The notes under the pieces were generated by a model. It did no database searches and was not told where the DNA came from. It worked only from the letters and a program-made list of their open reading frames with translations. The position numbers and the translations under genes are program-made. A stretch of 64,000 bases of DNA, taken from assembly GCF_038725785.1 (NCBI RefSeq), contig NZ_CP109796.1, positions 3,658,001-3,722,000 of the forward strand, read 5' to 3'. Within the stretch, counting starts at the first letter, position 1. Each line of letters begins with the position of its first letter. Positions 1-64,000 of this stretch are shown in pieces. The DNA is from Termitidicoccus mucosus. GTDB lineage: Bacteria > Verrucomicrobiota > Verrucomicrobiia > Opitutales > Opitutaceae.

Positions 1-2447
1 CGGTCGAGCGCGGGCGGGCCGTATTCCCAGCGCGTGGTGGCGAAGTCGGAGAAGGGCACCATCTCGCCCCGGTTGTTGCGCACATACCAGAAGTCGAGGT
101 CCTCGGGCATCATGCGGTAGGGCGCGTCGGCCTGGATGTAGACGCGCTTCACGCGGCCTCGGTCGACGAAGTCGCTGAAGTAGGTCGAGCCCCAGGCGGA
201 CGAGAGCGTCTGGTTCACCTCGGCGATGGAGAGGCCGAGCGCGGAGGCTTTTTCGAGGTCCACGTCGATGTGAAACTGGGGAGTGTCGTCGAGGCCGTTG
301 ACGCGCACGGCGACGACGTCGGTATTCTGCCTGGAAAGGCCGATGAGCCGGTCGCGCTGCTCGAGCAGGGCCGCGTGGCCGATGCCTTCGCGGTCCTGGA
401 TGCGCAGTTCGAAGCCGTCCGCCGTGCCGAGCTCGGTGATGGCTGGCGGCTGGAAGGCGAAGGTGAGCGCCACCTGCATCTGCGAAAAATGCGCCATGGC
501 GCGGCCGACGACCGCGGGCACTTTCAGGCGGTCCTCCTTGCGCAGGCTCCAGTCGCGGAATTTCACGAAGCCGAGGGAGGTGTTTTGTCCACGTCCGCCG
601 AAACTGAACCCGGCGATGGCAAAGATGTTCTCCACCGCTTCTTTCTCTTCCACAAGGAAGTAATGCTCCACTTCCTTGATGACGGCGAGGGTCTGCTCCT
701 GCGTCGAGCCCGGCGGCAGGATCGCCTGCATGAAGGCGATGCCCTGGTCTTCGTTGGGGAGAAACGCCTTCGGCAGCCTGACGAAGGCGTAGCCGAGCGC
801 GCCGACGATGAGCGCGTAGAGGAGCAGGAAGCGGACCGGCCGCTTGGTGATGCCGGAGACGCCGCGGCCATAAAGGTGCGTGCCGCGCTCGAAGGAGCGG
901 TTGAACCAGCCGAAAAAGCCGCGCTTCTCGGCGTGTTCACCGCGCCTGACCGGCTTCAGGATGCCGGCGCAAAGCGCGGGCGTGAGCACGATGGCGACCA
1001 CGACGGACAACATCATCGCGGACGCGATGGTGATCGAGAACTGGCGGTAAATCACGCCCGTCGAACCGCCGAAAAACGCCATCGGCACAAACACCGCCGA
1101 GAGCACGAGCGCGATGCCGACGAGCGCGCTGGTGATCTGGCCCATGGATTTTTTCGTCGCCTCCTTGGGCGACAATCCTTCCTCGGCCATCACGCGCTCC
1201 ACGTTTTCCACGACCACGATGGCGTCGTCCACCAGCAGGCCGATCGCCAGCACGAGGCCGAACATGGTGAGCGTGTTGATGCTGAAGCCGAACATCGCCA
1301 TGACCGCAAAGGTGCCCAGCAGCACGACCGGCACCGCGATGGTCGGGATGATGGTCGCGCGGATGTTTTGCAGGAACAGGTACATGACGAGGAACACGAG
1401 CACGATGGCCTCGATGAGCGTCTTCACCACTTCCTCGATGGAGAGGCGCACGAACGGCGCGGTGTCCATCGGATACACCACCTTGAGCCCCTCCGGAAAA
1501 TAGCGCGAGAGGCTGGCCAGTTCCTTGTGCACGAGGTCGGAGGTGGCGAGCGCATTGGCGCCGGAGGCGAGCCTGATGCCGAGGCCGGCCGCGGGGTTGC
1601 CGCTGAAGCGCGCGCGGAAGTAATAATTTTCGCGGTCCTTCTCGACGCGGGCCACGTCGCGGAGCCGCACCTGCGAGCCGTCGGGCGCGACGCGCACCAG
1701 GATGTCCTCGAATTCCTCGGCGGTGTTGAGGCGCTCCTGGGCGATGATGGTGGCGTTGAGCCGCACGCCGGGCTCGGCGGGCGCGCCGCTGAGTTCGCCG
1801 ACGGCGACCTGCGCGTTTTGCGAGGTGATGGCGGCGATCACCTCGCTCACGGTGAGGTTGTAGTTGTTGAGCGCGTCGGGATTGAGCCAGATGCGCATGG
1901 CGTATTTGGCGCCGAAGAACTGCGCCTCGCCGACGCCGCGCAGGCGGCTGATCGGGTCCTGCACCGAGGTCGCGATGTAGTCGGCGATGTCGGACTCGTT
2001 CATGCTGCCGTCGGCGGAATAAAAGCCGGCCACCATGAGGAAGTTTCGCGTGGCCTTTCTCACGGTCACGCCCTGGTCCTGCACTTCCTTCGGGAGCAGC
2101 GGCAGCGCGAGCTGCATCTTGTTTTGCACCTGCATCTGCGCGATGTCGGGATTGGTCCCCTGCTCGAAGGTCAGCGTGAGCGAAAGGCTGCCGTCCGCGC
2201 TGCTGGTGGATTCCATGTAGCGCATGTTGTCGATGCCGTTCATCTGCTGCTCGATGATCTGGGCGACGGAGTCCTGCACGGTCTGGGCGGAGGCGCCCGG
2301 ATAGACCGCGCTCACCGAGATGGAGGGCGGCGCGACGTCAGGGTATTGCGAAACGGGAAGCCGCGTGATGGACAGCAGTCCCGCGAGCATCATGAAGATG
2401 GCGATGACCCAGGCGAAGACGGGCCGTTCGATAAAAAATTTTGCCAT
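1..2447 (-). CDS. RND efflux pump inner-membrane transporter (HAE1/AcrB-like), partial
   Basis: Proton-driven inner-membrane pump of a tripartite drug/solute efflux system. The reading frame opens with [16 protein letters not shown], the canonical first transmembrane helix of HAE1 pumps, and continues with the porter-domain signature around [15 protein letters not shown]. The fourth-helix proton-relay motif [16 protein letters not shown] places the acidic pair at residues 407-408, the same numbering as AcrB. About 815 residues are visible of an expected 1030-1060; the C-terminal end lies beyond the left edge. The ATG is preceded by an AGGAG-type site. It lies 51 bp downstream of the membrane fusion protein gene and is the last visible gene of a tetR-mfp-rnd operon. 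The outer-membrane factor, if linked, would be outside the window. Confidence 0.95.
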
Positions 2448-2498
2448 GGAGGATTCTCCTGTGTTGGGCGCTGGTTAAAATGGTTCGGCGCGCGCGAA

Positions 2499-3746
2499 TT
2501 ACTCGGCGGCGGTTTTCGGCTCGGTGATGGGCAGCGAGCCGATGGACTGGCCCGCGGGCACGGGCTTCACCGGCATGCCCTGGCGGACGCGCTGGAGGTT
2601 CTCGACGACGACTTGTTCGCCGGCCTTCAGGCCGTCGGTGACGAGCCAGTGATCGGCGATGGTGCGCTCGGTCTTGAGGATGCGCAGCTCGGTGATGTCC
2701 TGCCCCTGGTCGTTCTTGACGACAACGAGCGCGGTCGGGTCGCCCTTCATGCTGCGCGACACGCCTTGTTGCGGCACGAGCACGGCGTTCGGGCTCACGC
2801 CCTCGACGATCTCGGCGCGCACAAACAGGCCCGGCAGCAGGTCGGGCACGCCGCCGCCGTCCTTGTTGGGATTCGGAAATTCCGCGCGCAGGAGAATCGA
2901 CGAGGTCGATTGCTCGACCGTGATGTCGGTGAACTGGAGTTTGCCCTCGAGTTTGTATTCGCGTCCGTCGTGGAAAAACAGCTTCACCCGCGCCGCGTCC
3001 TCGGGCGAGATTTGCAGCGTGCCCTTCTTGCGGTCTTCCTCGAGCTTGAGCACCTGACCGGCGGGCTGCACGATGTCCACGTAGATCGGGTCGATCTGCT
3101 GCACGACGGCCATGAGCGTCGCGGCGCCGGCCTGCACATAGGCGCCCTCGGTGACTTCCGACTTGCCGATGCGGCCGGAGATGGGCGCGTAAACCTTCGT
3201 GTAGGCGAGGTTGATCTCGGCATTGACCACGGCGGCCTTGCCCGCGGCGACATCGGCCTCGAACGCCTTGGCCTGCGCCACGGCGTTGTCGTAGTCCTGC
3301 TGGCTGATGGCCTTGTCGCGGGCAAGCTCGGCATAGCGCCCGGCCTGCGCCTTGGCCGAGACGAGGTTCGCCTCGGAACGGGCGAGCGTGGCGCGGGCGC
3401 TGGCCAGCGCGGCCTCATACGGCGCGGGATCGATCTGGTAAAGCTGCCGGCCTTCCTGCACCACCTCGCCCTCGGTGAAGAGACGCTTCAGCACGATGCC
3501 GTTCACCCGCGCGCGCACCTCGGCGACGCGGAAGGCGGACGTGCGCCCGGGGAGCTTCTTGCGCAGCGTGACCGGCTGCGCCTTGAGCGTGACCACGCCG
3601 ACCGCGGTGACCGGGGCGGAGCCTCCGCCTTGCGGCGCGCCTTTCTTGCCGCAGCCGGAAAAGCCGAGCATGGCCGCGCCGGCGGCGAGAATCGAGACAA
3701 CGGAAATCGCGGCGCGAATGCCCCGCTGGGTTGTGGTTTTCTTCAT
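2499..3746 (-). CDS. RND efflux membrane fusion protein (AcrA/MexA-like, HlyD family)
   Basis: Periplasmic adaptor of 415 residues that links the RND pump to an outer-membrane channel. The N-terminus has a basic start, a hydrophobic stretch and a cysteine at GFSGCGKKG, so it is probably a lipoprotein with an imperfect lipobox. The biotinyl-lipoyl half-motif (VRARVNGIVLKR) is followed by a coiled-coil hairpin rich in Ala/Glu/Lys (about 105-180), the second lipoyl half (YAPISGRIGKSEVTEGAYV) and the beta-barrel and membrane-proximal domains. The start MKKTTTQ is chosen because the signal sequence follows directly; the frame remains open far upstream but runs through the tetR gene. It sits between tetR and the pump gene on the same strand. 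Confidence 0.95.
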   Translation of the reverse strand: MKKTTTQRGIRAAISVVSILAAGAAMLGFSGCGKKGAPQGGGSAPVTAVGVVTLKAQPVTLRKKLPGRTSAFRVAEVRARVNGIVLKRLFTEGEVVQEGRQLYQIDPAPYEAALASARATLARSEANLVSAKAQAGRYAELARDKAISQQDYDNAVAQAKAFEADVAAGKAAVVNAEINLAYTKVYAPISGRIGKSEVTEGAYVQAGAATLMAVVQQIDPIYVDIVQPAGQVLKLEEDRKKGTLQISPEDAARVKLFFHDGREYKLEGKLQFTDITVEQSTSSILLRAEFPNPNKDGGGVPDLLPGLFVRAEIVEGVSPNAVLVPQQGVSRSMKGDPTALVVVKNDQGQDITELRILKTERTIADHWLVTDGLKAGEQVVVENLQRVRQGMPVKPVPAGQSIGSLPITEPKTAAE

Positions 3747-3859
3747 TGGTGTTGGAATTCGTTTGGAAAAGACAGGCGGGAAAATGTGACAAAAAAGTTC
3801 TCGGAAAAATTTCTGCGGAAAAAGACCAGCACGACGCGGGCCGACGCGGCGCGGATGCG

Positions 3860-4567
3860 TTACTTTTTGAGCGCCGCTCCTTTTCGCGCGGCGCTCCGCG
3901 TATCGCTCGGAGGCGCGCGCAGGCCCGCCGCGCAAAAGGCCAGCAGCCGCCGCATCTCCACTTCGGGCCTCGCGCGCCGGCCCCGCATGCGCTCCTGCAT
4001 CGACGCGAACAGCAGGTGGTGGTGCAGCACGCCCATCGCCAGCGACGAGCGCCAGTCCAGCTCGTCGGCCGGCACCGACGGCACCGCCTTCCTGAGCAAT
4101 ACCCCGAATCGCACGCGGAACGGCTCGAACTGCGCCGTCGCCACCGCGCTGACCATGGCCTCCTCCTCGAAAAAGAACCGGCTCATCATCTTCGCCACGC
4201 CCTCCTGGCGCCGCCGCGTCCTCGCGTCTCTGGCCATGCAGGGGCCGAGAAACGCCTCCATCAACGCCTCCACCGTCGCGCCGCCCCTGCTCTGCTCGAT
4301 GACGTCCAGCGCCGCCATGCGGCGGTCGAACAGGTCGGACATGCGCCGCTCCAGCACCGCCCGCAACAGCCTGTCCTTCGAGCCGAAATGGTAATTGATG
4401 GCCGCGAGGTTGACGCGCGCCTCGCGCGAGATGTCGCGGATCGACACGGCGCGCACGCCGTTTTTCGCGATGAGCTCCTCGGTGGTGTCGAGTATGACCG
4501 TCTTGGTCGGGCATTCGCCCTCCCCGGCATGGTCGGGACATTTATGCGTTGTTTTTTCAGGCAGCAT
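3860..4567 (-). CDS. TetR/AcrR-family transcriptional regulator
   Basis: DNA-binding repressor of 235 residues. The helix-turn-helix lies near residues 40-65 (AVSIRDISREARVNLAAINYHFGSKD), which is the classic TetR recognition helix ending in YHFGSK. The remainder is a helical ligand-binding domain with no recognisable ligand motif. It is the first gene of the tetR-mfp-rnd operon, so local repression of the pump operon is the natural role. A perfect 7-bp-arm palindrome overlaps the first base of the start codon and is a likely autoregulatory operator. The first about 20 residues are atypical, so translation could begin slightly later, although no better start is obvious. Confidence 0.92.
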   Translation of the reverse strand: MLPEKTTHKCPDHAGEGECPTKTVILDTTEELIAKNGVRAVSIRDISREARVNLAAINYHFGSKDRLLRAVLERRMSDLFDRRMAALDVIEQSRGGATVEALMEAFLGPCMARDARTRRRQEGVAKMMSRFFFEEEAMVSAVATAQFEPFRVRFGVLLRKAVPSVPADELDWRSSLAMGVLHHHLLFASMQERMRGRRARPEVEMRRLLAFCAAGLRAPPSDTRSAARKGAALKK

Positions 4568-4584
4568 TCAAACGTATGTTTGAA
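4567..4584. promoter_or_regulatory. Candidate TetR operator
   Basis: TTCAAACgtatGTTTGAA: a perfect 7-bp inverted repeat around a 4-bp spacer, immediately upstream of and touching the tetR start codon. Its size and position fit a TetR-family operator controlling the efflux operon. This is inferred from symmetry and position only. Confidence 0.55.
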
Positions 4585-4700
4585 ACGCTTGTTGGCGGCG
4601 GGCCGGATTGTCAAGCGGGCAAAATGCGCGCGCCGGAGAAATTCCGGGATTGGACTGGATTTTGACAATCGCGCCCCTCCCTTGGCGCGGCCGGGGCGCG

Positions 4701-6071
4701 TCAGGCCGCGGCTTGGCGCGCCCCGGCCTTGGCGACCAGCACCTTGTCCACGCGGTGGCGGTCCATGTCCACCACCTCGAAGCGCCACCCGGCGTGTTCG
4801 AAATAGTCGCCGGCCTCGGGGATGCGTCCGAAATACGTCACGATGAAGCCGCCCAGGGTTTGGAAATCGGCGTCGTCCTCGTTGGGCAGCTCGTCGAGGT
4901 CGAGCAGGGTTTTCAACTCGCCGGCCGGCAGGGTCGCGTCGATGAGCCACGAGCCGTCCTCGCGGCGTTTGGCGGCGGGTGCGTCGCGGCGGCCGTGCCC
5001 GTGCGCGGGCAGGTCGCCGACGATGGCTTCGAGCACGTCGATCAGCGTCGCGAGCCCTTGGATGGAGCCGAACTCATCGGTCACGAGCGCGATGTGCTTG
5101 CCGGATTTCTTGAACGCCTCGAGCAACTGGATCGCCACCATGGTCTCCGGCACGACGAGCGGCGGCAGCAGCAGGTCCTTCAGGCTGGATTTCAAGCCGA
5201 TGGCCGAGTGCGCCCAGAGCGCCTTCACCGCGACCATGCCGAGCACCTGGTCATGGTTTCCCTGATACACCGGGAAATACGAATGCCCGCTGGCGACGAT
5301 TTTCCGCCAGCTCGCCTCCTCGGGGTCGTCGATGTTGATGAAGACAATCTTGGGCCTGGGCGTCATGAGCGCCGTCACGGGCAGTTTGTCGAGCTCGAGC
5401 ACGCCCTCGACCATTTCCTTTTCCGTGCGGTTGAACACGCCCGCGTGCATGCCCTGCTCGATGAGGATGTTGACCTCCTCCTCCGACACCGGCGTCTCCT
5501 GCGGCTGCTCGCGCACGCCGAACAACCCCATCACCTTGTCGGTGGAAAACGTGAGCAGCCAGACGACCGGGCTCACGAACTTCGCGAGCTTGTTGACGAA
5601 GGGCGCGAGTCCGATCGCCACGCGCTCGGGCGCGGCGAGCGCGAGGCGCTTGGGCACGAGTTCGCCGAGCACGACGGTGCACATCGTCAGCAACAGCGTC
5701 ATCACCACGAGGGCGACGGGACGCGCGTATTCGGCCAGAAGGGGCAGGCGCGTGAGCGGTTCGGCCAGTTTTCCCGCCATGGTCTCGCCGCTGTACATGC
5801 CGATTCCGATCCCCAGCAACGTGATGAAAACCTGCACGGCGGAGAGGAACCGCGCCGGTTCGGACGCCGTGGCGAGGGCGGCCTTCGCCCGCACATCGCC
5901 TTCGTCGACGCGCTGCTTCAGCCGTGCTTTCCGCGCGGATACCACCGCGATTTCGGCCATGGCAAACACGCCGTTTGCCAGCAACATGAGCAGGAGGATG
6001 AATATTTCTGTCGTAAGGCCGGACATCACGGAAGGTCGCCACGATAGCCGCGGTGCGGCGACTGGCAACAT
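4701..6071 (-). CDS. HlyC/CorC (CNNM-CBS) family membrane protein
   Basis: Protein of 456 residues with the three-part architecture of the family. It has an N-terminal DUF21/CNNM membrane domain (about 20-200; hydrophobic FILLLMLLANGVFAMAEIAV, FITLLGIGIGM, ALVVMTLLLTMCTVVLGELVPKR). A CBS pair follows (about 215-350; VTALMTPRPKIVFI, GHSYFPVY, LVTDEFGSIQGLATLIDV). The C-terminus is a CorC/HlyC transporter-associated domain (LDELPNEDDADFQTLGGF). Members are linked to Mg2+/Co2+ transport or resistance; the exact substrate is not readable here. The upstream ATG has a GGGAG about 10 nt before it, but the internal ATG at 6026 (MSGLTTEIF) would start directly at the first membrane helix. Transcribed away from the lipoprotein gene at 6194. 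Confidence 0.93.
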   Translation of the reverse strand: MLPVAAPRLSWRPSVMSGLTTEIFILLLMLLANGVFAMAEIAVVSARKARLKQRVDEGDVRAKAALATASEPARFLSAVQVFITLLGIGIGMYSGETMAGKLAEPLTRLPLLAEYARPVALVVMTLLLTMCTVVLGELVPKRLALAAPERVAIGLAPFVNKLAKFVSPVVWLLTFSTDKVMGLFGVREQPQETPVSEEEVNILIEQGMHAGVFNRTEKEMVEGVLELDKLPVTALMTPRPKIVFINIDDPEEASWRKIVASGHSYFPVYQGNHDQVLGMVAVKALWAHSAIGLKSSLKDLLLPPLVVPETMVAIQLLEAFKKSGKHIALVTDEFGSIQGLATLIDVLEAIVGDLPAHGHGRRDAPAAKRREDGSWLIDATLPAGELKTLLDLDELPNEDDADFQTLGGFIVTYFGRIPEAGDYFEHAGWRFEVVDMDRHRVDKVLVAKAGARQAAA

Positions 6072-6193
6072 ATTTGCCCGGCTCCCTCATGACGTTCCCG
6101 CCAATTCCTTGTAAAACAAATGTCACCCGCGGCGCTGGCGTTTTCAAGGCTGACATTGTGCGCGGCACCACCCACATTGCGCGGTGTTAACCC

Positions 6194-6592
6194 ATGAGCA
6201 CGATCACCACTCGCGTTTTTCCCATGCTTGCGATTGCCGCCGCCGCGACGCTGGCCGGATGCAAATCCGTCCCGCTTACCGAGGACAAGAGCATGGTCGC
6301 CGTGTATCAATTCGGTGAATTCAAGATGCTGCTCAACACCACCGCGCCGCACGCGGCGGAAGTGACGCAGCGGGTGCTCAAGGAGCAGGGGCTCTACCAG
6401 ACCGAGTTTGCGCAAAGCACCTATGAGGCGCGCATCACGGCGCGCGCCGTCGGCGACCAGAAGGTCTCGATCATCATCCAGGAAGAAAACCGCAACCAGA
6501 CGATGCTGCGCATCCGCTGGGGCACGAGCGGCGACCTCAAGAAGTCCCGCCGCCTCTACGAGGCCATCGAGGCCGGCGTGGACCGTCCGTGA
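6194..6592 (+). CDS. Small lipoprotein, DUF3568-like
   Basis: Protein of 132 residues. A signal peptide ends in a lipobox (ATLAGCK, cysteine at residue 23), so it is probably lipidated and envelope-anchored. The remainder is a compact alpha/beta domain with an internal KVSIIIQEENRNQTMLRIRWG segment, similar to the DUF3568 family found in PVC bacteria and proteobacteria. The function is unknown. It is divergent from the CorC-like gene and convergent with pcm. Confidence 0.75.
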   Translation: MSTITTRVFPMLAIAAAATLAGCKSVPLTEDKSMVAVYQFGEFKMLLNTTAPHAAEVTQRVLKEQGLYQTEFAQSTYEARITARAVGDQKVSIIIQEENRNQTMLRIRWGTSGDLKKSRRLYEAIEAGVDRP

Positions 6593-6784
6593 TGCCGCCC
6601 CGCTCCGATGGCGAGGTTTTCCTCGTCAGGTCATTTTGGCGGGGACTTTTTCTCGCCGCGATTTTGTTGTGACAATCCGCCGGCCTCGCGCGCGAGGCCG
6701 ATCAATAATGACCATGCCTTTCACCCCGTCTGCGCAAAATCATCACCCGGCCCGGCTGTCCTTCCGGCGGTTTCAGCACGATTG

Positions 6785-7516
6785 CTAATTCTCACCTTGC
6801 CGCGGTTGCGTCCCGGTCATGGGCACGAAACGCACGTCCATGACGCTCTGGCGGCGCACCCTGCCTTTCTTTTTTCTGAGCAGCACCAGCTCCTGCACCG
6901 CGCCCTCTTCTCCGACGGGGATGATCATGCGCCCGCCCTCCTTGAGCTGGGCGACCAGCGGCGCCGGCACGTGGTCGGGCGCGCAGGTGACGATGATCGC
7001 GTCAAACGGCGACGCCTCCGCCCACCCTTGGTAACCGTCGCCGGCGCGCGTGCGGACGCTGGCGTATCCCAGCCTCGCCAGTGTCTTCTCCGCGCGCCAC
7101 GCCAGCGGCTCCACGATTTCAATCGAGCAAACCTCCTTCACCAGCATGGAAAGCACCGCGGCCTGATAACCCGAGCCGGTGCCGATTTCCAGCACGCGGT
7201 CCTCCGGCCCCGGCGCGAGCGCCTCGGTCATGAACGCGACGATATAGGGCTGCGAAATCGTCTGTTCCCAACCGATGGGCAGAGGCCGGTCGTCGTAGGC
7301 GAGATGCCGGATTTTTTCCGGGACAAATTCCTCGCGCGGCACCGTCCGCATCGCGCGGAGCACATCGGGATGGCCGATGCCGCGCGGCAGCAACTGCCGC
7401 CTCACCATGTCCTCACGCTGTTTTTTCGCATCCGGCGCGTCCGCCGCCCGCGCCACACCGAGCAGGCATCCGCATGCGAGCAGCAAAAGCAAAAAGGCGG
7501 GCAGGATCGGGGCCAT
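6785..7516 (-). CDS. pcm: Protein-L-isoaspartate O-methyltransferase, exported form
   Basis: SAM-dependent repair methyltransferase acting on L-isoaspartyl residues of damaged proteins. The SAM-binding motif VLEIGTGSGYQAAVL is intact, as are the preceding family signatures (LPIGWEQTISQPYIVAFM, with Ser/Gln before the SAM site) and the post-I acidic loop (CSIEIVEPLA). I start at MAPILPAF because it directly opens a hydrophobic signal sequence (LLLLLACGCLLGVARAADA), giving 243 residues; an in-frame ATG at 7567 is also possible. A signal peptide on Pcm is less usual than the cytosolic form and suggests envelope protein repair. It lies 84 bp downstream of gmk on the same strand. Confidence 0.92.
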   Translation of the reverse strand: MAPILPAFLLLLLACGCLLGVARAADAPDAKKQREDMVRRQLLPRGIGHPDVLRAMRTVPREEFVPEKIRHLAYDDRPLPIGWEQTISQPYIVAFMTEALAPGPEDRVLEIGTGSGYQAAVLSMLVKEVCSIEIVEPLAWRAEKTLARLGYASVRTRAGDGYQGWAEASPFDAIIVTCAPDHVPAPLVAQLKEGGRMIIPVGEEGAVQELVLLRKKKGRVRRQSVMDVRFVPMTGTQPRQGEN

Positions 7517-7600
7517 GCAGGAAAGATCGGGTTCTCCGCAACATGCCACAATACCGCGGAATTGCACCGAAAAAACCGCCCGCCCGCGGCATGCCGGCGC

Positions 7601-8287
7601 CTACCCTGCGCGCGCCGGCACGCGTTTTTGCGTTTGGCGCCAGATGGCGAGCAAGGCGGCAAAATCCGCGTTGCGGGTCGTGCTTTTTATGCGGTGGTCA
7701 AACTTGTGCGCCTCGCGCAGCTCGGCCTCCGCCGTGCGCAAGCGGCATTCCATGTCCTCGGTGGTGTTTTGACCGCGGCCGACCATGCGCGCGCGCAGCA
7801 CCGCAATCGGCACCTCGATGAAAACCGTCGCCATGTGCCGCGCGAGGAGCGGGTTGGCGGCGGCCGCGCGGCGAAAGTTGTCCACGCCCTGCACGTCGAT
7901 GTTGATGACGAGGCTGCGCCCGGCCGCGAGCGGATCGAGCACCGACGACGCGAGCGTGCCATAGCGGTTTTTTCCGTGCACCCACGCCCATTCGAGAAAC
8001 GCGCCCGCGACGACTTTCGCGTCGAATTGCCCCGGCGTGAGGAAATGGTAGTGCACGCCGTCCACCTCGCCGGCGCGCGGCTCGCGGGTGGTCGTGGTGA
8101 CGACGCGCGAAAACACCGGCACCTCCGCCACGAGCCGGTCGCAAAGCGTGGTTTTCCCCGAACCCGCCGGACCGGCGATGACGAGGAGAACGGGCGCGGA
8201 AGCGGCGGCGGCGTTTCCGGCCGCGATGTCGGAGGCGATGCTGGCGGACGAGGACATGGCGCGACCTGTTGCCTGAATCCCGTTCAT
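7601..8287 (-). CDS. gmk: Guanylate kinase
   Basis: ATP-dependent phosphorylation of GMP to GDP. The P-loop is GPAGSGKTT (about residues 39-47), followed by the GMP-binding region (TTTTREPRAGEVDGVHYHF) and the lid/LID-arginine region (ARMVGRGQNTTEDMECRL). The 228 residues include an Ala/Ser-rich N-terminal extension of about 30 residues relative to the E. coli enzyme. The ATG at 8287 directly abuts the TGA of the upstream membrane protein gene (TGAATG), so translational coupling is likely; an internal ATG at 8257 would give a more standard length. Confidence 0.93.
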   Translation of the reverse strand: MNGIQATGRAMSSSASIASDIAAGNAAAASAPVLLVIAGPAGSGKTTLCDRLVAEVPVFSRVVTTTTREPRAGEVDGVHYHFLTPGQFDAKVVAGAFLEWAWVHGKNRYGTLASSVLDPLAAGRSLVINIDVQGVDNFRRAAAANPLLARHMATVFIEVPIAVLRARMVGRGQNTTEDMECRLRTAEAELREAHKFDHRIKSTTRNADFAALLAIWRQTQKRVPARAG

Positions 8288-8833
8288 TCAATACGTGAGC
8301 GCCACCGCGCCGAGCAGCAGCCCGTAGGCGAGCATCGCCGCGCCGAGCATCCGCGCCCGCGGCAGCCGCGCGAAGAGCCACTGGAGCAGGTCCCGCATCC
8401 GGTAGGGCACGACCGCGAAATACATCGCCGCCGCGACGCCCGCATAGACCAGCGTGACCATGAACAGGCGCTGTGGATGATCGTATTCCATGAACGCCGC
8501 GCGCAGCAACGGCCACGCCGTCAGCACCATCAGCACGCACAGCCCGCGCACGGCGAGAAACTCCGGCACGTAATAAAACGCCGCCACCGCCACCGCGCCG
8601 AAGATGAACATGAACGGCCTCGACGACTCGAACAGCACGAGGTCCGCCGCGGACAGGCCGTTCACCACCCAAAGGAACCACAACGCCCCGCCGCCGAAGA
8701 AAACGATGGCCGCCTTGCGCGAACGCGGCAGCGCCTTGAGCGACGAGACAATGACGGAATTGCTCACGAGCAAAAGCGCGCCGAGCGCGATGAGAAAAAT
8801 GCCGGGAAGCAGGGTGGCGGTGGTGAGGCTCAT
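8288..8833 (-). CDS. Hypothetical six-helix membrane protein
   Basis: Integral membrane protein of 181 residues with about six hydrophobic segments (for example LLPGIFLIALGALLLVSNSVIV, AAIVFFGGGALWFLWVV, FIFGAVAVAAFYYV, MVLTAWPLLRAAF, VTLVYAGVAAAMYFAVV, AAMLAYGLLLGAVAL). I do not recognise the family. The start MSLTTATLL opens directly before the first helix. Its stop codon abuts the gmk start codon, so the two are probably co-transcribed downstream of miaB. No catalytic motif is visible. Confidence 0.8.
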   Translation of the reverse strand: MSLTTATLLPGIFLIALGALLLVSNSVIVSSLKALPRSRKAAIVFFGGGALWFLWVVNGLSAADLVLFESSRPFMFIFGAVAVAAFYYVPEFLAVRGLCVLMVLTAWPLLRAAFMEYDHPQRLFMVTLVYAGVAAAMYFAVVPYRMRDLLQWLFARLPRARMLGAAMLAYGLLLGAVALTY

Positions 8834-8869
8834 TTGAAGCAGGAAATCAAAGCGTGTTGCTCCCGAATA

Positions 8870-8901
8870 GAGAACGAGAACGAGTAAGAGAACGAGAACG
8901 A
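8870..8901. repeat. GAACGAG-type short repeat, shared with 27508-27565
   Basis: Tandem GAGAACGAG/GTAAGAG units in the 71-bp gap between miaB and the membrane protein gene. The 20-mer at 8876-8895 occurs perfectly in reverse orientation at 27511-27530. No coding potential is seen. Confidence 0.7.
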
Positions 8902-8904
8902 TTT

Positions 8905-10389
8905 TTATGGCACCCCCGCCAGCACCAGTTCCCCATACAGCGAACTCACCGTCGCTCGTTCGACGCGCAGCGGCACGAACTGCCCGGCCAGCCGGGGACT
9001 CGCGTCGAAAATCGCCACGCGGTTGCCGCGCGTGCGCCCGATGAAATGCCGGCCGGTCTTGTCCCGCCCCTCCACGAGCACCTCCTGCGTCGTGCCGACC
9101 AGCGAGGCATTGCGGCGCAGCGAGTTCTGCTTCAAGATTTCGAGCAGCACCTGATTGCGGTGCTCCTTCACCTCGTCGGGAATCTGGTCGCCCATCTCCG
9201 CAGCGGGCGTGCCGGTGCGCACGGAGTATTTGAAAATGTAGGCCATGTCGTAGTTGCACGCCTCGAACAACGTGCGCGTTTGCTCGAAGTCCGCGTCGGT
9301 CTCGCCGGGAAAGCCGACGATCACGTCGGTCGAGAAATACATGTCCGGACGCACGGCGCGCAGCGAGTCCACGATCTCCTTGTATTTGTCGCGTGAATAC
9401 GGGCGCTTCATCGCGCGCAGGATGCGGTCGCTGCCCGACTGCATCGGCAGGTGCACGCATTCGCAGAGTTTGGGCAGGCGCCCGAACGCGTCCACGAGGT
9501 CCTGCCTGAAGCCGCGCGGATGCGGCGACGTGAACCGGATGCGCCCGACGCCCTCGAGCGCGTGCACGCGCTCCAGCAAACGCACAAACGGCGACACGCC
9601 CGCGCGTCCGTCCTCCGCCGGCTCCGCGGCGGACTCGCGCCGCCCGTAGCTCGTCACGATCTGCCCGAGCAGCGTCACCTCGCGCACGCCGCGCGCCGCC
9701 AGCGCCTCGACCTCGCGCACGATGTCGTCCATGGGGCGCGAGCGCTCGTCGCCGCGCGTCTTCGGCACGATGCAAAATGAGCAATGCATGTCGCATCCCT
9801 GCTGGATCGACACAAACGCGCTCACCTGCCGCGCCTCGTCCCCGTCCGCCGCGCCATCACGCCCGCCGTCACCGCCGGCGACGGCCTCGCTCGTATCCGA
9901 TTTCCCATTACGGACCGCCACGCTGCCCTCGCCGCCGTCCGCCGCCAAGAGGTGATCCTTGATCCTGTTCTGCGAGTCCTTCTCCTCGCGGATGTCGATG
10001 ATCGTCTCGCCGAACGGCACGCCCGCCTCGCGCGCGGCGCGCAGGTTGTCCAGAAAGCCGGGCACCTGGTGAAATTTTTGCGTGCCCACGATGAGGTCCA
10101 CGTCGGGCAGGCGGTCGAGCAGCGCGGCGCCGCGGTTTTGCGCCATGCAGCCGAGGATGCCGAGGATGAAGTCGGGCTGGCGGCGCTTGCGTCCGCGCAG
10201 GTGGGCGGCCTTGCCGATGGCCTTTTGCTCCGCGGCATCGCGCACGCTGCACGTGTTGAGCAGCATGATGTCGCACTCGTCTTCTGAGCCGACGATGCGA
10301 TACCCCCGGGCGCGCAGCATCGCCGCGACCGCCTCGCTGTCGCGCTCGTTCATCTGGCACCCGTAAGTTTTGATGTAGACCCGGTTCAT
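8905..10389 (-). CDS. miaB: tRNA-2-methylthio-N6-dimethylallyladenosine synthase
   Basis: Radical-SAM methylthiotransferase that adds the 2-methylthio group to i6A37 of tRNA. The N-terminal UPF0004 domain has the three cluster cysteines C11, C47 and C81, and the radical-SAM CxxxCxxC is C199/C203/C206 (GCDMHCSFC). Later signatures include TSPHPRGFRQDLVDA, HLPMQSGSDRILRAMKR and FSTDVIVGFPGET, and a C-terminal TRAM domain follows. The 494 residues exceed the usual about 440-475 because of a Gly/Asp/Ala-rich insertion of about 40 residues (148-187) just before the radical-SAM core. First gene of a probable miaB-membrane protein-gmk-pcm run. Confidence 0.96.
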   Translation of the reverse strand: MNRVYIKTYGCQMNERDSEAVAAMLRARGYRIVGSEDECDIMLLNTCSVRDAAEQKAIGKAAHLRGRKRRQPDFILGILGCMAQNRGAALLDRLPDVDLIVGTQKFHQVPGFLDNLRAAREAGVPFGETIIDIREEKDSQNRIKDHLLAADGGEGSVAVRNGKSDTSEAVAGGDGGRDGAADGDEARQVSAFVSIQQGCDMHCSFCIVPKTRGDERSRPMDDIVREVEALAARGVREVTLLGQIVTSYGRRESAAEPAEDGRAGVSPFVRLLERVHALEGVGRIRFTSPHPRGFRQDLVDAFGRLPKLCECVHLPMQSGSDRILRAMKRPYSRDKYKEIVDSLRAVRPDMYFSTDVIVGFPGETDADFEQTRTLFEACNYDMAYIFKYSVRTGTPAAEMGDQIPDEVKEHRNQVLLEILKQNSLRRNASLVGTTQEVLVEGRDKTGRHFIGRTRGNRVAIFDASPRLAGQFVPLRVERATVSSLYGELVLAGVP

Positions 10390-10464
10390 GCGGAAAACGC
10401 CCGGCCGGCGCGTGCGCCAAGAGGGCGGGAGGGATTGACCTAGGTAAACGCGGCCCGCTTCGCG

Positions 10465-11394
10465 TCAAACGGGAAACTCGCAACCCACCGCCGCCTCGCC
10501 GCCCTCCGACCAGCTCAGCAGCGCGCCCGGCTCCGCGCCGTCCACCGATAACATTGCAAGCCCCATGCACTTCGCCAGCCCGCTGCCCTCGTCGGTGCGC
10601 GCCATCGAGCGCAACTCCCCCACTTTCCGTCCGCCGGCAAATAATCCCGCCGGCAACACCCGCTCCGGCGATGCGTCCGGACCGCCGCCCCGCGCCTCCT
10701 CCCAGCGCACGCGCCACAAGCGCCGCCGCACGCGTCCCAGCGACTTGAGCCGCGAGATCACCTCCTGCCCGAGGTAGCAGCCCTTGGTGTAGGAAATCGC
10801 GTCGCGCTCCAGCCCGGCTTCATTCGGCAAATCTCCCGGCCCCGCGTCGCGCGGCACCATCGGCACGCCCGCCTCAATGCGCCTCCGCTCCATCTCCGAA
10901 AAGCCGACTTCCTCCGCTTCGCTCAAAAACTCACAGCCCGCTTCCGGCTCTGCGTCCACCGGGCGCAGCCACTCCCAACACTCGCCGCCTCCGCGCCGCC
11001 CGCGAAACATCACGCCGCCGCCCTGTTTTCGCAGCTCACTCACCACGGGGCCCCCGATATCCAGCAAACAAACCCCATTCCACCGCGCGGTTTCATCCTC
11101 CACCACCACGTCGTCCGCCACGATATACCGCTCCAGCCGTTCCCGAATCGCCTGCCCGCAGCCCTCATAACTCGCCAAAACCCACTCTGCCTCCTTCACC
11201 CTGAACAAAAAACCGTCCGCCTCCACCCGTCCTTTTTGGTTCAACCATAATCCATACACGACATCCTGAAGGCCAATAGGTTTCAGATCCTGCGTAAACT
11301 GTCCCTGCAAAAATTCCGGGGCATCCAGACCGGAAATCCGTAAAAATGCGGCGGGCCGATAGTGAAATACGCGGACATGTTTCCCAAAAATCAT
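10465..11394 (-). CDS. ygfZ: YgfZ/GcvT-like folate-binding protein
   Basis: Protein of 309 residues related to the aminomethyltransferase fold. YgfZ proteins use tetrahydrofolate to support Fe-S cluster enzyme maturation or repair. The diagnostic C-terminal signature is present as YTKGCYLGQEVISR (K-G-C-Y-x-G-Q-E), and the N-terminal segment LRISGLDAPEFLQGQFTQDL is typical of the family. Its neighbour miaB is itself an Fe-S enzyme whose activity depends on YgfZ in E. coli, so the pairing is meaningful. The gene lies 75 bp upstream of miaB on the same strand. Confidence 0.92.
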   Translation of the reverse strand: MIFGKHVRVFHYRPAAFLRISGLDAPEFLQGQFTQDLKPIGLQDVVYGLWLNQKGRVEADGFLFRVKEAEWVLASYEGCGQAIRERLERYIVADDVVVEDETARWNGVCLLDIGGPVVSELRKQGGGVMFRGRRGGGECWEWLRPVDAEPEAGCEFLSEAEEVGFSEMERRRIEAGVPMVPRDAGPGDLPNEAGLERDAISYTKGCYLGQEVISRLKSLGRVRRRLWRVRWEEARGGGPDASPERVLPAGLFAGGRKVGELRSMARTDEGSGLAKCMGLAMLSVDGAEPGALLSWSEGGEAAVGCEFPV

Positions 11395-11458
11395 AGCGTT
11401 TAATTATATAACAAATAGCAAATTGCAAAAACAGCTTGGAAAAAAATCAAAGTTTTTG

Positions 11459-11490
11459 TTGACGAAGACCCGCCAATGTTATCTCTTGGC
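11459..11490 (+). promoter_or_regulatory. Promoter candidate for small RNA copy 1
   Basis: TTGACG (-35) at 11459-11464 and an extended -10, TGtTATCTC, at 11477-11485, preceded by an A/T-rich stretch. TTGAC begins 31 bp before the conserved CAACATC start of the repeat unit, the same distance as in copy 2. Confidence 0.5.
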
Positions 11491-11597
11491 AACATCAAAT
11501 TTCACTTCTCCCGCATAGCGGGAGTTTTGGGGTAACTAAGAAAGCAAATGGCCGGTCGCTTAGGGGTAGGCGACCGGCCAACTTTTTATCCGGATTC
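11490..11597 (+). ncRNA. Candidate small RNA, copy 1 of tandem pair
   Basis: A 108-bp unit repeated almost exactly at 11863-11970 (one mismatch near the 3' end). It holds a short perfect hairpin, CTCCCGC-ata-GCGGGAG (11508-11524), an unpaired linker, then an 11-bp stem TGGCCGGTCGC/GCGACCGGCCA with a 10-nt loop (11549-11580) followed by TTTTT (11583-11587), which is a standard intrinsic terminator. The linker CTAAG (11536-11540) could pair with CTTAG in the terminator loop. It contains no convincing reading frame. I do not recognise a named RNA family. A riboswitch or attenuator is the main alternative, although copy 1 has no gene close downstream. Confidence 0.6.
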
Positions 11598-11831
11598 AGA
11601 GATCGTCGAACATAGGCCGCGAAACCCCATTTCCTATCTGACCCGCAGGCACTGCTGAGCGGCCTCTTTTCCACTCGCTTCGAGTCCCCGCCCTCTCAGT
11701 CACCAACCCATCTTTTCCAAGATGCTTTGCAAAACGGTTCTCCTTGCCTTCGGCAATTGAAAAATATTCAATCACAAGATACTATATTACAGTCGCTTAA
11801 ATATGCTAAATCGCTTTTTTCAAAAAAAGCA
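11598..11831. other. Intergenic spacer between the two small RNA units
   Basis: No supported gene here. A weak hairpin ACTCG-ctt-CGAGT occurs near 11672-11684, and the 3' half is A/T-rich, feeding into the promoter of copy 2. Confidence 0.5.
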
Positions 11832-11863
11832 TTGACCGAAGCCCGATAATTTCTTCTTCTCAC
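11832..11863 (+). promoter_or_regulatory. Promoter candidate for small RNA copy 2
   Basis: TTGACC at 11832-11837 lies 31 bp before the conserved unit start, as in copy 1, again preceded by a poly-A/T tract. The -10 region is less clear than in copy 1. Confidence 0.4.
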
Positions 11864-11970
11864 AACATCAAATTTCACTTCTCCCGCATAGCGGGAGTTT
11901 TGGGGTAACTAAGAAAGCAAATGGCCGGTCGCTTAGGGGTAGGCGACCGGCCAACTTTTTGTCCGGATTC
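11863..11970 (+). ncRNA. Candidate small RNA, copy 2 of tandem pair
   Basis: Second 108-bp unit, identical to 11490-11597 except for one base. The hairpins are at 11881-11897 and 11922-11953, with TTTTT at 11956-11960. It ends 83 bp before the ABC-F start codon, so read-through control (attenuation) of that gene is a possible alternative to a free small RNA. Confidence 0.6.
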
Positions 11971-12042
11971 GGCGGCCCGCCCGCCGGACTTCATTCCCGC
12001 CATTGACCCCGTGCGCGACACTCCCTTTCTTGCGCAACTCTC

Positions 12043-13941
<1,899 letters not shown>

Positions 13942-13966
13942 GCGAGGCGGCGGCGCGGCCGACGCC

Positions 13967-14053
13967 AGTTTAAGTTGAAGTTTAAGTTGAAGTCGGAAAA
14001 CGTGGGCGCCTCGCGCCGCTGACTTAACTTCAACTTAAACTTCCAACTTAAAC
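13967..14053. repeat. Long inverted repeat between ABC-F gene and aroE
   Basis: Arms made of TTTAAGTTGAAG units (13967-13994) face the complementary arm at 14021-14053, with one AACTTAAACTTCC variation. It could fold into a long hairpin after the ABC-F stop codon. Confidence 0.8.
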
Positions 14054-14081
14054 CGGCCGGCGCAGCCGGCCCGCTCCCACC

Positions 14082-14984
14082 GTGGACACCGTTTTCACCC
14101 TCCAAGACCTTCGTGACTGGAACCGCCCCGGCACCTCGCTTGCCGTGCTCGGGCACCCCATCAAGCACTCGCTCAGCCCCGCCATGCACAACGCCGCGCT
14201 CGCCGAGATGGCCCGCGCCGACTCCCGCTTCTCCGACTGGCGCTACCACCGCTTCGACATCCCCCCCGACGATCTTCCTGCCGCACTCGAACTGCTCCAC
14301 CGGAAAAAATTCCTCGGCGTCAACCTCACCGTCCCGCACAAGATCCTCGCCTTCGACCTCGTCGCCGAGGTCGACCCCGCCGCCCGCCCCATCGGCGCCA
14401 TCAACACCCTGCATTGGACGCCCGCCGGCTGGCGCGGACACAACACCGACGGCTACGGCCTCGCCACCGCCATCCGCGAAACCCTCGCCCGCGAACTCGC
14501 CGGCGCGCCCGTCATCCTCCTCGGCGCGGGCGGCGCCGCGCGCGGCGCCGCCGTCGAATGCCTCCAGCGCCGCTGCGCCTCGCTCTGGATCGCCAACCGC
14601 ACCCGCGCCAACCTCGACGCTCTGCTCGCCGCCCTGCGTCCGCTCGCCGGCGCCGGGACGATTCCCCTCCACGGCTTCAATCCCGCCACGCCGCCCGACG
14701 GCATTCCCGCCGCCGCGCTCGTCATCAACGCCACCTCCGCCGGCCTGCGCGATAGCGACCCGGCGCCGCTCGACCTCGCGCGCCTCGCCTGCCGACCCGC
14801 GGGCGTGTTCGACATGATTTACAATCCCCCGCAAACCCGCCTCCTTGCCCAAGCCGCTGCGCTCGGCCTGCCCGCCGCCAACGGCCTCGCCATGCTCGTG
14901 CACCAAGGCGTCCGCGCGCTCGAAATCTGGACCGGCAAGCCGCCTCCCGTCGAGCCGATGCGCCGCGCCGCCGGACAAATGTAG
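14082..14984 (+). CDS. aroE: Shikimate dehydrogenase
   Basis: NADP-dependent reduction of 3-dehydroshikimate to shikimate in aromatic amino-acid synthesis, 300 residues. The substrate-binding N-terminus is GHPIKHSLSPAMHNAAL, the catalytic Lys lies in NLTVPHKI, and the Asn/Asp set is in AINTLHW and GHNTDGYG. The nucleotide-binding motif is LLGAGGAARGA, followed by IANRTR; the C-terminus has the family GLAMLVHQG signature. The start is GTG, chosen because the family N-terminus begins directly and the upstream DNA is the palindromic repeat. Confidence 0.96.
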   Translation: MDTVFTLQDLRDWNRPGTSLAVLGHPIKHSLSPAMHNAALAEMARADSRFSDWRYHRFDIPPDDLPAALELLHRKKFLGVNLTVPHKILAFDLVAEVDPAARPIGAINTLHWTPAGWRGHNTDGYGLATAIRETLARELAGAPVILLGAGGAARGAAVECLQRRCASLWIANRTRANLDALLAALRPLAGAGTIPLHGFNPATPPDGIPAAALVINATSAGLRDSDPAPLDLARLACRPAGVFDMIYNPPQTRLLAQAAALGLPAANGLAMLVHQGVRALEIWTGKPPPVEPMRRAAGQM

Positions 14985-15074
14985 GACTTGCGCTTCCCTC
15001 TACTTCGTTCCTGACGAAAGAGAACGATAAAGAGGGAACTGCTTGGTGAAGGGCTGTTGTCGTTAAAAAACACA

Positions 15075-15204
15075 CTTGCGCAGGGAGGGCGGCGTCCCGC
15101 CGCCCGACACGCGGAACGCGTGCCCGTCGAGTCCCGATAAAATCATCCACAAAGGGAGGCTTTCGCCTCGTTCGGCGGCGGGACGCCGCCGCTCCCTGCG
15201 CAAG
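15075..15204. repeat. GC-rich inverted repeat
   Basis: The left arm (15075-15104, CTTGCGCAGGGAGGGCGGCG...) and right arm (15174-15204) are complementary over about 30 bp with one bulged base; an inner CTTTCGCC region separates them. It fills most of the 373-bp gap between aroE and the glycosyltransferase gene; no gene is seen in that gap. Confidence 0.8.
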
Positions 15205-15357
15205 CGTCTCATAACTAACAGCCATTCGCTACCGCCCTCGCCTTGAATTGTATCCGCCCCGTTCCATAAAAAAAATCTAAGACACGCGCCGCCCGGCGTC
15301 CGCAGCTTGCGCCCGCGCCTCATCGCAGCGCAACCTGCCCGCATTCAGGCCAAACCG

Positions 15358-16329
15358 ATGCGCGTCGCAATCATCAGCCTCTCCGAAAAAGGCCGGCAGG
15401 ACGGGCCGGCGTTGCGCAATCTGCACGCCGTCTCCACCCCGCGCACCCATGAGCTGGTGGACAACCCCGACGACGCGGAGCTGGTCATCTTCACCGACCT
15501 CGCGCCCGATGCGCATTATCGCAGCCTGCGCGCCCATCCGCTGCCGCGGCGGCGTCCGGCGGACTGCTTCACCGTTTACCACTGGCACGAACCCTACGGC
15601 CTGTTGCCCGGGCTTTACACCGAGACGCCGCGCCTGCGCATCGGCTCGCGCCGGCATCGCGCGGGCCTCTACTGGCCGGAACGCCACACCAACCCGCTCG
15701 TCTCCACGCACCTGCCGCTCCCCGAAAAGGACCGCCCGTGGCTGTTTTCGTTTCTCGGACGCGACAGCCACCCGGTGCGCGCGCGGGTTTTTTCGCTGCC
15801 GCCCGGCCATGGCGGCAAACGCGCGCTCATCGAGGACACCGGCCGCTACGACCATTGGAAGACCACCGGCGAGGCGCGGGACGCGGCGCTGCAAAATTAC
15901 GTGGACTCCGCCCGCGACTCGTATTTCGGCCTCTGCCCGCGCGGGCTGCGCAAGCCGTCCATCCGCCTTTTCGAGATGATGCAACTCGGCGTGTGCCCCG
16001 TCGTGCTGGCCGACGGCTACGTGTTTCCGACCGGACCGCGCTGGGAGGATTTCTGCCTCATCATCAAGGAGCGCGACGCGGGCCGCCTCTGGGAAATCCT
16101 GACGGGACGCGAGGCCGAGGCCATCGAACGCGGACGGCTGGCGCGCGAGGAGTGGGAACGCTGGTTCGCGGTGGAGCGGCAGTTCAACTACATCGTCGGG
16201 CAGCTCGCCGCCATCCGCGCCCGCCCGCGCGCCTGGCCCGAGGGCTGGCTGCGCGGCGCGCGCATGCAGGCGCGTATCTGGACAACGGATACGCTCGCCC
16301 GCCTCGACCGGCTGCGCGCGCGTCTGTAG
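15358..16329 (+). CDS. Exostosin-like glycosyltransferase
   Basis: Protein of 323 residues. The C-terminal half has the exostosin/GT47-type nucleotide-sugar region, seen as SYFGLCPRGLRKPSIRLFEM followed by MQLGVCPVVLADGYVFP. The N-terminal part lacks a signal peptide or transmembrane helix, so it is probably cytosolic and acts on envelope or capsule glycans; the sugar and acceptor are unknown. The ATG at 15358 (MRVAIISLS) is preferred over an upstream in-frame ATG at 15307 because it opens a beta strand typical of the fold. It stands alone between aroE and purF. Confidence 0.78.
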   Translation: MRVAIISLSEKGRQDGPALRNLHAVSTPRTHELVDNPDDAELVIFTDLAPDAHYRSLRAHPLPRRRPADCFTVYHWHEPYGLLPGLYTETPRLRIGSRRHRAGLYWPERHTNPLVSTHLPLPEKDRPWLFSFLGRDSHPVRARVFSLPPGHGGKRALIEDTGRYDHWKTTGEARDAALQNYVDSARDSYFGLCPRGLRKPSIRLFEMMQLGVCPVVLADGYVFPTGPRWEDFCLIIKERDAGRLWEILTGREAEAIERGRLAREEWERWFAVERQFNYIVGQLAAIRARPRAWPEGWLRGARMQARIWTTDTLARLDRLRARL

Positions 16330-16518
16330 GCTGGCGCCTTGCCGCCGCCGGCAGGCGGATCATCCCATACCCCGGACCAAATGCGATGGATGACCTTGGA
16401 GGGTTGTGCCCCGGATGCCTTGTTCCCGTAGAGAAATATCAAATCTATATATAATCCTCTTTTTTGCTGCATCACAATAGGTTCTAGGCATATATTCAAG
16501 GTCTCCCCGCAAAAACCC

Positions 16519-16659
16519 TTGACCCCGCGCCCCCGCGCTACGTCATGCTTTCGCCTTAACGACGACACACAGATGCAACGAAACCAGCGAGGAACCCATG
16601 ATTTTCCCCGCCGTAGTGTGACCACCCGCCCCGCGCCTGCCGGCGCGGGGTTTGTTTTT
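16519..16659 (+). promoter_or_regulatory. purF leader with intrinsic terminator (possible attenuator)
   Basis: A TTGACC box at 16519-16524 with a weak downstream -10 is followed by a leader. The leader ends in a perfect 9-bp hairpin CCCCGCGCC-tgcc-GGCGCGGGG (16629-16650) and TTTGTTTTT. The terminator is 56 bp upstream of the purF ATG. This layout suits attenuation or a short leader RNA; no purine riboswitch consensus is recognised. The rest of the gap from 16330 shows no gene. Confidence 0.5.
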
Positions 16660-16715
16660 GGCCCGGTTTCCTCCCTTTTCATTAATAAACCAAACACCAG
16701 CGCCAGCATAACACC

Positions 16716-18629
16716 ATGAGCGACAAACTCACCCACGAATGCGGCATCGCCCTCATCCGCCTGAAAAAACCTCTCTCGCATTATCAGGAGAAATACGGCT
16801 CTCCGCTCTGGGGCTTCACCAAGCTCTATCTCCTTATGGAGAAACAGCACAACCGTGGCCAGGACGGCGCCGGCGTCGCCTGCGTGAAACTCGACGTCCC
16901 GCCCGGCGAGCCCTTCCTGTTCCGCGAACGCTGCGTCAAAACCAACCCCCTCGACCGCATCTTCAAAACCCTCCAGTCCGACTACGCCAAAAAAACCGCC
17001 TCCGGCCTCATCCATCCCGAATTTGCCGACACCGTCCGCAAGCACTTCGACTTCGGCGGCGAACTGCTCATGGGCCACCTCCGCTACGGCACCTCCGGCG
17101 GCTACTCCCTCAGTTCCTGCCACCCCTTCTTCCGCCGCAGCCCCTGGCCCACCCGCAACCTCGCCCTTTGCGGGAACTTCAACATGACCAACACCGAGGA
17201 GCTCAACAGCAGCCTCATCGCCATGGGCCACCACCCCATCTTCGCGACCGACACCCAGGCGCTCCTCGAAAAAATCGGCTTCTATCTCGACGAGGAGCAC
17301 GAGGACATCTACCGCTTCCTCCGCTCCCGCGGCCTCACCGGCACCGAGCTTTCCCGGCGCATCTCCGACGACCTCGACCTTGCCCGCGTCCTCACCCGCG
17401 CCTCCCAGAACTGGGACGGCGGCTACACCCTCTGCGGCCTCATCGGCAACGGCGACGCCTTTGTCGCGCGCGACCCCGCCGGCATCCGCCCCTGCTGGCG
17501 CTACGAGGACGACGAGGTCATCGCCTTCGCCTCCGAGCGCGCCCCGCTCATGACCGTCTTCGACGCCGCCGCCGAGACCACCAGCGAGGTTCCCCCCGGC
17601 CACGTCGTCGTCGTCAAGAAAAACGGCGCCGTCTCCTCCGCGCCCTTCACCGCGCCGCTGCCCCGCGCCGCCTGCTCCTTCGAGCGCATCTATTTTTCCC
17701 GCGGCAACGACCTCGACATCTACGCCGAGCGCAAGGCCCTCGGCGGCGGCCTCGCCGACCAAGTCATCGCCGCCATCGACCACGACTGGGGCAACACCAT
17801 CTTCTCCTTCATCCCCAACACCGCCGAAGTCGGCTACTTCGGCCTCCTCCACACCCTGCGCGAACGCCGCCGCGACGAGGTGAAAAAAATCATCCTCGAT
17901 GCCTCCCGCGCCGGCACCCTCGACGAGGCCATGCTCGACGAGGTCATCCTGCGCAACTGGCCCCGCGGCGAAAAAGTCGTCAGCAAGGACATCAAGCTCC
18001 GCACCTTCATCGGCGAGGAGGGCGCGCGCAACCTGCTCGCCAGCCACGTCTATGACATCACCTACGGCACCGTCCGCCCCGGCATCGACAACCTCGTCTG
18101 CGTCGATGACTCCATCGTGCGCGGCACCACGCTGCGAAAGTCGATCCTGCGCATGCTCTCGCGCCTCAACCCGAAGAAAATCGTCATCGCCTCGACCGCG
18201 CCGCAAATCCGCTACCCCGACTGCTATGGCATCGACATGTCGGAACTCGGCAAATTCATCGCCTTCGAGGCCGCTATCTCCCTCATCAAGGAACGCGGCA
18301 AGGAAAGCCTCCTCAACGAGGTTTACCAGCTCTGCCGCCAGGCCGTGGAACGCGGCGAGACGGAGAACCACGTCCGTAAAATCTACGACTCCTTCACCGC
18401 GGACGAAATCTCCAAAAAAATCGCCGATCTCGTCCGCCCCCGGCGCAACATCGCCTGGGACGGCCCGTTGGAAATCATCTTCCAAAGCATCGCCAACCTG
18501 CATGCCGCGGTGCCGAATCACACCGGCGACTGGTATTTCACCGGCAAATACCCGACGCCCGGCGGCTACCGCGTGGTGAACCAGGCTTATATCAATTACT
18601 ACGAAAAAGCCGACGGCAGAAGCTACTGA
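16716..18629 (+). CDS. purF: Amidophosphoribosyltransferase
   Basis: First committed enzyme of de novo purine synthesis: PRPP plus glutamine to phosphoribosylamine. The N-terminal Ntn-hydrolase domain has a short propeptide, MSDKLTHE, then the nucleophile at Cys9 (ECGIALI). The glutaminase motifs HNRGQDGAG and HLRYGTSGG follow, as does the acceptor segment ARDPAGIRPCWRY. The phosphoribosyltransferase PRPP loop is NLVCVDDSIVRGTTLRKS. The 637 residues exceed the roughly 470-510 of the E. coli/B. subtilis enzymes and match the long form found in Bacteroidetes and Verrucomicrobia. The gene stands alone, behind a leader terminator. Confidence 0.96.
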   Translation: MSDKLTHECGIALIRLKKPLSHYQEKYGSPLWGFTKLYLLMEKQHNRGQDGAGVACVKLDVPPGEPFLFRERCVKTNPLDRIFKTLQSDYAKKTASGLIHPEFADTVRKHFDFGGELLMGHLRYGTSGGYSLSSCHPFFRRSPWPTRNLALCGNFNMTNTEELNSSLIAMGHHPIFATDTQALLEKIGFYLDEEHEDIYRFLRSRGLTGTELSRRISDDLDLARVLTRASQNWDGGYTLCGLIGNGDAFVARDPAGIRPCWRYEDDEVIAFASERAPLMTVFDAAAETTSEVPPGHVVVVKKNGAVSSAPFTAPLPRAACSFERIYFSRGNDLDIYAERKALGGGLADQVIAAIDHDWGNTIFSFIPNTAEVGYFGLLHTLRERRRDEVKKIILDASRAGTLDEAMLDEVILRNWPRGEKVVSKDIKLRTFIGEEGARNLLASHVYDITYGTVRPGIDNLVCVDDSIVRGTTLRKSILRMLSRLNPKKIVIASTAPQIRYPDCYGIDMSELGKFIAFEAAISLIKERGKESLLNEVYQLCRQAVERGETENHVRKIYDSFTADEISKKIADLVRPRRNIAWDGPLEIIFQSIANLHAAVPNHTGDWYFTGKYPTPGGYRVVNQAYINYYEKADGRSY

Positions 18630-18701
18630 CGCGGCGGAAAAGTGGCACAGGCATTCCTGTCTGTGCGGCTTGGCGGCTGAACCGTGGGCGATGCTTGAAT
18701 T

Positions 18702-18763
18702 GGAGGGACGGCCTCCGTGCCGTCCGCTTCGACGCAGAAGGACGACGCGGAGGTCGTCCCTCC
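18702..18763. repeat. Dispersed palindromic repeat B, copy 1
   Basis: GGAGGGACGGCCTCCGTGCC... pairs with ...GGAGGTCGTCCCTCC to form a hairpin of about 60 bp. A related copy is at 52388-52449. It neighbours repeat A, as in the other locus. Confidence 0.75.
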
Positions 18764-18793
18764 ATCTATAAATGCGGCCTCGGTATTTTTTGA

Positions 18794-18891
18794 TATAGTA
18801 TTTTCTCTCAACATTGGCCCAAAAGGTAGGGCGAGGCGTCCCCTCCGAACCTCGGCTCAGCCGGAGGCTTCGCCCTACCAGCGCTGCCGCG
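18794..18891 (+). repeat. Dispersed repeat A, copy 1
   Basis: A 98-bp element running from TATAGTATTTTCTCTCAAC through AAAAGGTAGGGCGAGGCGTC to CGCCCTACC and GCGCTGCCGCG. The same element occurs inverted at 52516-52613 with few differences, and a degenerate relative lies at 28619-28690. Its core GGTAGGGCGA/TCGCCCTACC is itself an inverted repeat. Confidence 0.85.
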
Positions 18892-18926
18892 CCGCCGTTA
18901 AATGAAAACACTATATACTCCAATAA

Positions 18927-18957
18927 AAACCCCGGGGCCATCGCGGCCCCGGGGTTT
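18927..18957 (-). terminator. Intrinsic terminator after the nan operon
   Basis: A perfect 13-bp stem, AAACCCCGGGGCC / GGCCCCGGGGTTT, with loop ATCGC. Read on the minus strand it is followed by TTTTTATT, and it lies 39 bp after the lyase stop codon. It may act in both directions, also ending purF transcripts. Confidence 0.85.
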
Positions 18958-18995
18958 GTTTTCAGACGAAGGCGGATGAGCCTCGCGATGCCGGG

Positions 18996-19919
18996 CTACC
19001 CGACCCGGACCGCTTCGAAGAACCCAATCCGTTCCAAGTCCGCCTTCAGCGCCGCCTCCTGGGCGGAAGTGATTTGCGACAACGGCTGCCGCACCGGCCC
19101 GCAATCCAGCCCGATGAGCTTCATGATCACCTTGTTCGCCGACATCCCGCCGTATTTGCAAAATACCTCGATGAATTGTATCGACTTCAATTGCTCCCTG
19201 CGTGCCGCCGCCATGTCCCCCGCCTTGTAGGCTTTGATCACGCGATTGTAGATGGGCGCCGCGTAGTTGTAGGTGCTGCCCACCGCCCCGGTCGCGCCCA
19301 TCACCAGCGCGGACAATAATATTTCATCGCGGCCGAAAAGCACATCGTAGCCGCCTTCTCCCGCCGCCAGCGCGCTGCTGAAGTCCATGATGTTTTCATG
19401 CGTGAACTTGATCCCCCCGAAATTCGGGATGCGCTTCACCGCCAGCGGGGCGAAATCCACCATCGCGAAATTCACCCCGGTCATGGCCGGCATGTGGTAA
19501 TAATAAAACGGCGTCCCCGGCGCGGCGCTCGCGATGCCCGCGCACCAATCGACCAGTTCCGACACCGAGCCGGGGCGGAAAAAGCACGGCGCAATGGCCG
19601 CGACGGCCTCGGCGCCGATCTTTTCGGCATGCGCGGCCAGCGCGCGGGAATCGACCAGGCTGTTGTGGCCGACATGCACGATGAGATTGAGCTTCCCGGC
19701 GGTGGCCTTGCGCCACGCCTCGGCCGCAATCATGCGCTCCTCGTTGGACATCGACGAGCCCTCGCCCGTCGTGCCGCAGACAAAGGCCCCGCTCACGCCG
19801 GTCGCCGCGTAGTGGTCGGCCAGCCGCGGAATCATCGCCAGGTTCAGGGCCCCATTTGCATCAAATGGAGTAAACGGGGCCGCTACCAGCCCGGTTAAAT
19901 GGAATTTGTTGTTGTTCAT
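18996..19919 (-). CDS. nanA: N-acetylneuraminate lyase (DHDPS family)
   Basis: Class I aldolase that splits Neu5Ac to ManNAc and pyruvate, cytosolic, 307 residues. The Schiff-base lysine is K171 (GIKFTHEN), the catalytic tyrosine Y141 (YYYHMP), and the pyruvate carboxylate loop GTTGEGSS (49-56). The HMP and FTHEN context matches sialic-acid lyases better than dihydrodipicolinate synthase. It is the last gene of a minus-strand sialic-acid island and is followed by a strong terminator. The start codon ATG leads directly into the family N-terminus (FHLTGLVAAPFTPF). Confidence 0.92.
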   Translation of the reverse strand: MNNNKFHLTGLVAAPFTPFDANGALNLAMIPRLADHYAATGVSGAFVCGTTGEGSSMSNEERMIAAEAWRKATAGKLNLIVHVGHNSLVDSRALAAHAEKIGAEAVAAIAPCFFRPGSVSELVDWCAGIASAAPGTPFYYYHMPAMTGVNFAMVDFAPLAVKRIPNFGGIKFTHENIMDFSSALAAGEGGYDVLFGRDEILLSALVMGATGAVGSTYNYAAPIYNRVIKAYKAGDMAAARREQLKSIQFIEVFCKYGGMSANKVIMKLIGLDCGPVRQPLSQITSAQEAALKADLERIGFFEAVRVG

Positions 19920-19996
19920 GGATGTTGACGGAAAAATTTGTTTTTAGTCACCGGCAAGGTTTGATTATTAGTGCGTCTATCAAAAAGAAAATTGAA

Positions 19997-20127
19997 GAAG
20001 TCTGTTTTGACACAGAGGGCACAGAGCGCGACCCGCAGAGGGCGCGGAGGCCAAGCCTGAAAAATTCTTTTCTTTCTCTGTGATCTCTGCGTCAGAGCTC
20101 TGTGCCCTCTGTGTCAAAACGGACTTC
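19997..20127. repeat. Long inverted repeat between the two aldolase genes
   Basis: 30-bp arms at 19997-20026 and 20098-20127 (GAAGTCTGTTTTGACACAGA... and its complement) have one mismatch. Read on either strand it would form a strong hairpin. Confidence 0.9.
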
Positions 20128-20193
20128 ATTTGCGTTTTCGCGTCTTTATATTGGTTATTTTCTCAGGTGCTTTTAATGTCTGTCAGCGGTTTA

Positions 20194-21126
20194 TTATATA
20201 AAAGCCTCGGGGAGTTCGGCGCGGGCGGTTGCGCCGATCTTCCTCGCCAGGTCGTCCGGCGCGAACCCGTAGGGCCAGCGCAGCCGCGTCGTGAGCCCCG
20301 GCAGCCAGCCCCCCGCCACCGCCGCCGTCTTGTCCGCCGCCATGTTGCTCAAGCCGTGTTGGGTGATCACCGGCGCAATGTTCCCCGCCCAGAACGCCGC
20401 GATGCGTTTGCCCAGCGCGGCTCCCGCAACCGGGTCGCTCACGCAGAGTTCATACCAGCGCTGCGCAAACTTCGGGCTCAGGCAGGCCACGTTGGAATAC
20501 GCCCCGCGCGCGCCGTGCCCGAGGCCGACGTGCAGGAAGTGCCCGGGGATGAAAATCGAAAGCCGCGTCATGAGCGGGCGCATCGCCCCATACCACGCCT
20601 CGTCGCCTCCGGGCACCTTCATCCCCGCCACGCCGGCGACGCGGTCCGCGATCTTCGCCCACTCGGCGGGCGTGAGTTTGCGTTTCGCGTGCGGCGGATT
20701 ATACACGATCAGGGGGATCGGCGCGGCCTCCGCCGCCATCACTTCGAGGAAGCGCAGGATCTCGTCCAGGGTCGGCGGGAACCAGTCCGGCAGCGTGACC
20801 TGGAAGGCCGACGGCCGCAATGCCTTCGCGCGGCGGAGCCGTTCCCGCGCGGTCTGCGCGCACGGGTGCGCGGCACCGACCTGGAAGGGCATCCCCGCGG
20901 CGTTGCACTTTTCGGCCAGGAGCGCGTTGATTTTGTCGAACTCATCCTCGGTCTGCGCATAAAACTCGCCCGCGCTTCCGTTCGAGTAGATGCCGTTGAC
21001 CTTGGCGGTTATAAAATAATCCACTTCCGACGACAGCAGCTCGTAATCGATGCTGTCGTCGGGCCGGACGGGCAGGAGCAGCGTGGCCCAGTTTCCGCGG
21101 ATTTCCTTGGCGGCGAGGGGGTTCAT
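20194..21126 (-). CDS. DHDPS/NAL-family aldolase or dehydratase, substrate uncertain
   Basis: Protein of 310 residues with the TIM-barrel aldolase signatures: the Schiff-base lysine K170 (GMKVPGGD), tyrosine Y142 (VYNPPHAKRKL) and the SNGSAGEF loop near 48-55. It is clearly diverged from the lyase at 18996 and has a GHFLHVG-type C-terminal region. Enzymes of this subgroup act on 2-keto-3-deoxy sugar acids or related substrates. Its position next to a 2-hydroxyacid dehydrogenase and an enolase-superfamily dehydratase suggests it cleaves the keto-deoxy acid made by the dehydratase; this is inference. Confidence 0.85.
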   Translation of the reverse strand: MNPLAAKEIRGNWATLLLPVRPDDSIDYELLSSEVDYFITAKVNGIYSNGSAGEFYAQTEDEFDKINALLAEKCNAAGMPFQVGAAHPCAQTARERLRRAKALRPSAFQVTLPDWFPPTLDEILRFLEVMAAEAAPIPLIVYNPPHAKRKLTPAEWAKIADRVAGVAGMKVPGGDEAWYGAMRPLMTRLSIFIPGHFLHVGLGHGARGAYSNVACLSPKFAQRWYELCVSDPVAGAALGKRIAAFWAGNIAPVITQHGLSNMAADKTAAVAGGWLPGLTTRLRWPYGFAPDDLARKIGATARAELPEAFI

Positions 21127-21215
21127 GGGTGTGAGTCTTGTGCGATGGGTTTTATATTATTGCCGCCTCCAGGACACCTTTTCGAGGTGCGCCCCGGAGG
21201 AGACCAGTTGGGGGC

Positions 21216-22181
21216 TCAGGCGGTCTTCATCACCGTGTTGCGCAAGGGCTCGCCCGCCTTGAATTTTTTCAGGTTGCCGATGGCGAGGTCGGCCAGCCGC
21301 TCGTGCTCGCGCACCGAGCGTCCGCTGCAATGCGGCGTGAGCAGGCAGTTCGGCGCGGTCCACAGCGGGCTGGCCGGGTTGAGCGGCTCCTCCGTGAACA
21401 CGTCCAGCCCGGCAAAGCCGAGCCGGCCGTTGCGCAGCGCCTCCACCACGTCGTCGATCACGTAGTGCGCTCCCCGCGCCAGCGCATACAGGCTGGTTCC
21501 GGGACGCATCGCCTCAAAGATCTTTTTGTTGAAGCAGCCCGTCGTCTGCGGCGTGAGCGGCAGCGTGATGAACACATGGTCGGCCTTCGACACCGCGAGG
21601 GCCAGTTGCTCGAGCGGGTAGATTTCTTTCGCGATGGGGTGGCTCTTCGCGATGTCCACCCCGATCACGGTCATGCCCAGGCCGTGGCACAGGCGCGCCA
21701 CTTCGCTGCCGATGTTGCCCAAGCCGCACACGCAGGCGGTCTTCTCGAACACCTCGCGGTAGGGGGGCCGGCGCTCGAAGCGCCGGTTCACCGTGTCCAC
21801 TGCGTGCACGTGCAGGTTGCGCGTGCCCGCCAGCATCATCGCGATGCCGTGCTCGGCCACGGGGATGGACATCGTCCCCGCCGCGTTGCACATCACGAAA
21901 TGCGGCTTGGTCTCCAGCCCCTTGCCCACGTATTTTTCAAAACCGGTGCTCCCGCACTGGAAATAGGCGATGCTGCTTTCCAGCACCCATTTCGGGTCCG
22001 GCCAGCCCAGCGCGATGTCGCTGCGGTTGAGCTCCGCCCGGGCGTCGGCCTCGGGCGTGTTCTGCGGCAGCCAGGCCAGATCCACCTCCAGCTCCGCGCA
22101 GGCTTTTTCAAAGCGCGCGCGCGGCGCGGCGTCCGCATAAAAGGCGTCGTGGCTGGCGTATAATTTCAGTTTCTTCGACAT
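21216..22181 (-). CDS. D-isomer-specific 2-hydroxyacid dehydrogenase
   Basis: NAD(P)-dependent oxidoreductase of 321 residues. The Rossmann motif is GLGNIG at 153-158, and the catalytic triad is Arg236 (ALARGAHYV), Glu265 (DVFTEEPL) and His284 (LTPHCSG). The family reduces or oxidises 2-keto/2-hydroxy acids; the substrate is not determined by the sequence. It lies between the second aldolase and the dehydratase gene on the same strand, so a role in handling a sugar-derived keto acid is likely. Confidence 0.9.
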   Translation of the reverse strand: MSKKLKLYASHDAFYADAAPRARFEKACAELEVDLAWLPQNTPEADARAELNRSDIALGWPDPKWVLESSIAYFQCGSTGFEKYVGKGLETKPHFVMCNAAGTMSIPVAEHGIAMMLAGTRNLHVHAVDTVNRRFERRPPYREVFEKTACVCGLGNIGSEVARLCHGLGMTVIGVDIAKSHPIAKEIYPLEQLALAVSKADHVFITLPLTPQTTGCFNKKIFEAMRPGTSLYALARGAHYVIDDVVEALRNGRLGFAGLDVFTEEPLNPASPLWTAPNCLLTPHCSGRSVREHERLADLAIGNLKKFKAGEPLRNTVMKTA

Positions 22182-22252
22182 AGGTTGGAATAGAGGAAAG
22201 GTTTTAATGAACCGCGAAATACGCTAAATTTCGCCAAAAAGGATTGGTTTTT

Positions 22253-22331
22253 ATAACCGCGAAGGATGCGAAGAGAAGGCAATGCATCGGATATTTTTAT
22301 TCTTCGCGCTCTTCGTGTCCTTCGCGGTTAT
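22253..22331. repeat. Inverted repeat between dehydrogenase and dehydratase genes
   Basis: 23-bp arms, ATAACCGCGAAGGATGCGAA... (22253-22275) and the complementary 22309-22331, with two mismatches. Outer flanks (ACCGCGAAA near 22211, TTTCGCGGTTT near 22371) extend the symmetry. Confidence 0.8.
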
Positions 22332-22392
22332 ATTAAAAAAAGGTTTTGGTTTTTGGCGGTTTTTGGCAATTTTCGCGGTTTATATTGATTTG

Positions 22393-23583
22393 TTATTTCT
22401 TGAGCGCGGCGAGGTTCTTCTTCGGATAACCGACCGTGCTGTAGAAGGAGCCGGGGCGGTAGGGATAGCGTTTTTCGACATCCTCGGGGAGCTTCACGCC
22501 GAGGCCCGGCTCGGTCGGGGCCGCGATGCCGCCGTTGACGAGCGTGAGCGGCTTGACGAGGAACTCCTCGCGCAGCGGAAACGGATTGTTCGGAAGCTCG
22601 AGGATGGTGCAGTTCGGCGAGGCGAATGCGGCGTGATAGTTGCCCATGATGCCGACGCCGCCGGCCCAGGTGTGGACGGCGATTTTAATAAACTTGCGCT
22701 CGCACATCTGCGCGATGCGGCGGAAGGCGGAGATGCCGCCGATGATGGCCGCGTCGGGCTGGAAGAGATCGAGCGCGCCGGCCTCGAGGTAGTTTTCCGC
22801 CTCGGGGAAGCTGGAGACGGTCTCGCCGCCCGCGATGATGCAGTCCGTCCCGGCGCGGATTTTCGCGAAGCCCTTGTAGTCGGTGACCTCGCAGGGTTCC
22901 TCGACGAAGAGAAGGTTGTAGGGTTCGAGCGAACGGACGATGGAGATGGCCTCCTTGTAATTCCATGCCTTCGGGTTCACGCCCTGGCAGGCGTCCACGC
23001 CGAGGCCGGTGCCCTTGCCGAGCACCTCGCGCGAGTAGGCGACCTTCTCGACGATCTCGTGCGGCTCCAGGTAGTTGATGCGGATCTTGACCGCTCCGTA
23101 TCCGAGTTTCTGATATCCGATCAGCTCCTCCTTGAGCTCGGGGAAGGGCTTGTTGTTGCCGCCGCTGGCGTAGGCGGGGATGTGATCGTGCACCTTGCCG
23201 CCGAGCAGCTGGTGGACGGGGACGCCGAGCGCCTTGCCCTTGAGATCCCAGAGCGCCATCTCGATGCCGCCCGCAATGCTGGCGGACATGCCGAAACGGC
23301 CCCAGTAGTAGATGGCGAGCTTGAGGATATTGGCGATGCCGGCGATATCCGATGGATCGCGGCCGATGAGGTCGATTTCGAGCTGCTTCACGATGGCCTG
23401 CGTGGCCTCGGGCGCGAAGACGCCGATGTAGGTCTCGCCGAGACCGTAGAGACCCTCGTCGGTCTCTATTTTAATCACCGAGATGGTGCGGTGGCCGTCG
23501 GCGAAGCAAAATTCGCGCTCCAGGTCGCCGGGAATGGCGTAGGGCGCCGAAAGGAGAAGGCATTTTACTGCTGTGATTTTCAT
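22393..23583 (-). CDS. Enolase-superfamily (mandelate racemase/MLE) sugar-acid dehydratase
   Basis: Protein of 396 residues. Metal ligands are Asp197, Glu228 (VEEP) and Glu254 (AGGET); the first base is in KIR (Lys166/Arg168), and the His304-Asp277 dyad typical of the MR subgroup is present (VHTWAGG, QPDAAIIGG). These enzymes typically dehydrate aldonic acids to 2-keto-3-deoxy acids. The substrate is unknown. Its place in a sialic-acid island, upstream of a hydroxyacid dehydrogenase and an extra aldolase, suggests a sugar-acid side route. The start MKITAVK matches the family N-terminus. Confidence 0.9.
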   Translation of the reverse strand: MKITAVKCLLLSAPYAIPGDLEREFCFADGHRTISVIKIETDEGLYGLGETYIGVFAPEATQAIVKQLEIDLIGRDPSDIAGIANILKLAIYYWGRFGMSASIAGGIEMALWDLKGKALGVPVHQLLGGKVHDHIPAYASGGNNKPFPELKEELIGYQKLGYGAVKIRINYLEPHEIVEKVAYSREVLGKGTGLGVDACQGVNPKAWNYKEAISIVRSLEPYNLLFVEEPCEVTDYKGFAKIRAGTDCIIAGGETVSSFPEAENYLEAGALDLFQPDAAIIGGISAFRRIAQMCERKFIKIAVHTWAGGVGIMGNYHAAFASPNCTILELPNNPFPLREEFLVKPLTLVNGGIAAPTEPGLGVKLPEDVEKRYPYRPGSFYSTVGYPKKNLAALKK

Positions 23584-23623
23584 GCGGAGGAATTGATTAT
23601 ATAGGCTGACGATAAAAATGCAT

Positions 23624-24736
23624 TTATTCGGCCTTCAGATCGCCGGGCGAGAAGGTCTGGAATGTGATTTTCTTATACAATTCGCCGCCCGCGCCCTTTT
23701 CATAAAGGCAGGCGGCGGTTTTCTCATCGACGCGCACGAGGCAGGAATAGGCGGACGGCCCCTTGTGCAGCAGCAACGACCCGGGCCAGGTTTTCCCGTC
23801 GTCGGTGCTGGCGCGGACGGTCATTTGCACGCGTTTCTTTTTGCCGGCGGGATTGGAAAACAACAGCAGACCGCCGCCCGGCAGCGCGGCGTCTTCCCAG
23901 CGCAGAATGCTGCCCTGGCAGGGCGGATCGGTCTGCTCGGCGACCTGTTGCGGTTTGCCCCAGGTCACGCCGCCGTCGGCGCTGACAGACTGCGTGCGGC
24001 AGCCGTGCGGGTAGCCGCTGCGCATGTTCAATATCAATTTCCCGGGCGACCCGAATCCCTCGACCACCTGGGTCTCGCCGACCAGGCCGCGCATGTCCTT
24101 GCCGGGCTTCCACGTTTTTCCGTGATCGTCGGAATAAAACACACCGGCGGCGCGCGGATTGCCGTGGCAGATGGGGACCACGAGCCGCCCGGCATGCGGC
24201 CCGTTTTTGATTTGTATGCCGATGCCGGGGCCGGTCGCATACCAGCGCCAGTCGGGATGCTTCACGTCCATGGTGAGTTCCTCCATGGGTTCCCACGTGA
24301 GGCCGTTATCCTTGGAATGCGTCGCCCAGACGGTGCGCGTGCCGGCGGACTCGCCGTTCGAAATCGCCTCCTGCGTGTCGGCGCCGAGGTTGTGCGACGC
24401 GAACAGCCAGACAAATCCGGTCGTCTCATCGAGCACCGGGCAGGGATTGCCGCAGGTGTTGCCGCCGTCGTCCCAGACGAGGATGGCGGGGCCCCAGGTT
24501 CTGCCGCCGTCAGTGGAACGCTTGACCAGCAGGTCGATGTCTCCGCGGTCGGACCTGCTTTTCACCCGGCCCTCGCAAAACGCGAGCAGCGAGCCGTCGG
24601 CCGCCTTTATAATCGCGGGAATACGATAATACGCATAACCATCACGGCCGCTCGTATAGACATCCGTCTCGAATGCGGACGCCCTGGACAAAAGAAGCGC
24701 GAGGACCGCCGCAGCCATGATGATTATCTTTTGCAT
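23624..24736 (-). CDS. nanH: Exo-alpha-sialidase (GH33), secreted
   Basis: Glycoside hydrolase releasing terminal sialic acid from glycans, 370 residues with a signal peptide (MQKIIIMAAAVLALLLSRAS). The arginine motif YRIPAII, the acid/base aspartate in SDRGDIDLLVKRS, a probable glutamate in VGETQVVEG, and the tyrosine nucleophile in SAYSCLVRV all match GH33. Asp-box repeats are STDGGRTW, SKDNGLTW, SDDHGKTW, SADGGVTW and STDDGKTW. It is probably periplasmic or surface-associated. It lies directly downstream of the symporter fusion gene on the same strand. Confidence 0.93.
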   Translation of the reverse strand: MQKIIIMAAAVLALLLSRASAFETDVYTSGRDGYAYYRIPAIIKAADGSLLAFCEGRVKSRSDRGDIDLLVKRSTDGGRTWGPAILVWDDGGNTCGNPCPVLDETTGFVWLFASHNLGADTQEAISNGESAGTRTVWATHSKDNGLTWEPMEELTMDVKHPDWRWYATGPGIGIQIKNGPHAGRLVVPICHGNPRAAGVFYSDDHGKTWKPGKDMRGLVGETQVVEGFGSPGKLILNMRSGYPHGCRTQSVSADGGVTWGKPQQVAEQTDPPCQGSILRWEDAALPGGGLLLFSNPAGKKKRVQMTVRASTDDGKTWPGSLLLHKGPSAYSCLVRVDEKTAACLYEKGAGGELYKKITFQTFSPGDLKAE

Positions 24737-24767
24737 CGTATTGATGATTATTTTTCCAGCGATCCTG

Positions 24768-27365
24768 CTACTTCTTGATCGTGCCGAAAGTCAGGCCAGT
24801 GGTGTCCTTGCGCGACGGAAAGACGAGGCTGCACACCCAGCCGACGATGAAGCATGTGAGCATGCCTATGGCGGCATAGAGGAAAAAGTGAAGCTGGGTG
24901 CAATGCTGCACATAGGCCAATACCGCGATGCTCGCGACGGCGCCGCACAGCGCGCCGACACCGCTGGCGCGTTTTGTAAAGATCCCCAAGGCGAAAAGCC
25001 CGGCGAGGCCGCTGGCGGCAAGACCGACCAGGCTGCTATAGGCATCCCAGAGTGAGGCGAGGTTGAGCTTGGCGAGCACGAGCGCGCAGACGGTGGCGAA
25101 CGCCCCGAGCAGCGCCGTGAGCACGCGCGCCAGGCGAAGCGCGGCGGCGTCCTTCGCCCTGCCGCCAAAGCGTTCGTAAAAGTCGGTCATGATCGCCGTG
25201 ACCACGCTGTTCAGGCTGCCCGACACCGTGGACTGGGCCGCGGCAAACACGCCGGCAATGACCAGCCCCGCGATGCCGACCGGGAGATTCTGCACAATAT
25301 ACGCGGGGAAAATGGAATCGGTCGCCTGCGACGGGTCCAGCTTGTCCGGATGCGCCTTGTAAAATACGAACAGGGCCGTGCCGATGATAAAAAATAAAAT
25401 GGTGGAGGGAATCGCAAGGAGGGCGTTGAACCAGATGGAGCGCGCGGCCTTCTTTTCGCTGTCGGTCGTCATATAGCGCTGCACCACGGCCTGGTCGCTG
25501 GTGTAGGGGACGAGCTGCGCGAATATGTTGCCTATCAATATAACCCAAAATGCATTGGCCGCCGTGGTCGGGCTCCAGGTGAAATTAAACAGATGGAATT
25601 TATTGTTTTCGACCGCGGTGCTCCAGAACCCGGCCAGGCCGCCCTCCGAGCCGAACGCAATCATGATGAAACTGATCAATGCCGCGCCCAGCAGCAGGAA
25701 CGTCTGCGCGACGTCCGTCCAGATGACGGCCTCCATGCCGCCCATCACGGTATAGACCACGCAGAGCACACCCATGAGGATGATGCAGGTGCTCACGTCC
25801 AGGTCGCTCACCGTGGCGAGCGCGATGGACGGAAGCAGGAGCACGATGGCCTGGCGCCCCACCTGGAATAATATAAATGCGGCGCTTCCGTATATGCGCA
25901 CGGGCAGGCTGAAGCGCTTTTCCAGATATTCATACGCCGAGGTTATGTTCAGACGGCGGAAAAACGGCAGGTAAACGGAAATCAACACCGGCGCGATGAG
26001 CAGGATGGGAAGGTTTGCCCAGATGAAGGTCCAGTCGGTCGCGTAGGCTTTGGCGGGAATCGCCATGAAGGTAAGCGAGCTGAGCATCGTCGCGTAAATG
26101 GCCATGCCCGCGGCCCACCATGGAATACGTCCGCCGGCCTTGAAGTAGTCGTCGGTGTTTTTGTTGCGGCGCGTGCACACCCAGCCGATGCCCACCATGC
26201 CCAGCAAATAGCCGGCGAGGGTGGCGTAGTTGACCCAGCCGAAGGTCGCCTTGGTCTCGATGACCGTCGCCTTCCAGACCTCGGGCGACCGCGTGCCCGG
26301 CATGCGTTCGCCGCCGGTGACGACAAAACCGCCGTTCCACGGCACCATCGATGTCGTGACCAGCGAGAAGGGAACCTCGCCCACGCGCGTCCAGGTGTCG
26401 GTGATGCTGTGATAGGCGAGCACGTCGCGCGGAAAACCCTTGTGCTGCGTCTGCTGCGCGCCGACGAGATTGCGCTGCAAGCCGTCGTCGCCGCCGAGCA
26501 CAAACAGATGCGTCTGGCCGACCGGCACCGCGGGCGACGGCGGCGCGACCGACGCGCGCGGCAGGCCGGCGAGCTGTTTCCAGCCAAGCTCGGGATGGAA
26601 ACTCCAGGCGTCGCGGAGATATTCGCGAACGGGTTTTCCGTCGTCATCGGGGACGAGCTGGGTGCCTCCGAACAGATAAAACGCCGGGCCGGTCGCGGTG
26701 ACGATCACACCCGCGGCGGCCAGGAAACGCCCGCCGCCCGGGCACGGCGGGAGCTCCTTCCAGCCGGCGGCGGTGTTGTTCAAATCCAGACTGTAAAACA
26801 CATTCGCGGCCTCGCTCGCATTGGCCTCGGGAACCGTCAGCCCGCCCGCGATATATACAATGCCCCTGATGATCGCGCCCGCCTGGCAGGAGAGCGGCCT
26901 GGGCATCTTCGGCAGGGCGGAGAACTTGAATTTGCCGTCCTTCTCGCGGGTGACGAACCACGCGTCGTCGAAGTGCCCGGCGGCGTCGCCGCCGCCAAAC
27001 ATCACAAAGCCGTCCTTCCACGGGAACGACAAGCCGTAGCCGCCCGCGCGCGGGAGCCTGCCGCCCACATGCCATTCCCTGGCGCCGGGCTCGAGGGTGT
27101 AAATGGTGTCATACCAGACTTTCGTGCCGCCCTCCCACGGACGCTGGTCGGGGAAGTTGGAGCCGCCCGCGACCACGAGCGCGCCGCCGGCCACGCCGCC
27201 GTAGCTGCCGGCAAAGCCTTCCCTGTCGGGGATGGAGGGCAGTTGTTCCCATGTGAGCACCGGCTTCTCCCGCGAAGGCAGGGCGGCCTCCTGCGCGGAG
27301 GCCGTCAGGATGGCGGCTCCGAACAAACAACAGAGCGTGAAAATGAGTTTCTTGGGGGATGTCAT
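24768..27365 (-). CDS. Fusion: permuted sialic-acid mutarotase (kelch) and sodium:solute symporter
   Basis: Protein of 865 residues. After a signal peptide (MTSPKKLIFTLCCLFGAAIL), residues about 36-365 form a kelch propeller. Its order is the cyclically permuted form of NanM: the GFAGSYGGVAGGALVVAGG block comes first and the NGGFVVTGGERMPG block last, the reverse of E. coli NanM. Residues about 372-865 are an SSS-family symporter with about 13 membrane segments (DDYFKAGGRIPWWAAGMAIY, SSLTFMAIPAKAYA). One protein could thus interconvert sialic-acid anomers in the periplasm and pass them to a Na+ symporter. Kelch-SSS fusions occur in some annotations of gut bacteria; I cannot check how common they are. 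Confidence 0.93.
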   Translation of the reverse strand: MTSPKKLIFTLCCLFGAAILTASAQEAALPSREKPVLTWEQLPSIPDREGFAGSYGGVAGGALVVAGGSNFPDQRPWEGGTKVWYDTIYTLEPGAREWHVGGRLPRAGGYGLSFPWKDGFVMFGGGDAAGHFDDAWFVTREKDGKFKFSALPKMPRPLSCQAGAIIRGIVYIAGGLTVPEANASEAANVFYSLDLNNTAAGWKELPPCPGGGRFLAAAGVIVTATGPAFYLFGGTQLVPDDDGKPVREYLRDAWSFHPELGWKQLAGLPRASVAPPSPAVPVGQTHLFVLGGDDGLQRNLVGAQQTQHKGFPRDVLAYHSITDTWTRVGEVPFSLVTTSMVPWNGGFVVTGGERMPGTRSPEVWKATVIETKATFGWVNYATLAGYLLGMVGIGWVCTRRNKNTDDYFKAGGRIPWWAAGMAIYATMLSSLTFMAIPAKAYATDWTFIWANLPILLIAPVLISVYLPFFRRLNITSAYEYLEKRFSLPVRIYGSAAFILFQVGRQAIVLLLPSIALATVSDLDVSTCIILMGVLCVVYTVMGGMEAVIWTDVAQTFLLLGAALISFIMIAFGSEGGLAGFWSTAVENNKFHLFNFTWSPTTAANAFWVILIGNIFAQLVPYTSDQAVVQRYMTTDSEKKAARSIWFNALLAIPSTILFFIIGTALFVFYKAHPDKLDPSQATDSIFPAYIVQNLPVGIAGLVIAGVFAAAQSTVSGSLNSVVTAIMTDFYERFGGRAKDAAALRLARVLTALLGAFATVCALVLAKLNLASLWDAYSSLVGLAASGLAGLFALGIFTKRASGVGALCGAVASIAVLAYVQHCTQLHFFLYAAIGMLTCFIVGWVCSLVFPSRKDTTGLTFGTIKK

Positions 27366-27507
27366 GAAAATGGATTAAGGGGACGGGGAAAGAATGCCGC
27401 ACAAGAAACCAAGGGTCTCCCCTCCCCTCAATACCAAGGGGATGGTATAAAAAGTGAACCATATGGGGCGCGCCCAATTGGGAGGAGCGCGGGGTGTCAA
27501 CCAACCG

Positions 27508-27565
27508 CTCTCGTTCTCTTACTCGTTCTCTCGAACGGATGAGAAAAAAGAACGAGAACGATTGA
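27508..27565. repeat. GAACGAG-type repeat, inverted relative to 8870
   Basis: TCGTTCTCTTACTCGTTCTC (27511-27530) is the exact complement of the 20-mer at 8876-8895. It ends in GAACGAGAACGA on the same strand, so it is partly palindromic. It sits in the 217-bp gap before the fusion gene; no gene is seen there. Confidence 0.7.
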
Positions 27566-27582
27566 GGGGCGAGCCTGGTTCG

Positions 27583-28590
27583 TTACCTTATTTCCAGCGC
27601 CCACACATCGGGGGAGCGATAGCCGGGGAGTCGTTCGCCGTTCACCACGATCCACTTGCCATGCCATTCCACGGTGGGAACCGTGGCGCGGGAAAAGGGC
27701 GTCTTGCCCGCGATCTCCCACTTGTCGGCATCCGGCTTGTAGGCAAGCACATCGCGCGGGAAACCGGGATGCGAGGGATGCCCGTTGAGGTGGCTTTTGG
27801 TGCCGTCGTCGCCCGTACATACCAGCACGCTTCCATCAGGCGCGACCGGCGCCGGTGTCGCAGCCGCCGCGGCCACGCGCGGCGCCATGTCGGCGACGCG
27901 ACGCCACACGCCGGCACCGATGTCGTAGGCATGACCATCGGCGAGAAGCGGTTCGCGCTCGGGCCGGCCATTCGCCCCGGACCGCAAAGCCACCCCGCTG
28001 AACAGATAAAACTCGCCGCCCTGCCCCGCCCCCTTCTGGCGCCCCGCCGCAACGGCGAGCATGCGCTCGCGCCCGGGCCAGGGCGGAAGCTCACGCCACC
28101 CGGTGGCGGTGCGGGTCAAATCGAGCGCCCAGAACGTGTGCATCGCCCGTGTCGAATCCGGCGCCTCGATGCCGCCCGCAAGATAGAACACGTCGCCGAC
28201 CAGCGCGCCGCTGGAAAACGCGCACGGACGCGGCAGCGCCGGCAGCGTCTCGACCGCGAGTTCGCCGCCGTTCCACTTGAGCTTATACACATCGCGGAAA
28301 TGCTCGCGCGCATCGCCGCCGCCGGCGCAGATCACGCCGCCGCCATGCGTCACCGAAATACCATAAGCGCACGGCCTCGGCAGGCGCCCGGCCACGCGCC
28401 ACGCGCCGTCGGGCGAGGGAAGCGCAAAGACCGTGTCATACCAGATTTTCGTGCCGCCCTCCCACGGACGCTTGGCGGGAAAGTTCGCGCCGCCGCCGAC
28501 CAGCAGCGCGTCATTGCCAATCCCGGCAAAGGGAGATGCGAAACCCTCGGCGTCGGGGACGGAGGGAAGTTGGGTCCAGAGGAGTTGCAT
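27583..28590 (-). CDS. nanM: Stand-alone permuted sialic-acid mutarotase (NanM-like kelch protein)
   Basis: Kelch propeller of 335 residues, paralogous to the first half of the fusion protein (PWEGGTKIWYDTVFAL, GGDAREHF and KWIVVNGERLPGYRSPDVW recur in both). It is also in the permuted order. The start at MQLLWTQLPS is chosen because the longer in-frame start at 28656 runs through a dispersed repeat. No signal peptide is visible from this start, so it is probably cytosolic, unlike E. coli NanM. It lies directly upstream of the fusion gene, and the same conversion in two compartments is suggested. Confidence 0.88.
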   Translation of the reverse strand: MQLLWTQLPSVPDAEGFASPFAGIGNDALLVGGGANFPAKRPWEGGTKIWYDTVFALPSPDGAWRVAGRLPRPCAYGISVTHGGGVICAGGGDAREHFRDVYKLKWNGGELAVETLPALPRPCAFSSGALVGDVFYLAGGIEAPDSTRAMHTFWALDLTRTATGWRELPPWPGRERMLAVAAGRQKGAGQGGEFYLFSGVALRSGANGRPEREPLLADGHAYDIGAGVWRRVADMAPRVAAAAATPAPVAPDGSVLVCTGDDGTKSHLNGHPSHPGFPRDVLAYKPDADKWEIAGKTPFSRATVPTVEWHGKWIVVNGERLPGYRSPDVWALEIR

Positions 28591-28618
28591 AGGTGTGAAT
28601 GATATACGGGATAATCCC

Positions 28619-28690
28619 AAGGCAGGGCGGGGCATCCTCGCCGGGCCGCGGATCAACCTGAGGTTTCGCCCTACCGGGACCGCCGCGCAA
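28619..28690. repeat. Degenerate relative of dispersed repeat A
   Basis: AGGGCGGGGCATCCTCGCCG... to TTTCGCCCTACCGGGACC resembles the core of repeat A (18794-18891 and 52516-52613) but with several changes. Located between the TonB receptor and mutarotase genes. Confidence 0.5.
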
Positions 28691-28696
28691 CATCAA

Positions 28697-31198
28697 TTAA
28701 TAAAATGTGATGCCGCAGGAAAACTCGACGACGCGGCCCGCGCGGGTCCTCCATTGGTATTCGCTGGCGAAAGTCATGATATCGGTTTCGTCGAGAATAT
28801 TCTTGGCGTTAAGCGCAAGCCGGACTTGCGGGCTTTTGCGGTTTTTCGGCGTGAGCTTGAAATTATAGGTGATGCCGGCGTCCACCTGCCACGTGGCGGG
28901 GACCGGCCCCCAAACCGGCTCGTCCCGGCGCGAGGCGTTTAGATTGGTCTCCGCGAGGTTGCGCTCGCCATTATAAATCAACCCCAGCCGGAGAGACATG
29001 CCCTTGACGGGAAAATTGTTCCAGCGGGACAACATAGTGAACGAGTGCCTCGGCATCCGGTCCATGCTGGCAATATAGCGTTTGTAGCGGGGATCGTCCT
29101 TCGTTTCCGTGAGCGCGTAGCCGCCGAACAAATTCCAGTTGTCGGTGGGGCGCAAATTATAGCCGACCTCGATACCCTCGGTCTTTCGCCCGAGAACGGG
29201 GACGAAGAAGCCGGAGTTTTCCGGGTCAGCGGCCGATGTGTTGTTATGCTCGATATGATACCAAGTCACGAGCCCCTGCACGCGGCCGTCCGCGAGGTTT
29301 ATTTTTAGTCCGATTTCGCGCTGCTGCCCGGTCTCGGGATCGAGAAAGCCGCCGTCAACCGTCGGACGGGCCTGCGCCTGGGGTGAGAAGGAGCGGTTGA
29401 GGTTTCCGTATAATGAGAACCGCCCGGCTGAGTCGATATGCCACACGGCCCCGGCATTGTGGGCGACACCGTCGTCCCACCGCTCGATTTTCGTGGCGGC
29501 CGGCTGCACCGCGTTGCCGGACACCCAGTCCCAGCGGCCTTGATAATTGCGGGCATAACGCGCGCCGATGTTCACAAAAACCCTGTTCTCCCAGAAGGAA
29601 AAAATATCAGTCAAATACACCTCCGTGTTGCGCGTGGTGGTGTCGCGCAGTATGGAGGGAAACAGCACCGGGGTGTTGCGGGCGAACGATTTTTCCCGGT
29701 CGAATATGTTAATCGGCATGACCAGATGCGGATTCAGCCCCGCCAGCGTCGGGTCTTCGAGCACCTTGTCAATAGTGAGATCCCGGTAGTCCTTCCCGTC
29801 TGGGGTCAGCACGTTTGAAACGGATTGGTTCGGACCGACGATGCCGGTATTGTCATATTTTTGCTGGCCCACGGGAATAATGCCAAGGCTGGGATCGCGA
29901 TTAAGGTAAGTGGCGTTGGTGATTCCCCCGAAATTATACGACGTGACCTTTTGGTCCATGAACATCCGCTGGTCCATATACGACAGCCCGACCAGCACGC
30001 GGTGATACACCGGGCCGGTGTCGAACTTGGCGGAAAGCTCGTTGCGCCACTGGTAATTGTCATAGTCCCGGTCGTCGGACGTGGCGCGACGTGGCAGCAG
30101 TGCGGCGTCCTTGAGGATGATCAACCCGCCGGCGTCCGGCGCGGTCTCCGCGTTGGCCTGTTTTTGTTTTTCATACAGGAACTGGGAGCGGAGCTGGAGT
30201 CTGTTATTAAAGGCGTGCTGAAAATCGACCATGCCGATATGACGCTGGGTGTCACGCATGTCATCGGGTTCGACAAGATTCATCCGCCGGTTGCCATAAG
30301 TAAGATAGGTGCCGCCCTGCACGAGTTCCTTCCGCCCTGTTTCCGGATTCACCGCGACGGTGCCGCCCACAATCATTCCATCGGGGTCGCCGTTCAGGAT
30401 GGGCGCGCTCCAAAGATTCTGCCGCTGCAGTTTGTTATAAAAATACTCGATATTCAGCTTGGTGGCCCTGGTGGGAGTCCAGGTGAAGGCCGCGCCCGCG
30501 CTGGTTTCCTTGCGGAAGGTGCTCCACGGGGATGCAACCGTGCCGTCCTCCCATTCCGCGTTCAGGCGGAGGAGGTATTTTTTCCCGGCGTCCAGCGGGA
30601 TGTTGGTGTCGAACTCCCCGCGCCACAGGCCGAGCGTCCCGTAGATGGCGCGGGCCGACGACTGGCGCGAGGGACGCGGGCGCTTGGTCTCGCGGTTGAC
30701 CACGCCGCCAAAGCCGCCGGGACCGAAAATGACGGCGTTGGGCCCCTTGATAATAGTAACGCGTTCTATATTGGCCAACTGTGTGACGCCAATCCCGCCC
30801 GTAAGAGGAAATCCATTGAGGAAGACGGTGTTGGCGCTTAGAATGCCGCGCATCATGAAACCCTCGCTGTCACCGGATTTGGCAATCGAGGGATCGTAAA
30901 TCAGAATGTCGTCGATGTCACGCGCCATGAGGTCGTTGATAAACTCCTCGTTGAGCACGTTCACGTTCATCGGGATGTCCGATATCGGCGTGTCCATGCG
31001 CATCACGTCGGCGCTGCTCATCGACTGGTAGCCCACGTCCTTCGAGGTCGTCACCTCGAAGGCGGAAAGTTGGACCACCTCGTCGTCGGGCGCGGTTCCA
31101 TTATCGGGGGCCGTCGTGCTCTGGCCCCGGGCCAAAGGCGCCGCCGACAGCGCAAGCAGCCAAAGCGCGGCAGGGGTGATGTAGGATTGTATTTTCAT
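28697..31198 (-). CDS. TonB-dependent outer-membrane receptor
   Basis: Protein of 833 residues. The signal peptide ends near ARGQ. A probable TonB-box-like segment DEVVQLSAFEVTTSKD is followed by the plug domain (IERVTIIKGPNAVIFGPGGFGGVVNRETKRP), then a long beta-barrel ending in Phe-Tyr (SCGITFY). It is an energised importer in the outer membrane. The ligand is not encoded in an obvious motif, but its position between the mutarotases and the autotransporters of a sialic-acid island suggests sialic acid or a sialoglycan. No SusD partner is present. Confidence 0.93.
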   Translation of the reverse strand: MKIQSYITPAALWLLALSAAPLARGQSTTAPDNGTAPDDEVVQLSAFEVTTSKDVGYQSMSSADVMRMDTPISDIPMNVNVLNEEFINDLMARDIDDILIYDPSIAKSGDSEGFMMRGILSANTVFLNGFPLTGGIGVTQLANIERVTIIKGPNAVIFGPGGFGGVVNRETKRPRPSRQSSARAIYGTLGLWRGEFDTNIPLDAGKKYLLRLNAEWEDGTVASPWSTFRKETSAGAAFTWTPTRATKLNIEYFYNKLQRQNLWSAPILNGDPDGMIVGGTVAVNPETGRKELVQGGTYLTYGNRRMNLVEPDDMRDTQRHIGMVDFQHAFNNRLQLRSQFLYEKQKQANAETAPDAGGLIILKDAALLPRRATSDDRDYDNYQWRNELSAKFDTGPVYHRVLVGLSYMDQRMFMDQKVTSYNFGGITNATYLNRDPSLGIIPVGQQKYDNTGIVGPNQSVSNVLTPDGKDYRDLTIDKVLEDPTLAGLNPHLVMPINIFDREKSFARNTPVLFPSILRDTTTRNTEVYLTDIFSFWENRVFVNIGARYARNYQGRWDWVSGNAVQPAATKIERWDDGVAHNAGAVWHIDSAGRFSLYGNLNRSFSPQAQARPTVDGGFLDPETGQQREIGLKINLADGRVQGLVTWYHIEHNNTSAADPENSGFFVPVLGRKTEGIEVGYNLRPTDNWNLFGGYALTETKDDPRYKRYIASMDRMPRHSFTMLSRWNNFPVKGMSLRLGLIYNGERNLAETNLNASRRDEPVWGPVPATWQVDAGITYNFKLTPKNRKSPQVRLALNAKNILDETDIMTFASEYQWRTRAGRVVEFSCGITFY

Positions 31199-31258
31199 AA
31201 TAAAGGAGGTCGGGTTTCTGTTTTTATTAATGCCGCCCCGCGGCGGCTGTGCGGCAGC

Positions 31259-34200
31259 CTACCAGTTCCAACGGATGCTGGCGTTTGCCGAGTGGCGGTC
31301 GTGGTCCTGGCCGTTCTCGTAATCGTAGGCAAAGGCGAGGGTGGACCTGGCGCCCAACACGAAGCGCAGGCCCAGACCCGCCACGCAGCCGGCCTGCCTG
31401 TATTCCCCGGTGGAGCCGATGCGGACTTTGTCACCGAGATTATTGGAAAGCTGCGCGGTGATGACGGCGGGATCGGCCTGCAGCACGGCGCGCCAGCCAA
31501 AGAGAAAATCAATCACGGCGGGCAGGTTTCGCCCCAGCGTGAAGCCCTGGGAAACCCGCACGCTCATGAAACTGTCCCAGCGATCCGCGCTAAAATCGTC
31601 AACCAGCACCGCGCCCGGACCGTTCTCGCCCTGGTCCTTATAATCGAGGCCCATGTAAGTCACAGAGAAGGCGGGTTTGATCGCGCCGTTTTTCCACGGG
31701 TTGATCACGAAACCGATCTCCGCGCCGCCGCCGAGAACGCCCGCATTATAATTTCCCTTCGCATAGCCGGTCTGCTCAAAGCGGGATGTGTCGGCGTCGA
31801 TTGATCCGGCCATGAGGTCGGCGGCAAAATAGAGCTGCCCGAACTTCACCGCGCCGTAAACACCCGCATAGGGCATCTCGGCCTCGGTTTCGGCATGATT
31901 ATCGGTCTTTATCGAATTATAATTATAGCCAATATAACCGCCGACAACCAGCCGGCTTGAGATTAATTTGTCATAGCCGGCCATGCCGCCATAAGTGTGA
32001 CCGGCGAAGCCAACCCGGCCGGGGGCGCTGTCGTAATCGGAAAAGCTGCCGACACCCTTGATCCAGAAATTGCGCCCGGGATCGCCGGGCCGGCGGCCCA
32101 TAATCGGCATGAGGAAACTCTCGCCGAGGCGCGAATACACCGCGCCCGTCGTGGCGGTCATCGCATCGAAGGCGGCGGCCACGTCCTTGCCGGCGTGGGT
32201 GGCGGGATTGACCTTCGTGACGCGCAGGTCGCCGTTGTCGGTGGTGACGCTTATCTCGGCATCACCGGCCTCGAAGAAGGCGTTGCTGGTCACGGACGCG
32301 GCGTCAACCAGCCAGATGGAGCCCGAAGGCGCGGCGCCGAGATCGACAATGGAGCCCTCATCGAACGTGAGATCGCCGGAGAGCTTCAATAGCGGGACGC
32401 TAGCGGTGGCGTTGCGGAAACTGATTTTGCCGCCGTCATAGACCCGCATGGATTGCGCCAGGGTGTTGGGCTGGCCGATGGTGAGACTGCCGCCGCCCTC
32501 GACGGAAACCGCGGATGTCGCGCCACCCAGCGCGCCCGGATGGCCGGCGGTCGCCTTCGCGTGCTGCATGACGCGAAAGGCGCTGAGCGAATTGGCGCCG
32601 GCAACGAGCAGCGGGCCCGTGTCGGGACCGTCAATGCCGAAGACCGCCAGCGAACCGCCGGCGATCGCTCCGGACAGGACGGCCCCGGGGGGATTTCCGC
32701 CGGACGTCGCATTATAAACGCGGAGCGTGTTGCCGTTGAGGTTTATATTGTTTCCAATGGTGTTCCCCGCCGAAATTCCCAGCAGCGTGCTCGTGCCGGT
32801 CACGCCGAGCGCGCCGGTGCCGAGCGACTGGTCGTGGCGCACGAGCAGCGAGCCGCCGCGAAGCTCCGTCGCGCCGTGCGTGTTCGCCGTTTGCAGGATG
32901 AGAGCGTGGGCGCCGTCCTTCACGAGCGTGCCCGGGCCGGAGACGGAGCCCGAAAGGGTGACAACGCCGCCGCCGGCGGCAAGCACCGCGCTTTTGCCCG
33001 GGTCAATTATTATATTGTTCGTGATCTGCGTGCTGCCGCTGACACGCAAGGTCCCCGTCTCCCTGAACATGACGGCCGCCGCCCCGGTCTGCAACTGGTC
33101 GCCGCGCTGGATCTCAATGGCGCCGCCGTGAATATACACGCCGCCGTTGAATACATTGGCCCCGTTGTTGAACACGAGCGCGCCGGAGCCCCGCTTGACA
33201 AGCTGCCCGGAGCCGGAGGCCACCACATCCGCCTCGGCGTCCCCGGATGTGTATTTGGACGCCGTGATGCCGCCCGCGCCGGTAAAGGCGATGGAGGAGT
33301 CACCATCGACCAGCATGCCGGTGACAAAAACAGGCGAGGCGAGGTCAATCGACCTGGCCGCCGCGTCGGCCTGAAATTCGACCAGGTCTCCCGAGGCGAA
33401 TTTCACCACGCCGGGATCATTCACCCCCTGCCAGTTGTTGTCGGAATTATTCCACGCGCCGCCGGTCGCCGGGCCGGTCCATTTCATCCTGCTGGCCTGG
33501 CTGGTCCAGACGCTCACGAGAAAATCCGAGGCGTCGGATATTAACTTCGCGCCCTGGCGCGCGTCGTCGGAAATCGTGATGTCGCCATTGGCGGCAAACC
33601 GGAGCGTGTCCGCGCCGTTTGCGATGAGCGTATTATACAGGGTGATGGCCCCCAGATTATAGGTGCCGCTGGCGAAAGCCTGCATGTTGAGAATGTTGGT
33701 GCCGCCGGTCTCGATTATAACGCCGTTGTGGTCGAACCTCGATGAGGTGCCGGAGGCGGAGGCGACATATGAAATGGTCGCGTTGTCCAGCGCGAGGCGC
33801 CCGTCGATGGAGAAGGTGCCGGCTTCGGCGTCGGAAACGCCGACCTGGAGCGCGGCGCCGTTGGAAACCATGACATTGGCGGCGCCAGCGGCGTCGGCAT
33901 TGGCGGCTTTCCCAAGCCCGCCGAAAGCGGCGGCCGTGGCGACCGTGATGGTCGAACTCCCCAGCAGGGCGCCGTCATTGCCGAGAAGCAGGCGGCCGCC
34001 GGAAACCTCGGTCGAGCCGCGCCAGTAGGAATTGTCGGCGTTGAGGATCAGGTCGCCGCCGCCGGTTTTTATAATTTTCGCGGCGGTGCCGCCGGCGGTC
34101 GCGGCACTGGCGAAGGAATCGGAATTTTTGTCGGAGGCAGCGGGGTCGCCGATGGCGAGGGAGACGCCTGCGTCGATGTCGAAGCGCGCGCCGCCGCCGC

Positions 34201-35107
34201 CGGCCGCGTAATAAAATCCACCAGCCTCCGCCCTGGCGACGGGCGCGGTGTTGGCGGTGACGGCGGCGGTGGTGACGCCGTCCAATCCAGCGCGGTTGCC
34301 GGACCATCGAGAGGCGGTGCCGCCGGCGGCGGTCATTTTGAAAACCAGTTCGCCGCCGATGTGGCCGGCGCGGATGGCGCCGCCGAGGGTGCCGGCCCAG
34401 TTGTCCTTGAAAACGACGTTGGTGAACGTGGCGCTGTAAGCGAAGGCGCCGATATCGAGCACGCCGGAGGTGGTCTTGGCGCGGTTGGCCTCGAAGAGGA
34501 CGTTGTCCAGCGTGAGCCGTCCGGTCGCAGCCTGGATGCCGAAGACGCCGATTTGCGCGTTGAGGGCGTAATTGCCGAGAAACGTGCCGCCTGATATGAG
34601 AACCGTGCCGTTTTGCACACGGGACACGCCGGTGTTGCCGTAACTGAAATTATCCTCGAACAGCACGTCGCGCATCGTGATGGCGGCGTCGCCCGCGTTG
34701 ATTTGAAAAACGCCGGACACACCGGCCGTGCCGGCGCCACCGCTGTTGCCAATAAAATCCGCGCCGGTGACGAGCACGGTGGCGTCGGTCGTGATGCCGA
34801 GGATGCTCCCGCCGGCGGAGTTCCTGTAAATGTCCTTGAACACGACCCGCCCGGTGCCGCCCTCGGAGACCGGCCCGATGGCCAGCGTGCCCGTGCCGAG
34901 CGACGGAAACAGCGAGCCGCCGGAGCCGGTGCGGAGGATGGTGAGGGTCGCCCCGTCCGCCACTTTTATTTCACGGGTCGTGATGGTCTCGTTGTGCGCG
35001 AGCGTGACGGTGGCGCTGGTGGTCACCGGGCTGGCGATTTCGGCGGCGGGCGCGGCGGGAACGGCAAGAAGGAAAACAGGGGCGGATTTGATAATAAACT
35101 TAATCAT
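31259..35107 (-). CDS. Autotransporter with Pmp-like motifs (paralogue 1)
   Basis: Protein of 1282 residues with a signal peptide (MIKFIIKSAPVFLLAVPAAPAAE). The N-terminal passenger contains FxxN motifs spaced along a beta helix (FIGNS, FEDNF, FLGNY, FEANR, FKDNWAGTLGGAI), resembling chlamydial Pmp repeats. The middle carries autotransporter-associated strands (GPGTLVKDGAHALILQTANTH, NTLRVYNATSGG). The last about 290 residues form a 12-strand autotransporter barrel (GRNFWIKGVGSFSDYDSA..., ending SIRWNW). The passenger target is unknown, perhaps adhesion to sialylated mucin. It is highly similar in its barrel to the protein encoded at 35222. Confidence 0.9.
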   Translation of the reverse strand: MIKFIIKSAPVFLLAVPAAPAAEIASPVTTSATVTLAHNETITTREIKVADGATLTILRTGSGGSLFPSLGTGTLAIGPVSEGGTGRVVFKDIYRNSAGGSILGITTDATVLVTGADFIGNSGGAGTAGVSGVFQINAGDAAITMRDVLFEDNFSYGNTGVSRVQNGTVLISGGTFLGNYALNAQIGVFGIQAATGRLTLDNVLFEANRAKTTSGVLDIGAFAYSATFTNVVFKDNWAGTLGGAIRAGHIGGELVFKMTAAGGTASRWSGNRAGLDGVTTAAVTANTAPVARAEAGGFYYAAGGGGARFDIDAGVSLAIGDPAASDKNSDSFASAATAGGTAAKIIKTGGGDLILNADNSYWRGSTEVSGGRLLLGNDGALLGSSTITVATAAAFGGLGKAANADAAGAANVMVSNGAALQVGVSDAEAGTFSIDGRLALDNATISYVASASGTSSRFDHNGVIIETGGTNILNMQAFASGTYNLGAITLYNTLIANGADTLRFAANGDITISDDARQGAKLISDASDFLVSVWTSQASRMKWTGPATGGAWNNSDNNWQGVNDPGVVKFASGDLVEFQADAAARSIDLASPVFVTGMLVDGDSSIAFTGAGGITASKYTSGDAEADVVASGSGQLVKRGSGALVFNNGANVFNGGVYIHGGAIEIQRGDQLQTGAAAVMFRETGTLRVSGSTQITNNIIIDPGKSAVLAAGGGVVTLSGSVSGPGTLVKDGAHALILQTANTHGATELRGGSLLVRHDQSLGTGALGVTGTSTLLGISAGNTIGNNINLNGNTLRVYNATSGGNPPGAVLSGAIAGGSLAVFGIDGPDTGPLLVAGANSLSAFRVMQHAKATAGHPGALGGATSAVSVEGGGSLTIGQPNTLAQSMRVYDGGKISFRNATASVPLLKLSGDLTFDEGSIVDLGAAPSGSIWLVDAASVTSNAFFEAGDAEISVTTDNGDLRVTKVNPATHAGKDVAAAFDAMTATTGAVYSRLGESFLMPIMGRRPGDPGRNFWIKGVGSFSDYDSAPGRVGFAGHTYGGMAGYDKLISSRLVVGGYIGYNYNSIKTDNHAETEAEMPYAGVYGAVKFGQLYFAADLMAGSIDADTSRFEQTGYAKGNYNAGVLGGGAEIGFVINPWKNGAIKPAFSVTYMGLDYKDQGENGPGAVLVDDFSADRWDSFMSVRVSQGFTLGRNLPAVIDFLFGWRAVLQADPAVITAQLSNNLGDKVRIGSTGEYRQAGCVAGLGLRFVLGARSTLAFAYDYENGQDHDRHSANASIRWNW

Positions 35108-35221
35108 AAAATGGGTTCGGTTTTAATGGCCGCAAAGAGGCGCAAGAGGCACAAAACGGGATGGTGTTTTCCCTGTGCTTTTGTGCTTCTCCGCGGCTAT
35201 TGTATTGGTTCGGTTTTGTTT

Positions 35222-38200
35222 TCACCAAGCGAGGCGGATGACGGCGTTGACCGAATGGCGATTATAATCACTGCCGGTTTCGTAATCATAGCCGGCCGAG
35301 AACAGGGAATTGCGGGTGATGGCAAAACGCACACCGAGGCCGGCCATAAAAGCGCCGCGGTCGTAGTTGTCGCCGATGAGCGTGAAGGTATCCGCGGGGC
35401 TGGCGGCAAAGGCGGCGGCGAGATGATTTTGCTCGTCCTTCAGCGCGGCGCGCCAGCCGAGCAGGAGGTCGAACACGCCGGGCAGTTTCCACGGCGTGGC
35501 AAACCCCTGGGAGACTTGCACGCTCGCGAGGCCTTCCCAACGCTCGGTTTTGAAGTTATCCACCAGAATCGCACCCGGGCCGGTTTCGCTCTGCTCATGA
35601 TAATCGAGGCTCATGTAGCGCACGGCGACAGCGGGCTTGATCGTGCCGTTTTTCCAGGCAGCCAACACCGTGCCGATTTCAACGCCGCCGCCGGCGGTGT
35701 AGGCATTGTATTCGCCGGTGGCGTAGCCGGTCTGCTCGAAGCGGGAGGTATCCGCATCGAACGTCCCGATCGTGATGTCGCCGGCGATATAAACCGGGCC
35801 GAAGCGCATCACGCCGTAAGCGCCGCCGTAAGGCAGGTCGGCATTGGTCTCGGCCTGGTTGTCGGTTCTGATTTTCACATGAGAAAATCCCGCGTAGGCG
35901 CCAATCAGGAATTTTTCGGAAACCGCGTAATCAAAGCCCGCGATTGCACCGTAGGCATCGTCCTTGTAACCGATCCGTCCGTCGCCGCCATCGCGATCGC
36001 CAAAGGTGCCGATGCCTTTTATCCAGAAACTATTCGCAGGATCATTGGACCGGCGCCCGGTGCGGGCATTGAGGAAGCTCTCGCCGAGACGCGAGTAAAC
36101 CGCGGTGATGGACGCGGTCATCGCGTCGAAGGCGACGGCAATGTCCTTGCCTGGGTTGGCCGCCTGGTTGACGGCGCCGACGATGAGGTTGCCGTCTCCA
36201 TCGATCGCAAAGGCGGTCACGTCCATGCCGGTGTTGGGGCCGGTATCATAAACGACACCGTTGTCAGTGATGCCCGAGGCCGCCCTGGCCAGCGTATGGG
36301 AGCCGGAGGTCACCATGCCGAGGGCGAGGGTGGAGCTGGCTTGCAGGGTGAGCGCGCCCGCGAGGTTCAGCATGGGCTGGCCGTCCGCGATGGCGTTGAA
36401 CACGAGCTTGCCGCCGGCGGCCACGGTCAGGTTTTTCGCGGCGGTGTTGGCGACGCCGAGGTTGAGTGTGCCGCCGTTGTTGACGGCGACGTCGGAGGTC
36501 GCGCCGCCAAGCGCGCCCGCCACGCCGGCGGTGAGGTTTGCGCCTTGGCTAAGGGTGAGTCGCTGCAACGCGTTCGCTCCGCCAAAGGCCAGCGTGCTGT
36601 TGCCAATCTCCACCGCGTTGCCGGTGAGAGCGTTGTTCACGCTGCCGGAGACGATGTCCCGAAACTCAAGCGTGGAGGTCGCGCCGATGGCGACCGCACC
36701 CGCGCCGATGGCGGAGGCGTGGTTCGCCGCGACCACACGGGCGGTATTGATGTGGAGGCCGCCGCTGAAGGTGTTCGCGCCCGCGAGACCGATGGTGCCG
36801 GTGCCGTCGAGGGTGAGCGCGCCCGCGCCGCCGATGACTCCGGCGAGGGCGGCATTGTTCGCGCCGGCGTCGAGCGTGAGGCCGGAGGCGCCGAGGTTGA
36901 TGGCGTTGGCGATGGCGAGGCCGTCGGCGTCGAGGTAAAGCACGGGCGGGACGCCCGTGCCACCCGATCCGGAGGCGGCGGTGACCGCAAGTGTGCCGGT
37001 GCCGAGCGCGGCGTTGTGTCCGAGTCCGAGCGTGCCGGCCGCGAGGTCCACGCCGCCGGTGTGGGCGCTGGAGCCGGTGAGCGAAAGTTTTCCGGCTCCG
37101 GTCTTGACGAGTTTGCCCGCGCCGCTGAACGCGCCGGAGAAGGCGGTCGTGCCGGTGTTTTGCGCGGTGAGGGTCGAGGAGCCGAGCAGGACGGCGCCCG
37201 CCCCGGTGAGGTTTTGCGCGGTCTGGTCGTGGCCGCCGAGGTCGAGGGCCGCGCCGGACTTCACGTCAACGGAGGTGCTCGCGGCAAAGGCGTTGCCGAC
37301 ACCGGCCTTCAGGGTGCCGGTGTTGACGATGGTCGTGCCGGTGTGGGTGTTTTGTCTCTCAAGGGTGATCGCCCCGGCGGCGTTGATCTCGACCGCGCCG
37401 GAGCCGGTGAGCACGGCGGAGAGGGTCGAGTCCGTGGCGCTGGTGTTGTCGAGGATGAGGGTTTTGCCGTCATGGATATCAATCTGTGAAAGACCATAAC
37501 CCATGTAGATACCGTCGGTTTGCTTGCTCGCGGCATAGCTGTAGCTGGCAGTGGCGACGGTGCCGCCGATGGTCTGAACAACGCTGGCGGTGGCGGCGGC
37601 AAGCGCGGAGCCGTCGAGCGCGGTGAGCGTCACGTCGCCGGAGCCGGTGACGGCGCCCGCGGCGACGAGTCTCACGTTGGCCGCGCCGTCCTGGTCGAGG
37701 AGGTTGAGGGCGGGCGGGACGGCGGGGTTGTATTGGGTTCCTGAATACTGCGAGGCATCCACGCCGATGCTGGTGCTGCCCGTGCCGAGGTCGAGGGTGG
37801 CGACGGTGAGGAGCTTGCCGACGGGGACTCCGCCGACGGTCTCGATGTCGAGGCGTCCGCCCGCGAGGGTGAGGGTGGCGATGGTGAAGGCGGCGCCGCT
37901 TTTTTGCGCGACCGCATCGGCGTTGAGCACGAGGTTCGCGCCGGCGCCGGAAAGCGCGGCGGCGGCGTTTTCGTCGAGCGTCAGCGTGCCTTTGTTCAGC
38001 CGGAGCGTGCCGGTGAAGGTGCTGGTGTTGTTGGCAAAACTGAACGCGTCGGCGGTGGCGGCGAGGTTGATGTTGACGATGCCGTTGCCGGCGAGGGCGC
38101 GGGTGAAGGAGAACGGGGACGACGCGGCGGTGGCGATGTCGAGCGTGCCGGCGCTGCCGACCGCAACGGTGCCGTTGGCGGAACCGAGGGCGGAGGCGGT

Positions 38201-41200
38201 CGCGGCGACGAGCGCGCCTTCATTGACGGCGAGCGCGCCGGCAAAGGTGTTGCCGCCGGTGAGGGCGAGCGTGCCGGTGCCGATCTTGGCCAGGCCGCCG
38301 TCACCGCTGATCACTCCGGCGAGCGTGCCGCTGTTCGCGGCGGTGTCGAGGACGAGGGTGTTGGCGGAGGCGCCGAGGGCAATGGCGTTGGCCAGCGCGA
38401 GGTCGGCGGCGGCGAGGCGCACGGTGGCGTTGCCGGCATTGACGAGCGTGCCGGTGCCGAGGGCGTTGTTGTGGCCGAGGGCGAGCACGCCGGCGGCGAG
38501 CGTGGTGTTGCCGGCATGGGTGTTGGCGGCGGTGAGGGTGAGCGTGCCGGTGCCGATCTTGGCGAGGCCGCCGGTCGTCCCCGCGATGGCGCCGGAGAGG
38601 GTCGTGGCGTGGGCTTGCGTGTCGATGGTCAGCGTGTTCGCGCCGAGGTCGATGGTGTTGGCCAGCGCGAGGGCGTCGATGCCGGCCTGAAGGGTCGCCG
38701 CGCCGCCGACGGTGATTGGCGAAGTGCCGGAGGCGCCCGCGCTGGCGAGAGCGAGCGTGCCGGAGTTCAGGTCGATGCCGCCTTTGAAGTCGTTGGTGCC
38801 GGTGTTGGCGAGGGTGAGTTTGCCGGCGCCGCTCTTGACGAGTTTGCCGGTGGCGGTGAAGGCTTCGGAGCCGATCTTGCTCGCGGCGTCGGCGGTGATG
38901 GCCGCGCCGGTGAAGCTGTAGTCGGCGGCGCCGTCCACTTCCATGCCGGAGACCGTGATGGAGGAACCGGCGATGGCGATGGCGTGCGTGGCGGGCAGTG
39001 AATCGGTGTCGTTGAAAACGACTTTGTCACCCTCGGCGAAGGTGGTGACGTCGTTGCTGCCGCTCCAGTTCCGGCTGGCGTCGTCCCATGTGGTGGCGGC
39101 AGCGCCGGTGCCCGTCCAGGTAAGCGCGCGCGAGTCGTCGGAGGAGCCGGTGACGACGAGGTCGTTGCCCGAAGTCGAGAGGCGCATGATCTGGCGCGCG
39201 CCGGATTGCACGCGCCCGCCGATGGTGACGGCGAGGTTTTCAAGGTCGTCCACGCCGGCGGCCCCGCCGTTGACCGTGATAATGGTGCCCGAGCCGAGAA
39301 GGAAACGGCTCACGTCGATGATGTTGGAGCCCGTCACCGCGGCGAGCGTGGCGACGGTGAGTTTGTCGGCGGTGCGAATCGCGTCCTGCTCGAAGAGGTC
39401 GAACTTGAGGGTCGCACCCTGAAGCGTGAGGTTTTCGATGGAGAGCTGCTCGGCCAGCGCGGGATCGCCGGCCGCGCTGTGGTCCGCGCCGACCTGTAGA
39501 ATCGAGCCGGCCTGCGCGATCACGGCGCCGGTGTAGGCGCCCGCGCCGCCGAACAGCGCGCCGCTGCCGGTGGTGACGGCGCCGCCGAGCTTCGCGCCGG
39601 CGTTGCCGAGGAGGAGCGAGCCGGCGTTCACGTTGAACGCGGCGGTGTAGGCGCTGCTGTCGGCGTGGAGCACGAGCGCGCCCGCGCCGTTTTTGTCGAT
39701 GGCCGAGGTGGCGTGCGAACTGGCAAGCGTGTCCTTCGCGGTGTCGGACGCCGAGCCGATGACAAGAGTCTGGCTGCCGCTGATGTCGATGGCGGCGCGG
39801 GCGGCGGCTCCGTTTTGATAAAGGAAGCCGCCGCTCGCAGCGGAAGCGGCGGTATTGCCGGCATAGGTCGCGCTGGTGGCGAGGTTGAGGATGAGCGTGC
39901 CGGTGTTGTAGATGGCGCCGCCGGTGCCGGTGGCCGTGTTGCCGGTGAAGATCGCGTTGTTCAAGGTGAGCAACGAGCTGGCCTGCGAATTATTGATGGC
40001 GCCCCCGACGCGCGCCGCGCCGCTGGCGGCGTTGCCCTCGAAGGTGGCATTGTCGAGCCGCACCTTGCTGTTTGCGCCGGTCTGCATGGCGCCGCCGTTG
40101 GCCAGGCTGCTGTTGTTTTTGAACAGCACTTCCATCGCGCCGGTGCCGGTGGCGGAAATGATTTCAAAATCATTGTTGTTGCCGATGAACAGCACGCCGC
40201 CGCCGGAAGTGGACTTGATATCCTCAAAGGCCAGCGTCTTGCCCTCCGCCACAAGAAAACCGCCATTCACGGCGTTTGCCGGACTGGCAATGGAGGCCAT
40301 GTTCAGCCGTGAATTATTATTGGTTCCGCTTTCACCGAGAAATGTCAGATTATCATTAATGACAATGCGCGGCGCCGTGGCCGTGCCGCCACCGAAGATC
40401 ACCACGCCCAGTCGGGCGCCAAGTTGCCCCGCAACGGATACGGCAATCCTGCCGTCGTTATGCGTGATGCCGGCAAAAGCGTTCGCTCCCGCGTTATCAA
40501 AGGTGAGCGTGCCGGTGCCGGATTTTTCGAGCTTTCCGGTCGTGCCCGAAAATCCCGCATCGGCGGAAGCGGCGTTGATGGTGATGCCACCGCCAGTGAA
40601 AGTATAGCTGCCATCGCCCTCCACCTTCATGCCGGAAACAGTCACGCCCTCCCCGGCTACAGTGATGGTGCGGTGAGCCGGGTTGGTGGTATCCGCAGTG
40701 CTGTCGAAGGTGACGGCATCGCCGGTTGCAAACCGTGTCTCGGCGGGAACGGGGAGCACGTCGGCCCAATTGGCCGCGGCGGTGGACCACTGCGCGCTTT
40801 CGGAACCGGTCCACACCAGCGCGAGATTGGAAAGCGTGTTATTGAGCACAAGATCCTGGCCGGATTTGGCAAGCGAAGTGGAGACGATGGTGCGCGGGCC
40901 GCCCGCGAGGGTGCCGGTGATGTTGAGGCTGAAGTTGGAGGCATCCCCGGTGAAGCTCGACGAGCTGATCAGCGTGTAGGAGGAGGCCGAACCGAGGCCG
41001 GTGATATTGAGCGTGTTGGTCCCGGTGTCGGCGGTGAGCAGGTCGGCGATAATCTGGTCGTAGGTGCCGGCAGCCCCGTTGCTGCCGAAGAGGTCGAAGG
41101 CAAGGGAGACGCCGCCCTCAAGCGTGAGGGCGTTGCTGCCGGTGCGGGAGAAGGCGAGAGATTGCCCGGCGACCGCGCCATCGGCGCCGACCTGGAGGAT

Positions 41201-42781
41201 CGAACCGGCCCTGGCGGTGAGGGACACAATGCCCTCGGCGCCGTTTTGCGCAAAGGCCTGGAGCGTGCCCACGCCGCCAAAGGCCGCGCCGGATTCCAGC
41301 GTGATGGCGCCGCCGAGCTTCGCGTCGGAGTTGCCGAGGATGAGACGGCCCGCGTTCACGGCGACGCCGCCCTGCCAGTAGGAATTGTCGGCGTTGAGAA
41401 TGAGGTCGCCGGAGCCGGATTTGATGATTCTGGCCCCGTTGCCAGCACTGGCGATGGAATCGACGGCCTTGTTCGTTCCGGTCGCCAACCCAATGCTCAA
41501 GGCCACACCATCAGCAATATCGAGTTCCATGGAACTGGCCAGCGTCGCATAATAAAATCCACCGCCCTTGGCCTGGGCAATTGGCATGGCCGTGTCACTT
41601 CCATCAAGCATAGCGTCGGTGACAGCCGTTGTGTCGCTGGCCGCAATATTGCCGGCATAGCTGTAATTACTGGTGCCGCCGCTGTCTGTCATCGCGATTG
41701 TGAACGCCGTGTCGTTCTGGTTCGACCATACCGCCCCACCGACCCTACCGGCCCAATTGTTACTGAATATGACATTTTGAAAAATAATATTGCTGGCGGG
41801 ATTGCCTGTGATGCCCACGGCGCCTCCATCGGTGCGGGCTCGATTTTTTTCGAAAAGCACGCCAGCCAGGCTTGTGCTCCCGGACCCCGTGTGGGTGATG
41901 CCAAGGGCACCGGTATGCAAGTCGGAATAGTTACTGGAAAACCTGCCCCCAGTCATGCCTAATATGCCCGCGTTGCGTATTGCACCGGTGTTGCCGCCGA
42001 CGCCCGTGTGGTTCCCTTCAAAAATGACATTGGCAAGCGCCGCCTTTGCAGTGGCTGCGTTGAGCTGCATGGCGCCGGAGACCTTGGTTCCAATATTATA
42101 ATTCCCCTTGAGCAACACATCCTGAAGGGAAATGCTTCCTGATGCGACATATATGGCGCCGCCATGACTGTTCGCCCGGTTATTTATAAATTCCCCATTC
42201 GTGATACTTACGGATGCATTTGCACCGGTCATGTAAATTGCCCCGCCAAAGGCGCCGTTTGTATCCTCAGCCCCCGCGTGATTTTCCTCGAACCTGACAT
42301 TTGAAAGGATGACGGCCCCGTTGCCGCTGGTGGCGATCGCCCCGCCATGCCTGTTCTGGCCGAACGTGGTGTTGCTGGAAAACAGGGCGTTTGTAATATC
42401 AATCGTGCCGGTACTGAATATCACCCCGCCTGTTCCGGATGTCCTGTTGCCGACAAACCTCACGGTGCCGGAGGAGACTGCCGGTCCGATGAGAAGCGTC
42501 CGCCCGTTGCCGATGCTGAATGCCGCGCCGTTTAAGGCGGCGGATGCGCTGTTGGCGAATGACAAGGCCGCGCCATCGGCGATTTCGTAGGTGCGGTCTT
42601 CAGCCGCGGCCCCGATGACGGTGCGGGTGGAAACCGTGGTGTCGGAGGTTATGACCATTGTCTGGCCATTCGCATATGGGTAACCCGCCAGTGTAATAAT
42701 CAGGGACAAATAACGCCGCCAAAAAACCGTCAACCCACCACCTCGACGCCTGTTGGTTAAATTACTTATTACTATAGTCAT
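35222..42781 (-). CDS. Giant autotransporter with Pmp-like motifs (paralogue 2)
   Basis: Protein of 2519 residues with an N-terminal signal region (LTVFWRRYLSLIITLAG). The first 400 residues carry seven or so FxxN motifs, several with GGA[IV] (FEENH, FINNRANSHGGAI, FEKNRARTDGGAV, FSNNWAGRVGGAV); a second block (about 880-980) has FEGNAAS and GGAIY. Most of the middle is autotransporter-associated beta-strand repeats (LTLTAANTHAGNTTLAAGVL and variants). The C-terminal barrel (SFWIKGIGTFGDRDGG..., ending VIRLAW) is paralogous to that of the adjacent protein. It is a surface or secreted passenger. Its function is unknown, though the position in a sialic-acid island suggests host-glycan contact. 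Confidence 0.9.
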   Translation of the reverse strand: MTIVISNLTNRRRGGGLTVFWRRYLSLIITLAGYPYANGQTMVITSDTTVSTRTVIGAAAEDRTYEIADGAALSFANSASAALNGAAFSIGNGRTLLIGPAVSSGTVRFVGNRTSGTGGVIFSTGTIDITNALFSSNTTFGQNRHGGAIATSGNGAVILSNVRFEENHAGAEDTNGAFGGAIYMTGANASVSITNGEFINNRANSHGGAIYVASGSISLQDVLLKGNYNIGTKVSGAMQLNAATAKAALANVIFEGNHTGVGGNTGAIRNAGILGMTGGRFSSNYSDLHTGALGITHTGSGSTSLAGVLFEKNRARTDGGAVGITGNPASNIIFQNVIFSNNWAGRVGGAVWSNQNDTAFTIAMTDSGGTSNYSYAGNIAASDTTAVTDAMLDGSDTAMPIAQAKGGGFYYATLASSMELDIADGVALSIGLATGTNKAVDSIASAGNGARIIKSGSGDLILNADNSYWQGGVAVNAGRLILGNSDAKLGGAITLESGAAFGGVGTLQAFAQNGAEGIVSLTARAGSILQVGADGAVAGQSLAFSRTGSNALTLEGGVSLAFDLFGSNGAAGTYDQIIADLLTADTGTNTLNITGLGSASSYTLISSSSFTGDASNFSLNITGTLAGGPRTIVSTSLAKSGQDLVLNNTLSNLALVWTGSESAQWSTAAANWADVLPVPAETRFATGDAVTFDSTADTTNPAHRTITVAGEGVTVSGMKVEGDGSYTFTGGGITINAASADAGFSGTTGKLEKSGTGTLTFDNAGANAFAGITHNDGRIAVSVAGQLGARLGVVIFGGGTATAPRIVINDNLTFLGESGTNNNSRLNMASIASPANAVNGGFLVAEGKTLAFEDIKSTSGGGVLFIGNNNDFEIISATGTGAMEVLFKNNSSLANGGAMQTGANSKVRLDNATFEGNAASGAARVGGAINNSQASSLLTLNNAIFTGNTATGTGGAIYNTGTLILNLATSATYAGNTAASAASGGFLYQNGAAARAAIDISGSQTLVIGSASDTAKDTLASSHATSAIDKNGAGALVLHADSSAYTAAFNVNAGSLLLGNAGAKLGGAVTTGSGALFGGAGAYTGAVIAQAGSILQVGADHSAAGDPALAEQLSIENLTLQGATLKFDLFEQDAIRTADKLTVATLAAVTGSNIIDVSRFLLGSGTIITVNGGAAGVDDLENLAVTIGGRVQSGARQIMRLSTSGNDLVVTGSSDDSRALTWTGTGAAATTWDDASRNWSGSNDVTTFAEGDKVVFNDTDSLPATHAIAIAGSSITVSGMEVDGAADYSFTGAAITADAASKIGSEAFTATGKLVKSGAGKLTLANTGTNDFKGGIDLNSGTLALASAGASGTSPITVGGAATLQAGIDALALANTIDLGANTLTIDTQAHATTLSGAIAGTTGGLAKIGTGTLTLTAANTHAGNTTLAAGVLALGHNNALGTGTLVNAGNATVRLAAADLALANAIALGASANTLVLDTAANSGTLAGVISGDGGLAKIGTGTLALTGGNTFAGALAVNEGALVAATASALGSANGTVAVGSAGTLDIATAASSPFSFTRALAGNGIVNINLAATADAFSFANNTSTFTGTLRLNKGTLTLDENAAAALSGAGANLVLNADAVAQKSGAAFTIATLTLAGGRLDIETVGGVPVGKLLTVATLDLGTGSTSIGVDASQYSGTQYNPAVPPALNLLDQDGAANVRLVAAGAVTGSGDVTLTALDGSALAAATASVVQTIGGTVATASYSYAASKQTDGIYMGYGLSQIDIHDGKTLILDNTSATDSTLSAVLTGSGAVEINAAGAITLERQNTHTGTTIVNTGTLKAGVGNAFAASTSVDVKSGAALDLGGHDQTAQNLTGAGAVLLGSSTLTAQNTGTTAFSGAFSGAGKLVKTGAGKLSLTGSSAHTGGVDLAAGTLGLGHNAALGTGTLAVTAASGSGGTGVPPVLYLDADGLAIANAINLGASGLTLDAGANNAALAGVIGGAGALTLDGTGTIGLAGANTFSGGLHINTARVVAANHASAIGAGAVAIGATSTLEFRDIVSGSVNNALTGNAVEIGNSTLAFGGANALQRLTLSQGANLTAGVAGALGGATSDVAVNNGGTLNLGVANTAAKNLTVAAGGKLVFNAIADGQPMLNLAGALTLQASSTLALGMVTSGSHTLARAASGITDNGVVYDTGPNTGMDVTAFAIDGDGNLIVGAVNQAANPGKDIAVAFDAMTASITAVYSRLGESFLNARTGRRSNDPANSFWIKGIGTFGDRDGGDGRIGYKDDAYGAIAGFDYAVSEKFLIGAYAGFSHVKIRTDNQAETNADLPYGGAYGVMRFGPVYIAGDITIGTFDADTSRFEQTGYATGEYNAYTAGGGVEIGTVLAAWKNGTIKPAVAVRYMSLDYHEQSETGPGAILVDNFKTERWEGLASVQVSQGFATPWKLPGVFDLLLGWRAALKDEQNHLAAAFAASPADTFTLIGDNYDRGAFMAGLGVRFAITRNSLFSAGYDYETGSDYNRHSVNAVIRLAW

Positions 42782-42859
42782 ATAAATTTTACATCAACTC
42801 TTGTCTTGCCGTTTAATAAATTGGGCCCCAGCCGGCTTGCCTCAGCCCAAGGGTGTGTT

Positions 42860-44053
42860 TTATTTCATCGAGTCCTTCCCGTCGGTCAGCCATTCGAGGT
42901 TGAAACGGGCGATGCTGAGGAAGCGGGTGTTGAGGTTGTTGCCTTCCACGAAACCGCGCTCGTAGAGACAATAGATCGTGCCGTCGGGCGCGACCGCGAT
43001 GTCGGCGTAACCGCCGCGACCGGAATCGAGGGTTTTGGCGACAGGCCAGGTTTTGCCTTCGTCGTGGCTCAGGCGCACGGTGACCTTGGCGCGGGGACGG
43101 GCCCCCCAGGTGGCGCGGATGACCTCGGTGTCGTCCGGATTATAGGGATGCACGTAGAGAAGGCGGGATTTTCCGCCGTCCCTGCCGCTGCTCAGGCGCG
43201 TGACGGTGGCGAAGGAAATGGGCGAATAAAGCTCGGGCTGGAGCGCGGGCTTGGTCCAGCCGGTGGCGCCATCCTTCGAATAGGAAACGGCATGGCAGTA
43301 GGCGCCGGGCTCCTCGTTGCGTATATAGAGCGCGACGCGTCCGTCGTCGAGTTGCACGGCGGCGGTTTCATTCATGTTTTTCAGCGTGTCGGGAAGAATT
43401 TCGCCGCAGTGCCAGGTCTTGCCGCTGTCGTCGCTGTAGATGGTGGCGACGACGGAAGGGCGGTGCGCCTTCGTGCCGCTGTTGCAAAGCCACACGGGAA
43501 CGACCAGGCGGCCGTTATCAAGCTGGATGGCGTGGCCGGGGCCGGGGGCAATGACATTCCAATTGTAGTTATATTTGGTGCGGAACTCCTCCAGCGCAGG
43601 CGTAATTTCCACGGGCTCGCTCCAAGTCACGCCTTCGTCGGCGCTGGTTTTGTGGAAGACGCGGGCGTAGTTGGTTTGATAAAGGAAATGCAGTCCGCCG
43701 GTCTTGCGGTTCACGATCACGACGGGATTGTCCACCGTGACCTTGCCGGGGGCGCTGGCGATGACGACGCGCTCCTGCCAGGTTTTTCCTCCATCGATGC
43801 TGCGACGCATCATGAGGTCGATCTTGGCCCAATCGGACACGGCGCGACGGGCGGAATTGATGGCGATGACCGTGCCTTTCGGTGTCACGACGAGGCAGGG
43901 AATACGATAGGAAAGATAACCTTCCTGGCCGACCTCGAAAAGATCGGTTTGCTCAAAGGACGGGGCCGCGGCATGGGCGGCGACGGCTGCGAATACAATG
44001 CCGGCGGCAAGCAGGCCGCGGGCGAGGAGGGACGGGCACTTGGATTTATTCAT
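42860..44053 (-). CDS. Second exo-alpha-sialidase (GH33), secreted
   Basis: Protein of 397 residues with a signal peptide (MNKSKCPSLLARGLLAAGIV). Conserved features are YRIPCLVV, the catalytic aspartate in SDWAKIDLMMRRS, glutamate/arginine in MNETAAV and YIRNEE, and the tyrosine nucleophile in RGGYADIAV. Asp-boxes are SIDGGKTW, SADEGVTW, SDDSGKTW and SHDEGKTW. It is diverged from the sialidase at 23624, so the two may differ in linkage or substrate preference. It lies just upstream of the Pmp-like autotransporters. Confidence 0.92.
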   Translation of the reverse strand: MNKSKCPSLLARGLLAAGIVFAAVAAHAAAPSFEQTDLFEVGQEGYLSYRIPCLVVTPKGTVIAINSARRAVSDWAKIDLMMRRSIDGGKTWQERVVIASAPGKVTVDNPVVIVNRKTGGLHFLYQTNYARVFHKTSADEGVTWSEPVEITPALEEFRTKYNYNWNVIAPGPGHAIQLDNGRLVVPVWLCNSGTKAHRPSVVATIYSDDSGKTWHCGEILPDTLKNMNETAAVQLDDGRVALYIRNEEPGAYCHAVSYSKDGATGWTKPALQPELYSPISFATVTRLSSGRDGGKSRLLYVHPYNPDDTEVIRATWGARPRAKVTVRLSHDEGKTWPVAKTLDSGRGGYADIAVAPDGTIYCLYERGFVEGNNLNTRFLSIARFNLEWLTDGKDSMK

Positions 44054-44290
44054 GGGAAATTCAGGACAGGGATAATCAACGCCGCGAAAGGAAACCGGCG
44101 GGGCGGGAACTAATAATGGAAAGGCGTGACGGGTGCGGGGAAGCTAGCGCCAAGGAAAACGCCGCAACCGCAAGCAACAAGGGGAACATCATGGTCCTTT
44201 CAATGCACCTTGCCCCGGGAGATCGAGTGAGGCGCCGCAACGCGAGCGCATCCCCAAGTGGCGCCGCCTTGCCGCCTGCATATCATTCCC

Positions 44291-44419
44291 CGTAGCGCAG
44301 GCATCCCTGCCTGCCGTCGATACTTGATCGCGCGAAGCGCGGCATTTGTTTTTGAAAAAGAGAGTCAGCGGCGCTTCGCGCCTTTATTTGCGACGGCAGG
44401 CAGGGATGCCTGCGCTACG
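44291..44419. repeat. Nested palindrome next to the esterase gene
   Basis: Perfect 29-bp outer arms, CGTAGCGCAGGCATCCCTGC... (44291-44319) and complement (44391-44419), with an inner pair CGCGAAGCGC/GCGCTTCGCG (44331-44340, 44371-44380). It fills much of the 370-bp gap between esterase and sialidase. The rest of that gap shows no gene. Confidence 0.92.
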
Positions 44420-44423
44420 ATGG

Positions 44424-46001
44424 TTATTCCCAATCGTCGGTGCGGAAGGGGGCGGCGAGGAGACCGCCGCCGTTGGCGAGATTGCCGAGCGGATTGGTTG
44501 CCCAGGCGTAGCGCACTGCCACGGGTTTTTTCACGGCGGAGGAGGAAAGGATGACCCTGCCATCCTCGATGCGGGCGTCGGCCCACACGAATTTTTTGTC
44601 GGCACCGGCAATGGCGAAGCCTTTTAGCTCGCCGCCCGCCGTCCGCAATCCGTCGGCGTGGTCGAAGGTGACGGTCACCTGATTTTTGTCGAACGCCGCC
44701 GATTTATACATCGGGGCCATCCAATATTTAACCGGCCTCGCATATACATCGTGCAGCGCGATGAGCGCGAGGCGGTGGGCAAAGTCGGCCTTGTTCTGCG
44801 GATGACCGTTTTTCTCGTCGCCGAGGCCGAGCGTCACGGCCATGCCGGTCCTGGACAGGCGCAGCGCCTGCGCCTGACGCTCGCGGAGGAGCACGCCCCA
44901 GCCTTTGGGCTCGCTGGGGAGTTTCTGGAGGGCGCGGGTTTCGGGGAGTTGCACCCACAAGAACCACATGTCACGGCCCCACTGCGCGCGCCAGTCCTTG
45001 ATGAGCGTCTCCATCTGGAGACCGTAGTATCCGGCGGTTTGATACAAGGCGTCGCGCTCGCCCTGATACCAGAGGACGCCGCGGATTGCGCAAGGGATCA
45101 CGGGGGCGACCATGCCGTTGAACAGGCCGCCGTTTTTATACATGACGGCCAGGTTCTTGAACGGCGGCGGGGCCTTGGGCGCGGGCCGGCCGGCGTCGAG
45201 CGCCTCCTTGCGCTGGAGGAGCCATGCGCGTTTGGCTTCGTCGGCCTCCTTTTGCGCGGCGGCGGGATCGTAGCCGGGTTTCAATTGTCTGGCGTTCCAG
45301 TCGAAGGAGGGCTTCAGCCCCGGTTCGCTTTTCTGCGCGGGCAGGCTGGTCCATGCCGAGATGGGCGTGCCCCCGACCGCGGTGTTTATAAATCCAAACG
45401 GCACATCAAGTGCCTGCTGGATCTCGCGTCCGAAATAATATCCGATGGCGGAAAATTTGGCCGCGGTGCCGGGCGTGCAGACAATCCAGCGTCCGGGGCG
45501 GTCGGTGTCGGGCTTGTCCGGCGGGACGTCGAGTTTATATATGCTATATACATACTCGTCGTCGTGCACGAACATGCGCAGGCGCGGGTGGACGGCGGCG
45601 GCGATTTCCGCGTCGGCGTTGTCCACCTGGCCGTGCAGGCCCTTCATCTGCATCGCCATGTTGGACTGGCCGGAGCCGAGCCACACTTCGCCGACGAGCA
45701 CATCGGCGACCTCCAGCCTGTTGGCTCCGCGCACCGTGAGGGTTTGGGCGGAGGAGGCCGCCTGGAGCGGGGCCAGCTTGACGCGCCACGCGCCATCGGC
45801 CGCGGCCCTGGCGGAGACGGTCTGCCCGGCAAAGGCAACCGTGATCGCCTCGCCCGGTTCGGCCCAACCCCAGACAGGAACATCGGCGCCGGCCTGAAGG
45901 ACCATGTGATCGGAAATGATCGCGGGCAAACGCACGGCGGCGCGCGCGAAGGCCGGGGCCAAAACCAGCAGCGACAGGAGAAGGACGGAGAGTTTTTTCA
46001 T
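44424..46001 (-). CDS. Sialate O-acetylesterase
   Basis: Removes O-acetyl groups from sialic acid so sialidases and lyase can act; 525 residues. The signal peptide is MKKLSVLLLSLLVLAPAFARA, chosen as start because the longer frame runs into the dispersed repeat upstream. The SGNH-type nucleophile is Ser113 in GSGQSNM. Later signatures include YQGERDA (W/YQGE block) and WFLWVQLPE. It is probably periplasmic or extracellular. It is the first gene of the sialic-acid island as transcribed. Confidence 0.92.
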   Translation of the reverse strand: MKKLSVLLLSLLVLAPAFARAAVRLPAIISDHMVLQAGADVPVWGWAEPGEAITVAFAGQTVSARAAADGAWRVKLAPLQAASSAQTLTVRGANRLEVADVLVGEVWLGSGQSNMAMQMKGLHGQVDNADAEIAAAVHPRLRMFVHDDEYVYSIYKLDVPPDKPDTDRPGRWIVCTPGTAAKFSAIGYYFGREIQQALDVPFGFINTAVGGTPISAWTSLPAQKSEPGLKPSFDWNARQLKPGYDPAAAQKEADEAKRAWLLQRKEALDAGRPAPKAPPPFKNLAVMYKNGGLFNGMVAPVIPCAIRGVLWYQGERDALYQTAGYYGLQMETLIKDWRAQWGRDMWFLWVQLPETRALQKLPSEPKGWGVLLRERQAQALRLSRTGMAVTLGLGDEKNGHPQNKADFAHRLALIALHDVYARPVKYWMAPMYKSAAFDKNQVTVTFDHADGLRTAGGELKGFAIAGADKKFVWADARIEDGRVILSSSAVKKPVAVRYAWATNPLGNLANGGGLLAAPFRTDDWE

Positions 46002-46125
46002 AAAGTATTCCGGGGCGCACCATGGTTCTTTTTTATAGTCCGCGGAACACACGGAATACACGGAAAGAAGATTTTGTTTTTTCATTTTTCTGCGTGTTGC
46101 GTGGGTTGTTTTATTAGTTCGTTTT

Positions 46126-46224
46126 TTTATCTCACACAAAGGCACGAAGGCACAAAGCGCCGAGAAGTGTGCCATTATAATTCATTCCTTTGTGTCTTTG
46201 CGCCTTTGTGTGAGATAAATGGTT
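46126..46224. repeat. Dispersed palindrome C, copy 1
   Basis: A 99-bp element: TTTATCTCACACAAAGGCAC... with the complementary ...GTGTGAGATAAATGGTT. A close copy lies at 63656-63754 in the same orientation. The arms pair to form a long hairpin. The rest of the 46002-46357 gap shows no gene. Confidence 0.9.
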
Positions 46225-46357
46225 GGTTTATTTTAGACAGAATGAACGGAATTAATAGAATGAATGCCGTCCCTTGGGCGGTCCGGGGCAGGAGAAACCT
46301 ACATTGTTATTTTACGGTCTTCGCGCCCTTCGCGGTTGATGTTTCAAGCAGCCCGCC

Positions 46358-46819
46358 TTATTGGCCGGCGGCTTCCTTTTTCGGCTTGAAGGCTCCGGCG
46401 CGCTTCTTCCCCTCGGCGCGGTCGGCGTCGCTGATTTTCTTTTCGAGCGCGGCAAGCTGCCTGATCGAGCCTTTGTGCCCCTGCGCCGCGGCCAGGGAAA
46501 GCCATTTGTAGGACTCGGCCATGTCCTTGTATTTCGAGGTCTTTTGGCAGCGCACGCCGAGATTGCCCTGCGCGCCCGCGTTGCCTTGGCTGGCCGCGCG
46601 GAGATACCACGCCATCGCCTGGTCGAAGTCCTTTGCCACGCCCATGCCGCGCTCGTAACGAAGTGCGACGGCGAGTTGGGCCTTGTCATCGCCTTTTTCG
46701 GCGCGGGCGAGGAAGCTTTGGAATTTCCGCGCCTCATTGGCGTCTTGCGCGAAGAGCGTGGTGGAGAAAAAGGCGAGCGCGGCGAGGAGAAGGAGCCGGG
46801 CGGTGTGTTTTGGGAGCAT
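46358..46819 (-). CDS. Sel1-repeat protein, exported
   Basis: Protein of 153 residues. A signal peptide (MLPKHTARLLLLAALAFFS) is followed by Sel1-like/TPR repeats: AQLAVALRYERGMGVAKDFD, AMAWYLRAASQGNAGAQGNLG, SYKWLSLAAAQGHKGS. The C-terminus is basic. Sel1 proteins act as scaffolds; no specific role is indicated. The start is taken at MLPKHTAR because the upstream in-frame codons overlap the thioesterase promoter region and lack coding character. Confidence 0.85.
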   Translation of the reverse strand: MLPKHTARLLLLAALAFFSTTLFAQDANEARKFQSFLARAEKGDDKAQLAVALRYERGMGVAKDFDQAMAWYLRAASQGNAGAQGNLGVRCQKTSKYKDMAESYKWLSLAAAQGHKGSIRQLAALEKKISDADRAEGKKRAGAFKPKKEAAGQ

Positions 46820-47045
46820 GATGAGGCGTGGGTGTGTTTTGGGTTGGCGGCCCGCGGGCCGGGGTGTCTGCCGCGGCGCACGGCGGGCGCGGCGTGGGAA
46901 TAAGAATGGCGCAGTATGGGTTTCGCCGCGGCGGCGGAACAATGGCAAAGCCATGGTTCTCTGAATGCACCTTGATCCATGCGCGCGCCGCGCGCAGCCC
47001 ACGTTGTGCTCGTCATGGGCGCGATGGCTTGCCAGTCTCGCGGCC

Positions 47046-47513
47046 ATGAAAAATCCCTCCGTCGATGCGGCCGGCATGCCCGCGGCCGTCCGTCTTTTCG
47101 CGAAATTCGAGACCGAGATGAGCGTGCGCCCGGACGACATCGATCTTTACCAGCATGTGCACAGCACGCGCTATCTCGACTATGTGCTGGCGGCGCGGTT
47201 TGAGCAGATGGAGCGTTGTTACGGCATGTCGATGCAGGAATTTTCGGCGCGCGGGCTCGGCTGGTATATGGCCTCGGCGACGATTCACTACCGGCGTCCG
47301 TTGGGCTGGGGCGATCGCTTCATCGTGCGCACGTGGGTGGATCGGATCGCCGAAAACGGACAGGGCCTGCGCGTGCAATTCGAGCTGGAGAAACTGCCCA
47401 ACAAAAAACGCGTTTGCGACGGCCACAGCGACTATACACTGGTTTCGCTCGCCACTGGACGAGGTATGGTCATTCCCGATGAAATTCTATCCAAGTATAC
47501 TGTCTTACAATAG
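47046..47513 (+). CDS. Acyl-CoA thioesterase, 4HBT/YbgC-like hotdog
   Basis: Protein of 155 residues of the hotdog-fold acyl-CoA thioesterase family. The catalytic aspartate segment is RPDDIDLYQHVHSTRYLDY, in which the usual H-x-N after the aspartate is HVHST. The remaining strands (ATIHYRRPLGWGDRFIVRTWV and QFELEKLPNKKRVCDG) fit 4HBT enzymes. It is cytosolic. The ATG at 47046 is preferred over 46965 because the family N-terminus begins about 20 residues after it. It is divergent from the Sel1 gene. Confidence 0.88.
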   Translation: MKNPSVDAAGMPAAVRLFAKFETEMSVRPDDIDLYQHVHSTRYLDYVLAARFEQMERCYGMSMQEFSARGLGWYMASATIHYRRPLGWGDRFIVRTWVDRIAENGQGLRVQFELEKLPNKKRVCDGHSDYTLVSLATGRGMVIPDEILSKYTVLQ

Positions 47514-47746
47514 TTTAAGTCCTATTTTGCATGTTAAGTTTTTCTGATACCCATACGCATTTTCAAGGACTTGCGAAATTCACCTTGCCTTTGTGCCGCA
47601 AGTGTATGGGCTCCGCGGACTCGTTAGAGAACGATAGGTGACAGCAACTGGTGAGTCGTCAGGAGAGCGCAGTGTTCAAGTGATGATTTCGAAACCCGAC
47701 GGTCGGGAACGGACTGGCAGCCGCGCTTCTTCTACGAACTCAGAAC

Positions 47747-48127
47747 ATGACAGGTAATTCAAAACTATACGTCGGCAACATGTCGTTCAAAACGACTGAG
47801 GAAGAGCTCCGCGCCGCTTTCGAGCAGTTCGGTGCCGTGACCGATGTTTATGTCGCCATGGATCGCATGACCGGACGCCCCCGCGGTTTCGCGTTTGTGA
47901 CCATGGGCACGCCGGAGGAAGCAAAGCTCGCGGCTGAAAAATTGAACGGCGTCGATCTCGGCGGCCGTGCCCTCACCGTCAACGAAGCCCGTCCGAAGGA
48001 AGAAGGCGGTGGCCGTTCCTTTGGTGGTGGTGGCGGTGGCGGCCGCGGAGGTTTCCGTGGCGGCGACCGTCGCGGCGGCGGCGGCGGTGGCTATCGCGGC
48101 GATCGCGAGAGCCGCGAAAGCTACTAA
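47747..48127 (+). CDS. Glycine-rich RRM RNA-binding protein
   Basis: Protein of 126 residues. One RNA recognition motif is at about 6-82 with RNP2 LYVGNM and RNP1 RGFAFVTM, followed by a Gly/Arg-rich tail ([18 protein letters not shown]). This type is widespread in cyanobacteria and PVC bacteria and is linked to cold or stress adaptation. It has a 233-bp upstream gap without another gene, so a long 5' leader is possible, and two terminators follow it. Confidence 0.93.
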
Positions 48128-48133
48128 ACCAGT

Positions 48134-48156
48134 TCAGTCCGACCGGACTGATTTTT
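48134..48156 (+). terminator. First terminator after the RRM gene
   Basis: TCAGTCCG-ac-CGGACTGA (48134-48151) followed by TTTTT, immediately after the RRM stop codon. Confidence 0.75.
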
Positions 48157-48157
48157 A

Positions 48158-48188
48158 AAAAACCGGGGCCGCAATGGTCCCGGTTTTT
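48158..48188 (+). terminator. Second terminator after the RRM gene
   Basis: AAACCGGGGCC-gcaat-GGTCCCGGTTTTTT with one G-T pair and a T-tract. With the first hairpin it makes a tandem terminator before secA. Confidence 0.8.
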
Positions 48189-48368
48189 TGTTTTCAAGAT
48201 CGGGCCGCTCTCCCCCGCAGGCGAGGGCGTCCCTATTTTGCCATTTGCCAAACCCCGCCCGCCTCCTGCACACTCGCGCCCTTTTCAATTTTTCACATCG
48301 CATCCGCCCGAATCCCTCCGCGCTCTCCGTGGTCAACTAATTCCGAACTCCGCATTCCGCATTTCCCA

Positions 48369-51563
<3,195 letters not shown>

Positions 51564-51719
51564 AAATCCCAAATCACGAAATCCCAAATCCAAAAAAAAT
51601 TCCAATAATCAAAAGGCCAAAATCTCAAAGAGGCGGTCCCGCGCCGGTGATTGTTTGGGATTTGGTAGTTTGAAATTTGGAATTTTTTTGGGATTTGGGA
51701 TTTCGTGATTTGGGATTTC
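51564..51719. repeat. A/T-rich inverted repeat between secA and pyrE
   Basis: AAATCCCAAATCACGAAATC... (51565-51604) pairs with the complement at 51678-51718 over about 40 bp. Sequence units AAATCCC are repeated inside each arm. It fills the gap; no gene is seen. Confidence 0.9.
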
Positions 51720-51769
51720 TCCGCGAATTTTGGCTTTGTTTTTTCCGGTGCTCCGCGCAGCGTCGCGGA

Positions 51770-52339
51770 ATGGACACGCAACAACAGGAAGTCCTCGACA
51801 TTTTCACCCGCACCCGCGCTCTGTTGCGCGGGCATTTCGTCCTGCGCTCCGGCCTGCACAGCGGACACTTTTTCCAGTGCGCGCAAGTCTGCCAGCACAT
51901 GGACGCCGTCACGCGGCTCGCGGAATTGCTGGTCGCAAAAATCGACGGCTGGTCGTTCACCACCGTGCTCGCCCCGGCGATGGGCGGGCTCGTCATCGGG
52001 CAGGAGGTGGCGCGCCAGACCGGGTCGCGCTTCCTGTTCGCCGAAAAGGATAACAACACGCTCGTGATGCGGCGCGGCTTCAAGCTCGCGCCCGGCGAGC
52101 GCGTGCTCGTGGTCGAGGACGTCGTCACGCGCGGCGGCCGCGTGGTCGAGGCGCTCGACATCGTGAAAAAAGCCGGCGGTGTCGCGGCCGGCGTGGCGAT
52201 GCTGGTGGACCGCAGCTCGGGCGCCACGAAGTTCGGCGTGCCCTCGGTCGCGCTGCTCGAACTGAGTTTCCCCACCTACCCCGCCGACCAGCTCCCGCCC
52301 GAACTCGCGGCCCTGCCGGCGGAAAAACCGGGAAGCTGA
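51770..52339 (+). CDS. pyrE: Orotate phosphoribosyltransferase
   Basis: Pyrimidine synthesis: orotate plus PRPP to OMP; 189 residues, cytosolic. The PRPP loop is RVLVVEDVVTRGGRVVEAL; the N-terminal substrate segment is GHFVLRSGLHSGHFFQCA, and the catalytic loop APAMGGLVIGQEVAR is present. The ATG at 51770 (MDTQQQEVLDIF) begins the family fold; the longer frame upstream runs through the AT-rich palindrome and is not used. Confidence 0.94.
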   Translation: MDTQQQEVLDIFTRTRALLRGHFVLRSGLHSGHFFQCAQVCQHMDAVTRLAELLVAKIDGWSFTTVLAPAMGGLVIGQEVARQTGSRFLFAEKDNNTLVMRRGFKLAPGERVLVVEDVVTRGGRVVEALDIVKKAGGVAAGVAMLVDRSSGATKFGVPSVALLELSFPTYPADQLPPELAALPAEKPGS

Positions 52340-52387
52340 GCCAATTTGCGAATTATACTATTTGTGAATCGAAATGACACTTTTGCT

Positions 52388-52449
52388 GGAGGGACGACCT
52401 CCGTGTCGTCCATCCGCCCGGAAACGGACGGCACGGAGGCCGTTTCTCC
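52388..52449. repeat. Dispersed palindromic repeat B, copy 2
   Basis: GGAGGGACGACCTCCGTGTC... to ...CACGGAGGCCGTTTCTCC; a variant of 18702-18763. It lies before repeat A copy 2, as in the other locus. Confidence 0.7.
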
Positions 52450-52515
52450 AAGCCGCCGTTACCCCAAAGTGCCATTCCGGTTCGCAAATGGTATAAAATT
52501 TTCGATTAACAGTGA

Positions 52516-52613
52516 CGCGGCAGCGCCGGTAGGGCGAAGCCTCCGGCTGAGCCGAGGCTCGGCGGGGACGCCTCGCCCTACCTTTTGGGCCAAGGTTGAG
52601 AGAAAATACTATA
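52516..52613 (-). repeat. Dispersed repeat A, copy 2 (inverted)
   Basis: A 98-bp element starting at CGCGGCAGCGCC and ending in GAGAGAAAATACTATA. Its reverse complement matches 18794-18891 with only a few changes. The rest of the 52340-52680 gap shows no gene. Confidence 0.85.
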
Positions 52614-52680
52614 CCACGAATTGCGATTGGCGATTTGGCGCCGCCGCGCCGGAAAGGGGCGACGCCTTGGAATCCGCGCC

Positions 52681-53835
52681 GTGAAACCCGGCAAAAAAAG
52701 AAAGCTCGTCAAGCGCATGCTCATCATCGGGATCGCCCTCGCCGGTGCGTTCATGGCCGCCGCCCTCGCCTATATGCAACATCCGAAATTCGGACGGCTG
52801 CCGCGCGGCGAGCGCCTGACCAGGATACAACAGTCGCCCCATTATAAAGACGGACGCTTTCAGAATATCGCGCCCACGCCGATGCTGGCCGGGGACGTGA
52901 GCACGTTCGCGCTCTACAGGGAGTTTTTCTTTGGCGACAAATCCAGGCGGACCCCGCCCGCGCCGCTTCCCTCGGTGAAAAGCGACTTGAGGAGCCTCGA
53001 CGCCGAAAAAGACGCGCTGGTCTGGTTCGGCCACTCGTCGTATTTTCTGCAAATCGGCGGAAAGCGGATGCTGGTGGACCCGGTTTTCAGCGGGGCGGCC
53101 TCGCCGGTTTCATTCACCACCCGCGCCTTCGCCGGGTCGGATATATATACGGCGGACGACATGCCCGGCATCGACTACCTGTTTATCACGCACGACCACT
53201 GGGATCACCTGGACTATGAAACGGTCAGGAAACTGAAGCCCAAGGTCGGGAAAATAATATGCGGGCTAGGGACCGGCGAGCACCTTGAATATTGGGGTTT
53301 CGCCCGGGACCGCATCATCGAGCTGGATTGGGACGAGGAATGCCTGCCGGACGATGGCGTCACGGTGAATTGTTTCACGGCGCGGCATTTTTCCGGGCGG
53401 GCGTTTTCGCGCGACCGTTCGCTCTGGGCGTCGTTTCTGGTCAAAGTGCGGGATTACACATTCTACATCGGCGGGGACAGCGGCTACGGCGCGCATTTTG
53501 CCGGGATCGGGGACAAGTCCGGCGCCATCGACCTGGCGATCCTGGAGAACGGCCAGTATGATAAAAACTGGAAATACATCCACATGATGCCGGAGGAAGT
53601 TTTGCAGGCGGCGGACGACTTGAAGGCGCGGCGGTTGCTGCCGGTGCACTCGGCGAAGTTTTCCATTTCCAACCATGCGTGGGACGATCCGTTGCGGAGA
53701 CTCTCCGCGGCGCACCGGGCCGCCGGCTCGAAAATCATCCTGCTGACGCCGCGCATCGGCGAGGTGGTGGATCTGCATGACGGGGCGCGCGAATTTCCCC
53801 GCTGGTGGGAGAGTGTCGGGGCCGGGTCGCCGTGA
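52681..53835 (+). CDS. Membrane-anchored metallo-beta-lactamase-fold hydrolase
   Basis: Protein of 384 residues from the GTG start. A lysine/arginine-rich N-terminus (KPGKKRKLVKR) is followed by a signal anchor (MLIIGIALAGAFMAAALAYM), so the catalytic domain is probably outside the cytoplasm. Metal ligands are in THDHWDHLD, with later residues in ARHFSGR, YIGGDSGYG and LLPVHSAKF, like NAPE-PLD/UlaG-type MBL hydrolases. The substrate is unknown. The GTG is preferred because it supplies the positive n-region; an ATG at 52717 would begin in the hydrophobic segment. Confidence 0.87.
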   Translation: MKPGKKRKLVKRMLIIGIALAGAFMAAALAYMQHPKFGRLPRGERLTRIQQSPHYKDGRFQNIAPTPMLAGDVSTFALYREFFFGDKSRRTPPAPLPSVKSDLRSLDAEKDALVWFGHSSYFLQIGGKRMLVDPVFSGAASPVSFTTRAFAGSDIYTADDMPGIDYLFITHDHWDHLDYETVRKLKPKVGKIICGLGTGEHLEYWGFARDRIIELDWDEECLPDDGVTVNCFTARHFSGRAFSRDRSLWASFLVKVRDYTFYIGGDSGYGAHFAGIGDKSGAIDLAILENGQYDKNWKYIHMMPEEVLQAADDLKARRLLPVHSAKFSISNHAWDDPLRRLSAAHRAAGSKIILLTPRIGEVVDLHDGAREFPRWWESVGAGSP

Positions 53836-53845
53836 CCCGAGGTCA

Positions 53846-53952
53846 AATTACGAATTACAAATGACGAATTACGAATTTGGCGCTGCCGCGCCGATACTGT
53901 CGGTTGGAGCGGCAGCTCCAAATTCGTAATTCGTCATTTGTAATTCGTAATT
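53846..53952. repeat. Perfect AT-rich palindrome
   Basis: 33-bp perfect arms at 53846-53878 (AATTACGAATTACAAATGAC...) and 53920-53952, with a GC-rich loop (GGCGCTGCCGCGCC..., GGAGCGGCAGCTCC). It occupies most of the gap between the hydrolase and the convergent autotransporter gene, and could terminate both. Confidence 0.93.
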
Positions 53953-53962
53953 GGTCCCCCCC

Positions 53963-56900
53963 TTACCAGGCCCGGCGGTAGCCGAGGCTCAGGGACCAGG
54001 GGCGCTCGTAGGCGTCGGCCTTGTTGTATTCATAATCGAAATACAACTGGCTTTGCGCGTCGATGAGGTAGCCGGCGCCCAGGCCGGCCTCGAAACGCCA
54101 GCCGTCGAAGCCGGGCGTCCACTCGCGGCCTTCCACGTGCAGCTTGCCGCCGCCCGTGTCGCTCTTGACCTCCGCCACGCGGAGATAGGGACGCCAGCGG
54201 CCGAGATCCACGCCGCCGCGCATTTGCAGGCGGTATTGCGCCGCCGTCGCGCCGTCGATGCGCACATGGATGGGCTCGTGGTAAACGGTCTGGCGCTCCG
54301 TGTCGTAGGTCTCGCTGCCGAAACGGGCCAGCGCCATCTGCACCGAGGGCTCCAGCCAGAGGTTGCCCGAGGTCACGTAGCGGCCCAGTTCCAGCGACGC
54401 GCCCATCGCCTCGCTGCCGTAGCGCGCGTCGGTCACAAAGCCGTCCACCGCCTGCGAGTGCAGCTTGTTGCTGTTGCGGTCGGCGCGCAGCACGAAGTCG
54501 CCATACCAGCCGTCCTTGTGCAGCACTGTCGCGTAGCCGCCCAAGCCAAAGCCGGAGGTCTCGCCGCTGCCGTGGCGCTCAAAGTCCCGCTCGTGCCGGG
54601 CGAAGGAGAGGAAACCGCCGGCCAGCAGCGTGAGGTCACCGGACAGGTCGATGCGCCGGTCTCCGCCTGCGGTCATCCCGAAGCTGTCCTGCGTGAAGCC
54701 GTCCCCGGCGAGGCCGCCGCCCGCGTTGAGCCGGTAGGTGTTGGCCGTCACCCACACGTTTCCGTTTTCGGGCAGCCCGCCCATGCGCAACTCGCCCATG
54801 CGCTTGCGCAGGCTGTCCAGCGAATAGTGCCAGTCGAGCCCGGCCACCCCGGCGGTCCAGTAGATCGCGTCGCCGGCGCGGCTGCGCGCATCGCCGCCGG
54901 ACAGGTAGAACTTGTTTGTCTCCGGCATGATTCTTCCGCCGTCGCCGCGATAGAGCCGGTAGGTGTGCGCGCCCATCTCGAATTCGTTGGAGGTGATGTC
55001 GAGCACGGCGGGGTCGTCGCTGGCAGCCATCGGCAGGGCGAGCATGTCGAGGGCGTAGGTGCGCTTCGCATCGTCGATTTCCGTGGTGGTGGTGCGGTGG
55101 AGCACGAAGCGGTGCGTGCCGGTGGCCAGCGTGCCGACCTGAAGCCTGTCGCTGAGGCGGCCGGCGAGGTCGATGTTCAGGTGCTGCTCGGTCGCGCCGG
55201 TAAGTTCGCCGGTGGTCAAGGTGGCGTAGGCCGAGGCTGGCAGCGGCTGGTTGTCGGGGGCGATGTGGGCAATCTGGTCGGTGTGATAATACACGCGGGC
55301 AGGAATGCCCGCGCTCCCGGGCGCACCGTGGAGGCGCTGGAGGGTTTGGTTGTGGCCGGCGAGGTCGAAGGCCGCATTCTCAAGGGTCAGGCCCGCGCTG
55401 GCGGCAAACACGTTGGTCGTGCCGGAGCGCAGGGTGTCGCCCCGCACGTAGGTCGCGCCGGTGTAGGTTTGCTGGCGCTGCACGACGGTGGTGCCGCCGC
55501 CGATGATGTCCACGGCGCCCGCGCCGGCGATGGCGGTGTCGATGTAGAAATTGTCGGAGCGGTCGAGGATGAGCTTCGTGTCGGCGGCGGCGAGCGTGAC
55601 GGAGCGGTCGAGGCGGTCGTCCGCCCAGCCGTTGCCGATGCCGCCGCCGGTGCCGATTTGCGCCGTGCCGCGGTTGACGAGCAGGGCGATGTCGTTCGCG
55701 CCGGAGAGCGTGGCGAGCGCGGCGGCGTTTTGCACCAGGGTGCCGGAGCCGGTGAGCGGGCCGGTGAAGGCGGTGTCACCGGAGCCGGCTTTCACCTCAA
55801 TGATGCCGTCGGCGGCGACGGTGTTGGCAAAGGTGACCGCGTCGGAACGCCAGAGCGCGAAGGTGCCTCCGGCGGCCACGGACACGCGGCTGGCGGAGGC
55901 GAGCGCGCCGAGGGTCGTGCCGTCGCCGAGGGTGAGGGTCGCGCCGGTCTGCACGGCGGTCGTGCCGGTGTAGGAGCCGGTGCCGGTGAGGGCGAGGTTG
56001 CCGCCCGCGAGCGCGAGCCCGCCCGCGCCGCCGGTGACCGCGCCGGAGAGCGTGCCGGTAAAGCCGGTGTTATCCACCGTGAGAGTGGCGTCGCGCAGCG
56101 CCACGGAGCCGCTGCCGGAGAAATCCTGCACGCGCTGGTTTGCGGTGCCGAGGTCGAAGCCGGTGCGCTCCCCGTCAAGCGTCACGCGCGTGCTGCTGGC
56201 AATGATGTCGGCGATGCCGTCGCCGGCCTTGAGCACGGCGGAACCGGTGATGAGTGTCGCGCCGGTGTAGCCGGCCTGCTGCGCGAGGGTGATGGTGTCG
56301 GCGCCGGTGAAGATGAAACCCGCGCCGGCGCCGGCGAGTTTCGCGCTGAGGGTCTTGTCATGCGAGCCGGTCGGGTCGAGCGTGATGGCGGTGGTGGCGT
56401 GCGTGCTTTCGATGGCGGTCACGCCGTAGTCGAGATAGACGCCCGGGCCGGAGGCGCCGCTGGCGGGGTCGATGGCGGGATCGTAATAGACGGCTTTGTA
56501 GCCGTGGGTGATTTTGCCGATGATGTCCGTGCCGGTGGCGTCGTAGAAATCCATCGTGCCGCTTTCGCCCAGCGCGGCGGTGGCGGTGTCCACCAGCGAG
56601 TAGGCCGTGCCGTGGCCCACGGAGGAGGAGCCGGTGACTTTCACGATGGGGGTGCGGTTGTCGGAGATGACAATCGCGTCCACGTCGAAGATGTTGGCGG
56701 TGAGCGCGCCGGTGCCGGGCGGGCGCGGGAGGTCGAGACCGGTGAGCGCGCCGTCGCCCAGGCCGAAGGAGCCGTTGGCGCCGGCCAGCGTGCCCACGGT
56801 GAGCACGCAGGGGGTGATGGGCGAGGCGGCGGTGTCGGTCATGATGAAGACGCGTCCGCCGTCGAAGTGGAGCCCGCCGATCGTGCGGTCGGCGTCGAGC

Positions 56901-59900
56901 GTGGTCTCGGAATTTGCGCCGAGCAGCAGCGTGGCGCCGGCGAGCGCGGCCTCGGCGTTGTCGTCGAGGCGGAAGTAGCCCGTGCGCGTCGCGCCGCGCA
57001 CGCCGATGGTGCCGGTGAAGGCGTTGCCGGCGGCCGCGGCGAGGACGAACTCCCCGCCCGCGGTGGCGGCGGCGTTGTAGAGGTCAATATAGCCCGCGCC
57101 AGTGAGCGGGCTGGCGAAGGTGGCGGCGGCGGTGCCGCTTTTCCTGACTTGCAAGGTCGCGCCGGCGGTCACGTCGGCGGGGGCTGCGTTGAGCTGGTGC
57201 GCGGCCCAGTCCACGGCGAGGGTGCCGGCCTGCACGAGCGTGGCCTGCTGGGCGAGGCCGGCGAGGCTCGCGGCGGGGGAGTCGAGGTCCCAAGCGCCGG
57301 AGCCGGTTTTCACGAGGGTGCCGGTGAACACGGTGCTGCCGGTGACGGCGGCGGCGTAGGACTGCGAGCCGGACGCGCCGGCGAGGGTGAGCGTGGAGGC
57401 GTCGCCGTTGATTTCGAGCGCGCCGGCAAGCGTGCTGCCGTTCCAGAGGCGGACTTCGTTGGCGGCGTTGGCCTCGAGGAAGATGGCCCACGTGCCGCCG
57501 CTGATGAGGCCGCCGGTGGTGTTGGTGACGAGGGCGCGCTCCCCGGCATAGATGCCAGGCCCGGTCATGCCTGTGATCGTGCCGGAATTGACAACATCGA
57601 GGCTGCCGAATGTGGCAATGCCCCTCCAGCCGCCCTCGATCAGGCCTGCGCTGTTGTTGGTGACGGTGATCAAGGTGCCGGCGTTGGTGCTGTAAACACC
57701 GTCGCCGGCCGAGCCATCGGTGCCGCTGATAATGCCGGAGTTGGCCACGGTGCCGCCGGCATACAAATTGATGCCCTCGTAAACGCCCTGGATGAGGCCG
57801 GCGTTGGTGACGGTGGCGATGCCATCGGAGTAAACGCCCCTGCCCGAGAATGCCTGCCCGAGAATTGCGCCGGAGTTGAACACGGTGCCGCCGGCGCCCA
57901 GCCAGACGCCGTGGGCGGCGCCGGTGATGGAGCCGCTGGTGGTGTTGGTGACGAGGGCGGCGCCGTTCTCCGCAAGGACGCCGTAGCCGCCCGCTCCTGT
58001 GCCGGCGATGGCGCCGGCATTGGCCACGGTGCCACCGGCGGCGAGCCAGACGCCGATATTGGAGCCGCTGATGTGACCGCCGGTGCCGTTGTCCACGAAA
58101 GCGGGCGTGGCAATGGCGTAAACGCCGTGATAGCCGCCCGTGATGCTGCCGGTGTTGGCCACGCTGCCGCCGGCGTTAAGATAAACGCCATACCAGTCGC
58201 CGTGAATGCGCGCCCCGGCATTGTTGGTCACGTCGCCGGCGGCGGAAAGCCAGACGCCTTGCTGTCCGCCGCTGATGGCGCCGCCCGCGTTGTTGGTGAC
58301 GGAGACAGGCGCGCCCCAGGCGTAGACGCCGCTGTCGTTTCCGCCCGCGAGGGTGCCGCTGTTGGCGACCGTGCCGCCCGCCGCGAGATAGATGCCATCC
58401 TCGCCGCCGGTGACAAGCCCGCCGGTGGTGTTGCTGATGAGCACCGAGGCATTGGCGGCATAAATGCCGTAGCTGCTTGCCGCCGTGCCGGTGATGGTGC
58501 CGCTGTTATGGAGCGTGCCGCCGGCGGCGAGGTTGACGCCGGTCGAGCCGCCTTGAATCAAACCGGTGTTTGTGCCGGTGAGCCGGCCGCTCGCGCCGAC
58601 GCCGGCGCCGGCCAGTCCGCGAATCGTGCCGGAATTGGACAGCGTGCTGCTGTTGGTGAGAAGAAGGCCGTCCTGCCCGCCCTCGATGAGGCCGGAGGCG
58701 CTGTTGGTGACGAGGCGGATGTTGGCATTCATGCCGATGCCGGCGGCGGACGTGCCGGTGATGGTGCCGGAGTTGGTCACCGTGCCGCTGGCGTCGAGGA
58801 TGATGTTGGCGCCATACGCGCCGCCCTGGATGAGGCCGTCGTTGGCGAGCGAGAGCGTGCCGCGCGACCACAGGCCGTAGCCGGCGGCGGACGTGCCGAT
58901 GATGGCGCCGCTGTTGGTGACGGTGCCGCCCTCGATCCAGACGCCGGCGCTCACGCCTTGGACAAGGGCGCCGGCGCCGTTGGTGAGAAGATTGGCCGGG
59001 GTGTCATTGAAAAATGACACGCCATACCTGCCTCCACCGATGATGGTGCCGGTGTTGCGCACCTCGCCAATGCCGTCATTGCCACCGAAATAGACGCCGT
59101 CAGCCCCGCCAGTATCGGTGCCAAGGATGTAGCCGCTGTTCCACACCGTGCCGCCAGCCACGGCGTTCACGCCATAAGCAACGCCCTCGATCCGGCCGCC
59201 CGTGGTGTTGCTCACCCAGGCGCCCCAGGTGTTGCCTCCCATATTCACGCCACGATAGCCGCCCTTGATGGTGCCGCTGTTCCGAATCGTGCCGCCGGAG
59301 GCGAGTTGGATGGCGTCATTGCTCGCCTCGATGCGGCCGCCTGCGTTGTCCACGACCACGGAGCCCGTCGCATTGATGCCGATGCCATTATATGACAACG
59401 TGGCGCTGACGATGCCGGCGTTCCACACCGTGCCGCCTTGGTACAGGTAAAGACCGTAGTCCCCGCCCTGAATGAGACCGGAGGTGGAGTTGCTGCCGGT
59501 AAACGCGCCGTAGCTTTCGATGCCGCCGCCGGCGCCGGCGCCGCGAATCGTGCCGGAGTTGAACAATACGACGATGCCGTTCGCGGCGGTAACACCGACG
59601 CGGCCCTCGATCAGGCCGGTGTTGGCGGCGGCAAACGTGCCGCTAAAGCTGGCACCGTAGCCGTAGCCGGAGCCGTCAGTGTCGCCGCGGATGGTGCCGG
59701 AGTTGGCCAGCGTGCCGCCATTACTCAGAGCCAAGCCGTGCGCGGTCCCTTCGATGAGGCCGAGGTTGGTGACGAGGGACGTGCCGCCGACCATGACTCC
59801 GCTGCCGCCATTGACGCTGGTGGCCGAGATGATGCCGGAATTCCACAACGTGCTGGTGGAAGGGAAAACCGCGCCATAGGAACTGCCTTGGATGAGGCCG

Positions 59901-61987
59901 GTGTTGGTGGCGGTAAAAGCGCCGTAAACCTGAATGCCGTAACCGTAGCTTCCCGTGCTCGTGATGGCGCCGTGGTTGACCAGCGTGCCGCCTTGATACA
60001 GGTAAAGACCGTAAGCGCCGCCTTGAACGAGGCCGGAGGTGGAATTGGTTACGAGGACTGGACCCGCTTCCGCAGAAATGCCGCTGCCCGTGTTTTGGTG
60101 CGTGCCCGAAATGGTGCCGGAGTTGGCGACGGTGCCGCCGTAGACGAGATACATGCCGGAATTGCCGCCCTGGATGAGCGCGCCGGCGGCGTTGGTGACG
60201 GACACGGAGGCGTTCAGGGCCTGCACGCCATGGCGGGCCGTGCCCTCGATGCGGGCGTTGTTCACCAGCGTGCCGGAGCTGGCGAAGGCCACGCCGACCT
60301 CGGTGCCGACGAGGCTCATGGCGTTGGCGTGGTTCGCGCCGTCGGCCAGCGTGAGCGCGGTGCCCGTGGCGCTGATGGTGCCGGAGCCGGCGAGGGTGGA
60401 CCAAGCGGAGAGCCACACGCCGGAGCCGGTGATGAGGCCGTCGTTCACGACCGAGGTGGTGCCGCCGGCATAGACGCCGCGAATGGTGCCGGTGGCGAGG
60501 TTTTCCACGAGAGCATCGCCGTCGGCGACGTAAACGCCCCAGCCGTCCGCGGCGGTGGCGTTGATGATGCCGGAGTTGCGGATGGTGCCGCCGGCGGCGA
60601 GCCAGACACCCGCCGTGCCGCCTTCGATGAGGCCGGAGGTGGAGTTGGTGACGAGGAGGGAGGAAGAGGCGGAGTATATGCCAAAGCTGCCAGCGGACGT
60701 GCCTGTGATGGTGCCGAAGTTTGTAATCTCGCTGCCGGTGGCGGCGGCTCCATTGAGCCAGACACCGTATTGGAGCCCCTGAACCAAACCGGAATTGGTG
60801 AGGGAAAGCGGACCTCCTTCGGCGTGAACAGCCCTGCCGTTGGCAGTGGCAACGGCCTTGATGGTACCGGAGTTGGTCACCGTGCCACCGGGGGCGGCGA
60901 AGTAAACGCCCTGCAATGCGCCCTCGACCAGACCGCCAGAGCGATTGTCGAGCAGGATGGCAGCGGGAGAAGAGGTGACGCCTCGGCTATTCGCCCCCGT
61001 GCCGGAGATCGTGCCAAAGTTAATGATTTCGCTGCCAGCGGCATTGGCGTGGCCAAACTGAATGCCGAAGGTGCCCGTAATGAGCCCGGTATTGGTGCCA
61101 CTGAGCAGATTTTGGGCATAAACTCCCACGCCAGCGGGACCCGTGCCACTAACAGTGCCGGAGTTGTCCAGAATGTTGTTCGTGGAAGTCGAACCAAAAT
61201 TGATGCCGTATTTGCTGCCGGCAAAGATGCCGGTGTTGACGACCTTGGTCATGCCATTGGTGGTGAGGCCCTCGCCGTTGGAGGCCGTGCCTGTGACGAG
61301 GCCAGCGTTGGTCACAGTGCCGCCGCTGTTGAAATACACACCGTGCTGGCCTCCCGTGATGAGACCACCAGCCTCGTTGGCCAGTTCAATAGAGGCTCCG
61401 CTGTTCACCCTAATACCACGGCTCACGCCCCCCGCGCCGAGGATCGTGCCGGAATTGGTAAACACACTGCCATTGGCGGCCGCGGCGAAATCCATGCCGT
61501 AGGTGCCGCCCTCGATGAGTCCAGAATTGGATCCAGTGATGAGGGCACCGGCATAAATACCGACTCCACCGGCGTGGGCGGTGGAGGAAATGATGCCGGC
61601 GTTGAGGAGTGTGCCGCTGATGGCAAAATCAACCGCGCGACGAGCTGTGGTCGCATCCGTGGCCTCAATGCGCCCAGTGGCCTCGTTGACCAGCGTCACG
61701 GGGCTCGTGGCGACCCGCACGGCATAGGAGCCCGTGCTGACGACGGTCGCGCTGATGGTCAGCGTGCCGCCCGTGGTGTGCTCAACGGCAATGCCCGTGG
61801 CGGTGGTATCGGTGTTTATGATGGTCTGCGCGCGCAAGCCCGCGCCCGTCGACGTGAGCAGGAGCGCGGTGAGGACGAAAAGCGCCGGCAGTGGCAGCCG
61901 ACGCTGCGGACGCAGACCGGAGGTGTTGGGTTGGGAATGCTCGGAAACCGGGCGTGTTTCTGCGTGGTGGGTTTTGTCTGGATTCAT
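53963..61987 (-). CDS. Giant repeat-rich autotransporter adhesin
   Basis: Protein of 2674 residues. An extended signal sequence (RLPLPALFVLTALLLTSTGAGLRAQ) is followed by a passenger built from more than twenty tandem units of the type TNSGLIEGG-(Y/x)G-(V/I)-x-L-A-x-GGTVxNSGTI-x-GT, predicted as a long beta helix. Then come autotransporter-associated strands (TGATLITGSAVLKAGDG, TGTTAVQTGATLTLGDG) and a 12-strand barrel ending in LSLGYRRAW. The barrel differs from the two Pmp-like paralogues. Likely a surface adhesin or fibre. The upstream 61988-62262 stretch holds an AT-rich promoter-like segment (TATTAT read on the minus strand near 62087-62092) and no gene. Confidence 0.92.
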   Translation of the reverse strand: MNPDKTHHAETRPVSEHSQPNTSGLRPQRRLPLPALFVLTALLLTSTGAGLRAQTIINTDTTATGIAVEHTTGGTLTISATVVSTGSYAVRVATSPVTLVNEATGRIEATDATTARRAVDFAISGTLLNAGIISSTAHAGGVGIYAGALITGSNSGLIEGGTYGMDFAAAANGSVFTNSGTILGAGGVSRGIRVNSGASIELANEAGGLITGGQHGVYFNSGGTVTNAGLVTGTASNGEGLTTNGMTKVVNTGIFAGSKYGINFGSTSTNNILDNSGTVSGTGPAGVGVYAQNLLSGTNTGLITGTFGIQFGHANAAGSEIINFGTISGTGANSRGVTSSPAAILLDNRSGGLVEGALQGVYFAAPGGTVTNSGTIKAVATANGRAVHAEGGPLSLTNSGLVQGLQYGVWLNGAAATGSEITNFGTITGTSAGSFGIYSASSSLLVTNSTSGLIEGGTAGVWLAAGGTIRNSGIINATAADGWGVYVADGDALVENLATGTIRGVYAGGTTSVVNDGLITGSGVWLSAWSTLAGSGTISATGTALTLADGANHANAMSLVGTEVGVAFASSGTLVNNARIEGTARHGVQALNASVSVTNAAGALIQGGNSGMYLVYGGTVANSGTISGTHQNTGSGISAEAGPVLVTNSTSGLVQGGAYGLYLYQGGTLVNHGAITSTGSYGYGIQVYGAFTATNTGLIQGSSYGAVFPSTSTLWNSGIISATSVNGGSGVMVGGTSLVTNLGLIEGTAHGLALSNGGTLANSGTIRGDTDGSGYGYGASFSGTFAAANTGLIEGRVGVTAANGIVVLFNSGTIRGAGAGGGIESYGAFTGSNSTSGLIQGGDYGLYLYQGGTVWNAGIVSATLSYNGIGINATGSVVVDNAGGRIEASNDAIQLASGGTIRNSGTIKGGYRGVNMGGNTWGAWVSNTTGGRIEGVAYGVNAVAGGTVWNSGYILGTDTGGADGVYFGGNDGIGEVRNTGTIIGGGRYGVSFFNDTPANLLTNGAGALVQGVSAGVWIEGGTVTNSGAIIGTSAAGYGLWSRGTLSLANDGLIQGGAYGANIILDASGTVTNSGTITGTSAAGIGMNANIRLVTNSASGLIEGGQDGLLLTNSSTLSNSGTIRGLAGAGVGASGRLTGTNTGLIQGGSTGVNLAAGGTLHNSGTITGTAASSYGIYAANASVLISNTTGGLVTGGEDGIYLAAGGTVANSGTLAGGNDSGVYAWGAPVSVTNNAGGAISGGQQGVWLSAAGDVTNNAGARIHGDWYGVYLNAGGSVANTGSITGGYHGVYAIATPAFVDNGTGGHISGSNIGVWLAAGGTVANAGAIAGTGAGGYGVLAENGAALVTNTTSGSITGAAHGVWLGAGGTVFNSGAILGQAFSGRGVYSDGIATVTNAGLIQGVYEGINLYAGGTVANSGIISGTDGSAGDGVYSTNAGTLITVTNNSAGLIEGGWRGIATFGSLDVVNSGTITGMTGPGIYAGERALVTNTTGGLISGGTWAIFLEANAANEVRLWNGSTLAGALEINGDASTLTLAGASGSQSYAAAVTGSTVFTGTLVKTGSGAWDLDSPAASLAGLAQQATLVQAGTLAVDWAAHQLNAAPADVTAGATLQVRKSGTAAATFASPLTGAGYIDLYNAAATAGGEFVLAAAAGNAFTGTIGVRGATRTGYFRLDDNAEAALAGATLLLGANSETTLDADRTIGGLHFDGGRVFIMTDTAASPITPCVLTVGTLAGANGSFGLGDGALTGLDLPRPPGTGALTANIFDVDAIVISDNRTPIVKVTGSSSVGHGTAYSLVDTATAALGESGTMDFYDATGTDIIGKITHGYKAVYYDPAIDPASGASGPGVYLDYGVTAIESTHATTAITLDPTGSHDKTLSAKLAGAGAGFIFTGADTITLAQQAGYTGATLITGSAVLKAGDGIADIIASSTRVTLDGERTGFDLGTANQRVQDFSGSGSVALRDATLTVDNTGFTGTLSGAVTGGAGGLALAGGNLALTGTGSYTGTTAVQTGATLTLGDGTTLGALASASRVSVAAGGTFALWRSDAVTFANTVAADGIIEVKAGSGDTAFTGPLTGSGTLVQNAAALATLSGANDIALLVNRGTAQIGTGGGIGNGWADDRLDRSVTLAAADTKLILDRSDNFYIDTAIAGAGAVDIIGGGTTVVQRQQTYTGATYVRGDTLRSGTTNVFAASAGLTLENAAFDLAGHNQTLQRLHGAPGSAGIPARVYYHTDQIAHIAPDNQPLPASAYATLTTGELTGATEQHLNIDLAGRLSDRLQVGTLATGTHRFVLHRTTTTEIDDAKRTYALDMLALPMAASDDPAVLDITSNEFEMGAHTYRLYRGDGGRIMPETNKFYLSGGDARSRAGDAIYWTAGVAGLDWHYSLDSLRKRMGELRMGGLPENGNVWVTANTYRLNAGGGLAGDGFTQDSFGMTAGGDRRIDLSGDLTLLAGGFLSFARHERDFERHGSGETSGFGLGGYATVLHKDGWYGDFVLRADRNSNKLHSQAVDGFVTDARYGSEAMGASLELGRYVTSGNLWLEPSVQMALARFGSETYDTERQTVYHEPIHVRIDGATAAQYRLQMRGGVDLGRWRPYLRVAEVKSDTGGGKLHVEGREWTPGFDGWRFEAGLGAGYLIDAQSQLYFDYEYNKADAYERPWSLSLGYRRAW

Positions 61988-62262
61988 GGCGATCAGTGGC
62001 TCTTGGGTGAATGGAGGGATGGCTTGAGGCCTGCGACCGATGGAGTGGCAGTTTCTTCATCGATAGCCCAAATTTGGTTTCTATTTATAATATCAGGTTA
62101 ATAATCGATATAAAACAATGCCTTCCTGCAGGTAAATTGGCGCTTACATCAATAATTGATATGCCTTCATTATGGTAAAAAAGATATTATCATTAAAATA
62201 CGGGGATGCGAGTAGAAAGTTTGGAAATCCCGCTATTTCCCGCGTTTCCAAGATTCACCCCC

Positions 62263-62291
62263 AAAAAAAGCCCCCGGATTTCTCCGGGGGC
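62263..62291 (-). terminator. Terminator of the small membrane protein gene
   Basis: GCCCCCGGA / TCCGGGGGC stem with a 4-nt loop; read on the minus strand it ends in TTTTTTT, 33 bp after the stop codon. Confidence 0.88.
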
Positions 62292-62323
62292 CGTTCTTGT
62301 TTGGTTCTACTAAGAAAACACAC

Positions 62324-62509
62324 TCAACGATTGCGGGAGTGACGGAGGTCACGCCCATAATCGATGACCGCCACGGTGAGGAGCGAAGCTACGGCTCCGT
62401 AACCGAGGAGACTCTCAATCCTGATGTTCGTGTCCACAGTCGCGAGGACCGCGACGATGGCCGCAAAGCCACCGAGCACAAGAGCAGGAATCAAGCGGTT
62501 GGTTTTCAT
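62324..62509 (-). CDS. Small two-helix membrane protein
   Basis: 61 residues with two hydrophobic segments (LIPALVLGGFAAIVAVLATV and LLGYGAVASLLTVAVI) and a basic C-terminus (GRDLRHSRNR). The sequence is clean and a strong terminator follows, which supports a real gene. I do not recognise a family. Upstream GAAAG is a weak ribosome site. It is divergent from the LysR gene and upstream of the giant autotransporter. Confidence 0.72.
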   Translation of the reverse strand: MKTNRLIPALVLGGFAAIVAVLATVDTNIRIESLLGYGAVASLLTVAVIDYGRDLRHSRNR

Positions 62510-62711
62510 GTTTTTGCTTTCTGTTTTAGGTTAGCCGCACCTCGATACGAAATGCGGGATGCAATGATGATACAACACATCTGGAATAGGAGAAATAATT
62601 GCTTTCTATTGAATTCATAGGAGGAAGCTATATATGCTTGAATTGGAAGATTAAGTTTAGGCTAGGAAATCATCGCAACTGATTGATCCTCTTTAATTTC
62701 AGACTTATTGC

Positions 62712-63635
62712 ATGGAGCTTCAACAACTACGCTATCTCGTCGCCGTGGCCGAGACCGGGAATTTCACCCGGGCGGCCGAGCGCTGCTTTGTCACTCAACC
62801 ATCTCTCAGTCAGCAGATAATAAATCTGGAGACCGAGCTGGGCCATAAACTCTTCCACCGGCTGGGACGCCGGGCGGTGCCGACCGAGACGGGCGAGATG
62901 TTCATCGGACGCGCCCGCCGCATCCTGTTTGAGGTGGAAACGGCGGCCAAGGAGATTCAGGACAGCCCGTCCCAGGAGCGGCGCATCACGGTGGGCGCCA
63001 CCCCGAGCATCATGCCCTACTGGCTGCCGCCGCTTATCCTGGAGGCGACCGGGCGGTTTCCGGGCTTGGTGATCAACACGCTGGAAAACTTCCACGCGCC
63101 GCTGCTCAACGCGGTGGTGGACGGCGAGGTTGACCTGGCATTGATTTCGATGCCGGTGGACGACCACCGCGTGGCTGCGGAGGTCCTGTTTCGGGAGCCG
63201 CTGCTGCTGGTCGTCGCCGAAGGCCATCCGCTGGCGTCCAAGCCGGAGGTGACGGCGCACGATCTGGCGGATGAGACCTTTGTGCTGCTCGGGCATTCCA
63301 GCAGCCTGGCCTCGCAAATCCAGCGATTCTGCGGCGACCACGATTTCGAGCCGCGCAGCGGGCATCATTGCGCGCAGATACGCACCGTGAAATCACTCGT
63401 GGCGGTCGGCGCGGGGATCTCCATTTTGCCAAAATCGGCCCGCACCAGCGTGGACCCGGTGAGCCTGGTTTACCGGAAGCTGAGCGGTCGCGCCCCCTAT
63501 CGGGAAATCGCCCTTGTGCGCCACCTCCAGCGTTACCAAAGCCACGGCGCGAACCAGTTCATCACGCTCCTGCGGGAAAATGTGCGGGCCTTGGACGCGG
63601 GCAAAAGGGAGACCGGGGGTAAGGCCGGCAAATGA
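62712..63635 (+). CDS. LysR-family regulator, OxyR-like without the peroxidatic cysteine
   Basis: Protein of 307 residues. The N-terminal winged helix (MELQQLRYLVAVAETGNFTRAAERC) has the LysR order, and the substrate-binding domain follows (PSIMPYWLPPLIL, VDGEVDLALISMP, LVAVGAGISILPKSA). It resembles OxyR in the GHxxx...FC block, but the peroxidatic position is Ser196 (GHSSSLAS) where E. coli OxyR has Cys199. Cys207 corresponds to Cys208, and an extra Cys220 lies nearby. It is therefore unlikely to sense H2O2 in the canonical way. It lies upstream of the oxidoreductase at 63891 on the same strand. Confidence 0.9.
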   Translation: MELQQLRYLVAVAETGNFTRAAERCFVTQPSLSQQIINLETELGHKLFHRLGRRAVPTETGEMFIGRARRILFEVETAAKEIQDSPSQERRITVGATPSIMPYWLPPLILEATGRFPGLVINTLENFHAPLLNAVVDGEVDLALISMPVDDHRVAAEVLFREPLLLVVAEGHPLASKPEVTAHDLADETFVLLGHSSSLASQIQRFCGDHDFEPRSGHHCAQIRTVKSLVAVGAGISILPKSARTSVDPVSLVYRKLSGRAPYREIALVRHLQRYQSHGANQFITLLRENVRALDAGKRETGGKAGK

Positions 63636-63655
63636 CAGCCCAAAAAATCGTTCGG

Positions 63656-63754
63656 TTTTATCTCACACCAAGGCACGAAGGCACAAAGTACCGGCAAGTG
63701 TGCCGTTATGATTCATTCCTTTGTGCCTTCGTGCCTTGGTGTGAGATAAATGGT
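63656..63754. repeat. Dispersed palindrome C, copy 2
   Basis: TTTTATCTCACACCAAGGCA... to ...GTGTGAGATAAATGGTT; close copy of 46126-46224, in the same orientation and position relative to its core ATTCATTCCTTTGTG. Confidence 0.9.
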
Positions 63755-63890
63755 TCCCTTGCCCGTTCCCCTTCCCGTTCACTCGTTTTGATTTCGGAAC
63801 GCTTCCTGCATGGGCACGATCACGGCTGGCAAACAAACATCGCGCGCGCCCGAAAAACCGCCAACATCCGCGCGCACCATTTTCCATCGC

Positions 63891-64000
63891 ATGAAAACCG
63901 TTCGCATAGGCATCGCAGGACTCGGCATGGGCACGCTCCATGCCAACAACATCCTTTCCGGCCAAATCCCGCGCCTCGAGCTCGCCGCCGTCGCCGACAT
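63891..64000 (+). CDS. Gfo/Idh/MocA-family oxidoreductase, partial
   Basis: The first 36 codons before the right edge. The N-terminus MKTVRIGIAGLGMGTLHANN has the Rossmann dinucleotide motif, followed by LELAAVAD, typical of Gfo/Idh/MocA NAD(P)-dependent oxidoreductases. Its substrate cannot be read from this fragment. Some family members act on sialic-acid derivatives, but this gene is far from the nan island. Confidence 0.85.
   Translation, partial: MKTVRIGIAGLGMGTLHANNILSGQIPRLELAAVAD

Follow-up and report, generated by a model that had tools for sequence, protein, structure and literature searches.

Two near-identical stretches of DNA, lying one behind the other ahead of a gene for an ABC-F type ATPase, raise the question of whether they are copies of a small RNA gene, a control element of the gene that follows or a repeat that acts at the level of DNA. 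We addressed this question in a window of 64,000 nt of the Termitidicoccus mucosus genome (Opitutaceae; NZ_CP109796.1, positions 3,658,001 to 3,722,000), to which all plain coordinates below refer. The original prediction had described two 108-bp units that differ at one base and follow a TTGAC box at equal distance. Comparison of the two, at 11490-11597 and 11863-11970 on the forward strand, confirms this: the sole difference is position 11588 (A in copy 1, G in copy 2), and TTGAC begins at 11459 and 11832, 31 bp ahead of either unit. The interval given for the pair, 11490-11970, does contain both units but leaves the first TTGAC box outside. Divergence of the upstream DNA, likewise predicted, is evident, with 18/31 identical positions between TTGAC and unit and 16/60 in the preceding 60 bp; DNA on the 5' and the 3' side of both units has diverged. 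A repeat search of the window returns the pair as one repeat family (D1; 139 nt, 90%).

Either unit contains the expected small hairpin and intrinsic terminator, namely a 7-bp hairpin, a 14-bp terminator hairpin and then T5, and the terminators are recovered by a terminator scan. In copy 1, the -35-like TTGAC box (11459-11463) is followed by a -10-like element, TATCTCT (11480-11486), placed by column counts relative to TTGAC, and the predicted RNA would run from about 11490-11495 to 11587. It comprises a 5' hairpin, CTCCCGC-ATA-GCGGGAG (11508-11524), a near-invariant linker, TTTTGGGGTAACTAAGAAAGCAAA, that holds a first GGGGTA motif (11525-11548, columns of the family alignment A1), and a terminator hairpin with a GGGG loop, part of a second GGGGTA, and its T-run (11549-11587). 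The corresponding parts of copy 2 are TTGAC at 11832-11836, the 5' hairpin at 11881-11897 and the linker at 11898-11921, both identical in sequence to copy 1, and the terminator hairpin with T-run at 11922-11960. Model R1 of the RNA matches 11491-11586 (C1:3669491-3669586) and 11864-11959 (C1:3669864-3669959), and the fold of the 101 nt from 11490 beats 200/200 shuffles (z -6.6). Beyond the predicted RNA end, weak DNA conservation around CCGGATTC is seen at 11588-11597, at 11961-11970 and in relatives.

The original prediction proposed a search for homologous RNAs in Opitutaceae. With 11459-11605 as BLASTN query, a match is present in 194/200 genomes of this family and in 49/49 genera, and matching genomes hold one to six matches each. 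Across the phylum, model R1 matches 62/387 genomes, 37 of the same family and 25 of other families of its order, Opitutales, with none outside the order among the matches; the misses named include one genome of the same order, and 305 further misses were counted. A second model, R2, derived from 35 order-wide sequences, matches 137/223 genomes and 65/84 genera of the order, own family included; among 20 named misses (66 more were counted), 13 genomes measure 0.8-1.5 Mb and 7 measure 2.2-3.7 Mb. Order genomes of ~1 Mb, from families f96-f99, are among the listed misses, and their lack of a match would suit loss through genome reduction. Applied to the phylum, R2 matches 62/374 genomes, of which the 3 outside the order are marginal (E 6.5e-4 to 6.9e-3) and were taken as chance rather than as remote homologues. 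The exact 21-base linker pattern occurs in at least 119 stretches of named genomes; 80 of them were listed, with titles such as Opitutaceae, Opitutae, Opitutia or Verrucomicrobia, a few reading 'bacterium' and one Parcubacteria, and R1 confirms the RNA in 80/80. In the Parcubacteria-titled contig (LBRC01000022.1, 816-910), a full Opitutaceae-type unit lies close to the contig end, for which an assembly or binning error is more plausible than transfer. Comparison with Rfam, also proposed originally, yields no family for the units: none of the 4227 families of Rfam 15 matches the window at the gathering threshold, and at E<=5 the single weak hit over four unit-bearing loci (ar14, E 2.4) falls outside the unit. 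The literature searched, including the accessible part of PMC4959528, contained no description of an Opitutales RNA family of this kind.

Alignments show the two predicted hairpins to be free to change in sequence while their pairing is kept. In 56 family sequences (A1), 99.7% of the cells of both hairpins are paired and 13/21 pairs have changed on both sides, with 0/500 shuffles attaining any of five covariation measures. The compensatory changes by which the predicted stems could be judged are therefore present in both, at 4/7 pairs of the 5' hairpin and 9/14 of the terminator stem. Two outcomes named in advance as refuting the prediction, a lack of homologous RNAs in relatives and a lack of compensatory stem changes, were thus checked and not observed. 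An alignment of the order (A3; 35 rows, 11 from the own family, sigma-54-type paralogues left out) raises the count for the terminator stem to 12/14 pairs with both-side changes in 108 cells and gives a covariation score of 0.654 versus 0.178 for shuffled controls, although the outermost terminator pair is broken in 18/35 rows. The 5' hairpin is found in 34/35 rows, being weak in one and absent in one row that starts inside it, and its loops are frequently of GNRA or UACG type. A further element of the original prediction, pairing of CTAAG in the linker with CTTAG in the terminator loop, is not supported: the sequence permits it, but 0/5 pairs show a both-side change, and four of the five are unpaired in 7, 1, 3 and 1 of the 56 sequences. 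Two other helices were discarded as well, an outer helix AUUUCA/UGGGGU of the minimum-energy fold (paired in 48% of cells, not conserved) and a 5-pair hairpin proposed by RNAalifold within the family linker (0 both-side changes, no column-for-column carry-over to the order alignment).

Conservation extends to the presumptive promoters. TTGAC precedes 71/74 family copies (BLASTN, first batches of loci), at 69-75 nt from the GGGGTAAC anchor in 66 copies and at 56-60 nt in 5. At a fixed distance from TTGAC lies a -10-like consensus, TAYYNCT, with its last T kept in 67/71; it bears little likeness to TATAAT, and the TATCTCT of copy 1 is one base closer to TTGAC than this consensus. We infer a transcription start near 11490-11495. 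A promoter motif and an intrinsic terminator that are conserved together with the RNA characterize a stand-alone sRNA gene, and both are apparent here from sequence comparison. The duplicated small-RNA transcription unit of the original prediction is accordingly supported, by its presence in 194/200 genomes, covariation in both stems and TTGAC in 71/74 copies, while the pseudoknot and read-through into the ABC-F gene (see below) are not.

Among 115 distinct units of the family in the loci retrieved, the promoter pattern tracks the genomic home. In the ygfZ/DAHP synthase home, 58/59 units carry TTGAC. Copies in the phoH home carry an ECF-like element in 9/12 cases, by a pattern that was widened after the sequences had been inspected and is partly fitted (its strict form is found in 3/8 phoH-linked copies of the second batch), and the other 3 have none of the three patterns. 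Next to a GH3-family gene, 7/7 units show a sigma-54-like -24/-12 element (TGGCAC-N5-TTGC-like, a consensus applied to the same sequences that suggested it; the copies in the window are not concerned). The 37 units in other homes divide into 22 with TTGAC, 7 with a sigma-54-like element (one with both), 1 with an ECF-like element and 8 with none. In 95-nt stretches drawn at random from these loci, the three patterns occur at 5.9% (TTGAC), 0.5% (ECF-like) and 1.8% (sigma-54-like). In a longer class of paralogues, additional sequence separates the linker motif from the terminator, and 9/9 copies carry a sigma-54-like element; in the tandem copies of one other family of the order (L120, L121), TTGGCAC is present and the sigma-54 pattern failed. 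Sigma-54 is encoded in the own genome, that is, the genome of the window, in which we also searched for CsrA, SpoVG and Hfq. Taken as promoters, these motifs would give the family several sigma-factor inputs. Close to two of the phoH-linked copies, at L270 and L280, there are also relatives of a response regulator and of a histidine kinase (Pfam for L270), which might control the ECF-type promoter.

Could the units instead be leaders of the genes that follow them? In the window, copy 2 is followed by the ABC-F type ATPase gene (12043-13941, forward strand; PF00005, PF12848, PF16326), and the gene on the other side is a divergent one for a ygfZ-like folate-binding protein (10465-11394, reverse strand; PF01571). 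Over 66 family loci, some of which span just 1.5 kb per side so that all counts are lower bounds, the ygfZ-like gene is found upstream in divergent orientation in 47, a DAHP synthase gene follows in the same orientation as the unit in 42, and an ABC-F homologue follows in the same orientation in 4 and in the opposite one in 1. Three of the four are the window and two further loci from its genus; the fourth, L064, has the homologue together with DAHP synthase. Read-through control of the ABC-F gene, which the original prediction had considered, is not supported by these counts; the ABC-F ATPase is a neighbour outside the RNA system, and we treat the ygfZ-like gene as a conserved neighbour without claiming it as a member. 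In its general form, a cis-acting leader would control the downstream gene by conditional termination (for ABC-F in the window, DAHP synthase in the majority of relatives and PhoH at another site), as the 42/66 loci with DAHP synthase and the position of PhoH downstream of the second class might suggest. Such a leader is nevertheless improbable: the three homes have different downstream genes, the next gene is on the opposite strand at 6/7 GH3-linked sites (ORF calls; L266 is the exception), copy 1 in the window precedes a second full unit, and among the helices examined no conserved alternative partner was found for the terminator stem. Other families of the order have different neighbours again, one of them, for instance, dciA, thyA and folA. 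Elsewhere in the own genome, a third copy sits between the genes for an FGGY-type kinase and a carbohydrate phosphorylase, and a fourth match is longer and weaker (E 5.4e-6). That matches recur one to six times per genome, that tandem copies are near-identical with diverged flanks, that weak DNA conservation continues directly 3' of the T-run, that 8/115 units, in other homes, lack all three promoter patterns and that some units have no conserved neighbourhood could all be read as signs not of an RNA gene but of a mobile repeat (MITE- or REP-like) or another element that acts as DNA. We consider this barely credible, given that many copies hold the same genomic homes across genera, that compensatory changes preserve the RNA stems and that the promoter boxes remain in register; in addition, the exact 19-base linker pattern has 0 matches in viral contigs.

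What an RNA of this type might contact is best approached through its most constant part. One copy of GGGGUA lies in the linker and another in the terminator loop, and both are nearly constant; in A3 the loop motif is invariant and the linker TGGGGTAA is found in 31/35 rows, the A-rich stretch of the linker also being near-constant. In the sigma-54-type paralogues, the loop motif reads GGGGTT in 5/9. The loop GGGG is predicted to be unpaired in 56/56 rows of A1 and in 34/34 scorable rows of A3, whereas the linker GGGG has a mean unpaired probability of 0.31 in A1 (above 0.5 in 12/56 rows) and 0.38 in A3 (12/34 rows). For the unit of the window, the linker GGGG is predicted to be largely paired, by a helix that itself lacks conservation (48% of cells). 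Given how often the linker motif is predicted to be paired, the motif in the terminator loop appears better placed as first contact. Around 558 start codons, predicted by crude ORF calls over 864 kb of own-genome sequence, words complementary to the motif show no enrichment, and some are depleted (TACCCC 13 versus 12.1 shuffled, ACCCCA 9 versus 24.0, CCCCAA 16 versus 43.2), which weakens the case for many mRNA targets. Since these complements are not enriched and the linker motif is often paired, a protein partner is kept in play. The two motifs would then titrate or recruit an RNA-binding protein in the manner of CsrB/RsmZ, with another protein or motif, and the presence of a short motif twice, once in a hairpin loop, between freely changing stems is in keeping with this, as is the CsrA gene of the own genome. 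Several observations make this reading less likely than not: conservation extends to the A-rich linker part, the linker motif is frequently predicted to be paired, and GGA in the window's unit is found solely inside the paired 5' stem and in no loop, on which ground we rejected CsrA titration. SpoVG was rejected as partner as well, no SpoVG being found in the own genome, where the proteins otherwise searched for were CsrA and Hfq.

In our preferred interpretation, which we hold with about equal belief and doubt, the units belong to a family of trans-acting, probably Hfq-independent sRNAs with several sigma-factor inputs that act through base pairing. As read from the conserved sequence, the units would be duplicates of a single gene, with a promoter and a terminator to itself, that encodes a regulatory RNA of ~95 nt; the tandem pair would raise the dosage of this one RNA. 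To judge from the promoter motifs, paralogues place the same core behind ECF-type and sigma-54-type promoters, so that different signals could feed one RNA activity. The RNA would use its G-rich motifs and A-rich linker to pair with C/U-rich stretches of other RNAs, probably with no need for Hfq. An Hfq-dependent trans-acting sRNA presupposes Hfq in the genome; here the best match to PF17209 scores 9.7 bits against a cut-off of 27, in a search that exceeded the cut-off in 5/14 control genomes. A more far-reaching version, which seems unlikely to us, casts the RNA core as an integrator: housekeeping-, ECF- and sigma-54-type promoters would each drive a paralogue, and the twin GGGGUA motifs would act on one common partner rather than on individual mRNAs. 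This partner might be an RNA-binding protein or the translation machinery (tRNA CCA ends, the ribosomal anti-Shine-Dalgarno). The motif is predicted to pair with a ribosomal 3' end at -6.1 to -6.6 kcal/mol versus -17.3 for a full Shine-Dalgarno sequence, and with an E. coli-type tRNA-His tail at -9.8 to -10.1 kcal/mol; contact with either is speculation. The 16S 3'-end pattern GGATCACCTCCTTT had no exact match in the own genome. To our knowledge, a global regulatory RNA of the integrator type has no equivalent among catalogued sRNAs.

We class the Opitutales RNA with the trans-acting multicopy sRNAs, a known kind, as a new family with unusual wiring. The Qrr sRNAs of Vibrio are encoded by several near-identical genes with sigma-54 promoters, and multiple similar genes and sigma-54 promoters are what the Opitutales RNA has in common with them; it differs in that a sigma-54-like element occurs in just one class, that no Hfq over cut-off was found in the own genome and that Rfam gives no match. 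The core of the CsrA binding site is GGA, and CsrB/RsmZ carry several GGA motifs in hairpin loops. With these RNAs the Opitutales family shares a repeated G-rich motif, once in a hairpin loop, but it is only ~95 nt long, has two motifs per RNA and keeps GGA outside the loops. The NgncR_162/163 of Neisseria are reportedly a tandem pair unrelated in sequence. They are described as sibling sRNAs in the accessible text of PMC9973317, and, as far as that text goes, the likeness is that of an sRNA pair and the main difference is the multi-promoter paralogue set of Opitutales. NfeR1 of Alphaproteobacteria (alpha-r14/cuckoo) has an ultraconserved short motif, CCUCCUCCC, in unpaired regions of highly different stems, according to the available part of PMC10746234. 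The homologous CcsR1-4 comprise several copies, use an alternative sigma factor promoter (RpoHI/RpoHII) and are co-transcribed with a DUF1127 gene, according to the available part of PMC10253847. Within the reach of these partial accounts, alpha-r14/cuckoo RNAs resemble the Opitutales family in a constant short motif, variable stems, multiple copies and alternative sigma promoters, but their CCUCCUCCC is an anti-Shine-Dalgarno, C-rich and on three hairpins, whereas the Opitutales motif is G-rich, and CcsR RNAs differ by DUF1127 co-transcription, whereas the Opitutales copies each seem to own a promoter. The covariance model RF02344, for which CCUCCUCCC in unpaired regions is the hallmark, matched none of the units (window at gathering threshold, four loci at E<=5), and the loop and linker motif here is GGGGUA.

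Small RNAs of Verrucomicrobiota are little charted; the table of one review, in its accessible part, counts 8 sRNAs across the entire PVC group (PMC9029176). A widespread, covarying family with fixed genomic homes offers a direct way in, and our alignments are usable as a start for an Rfam entry. If the proposed arrangement is true, one core behind three promoter classes would amount to one RNA activity wired to separate signals without a recognisable Hfq. Tandem copies are also found in other genomes. In one genome (G020), four copies of a divergent subtype lie within 46 kb (C1:4690441-4736423; L065, L066 and L067, the last being the locus with the weak 5' hairpin in A3); their 5' hairpin begins with GTTCCCGC or similar, and the genes nearby include a sulfatase and an MFS transporter.
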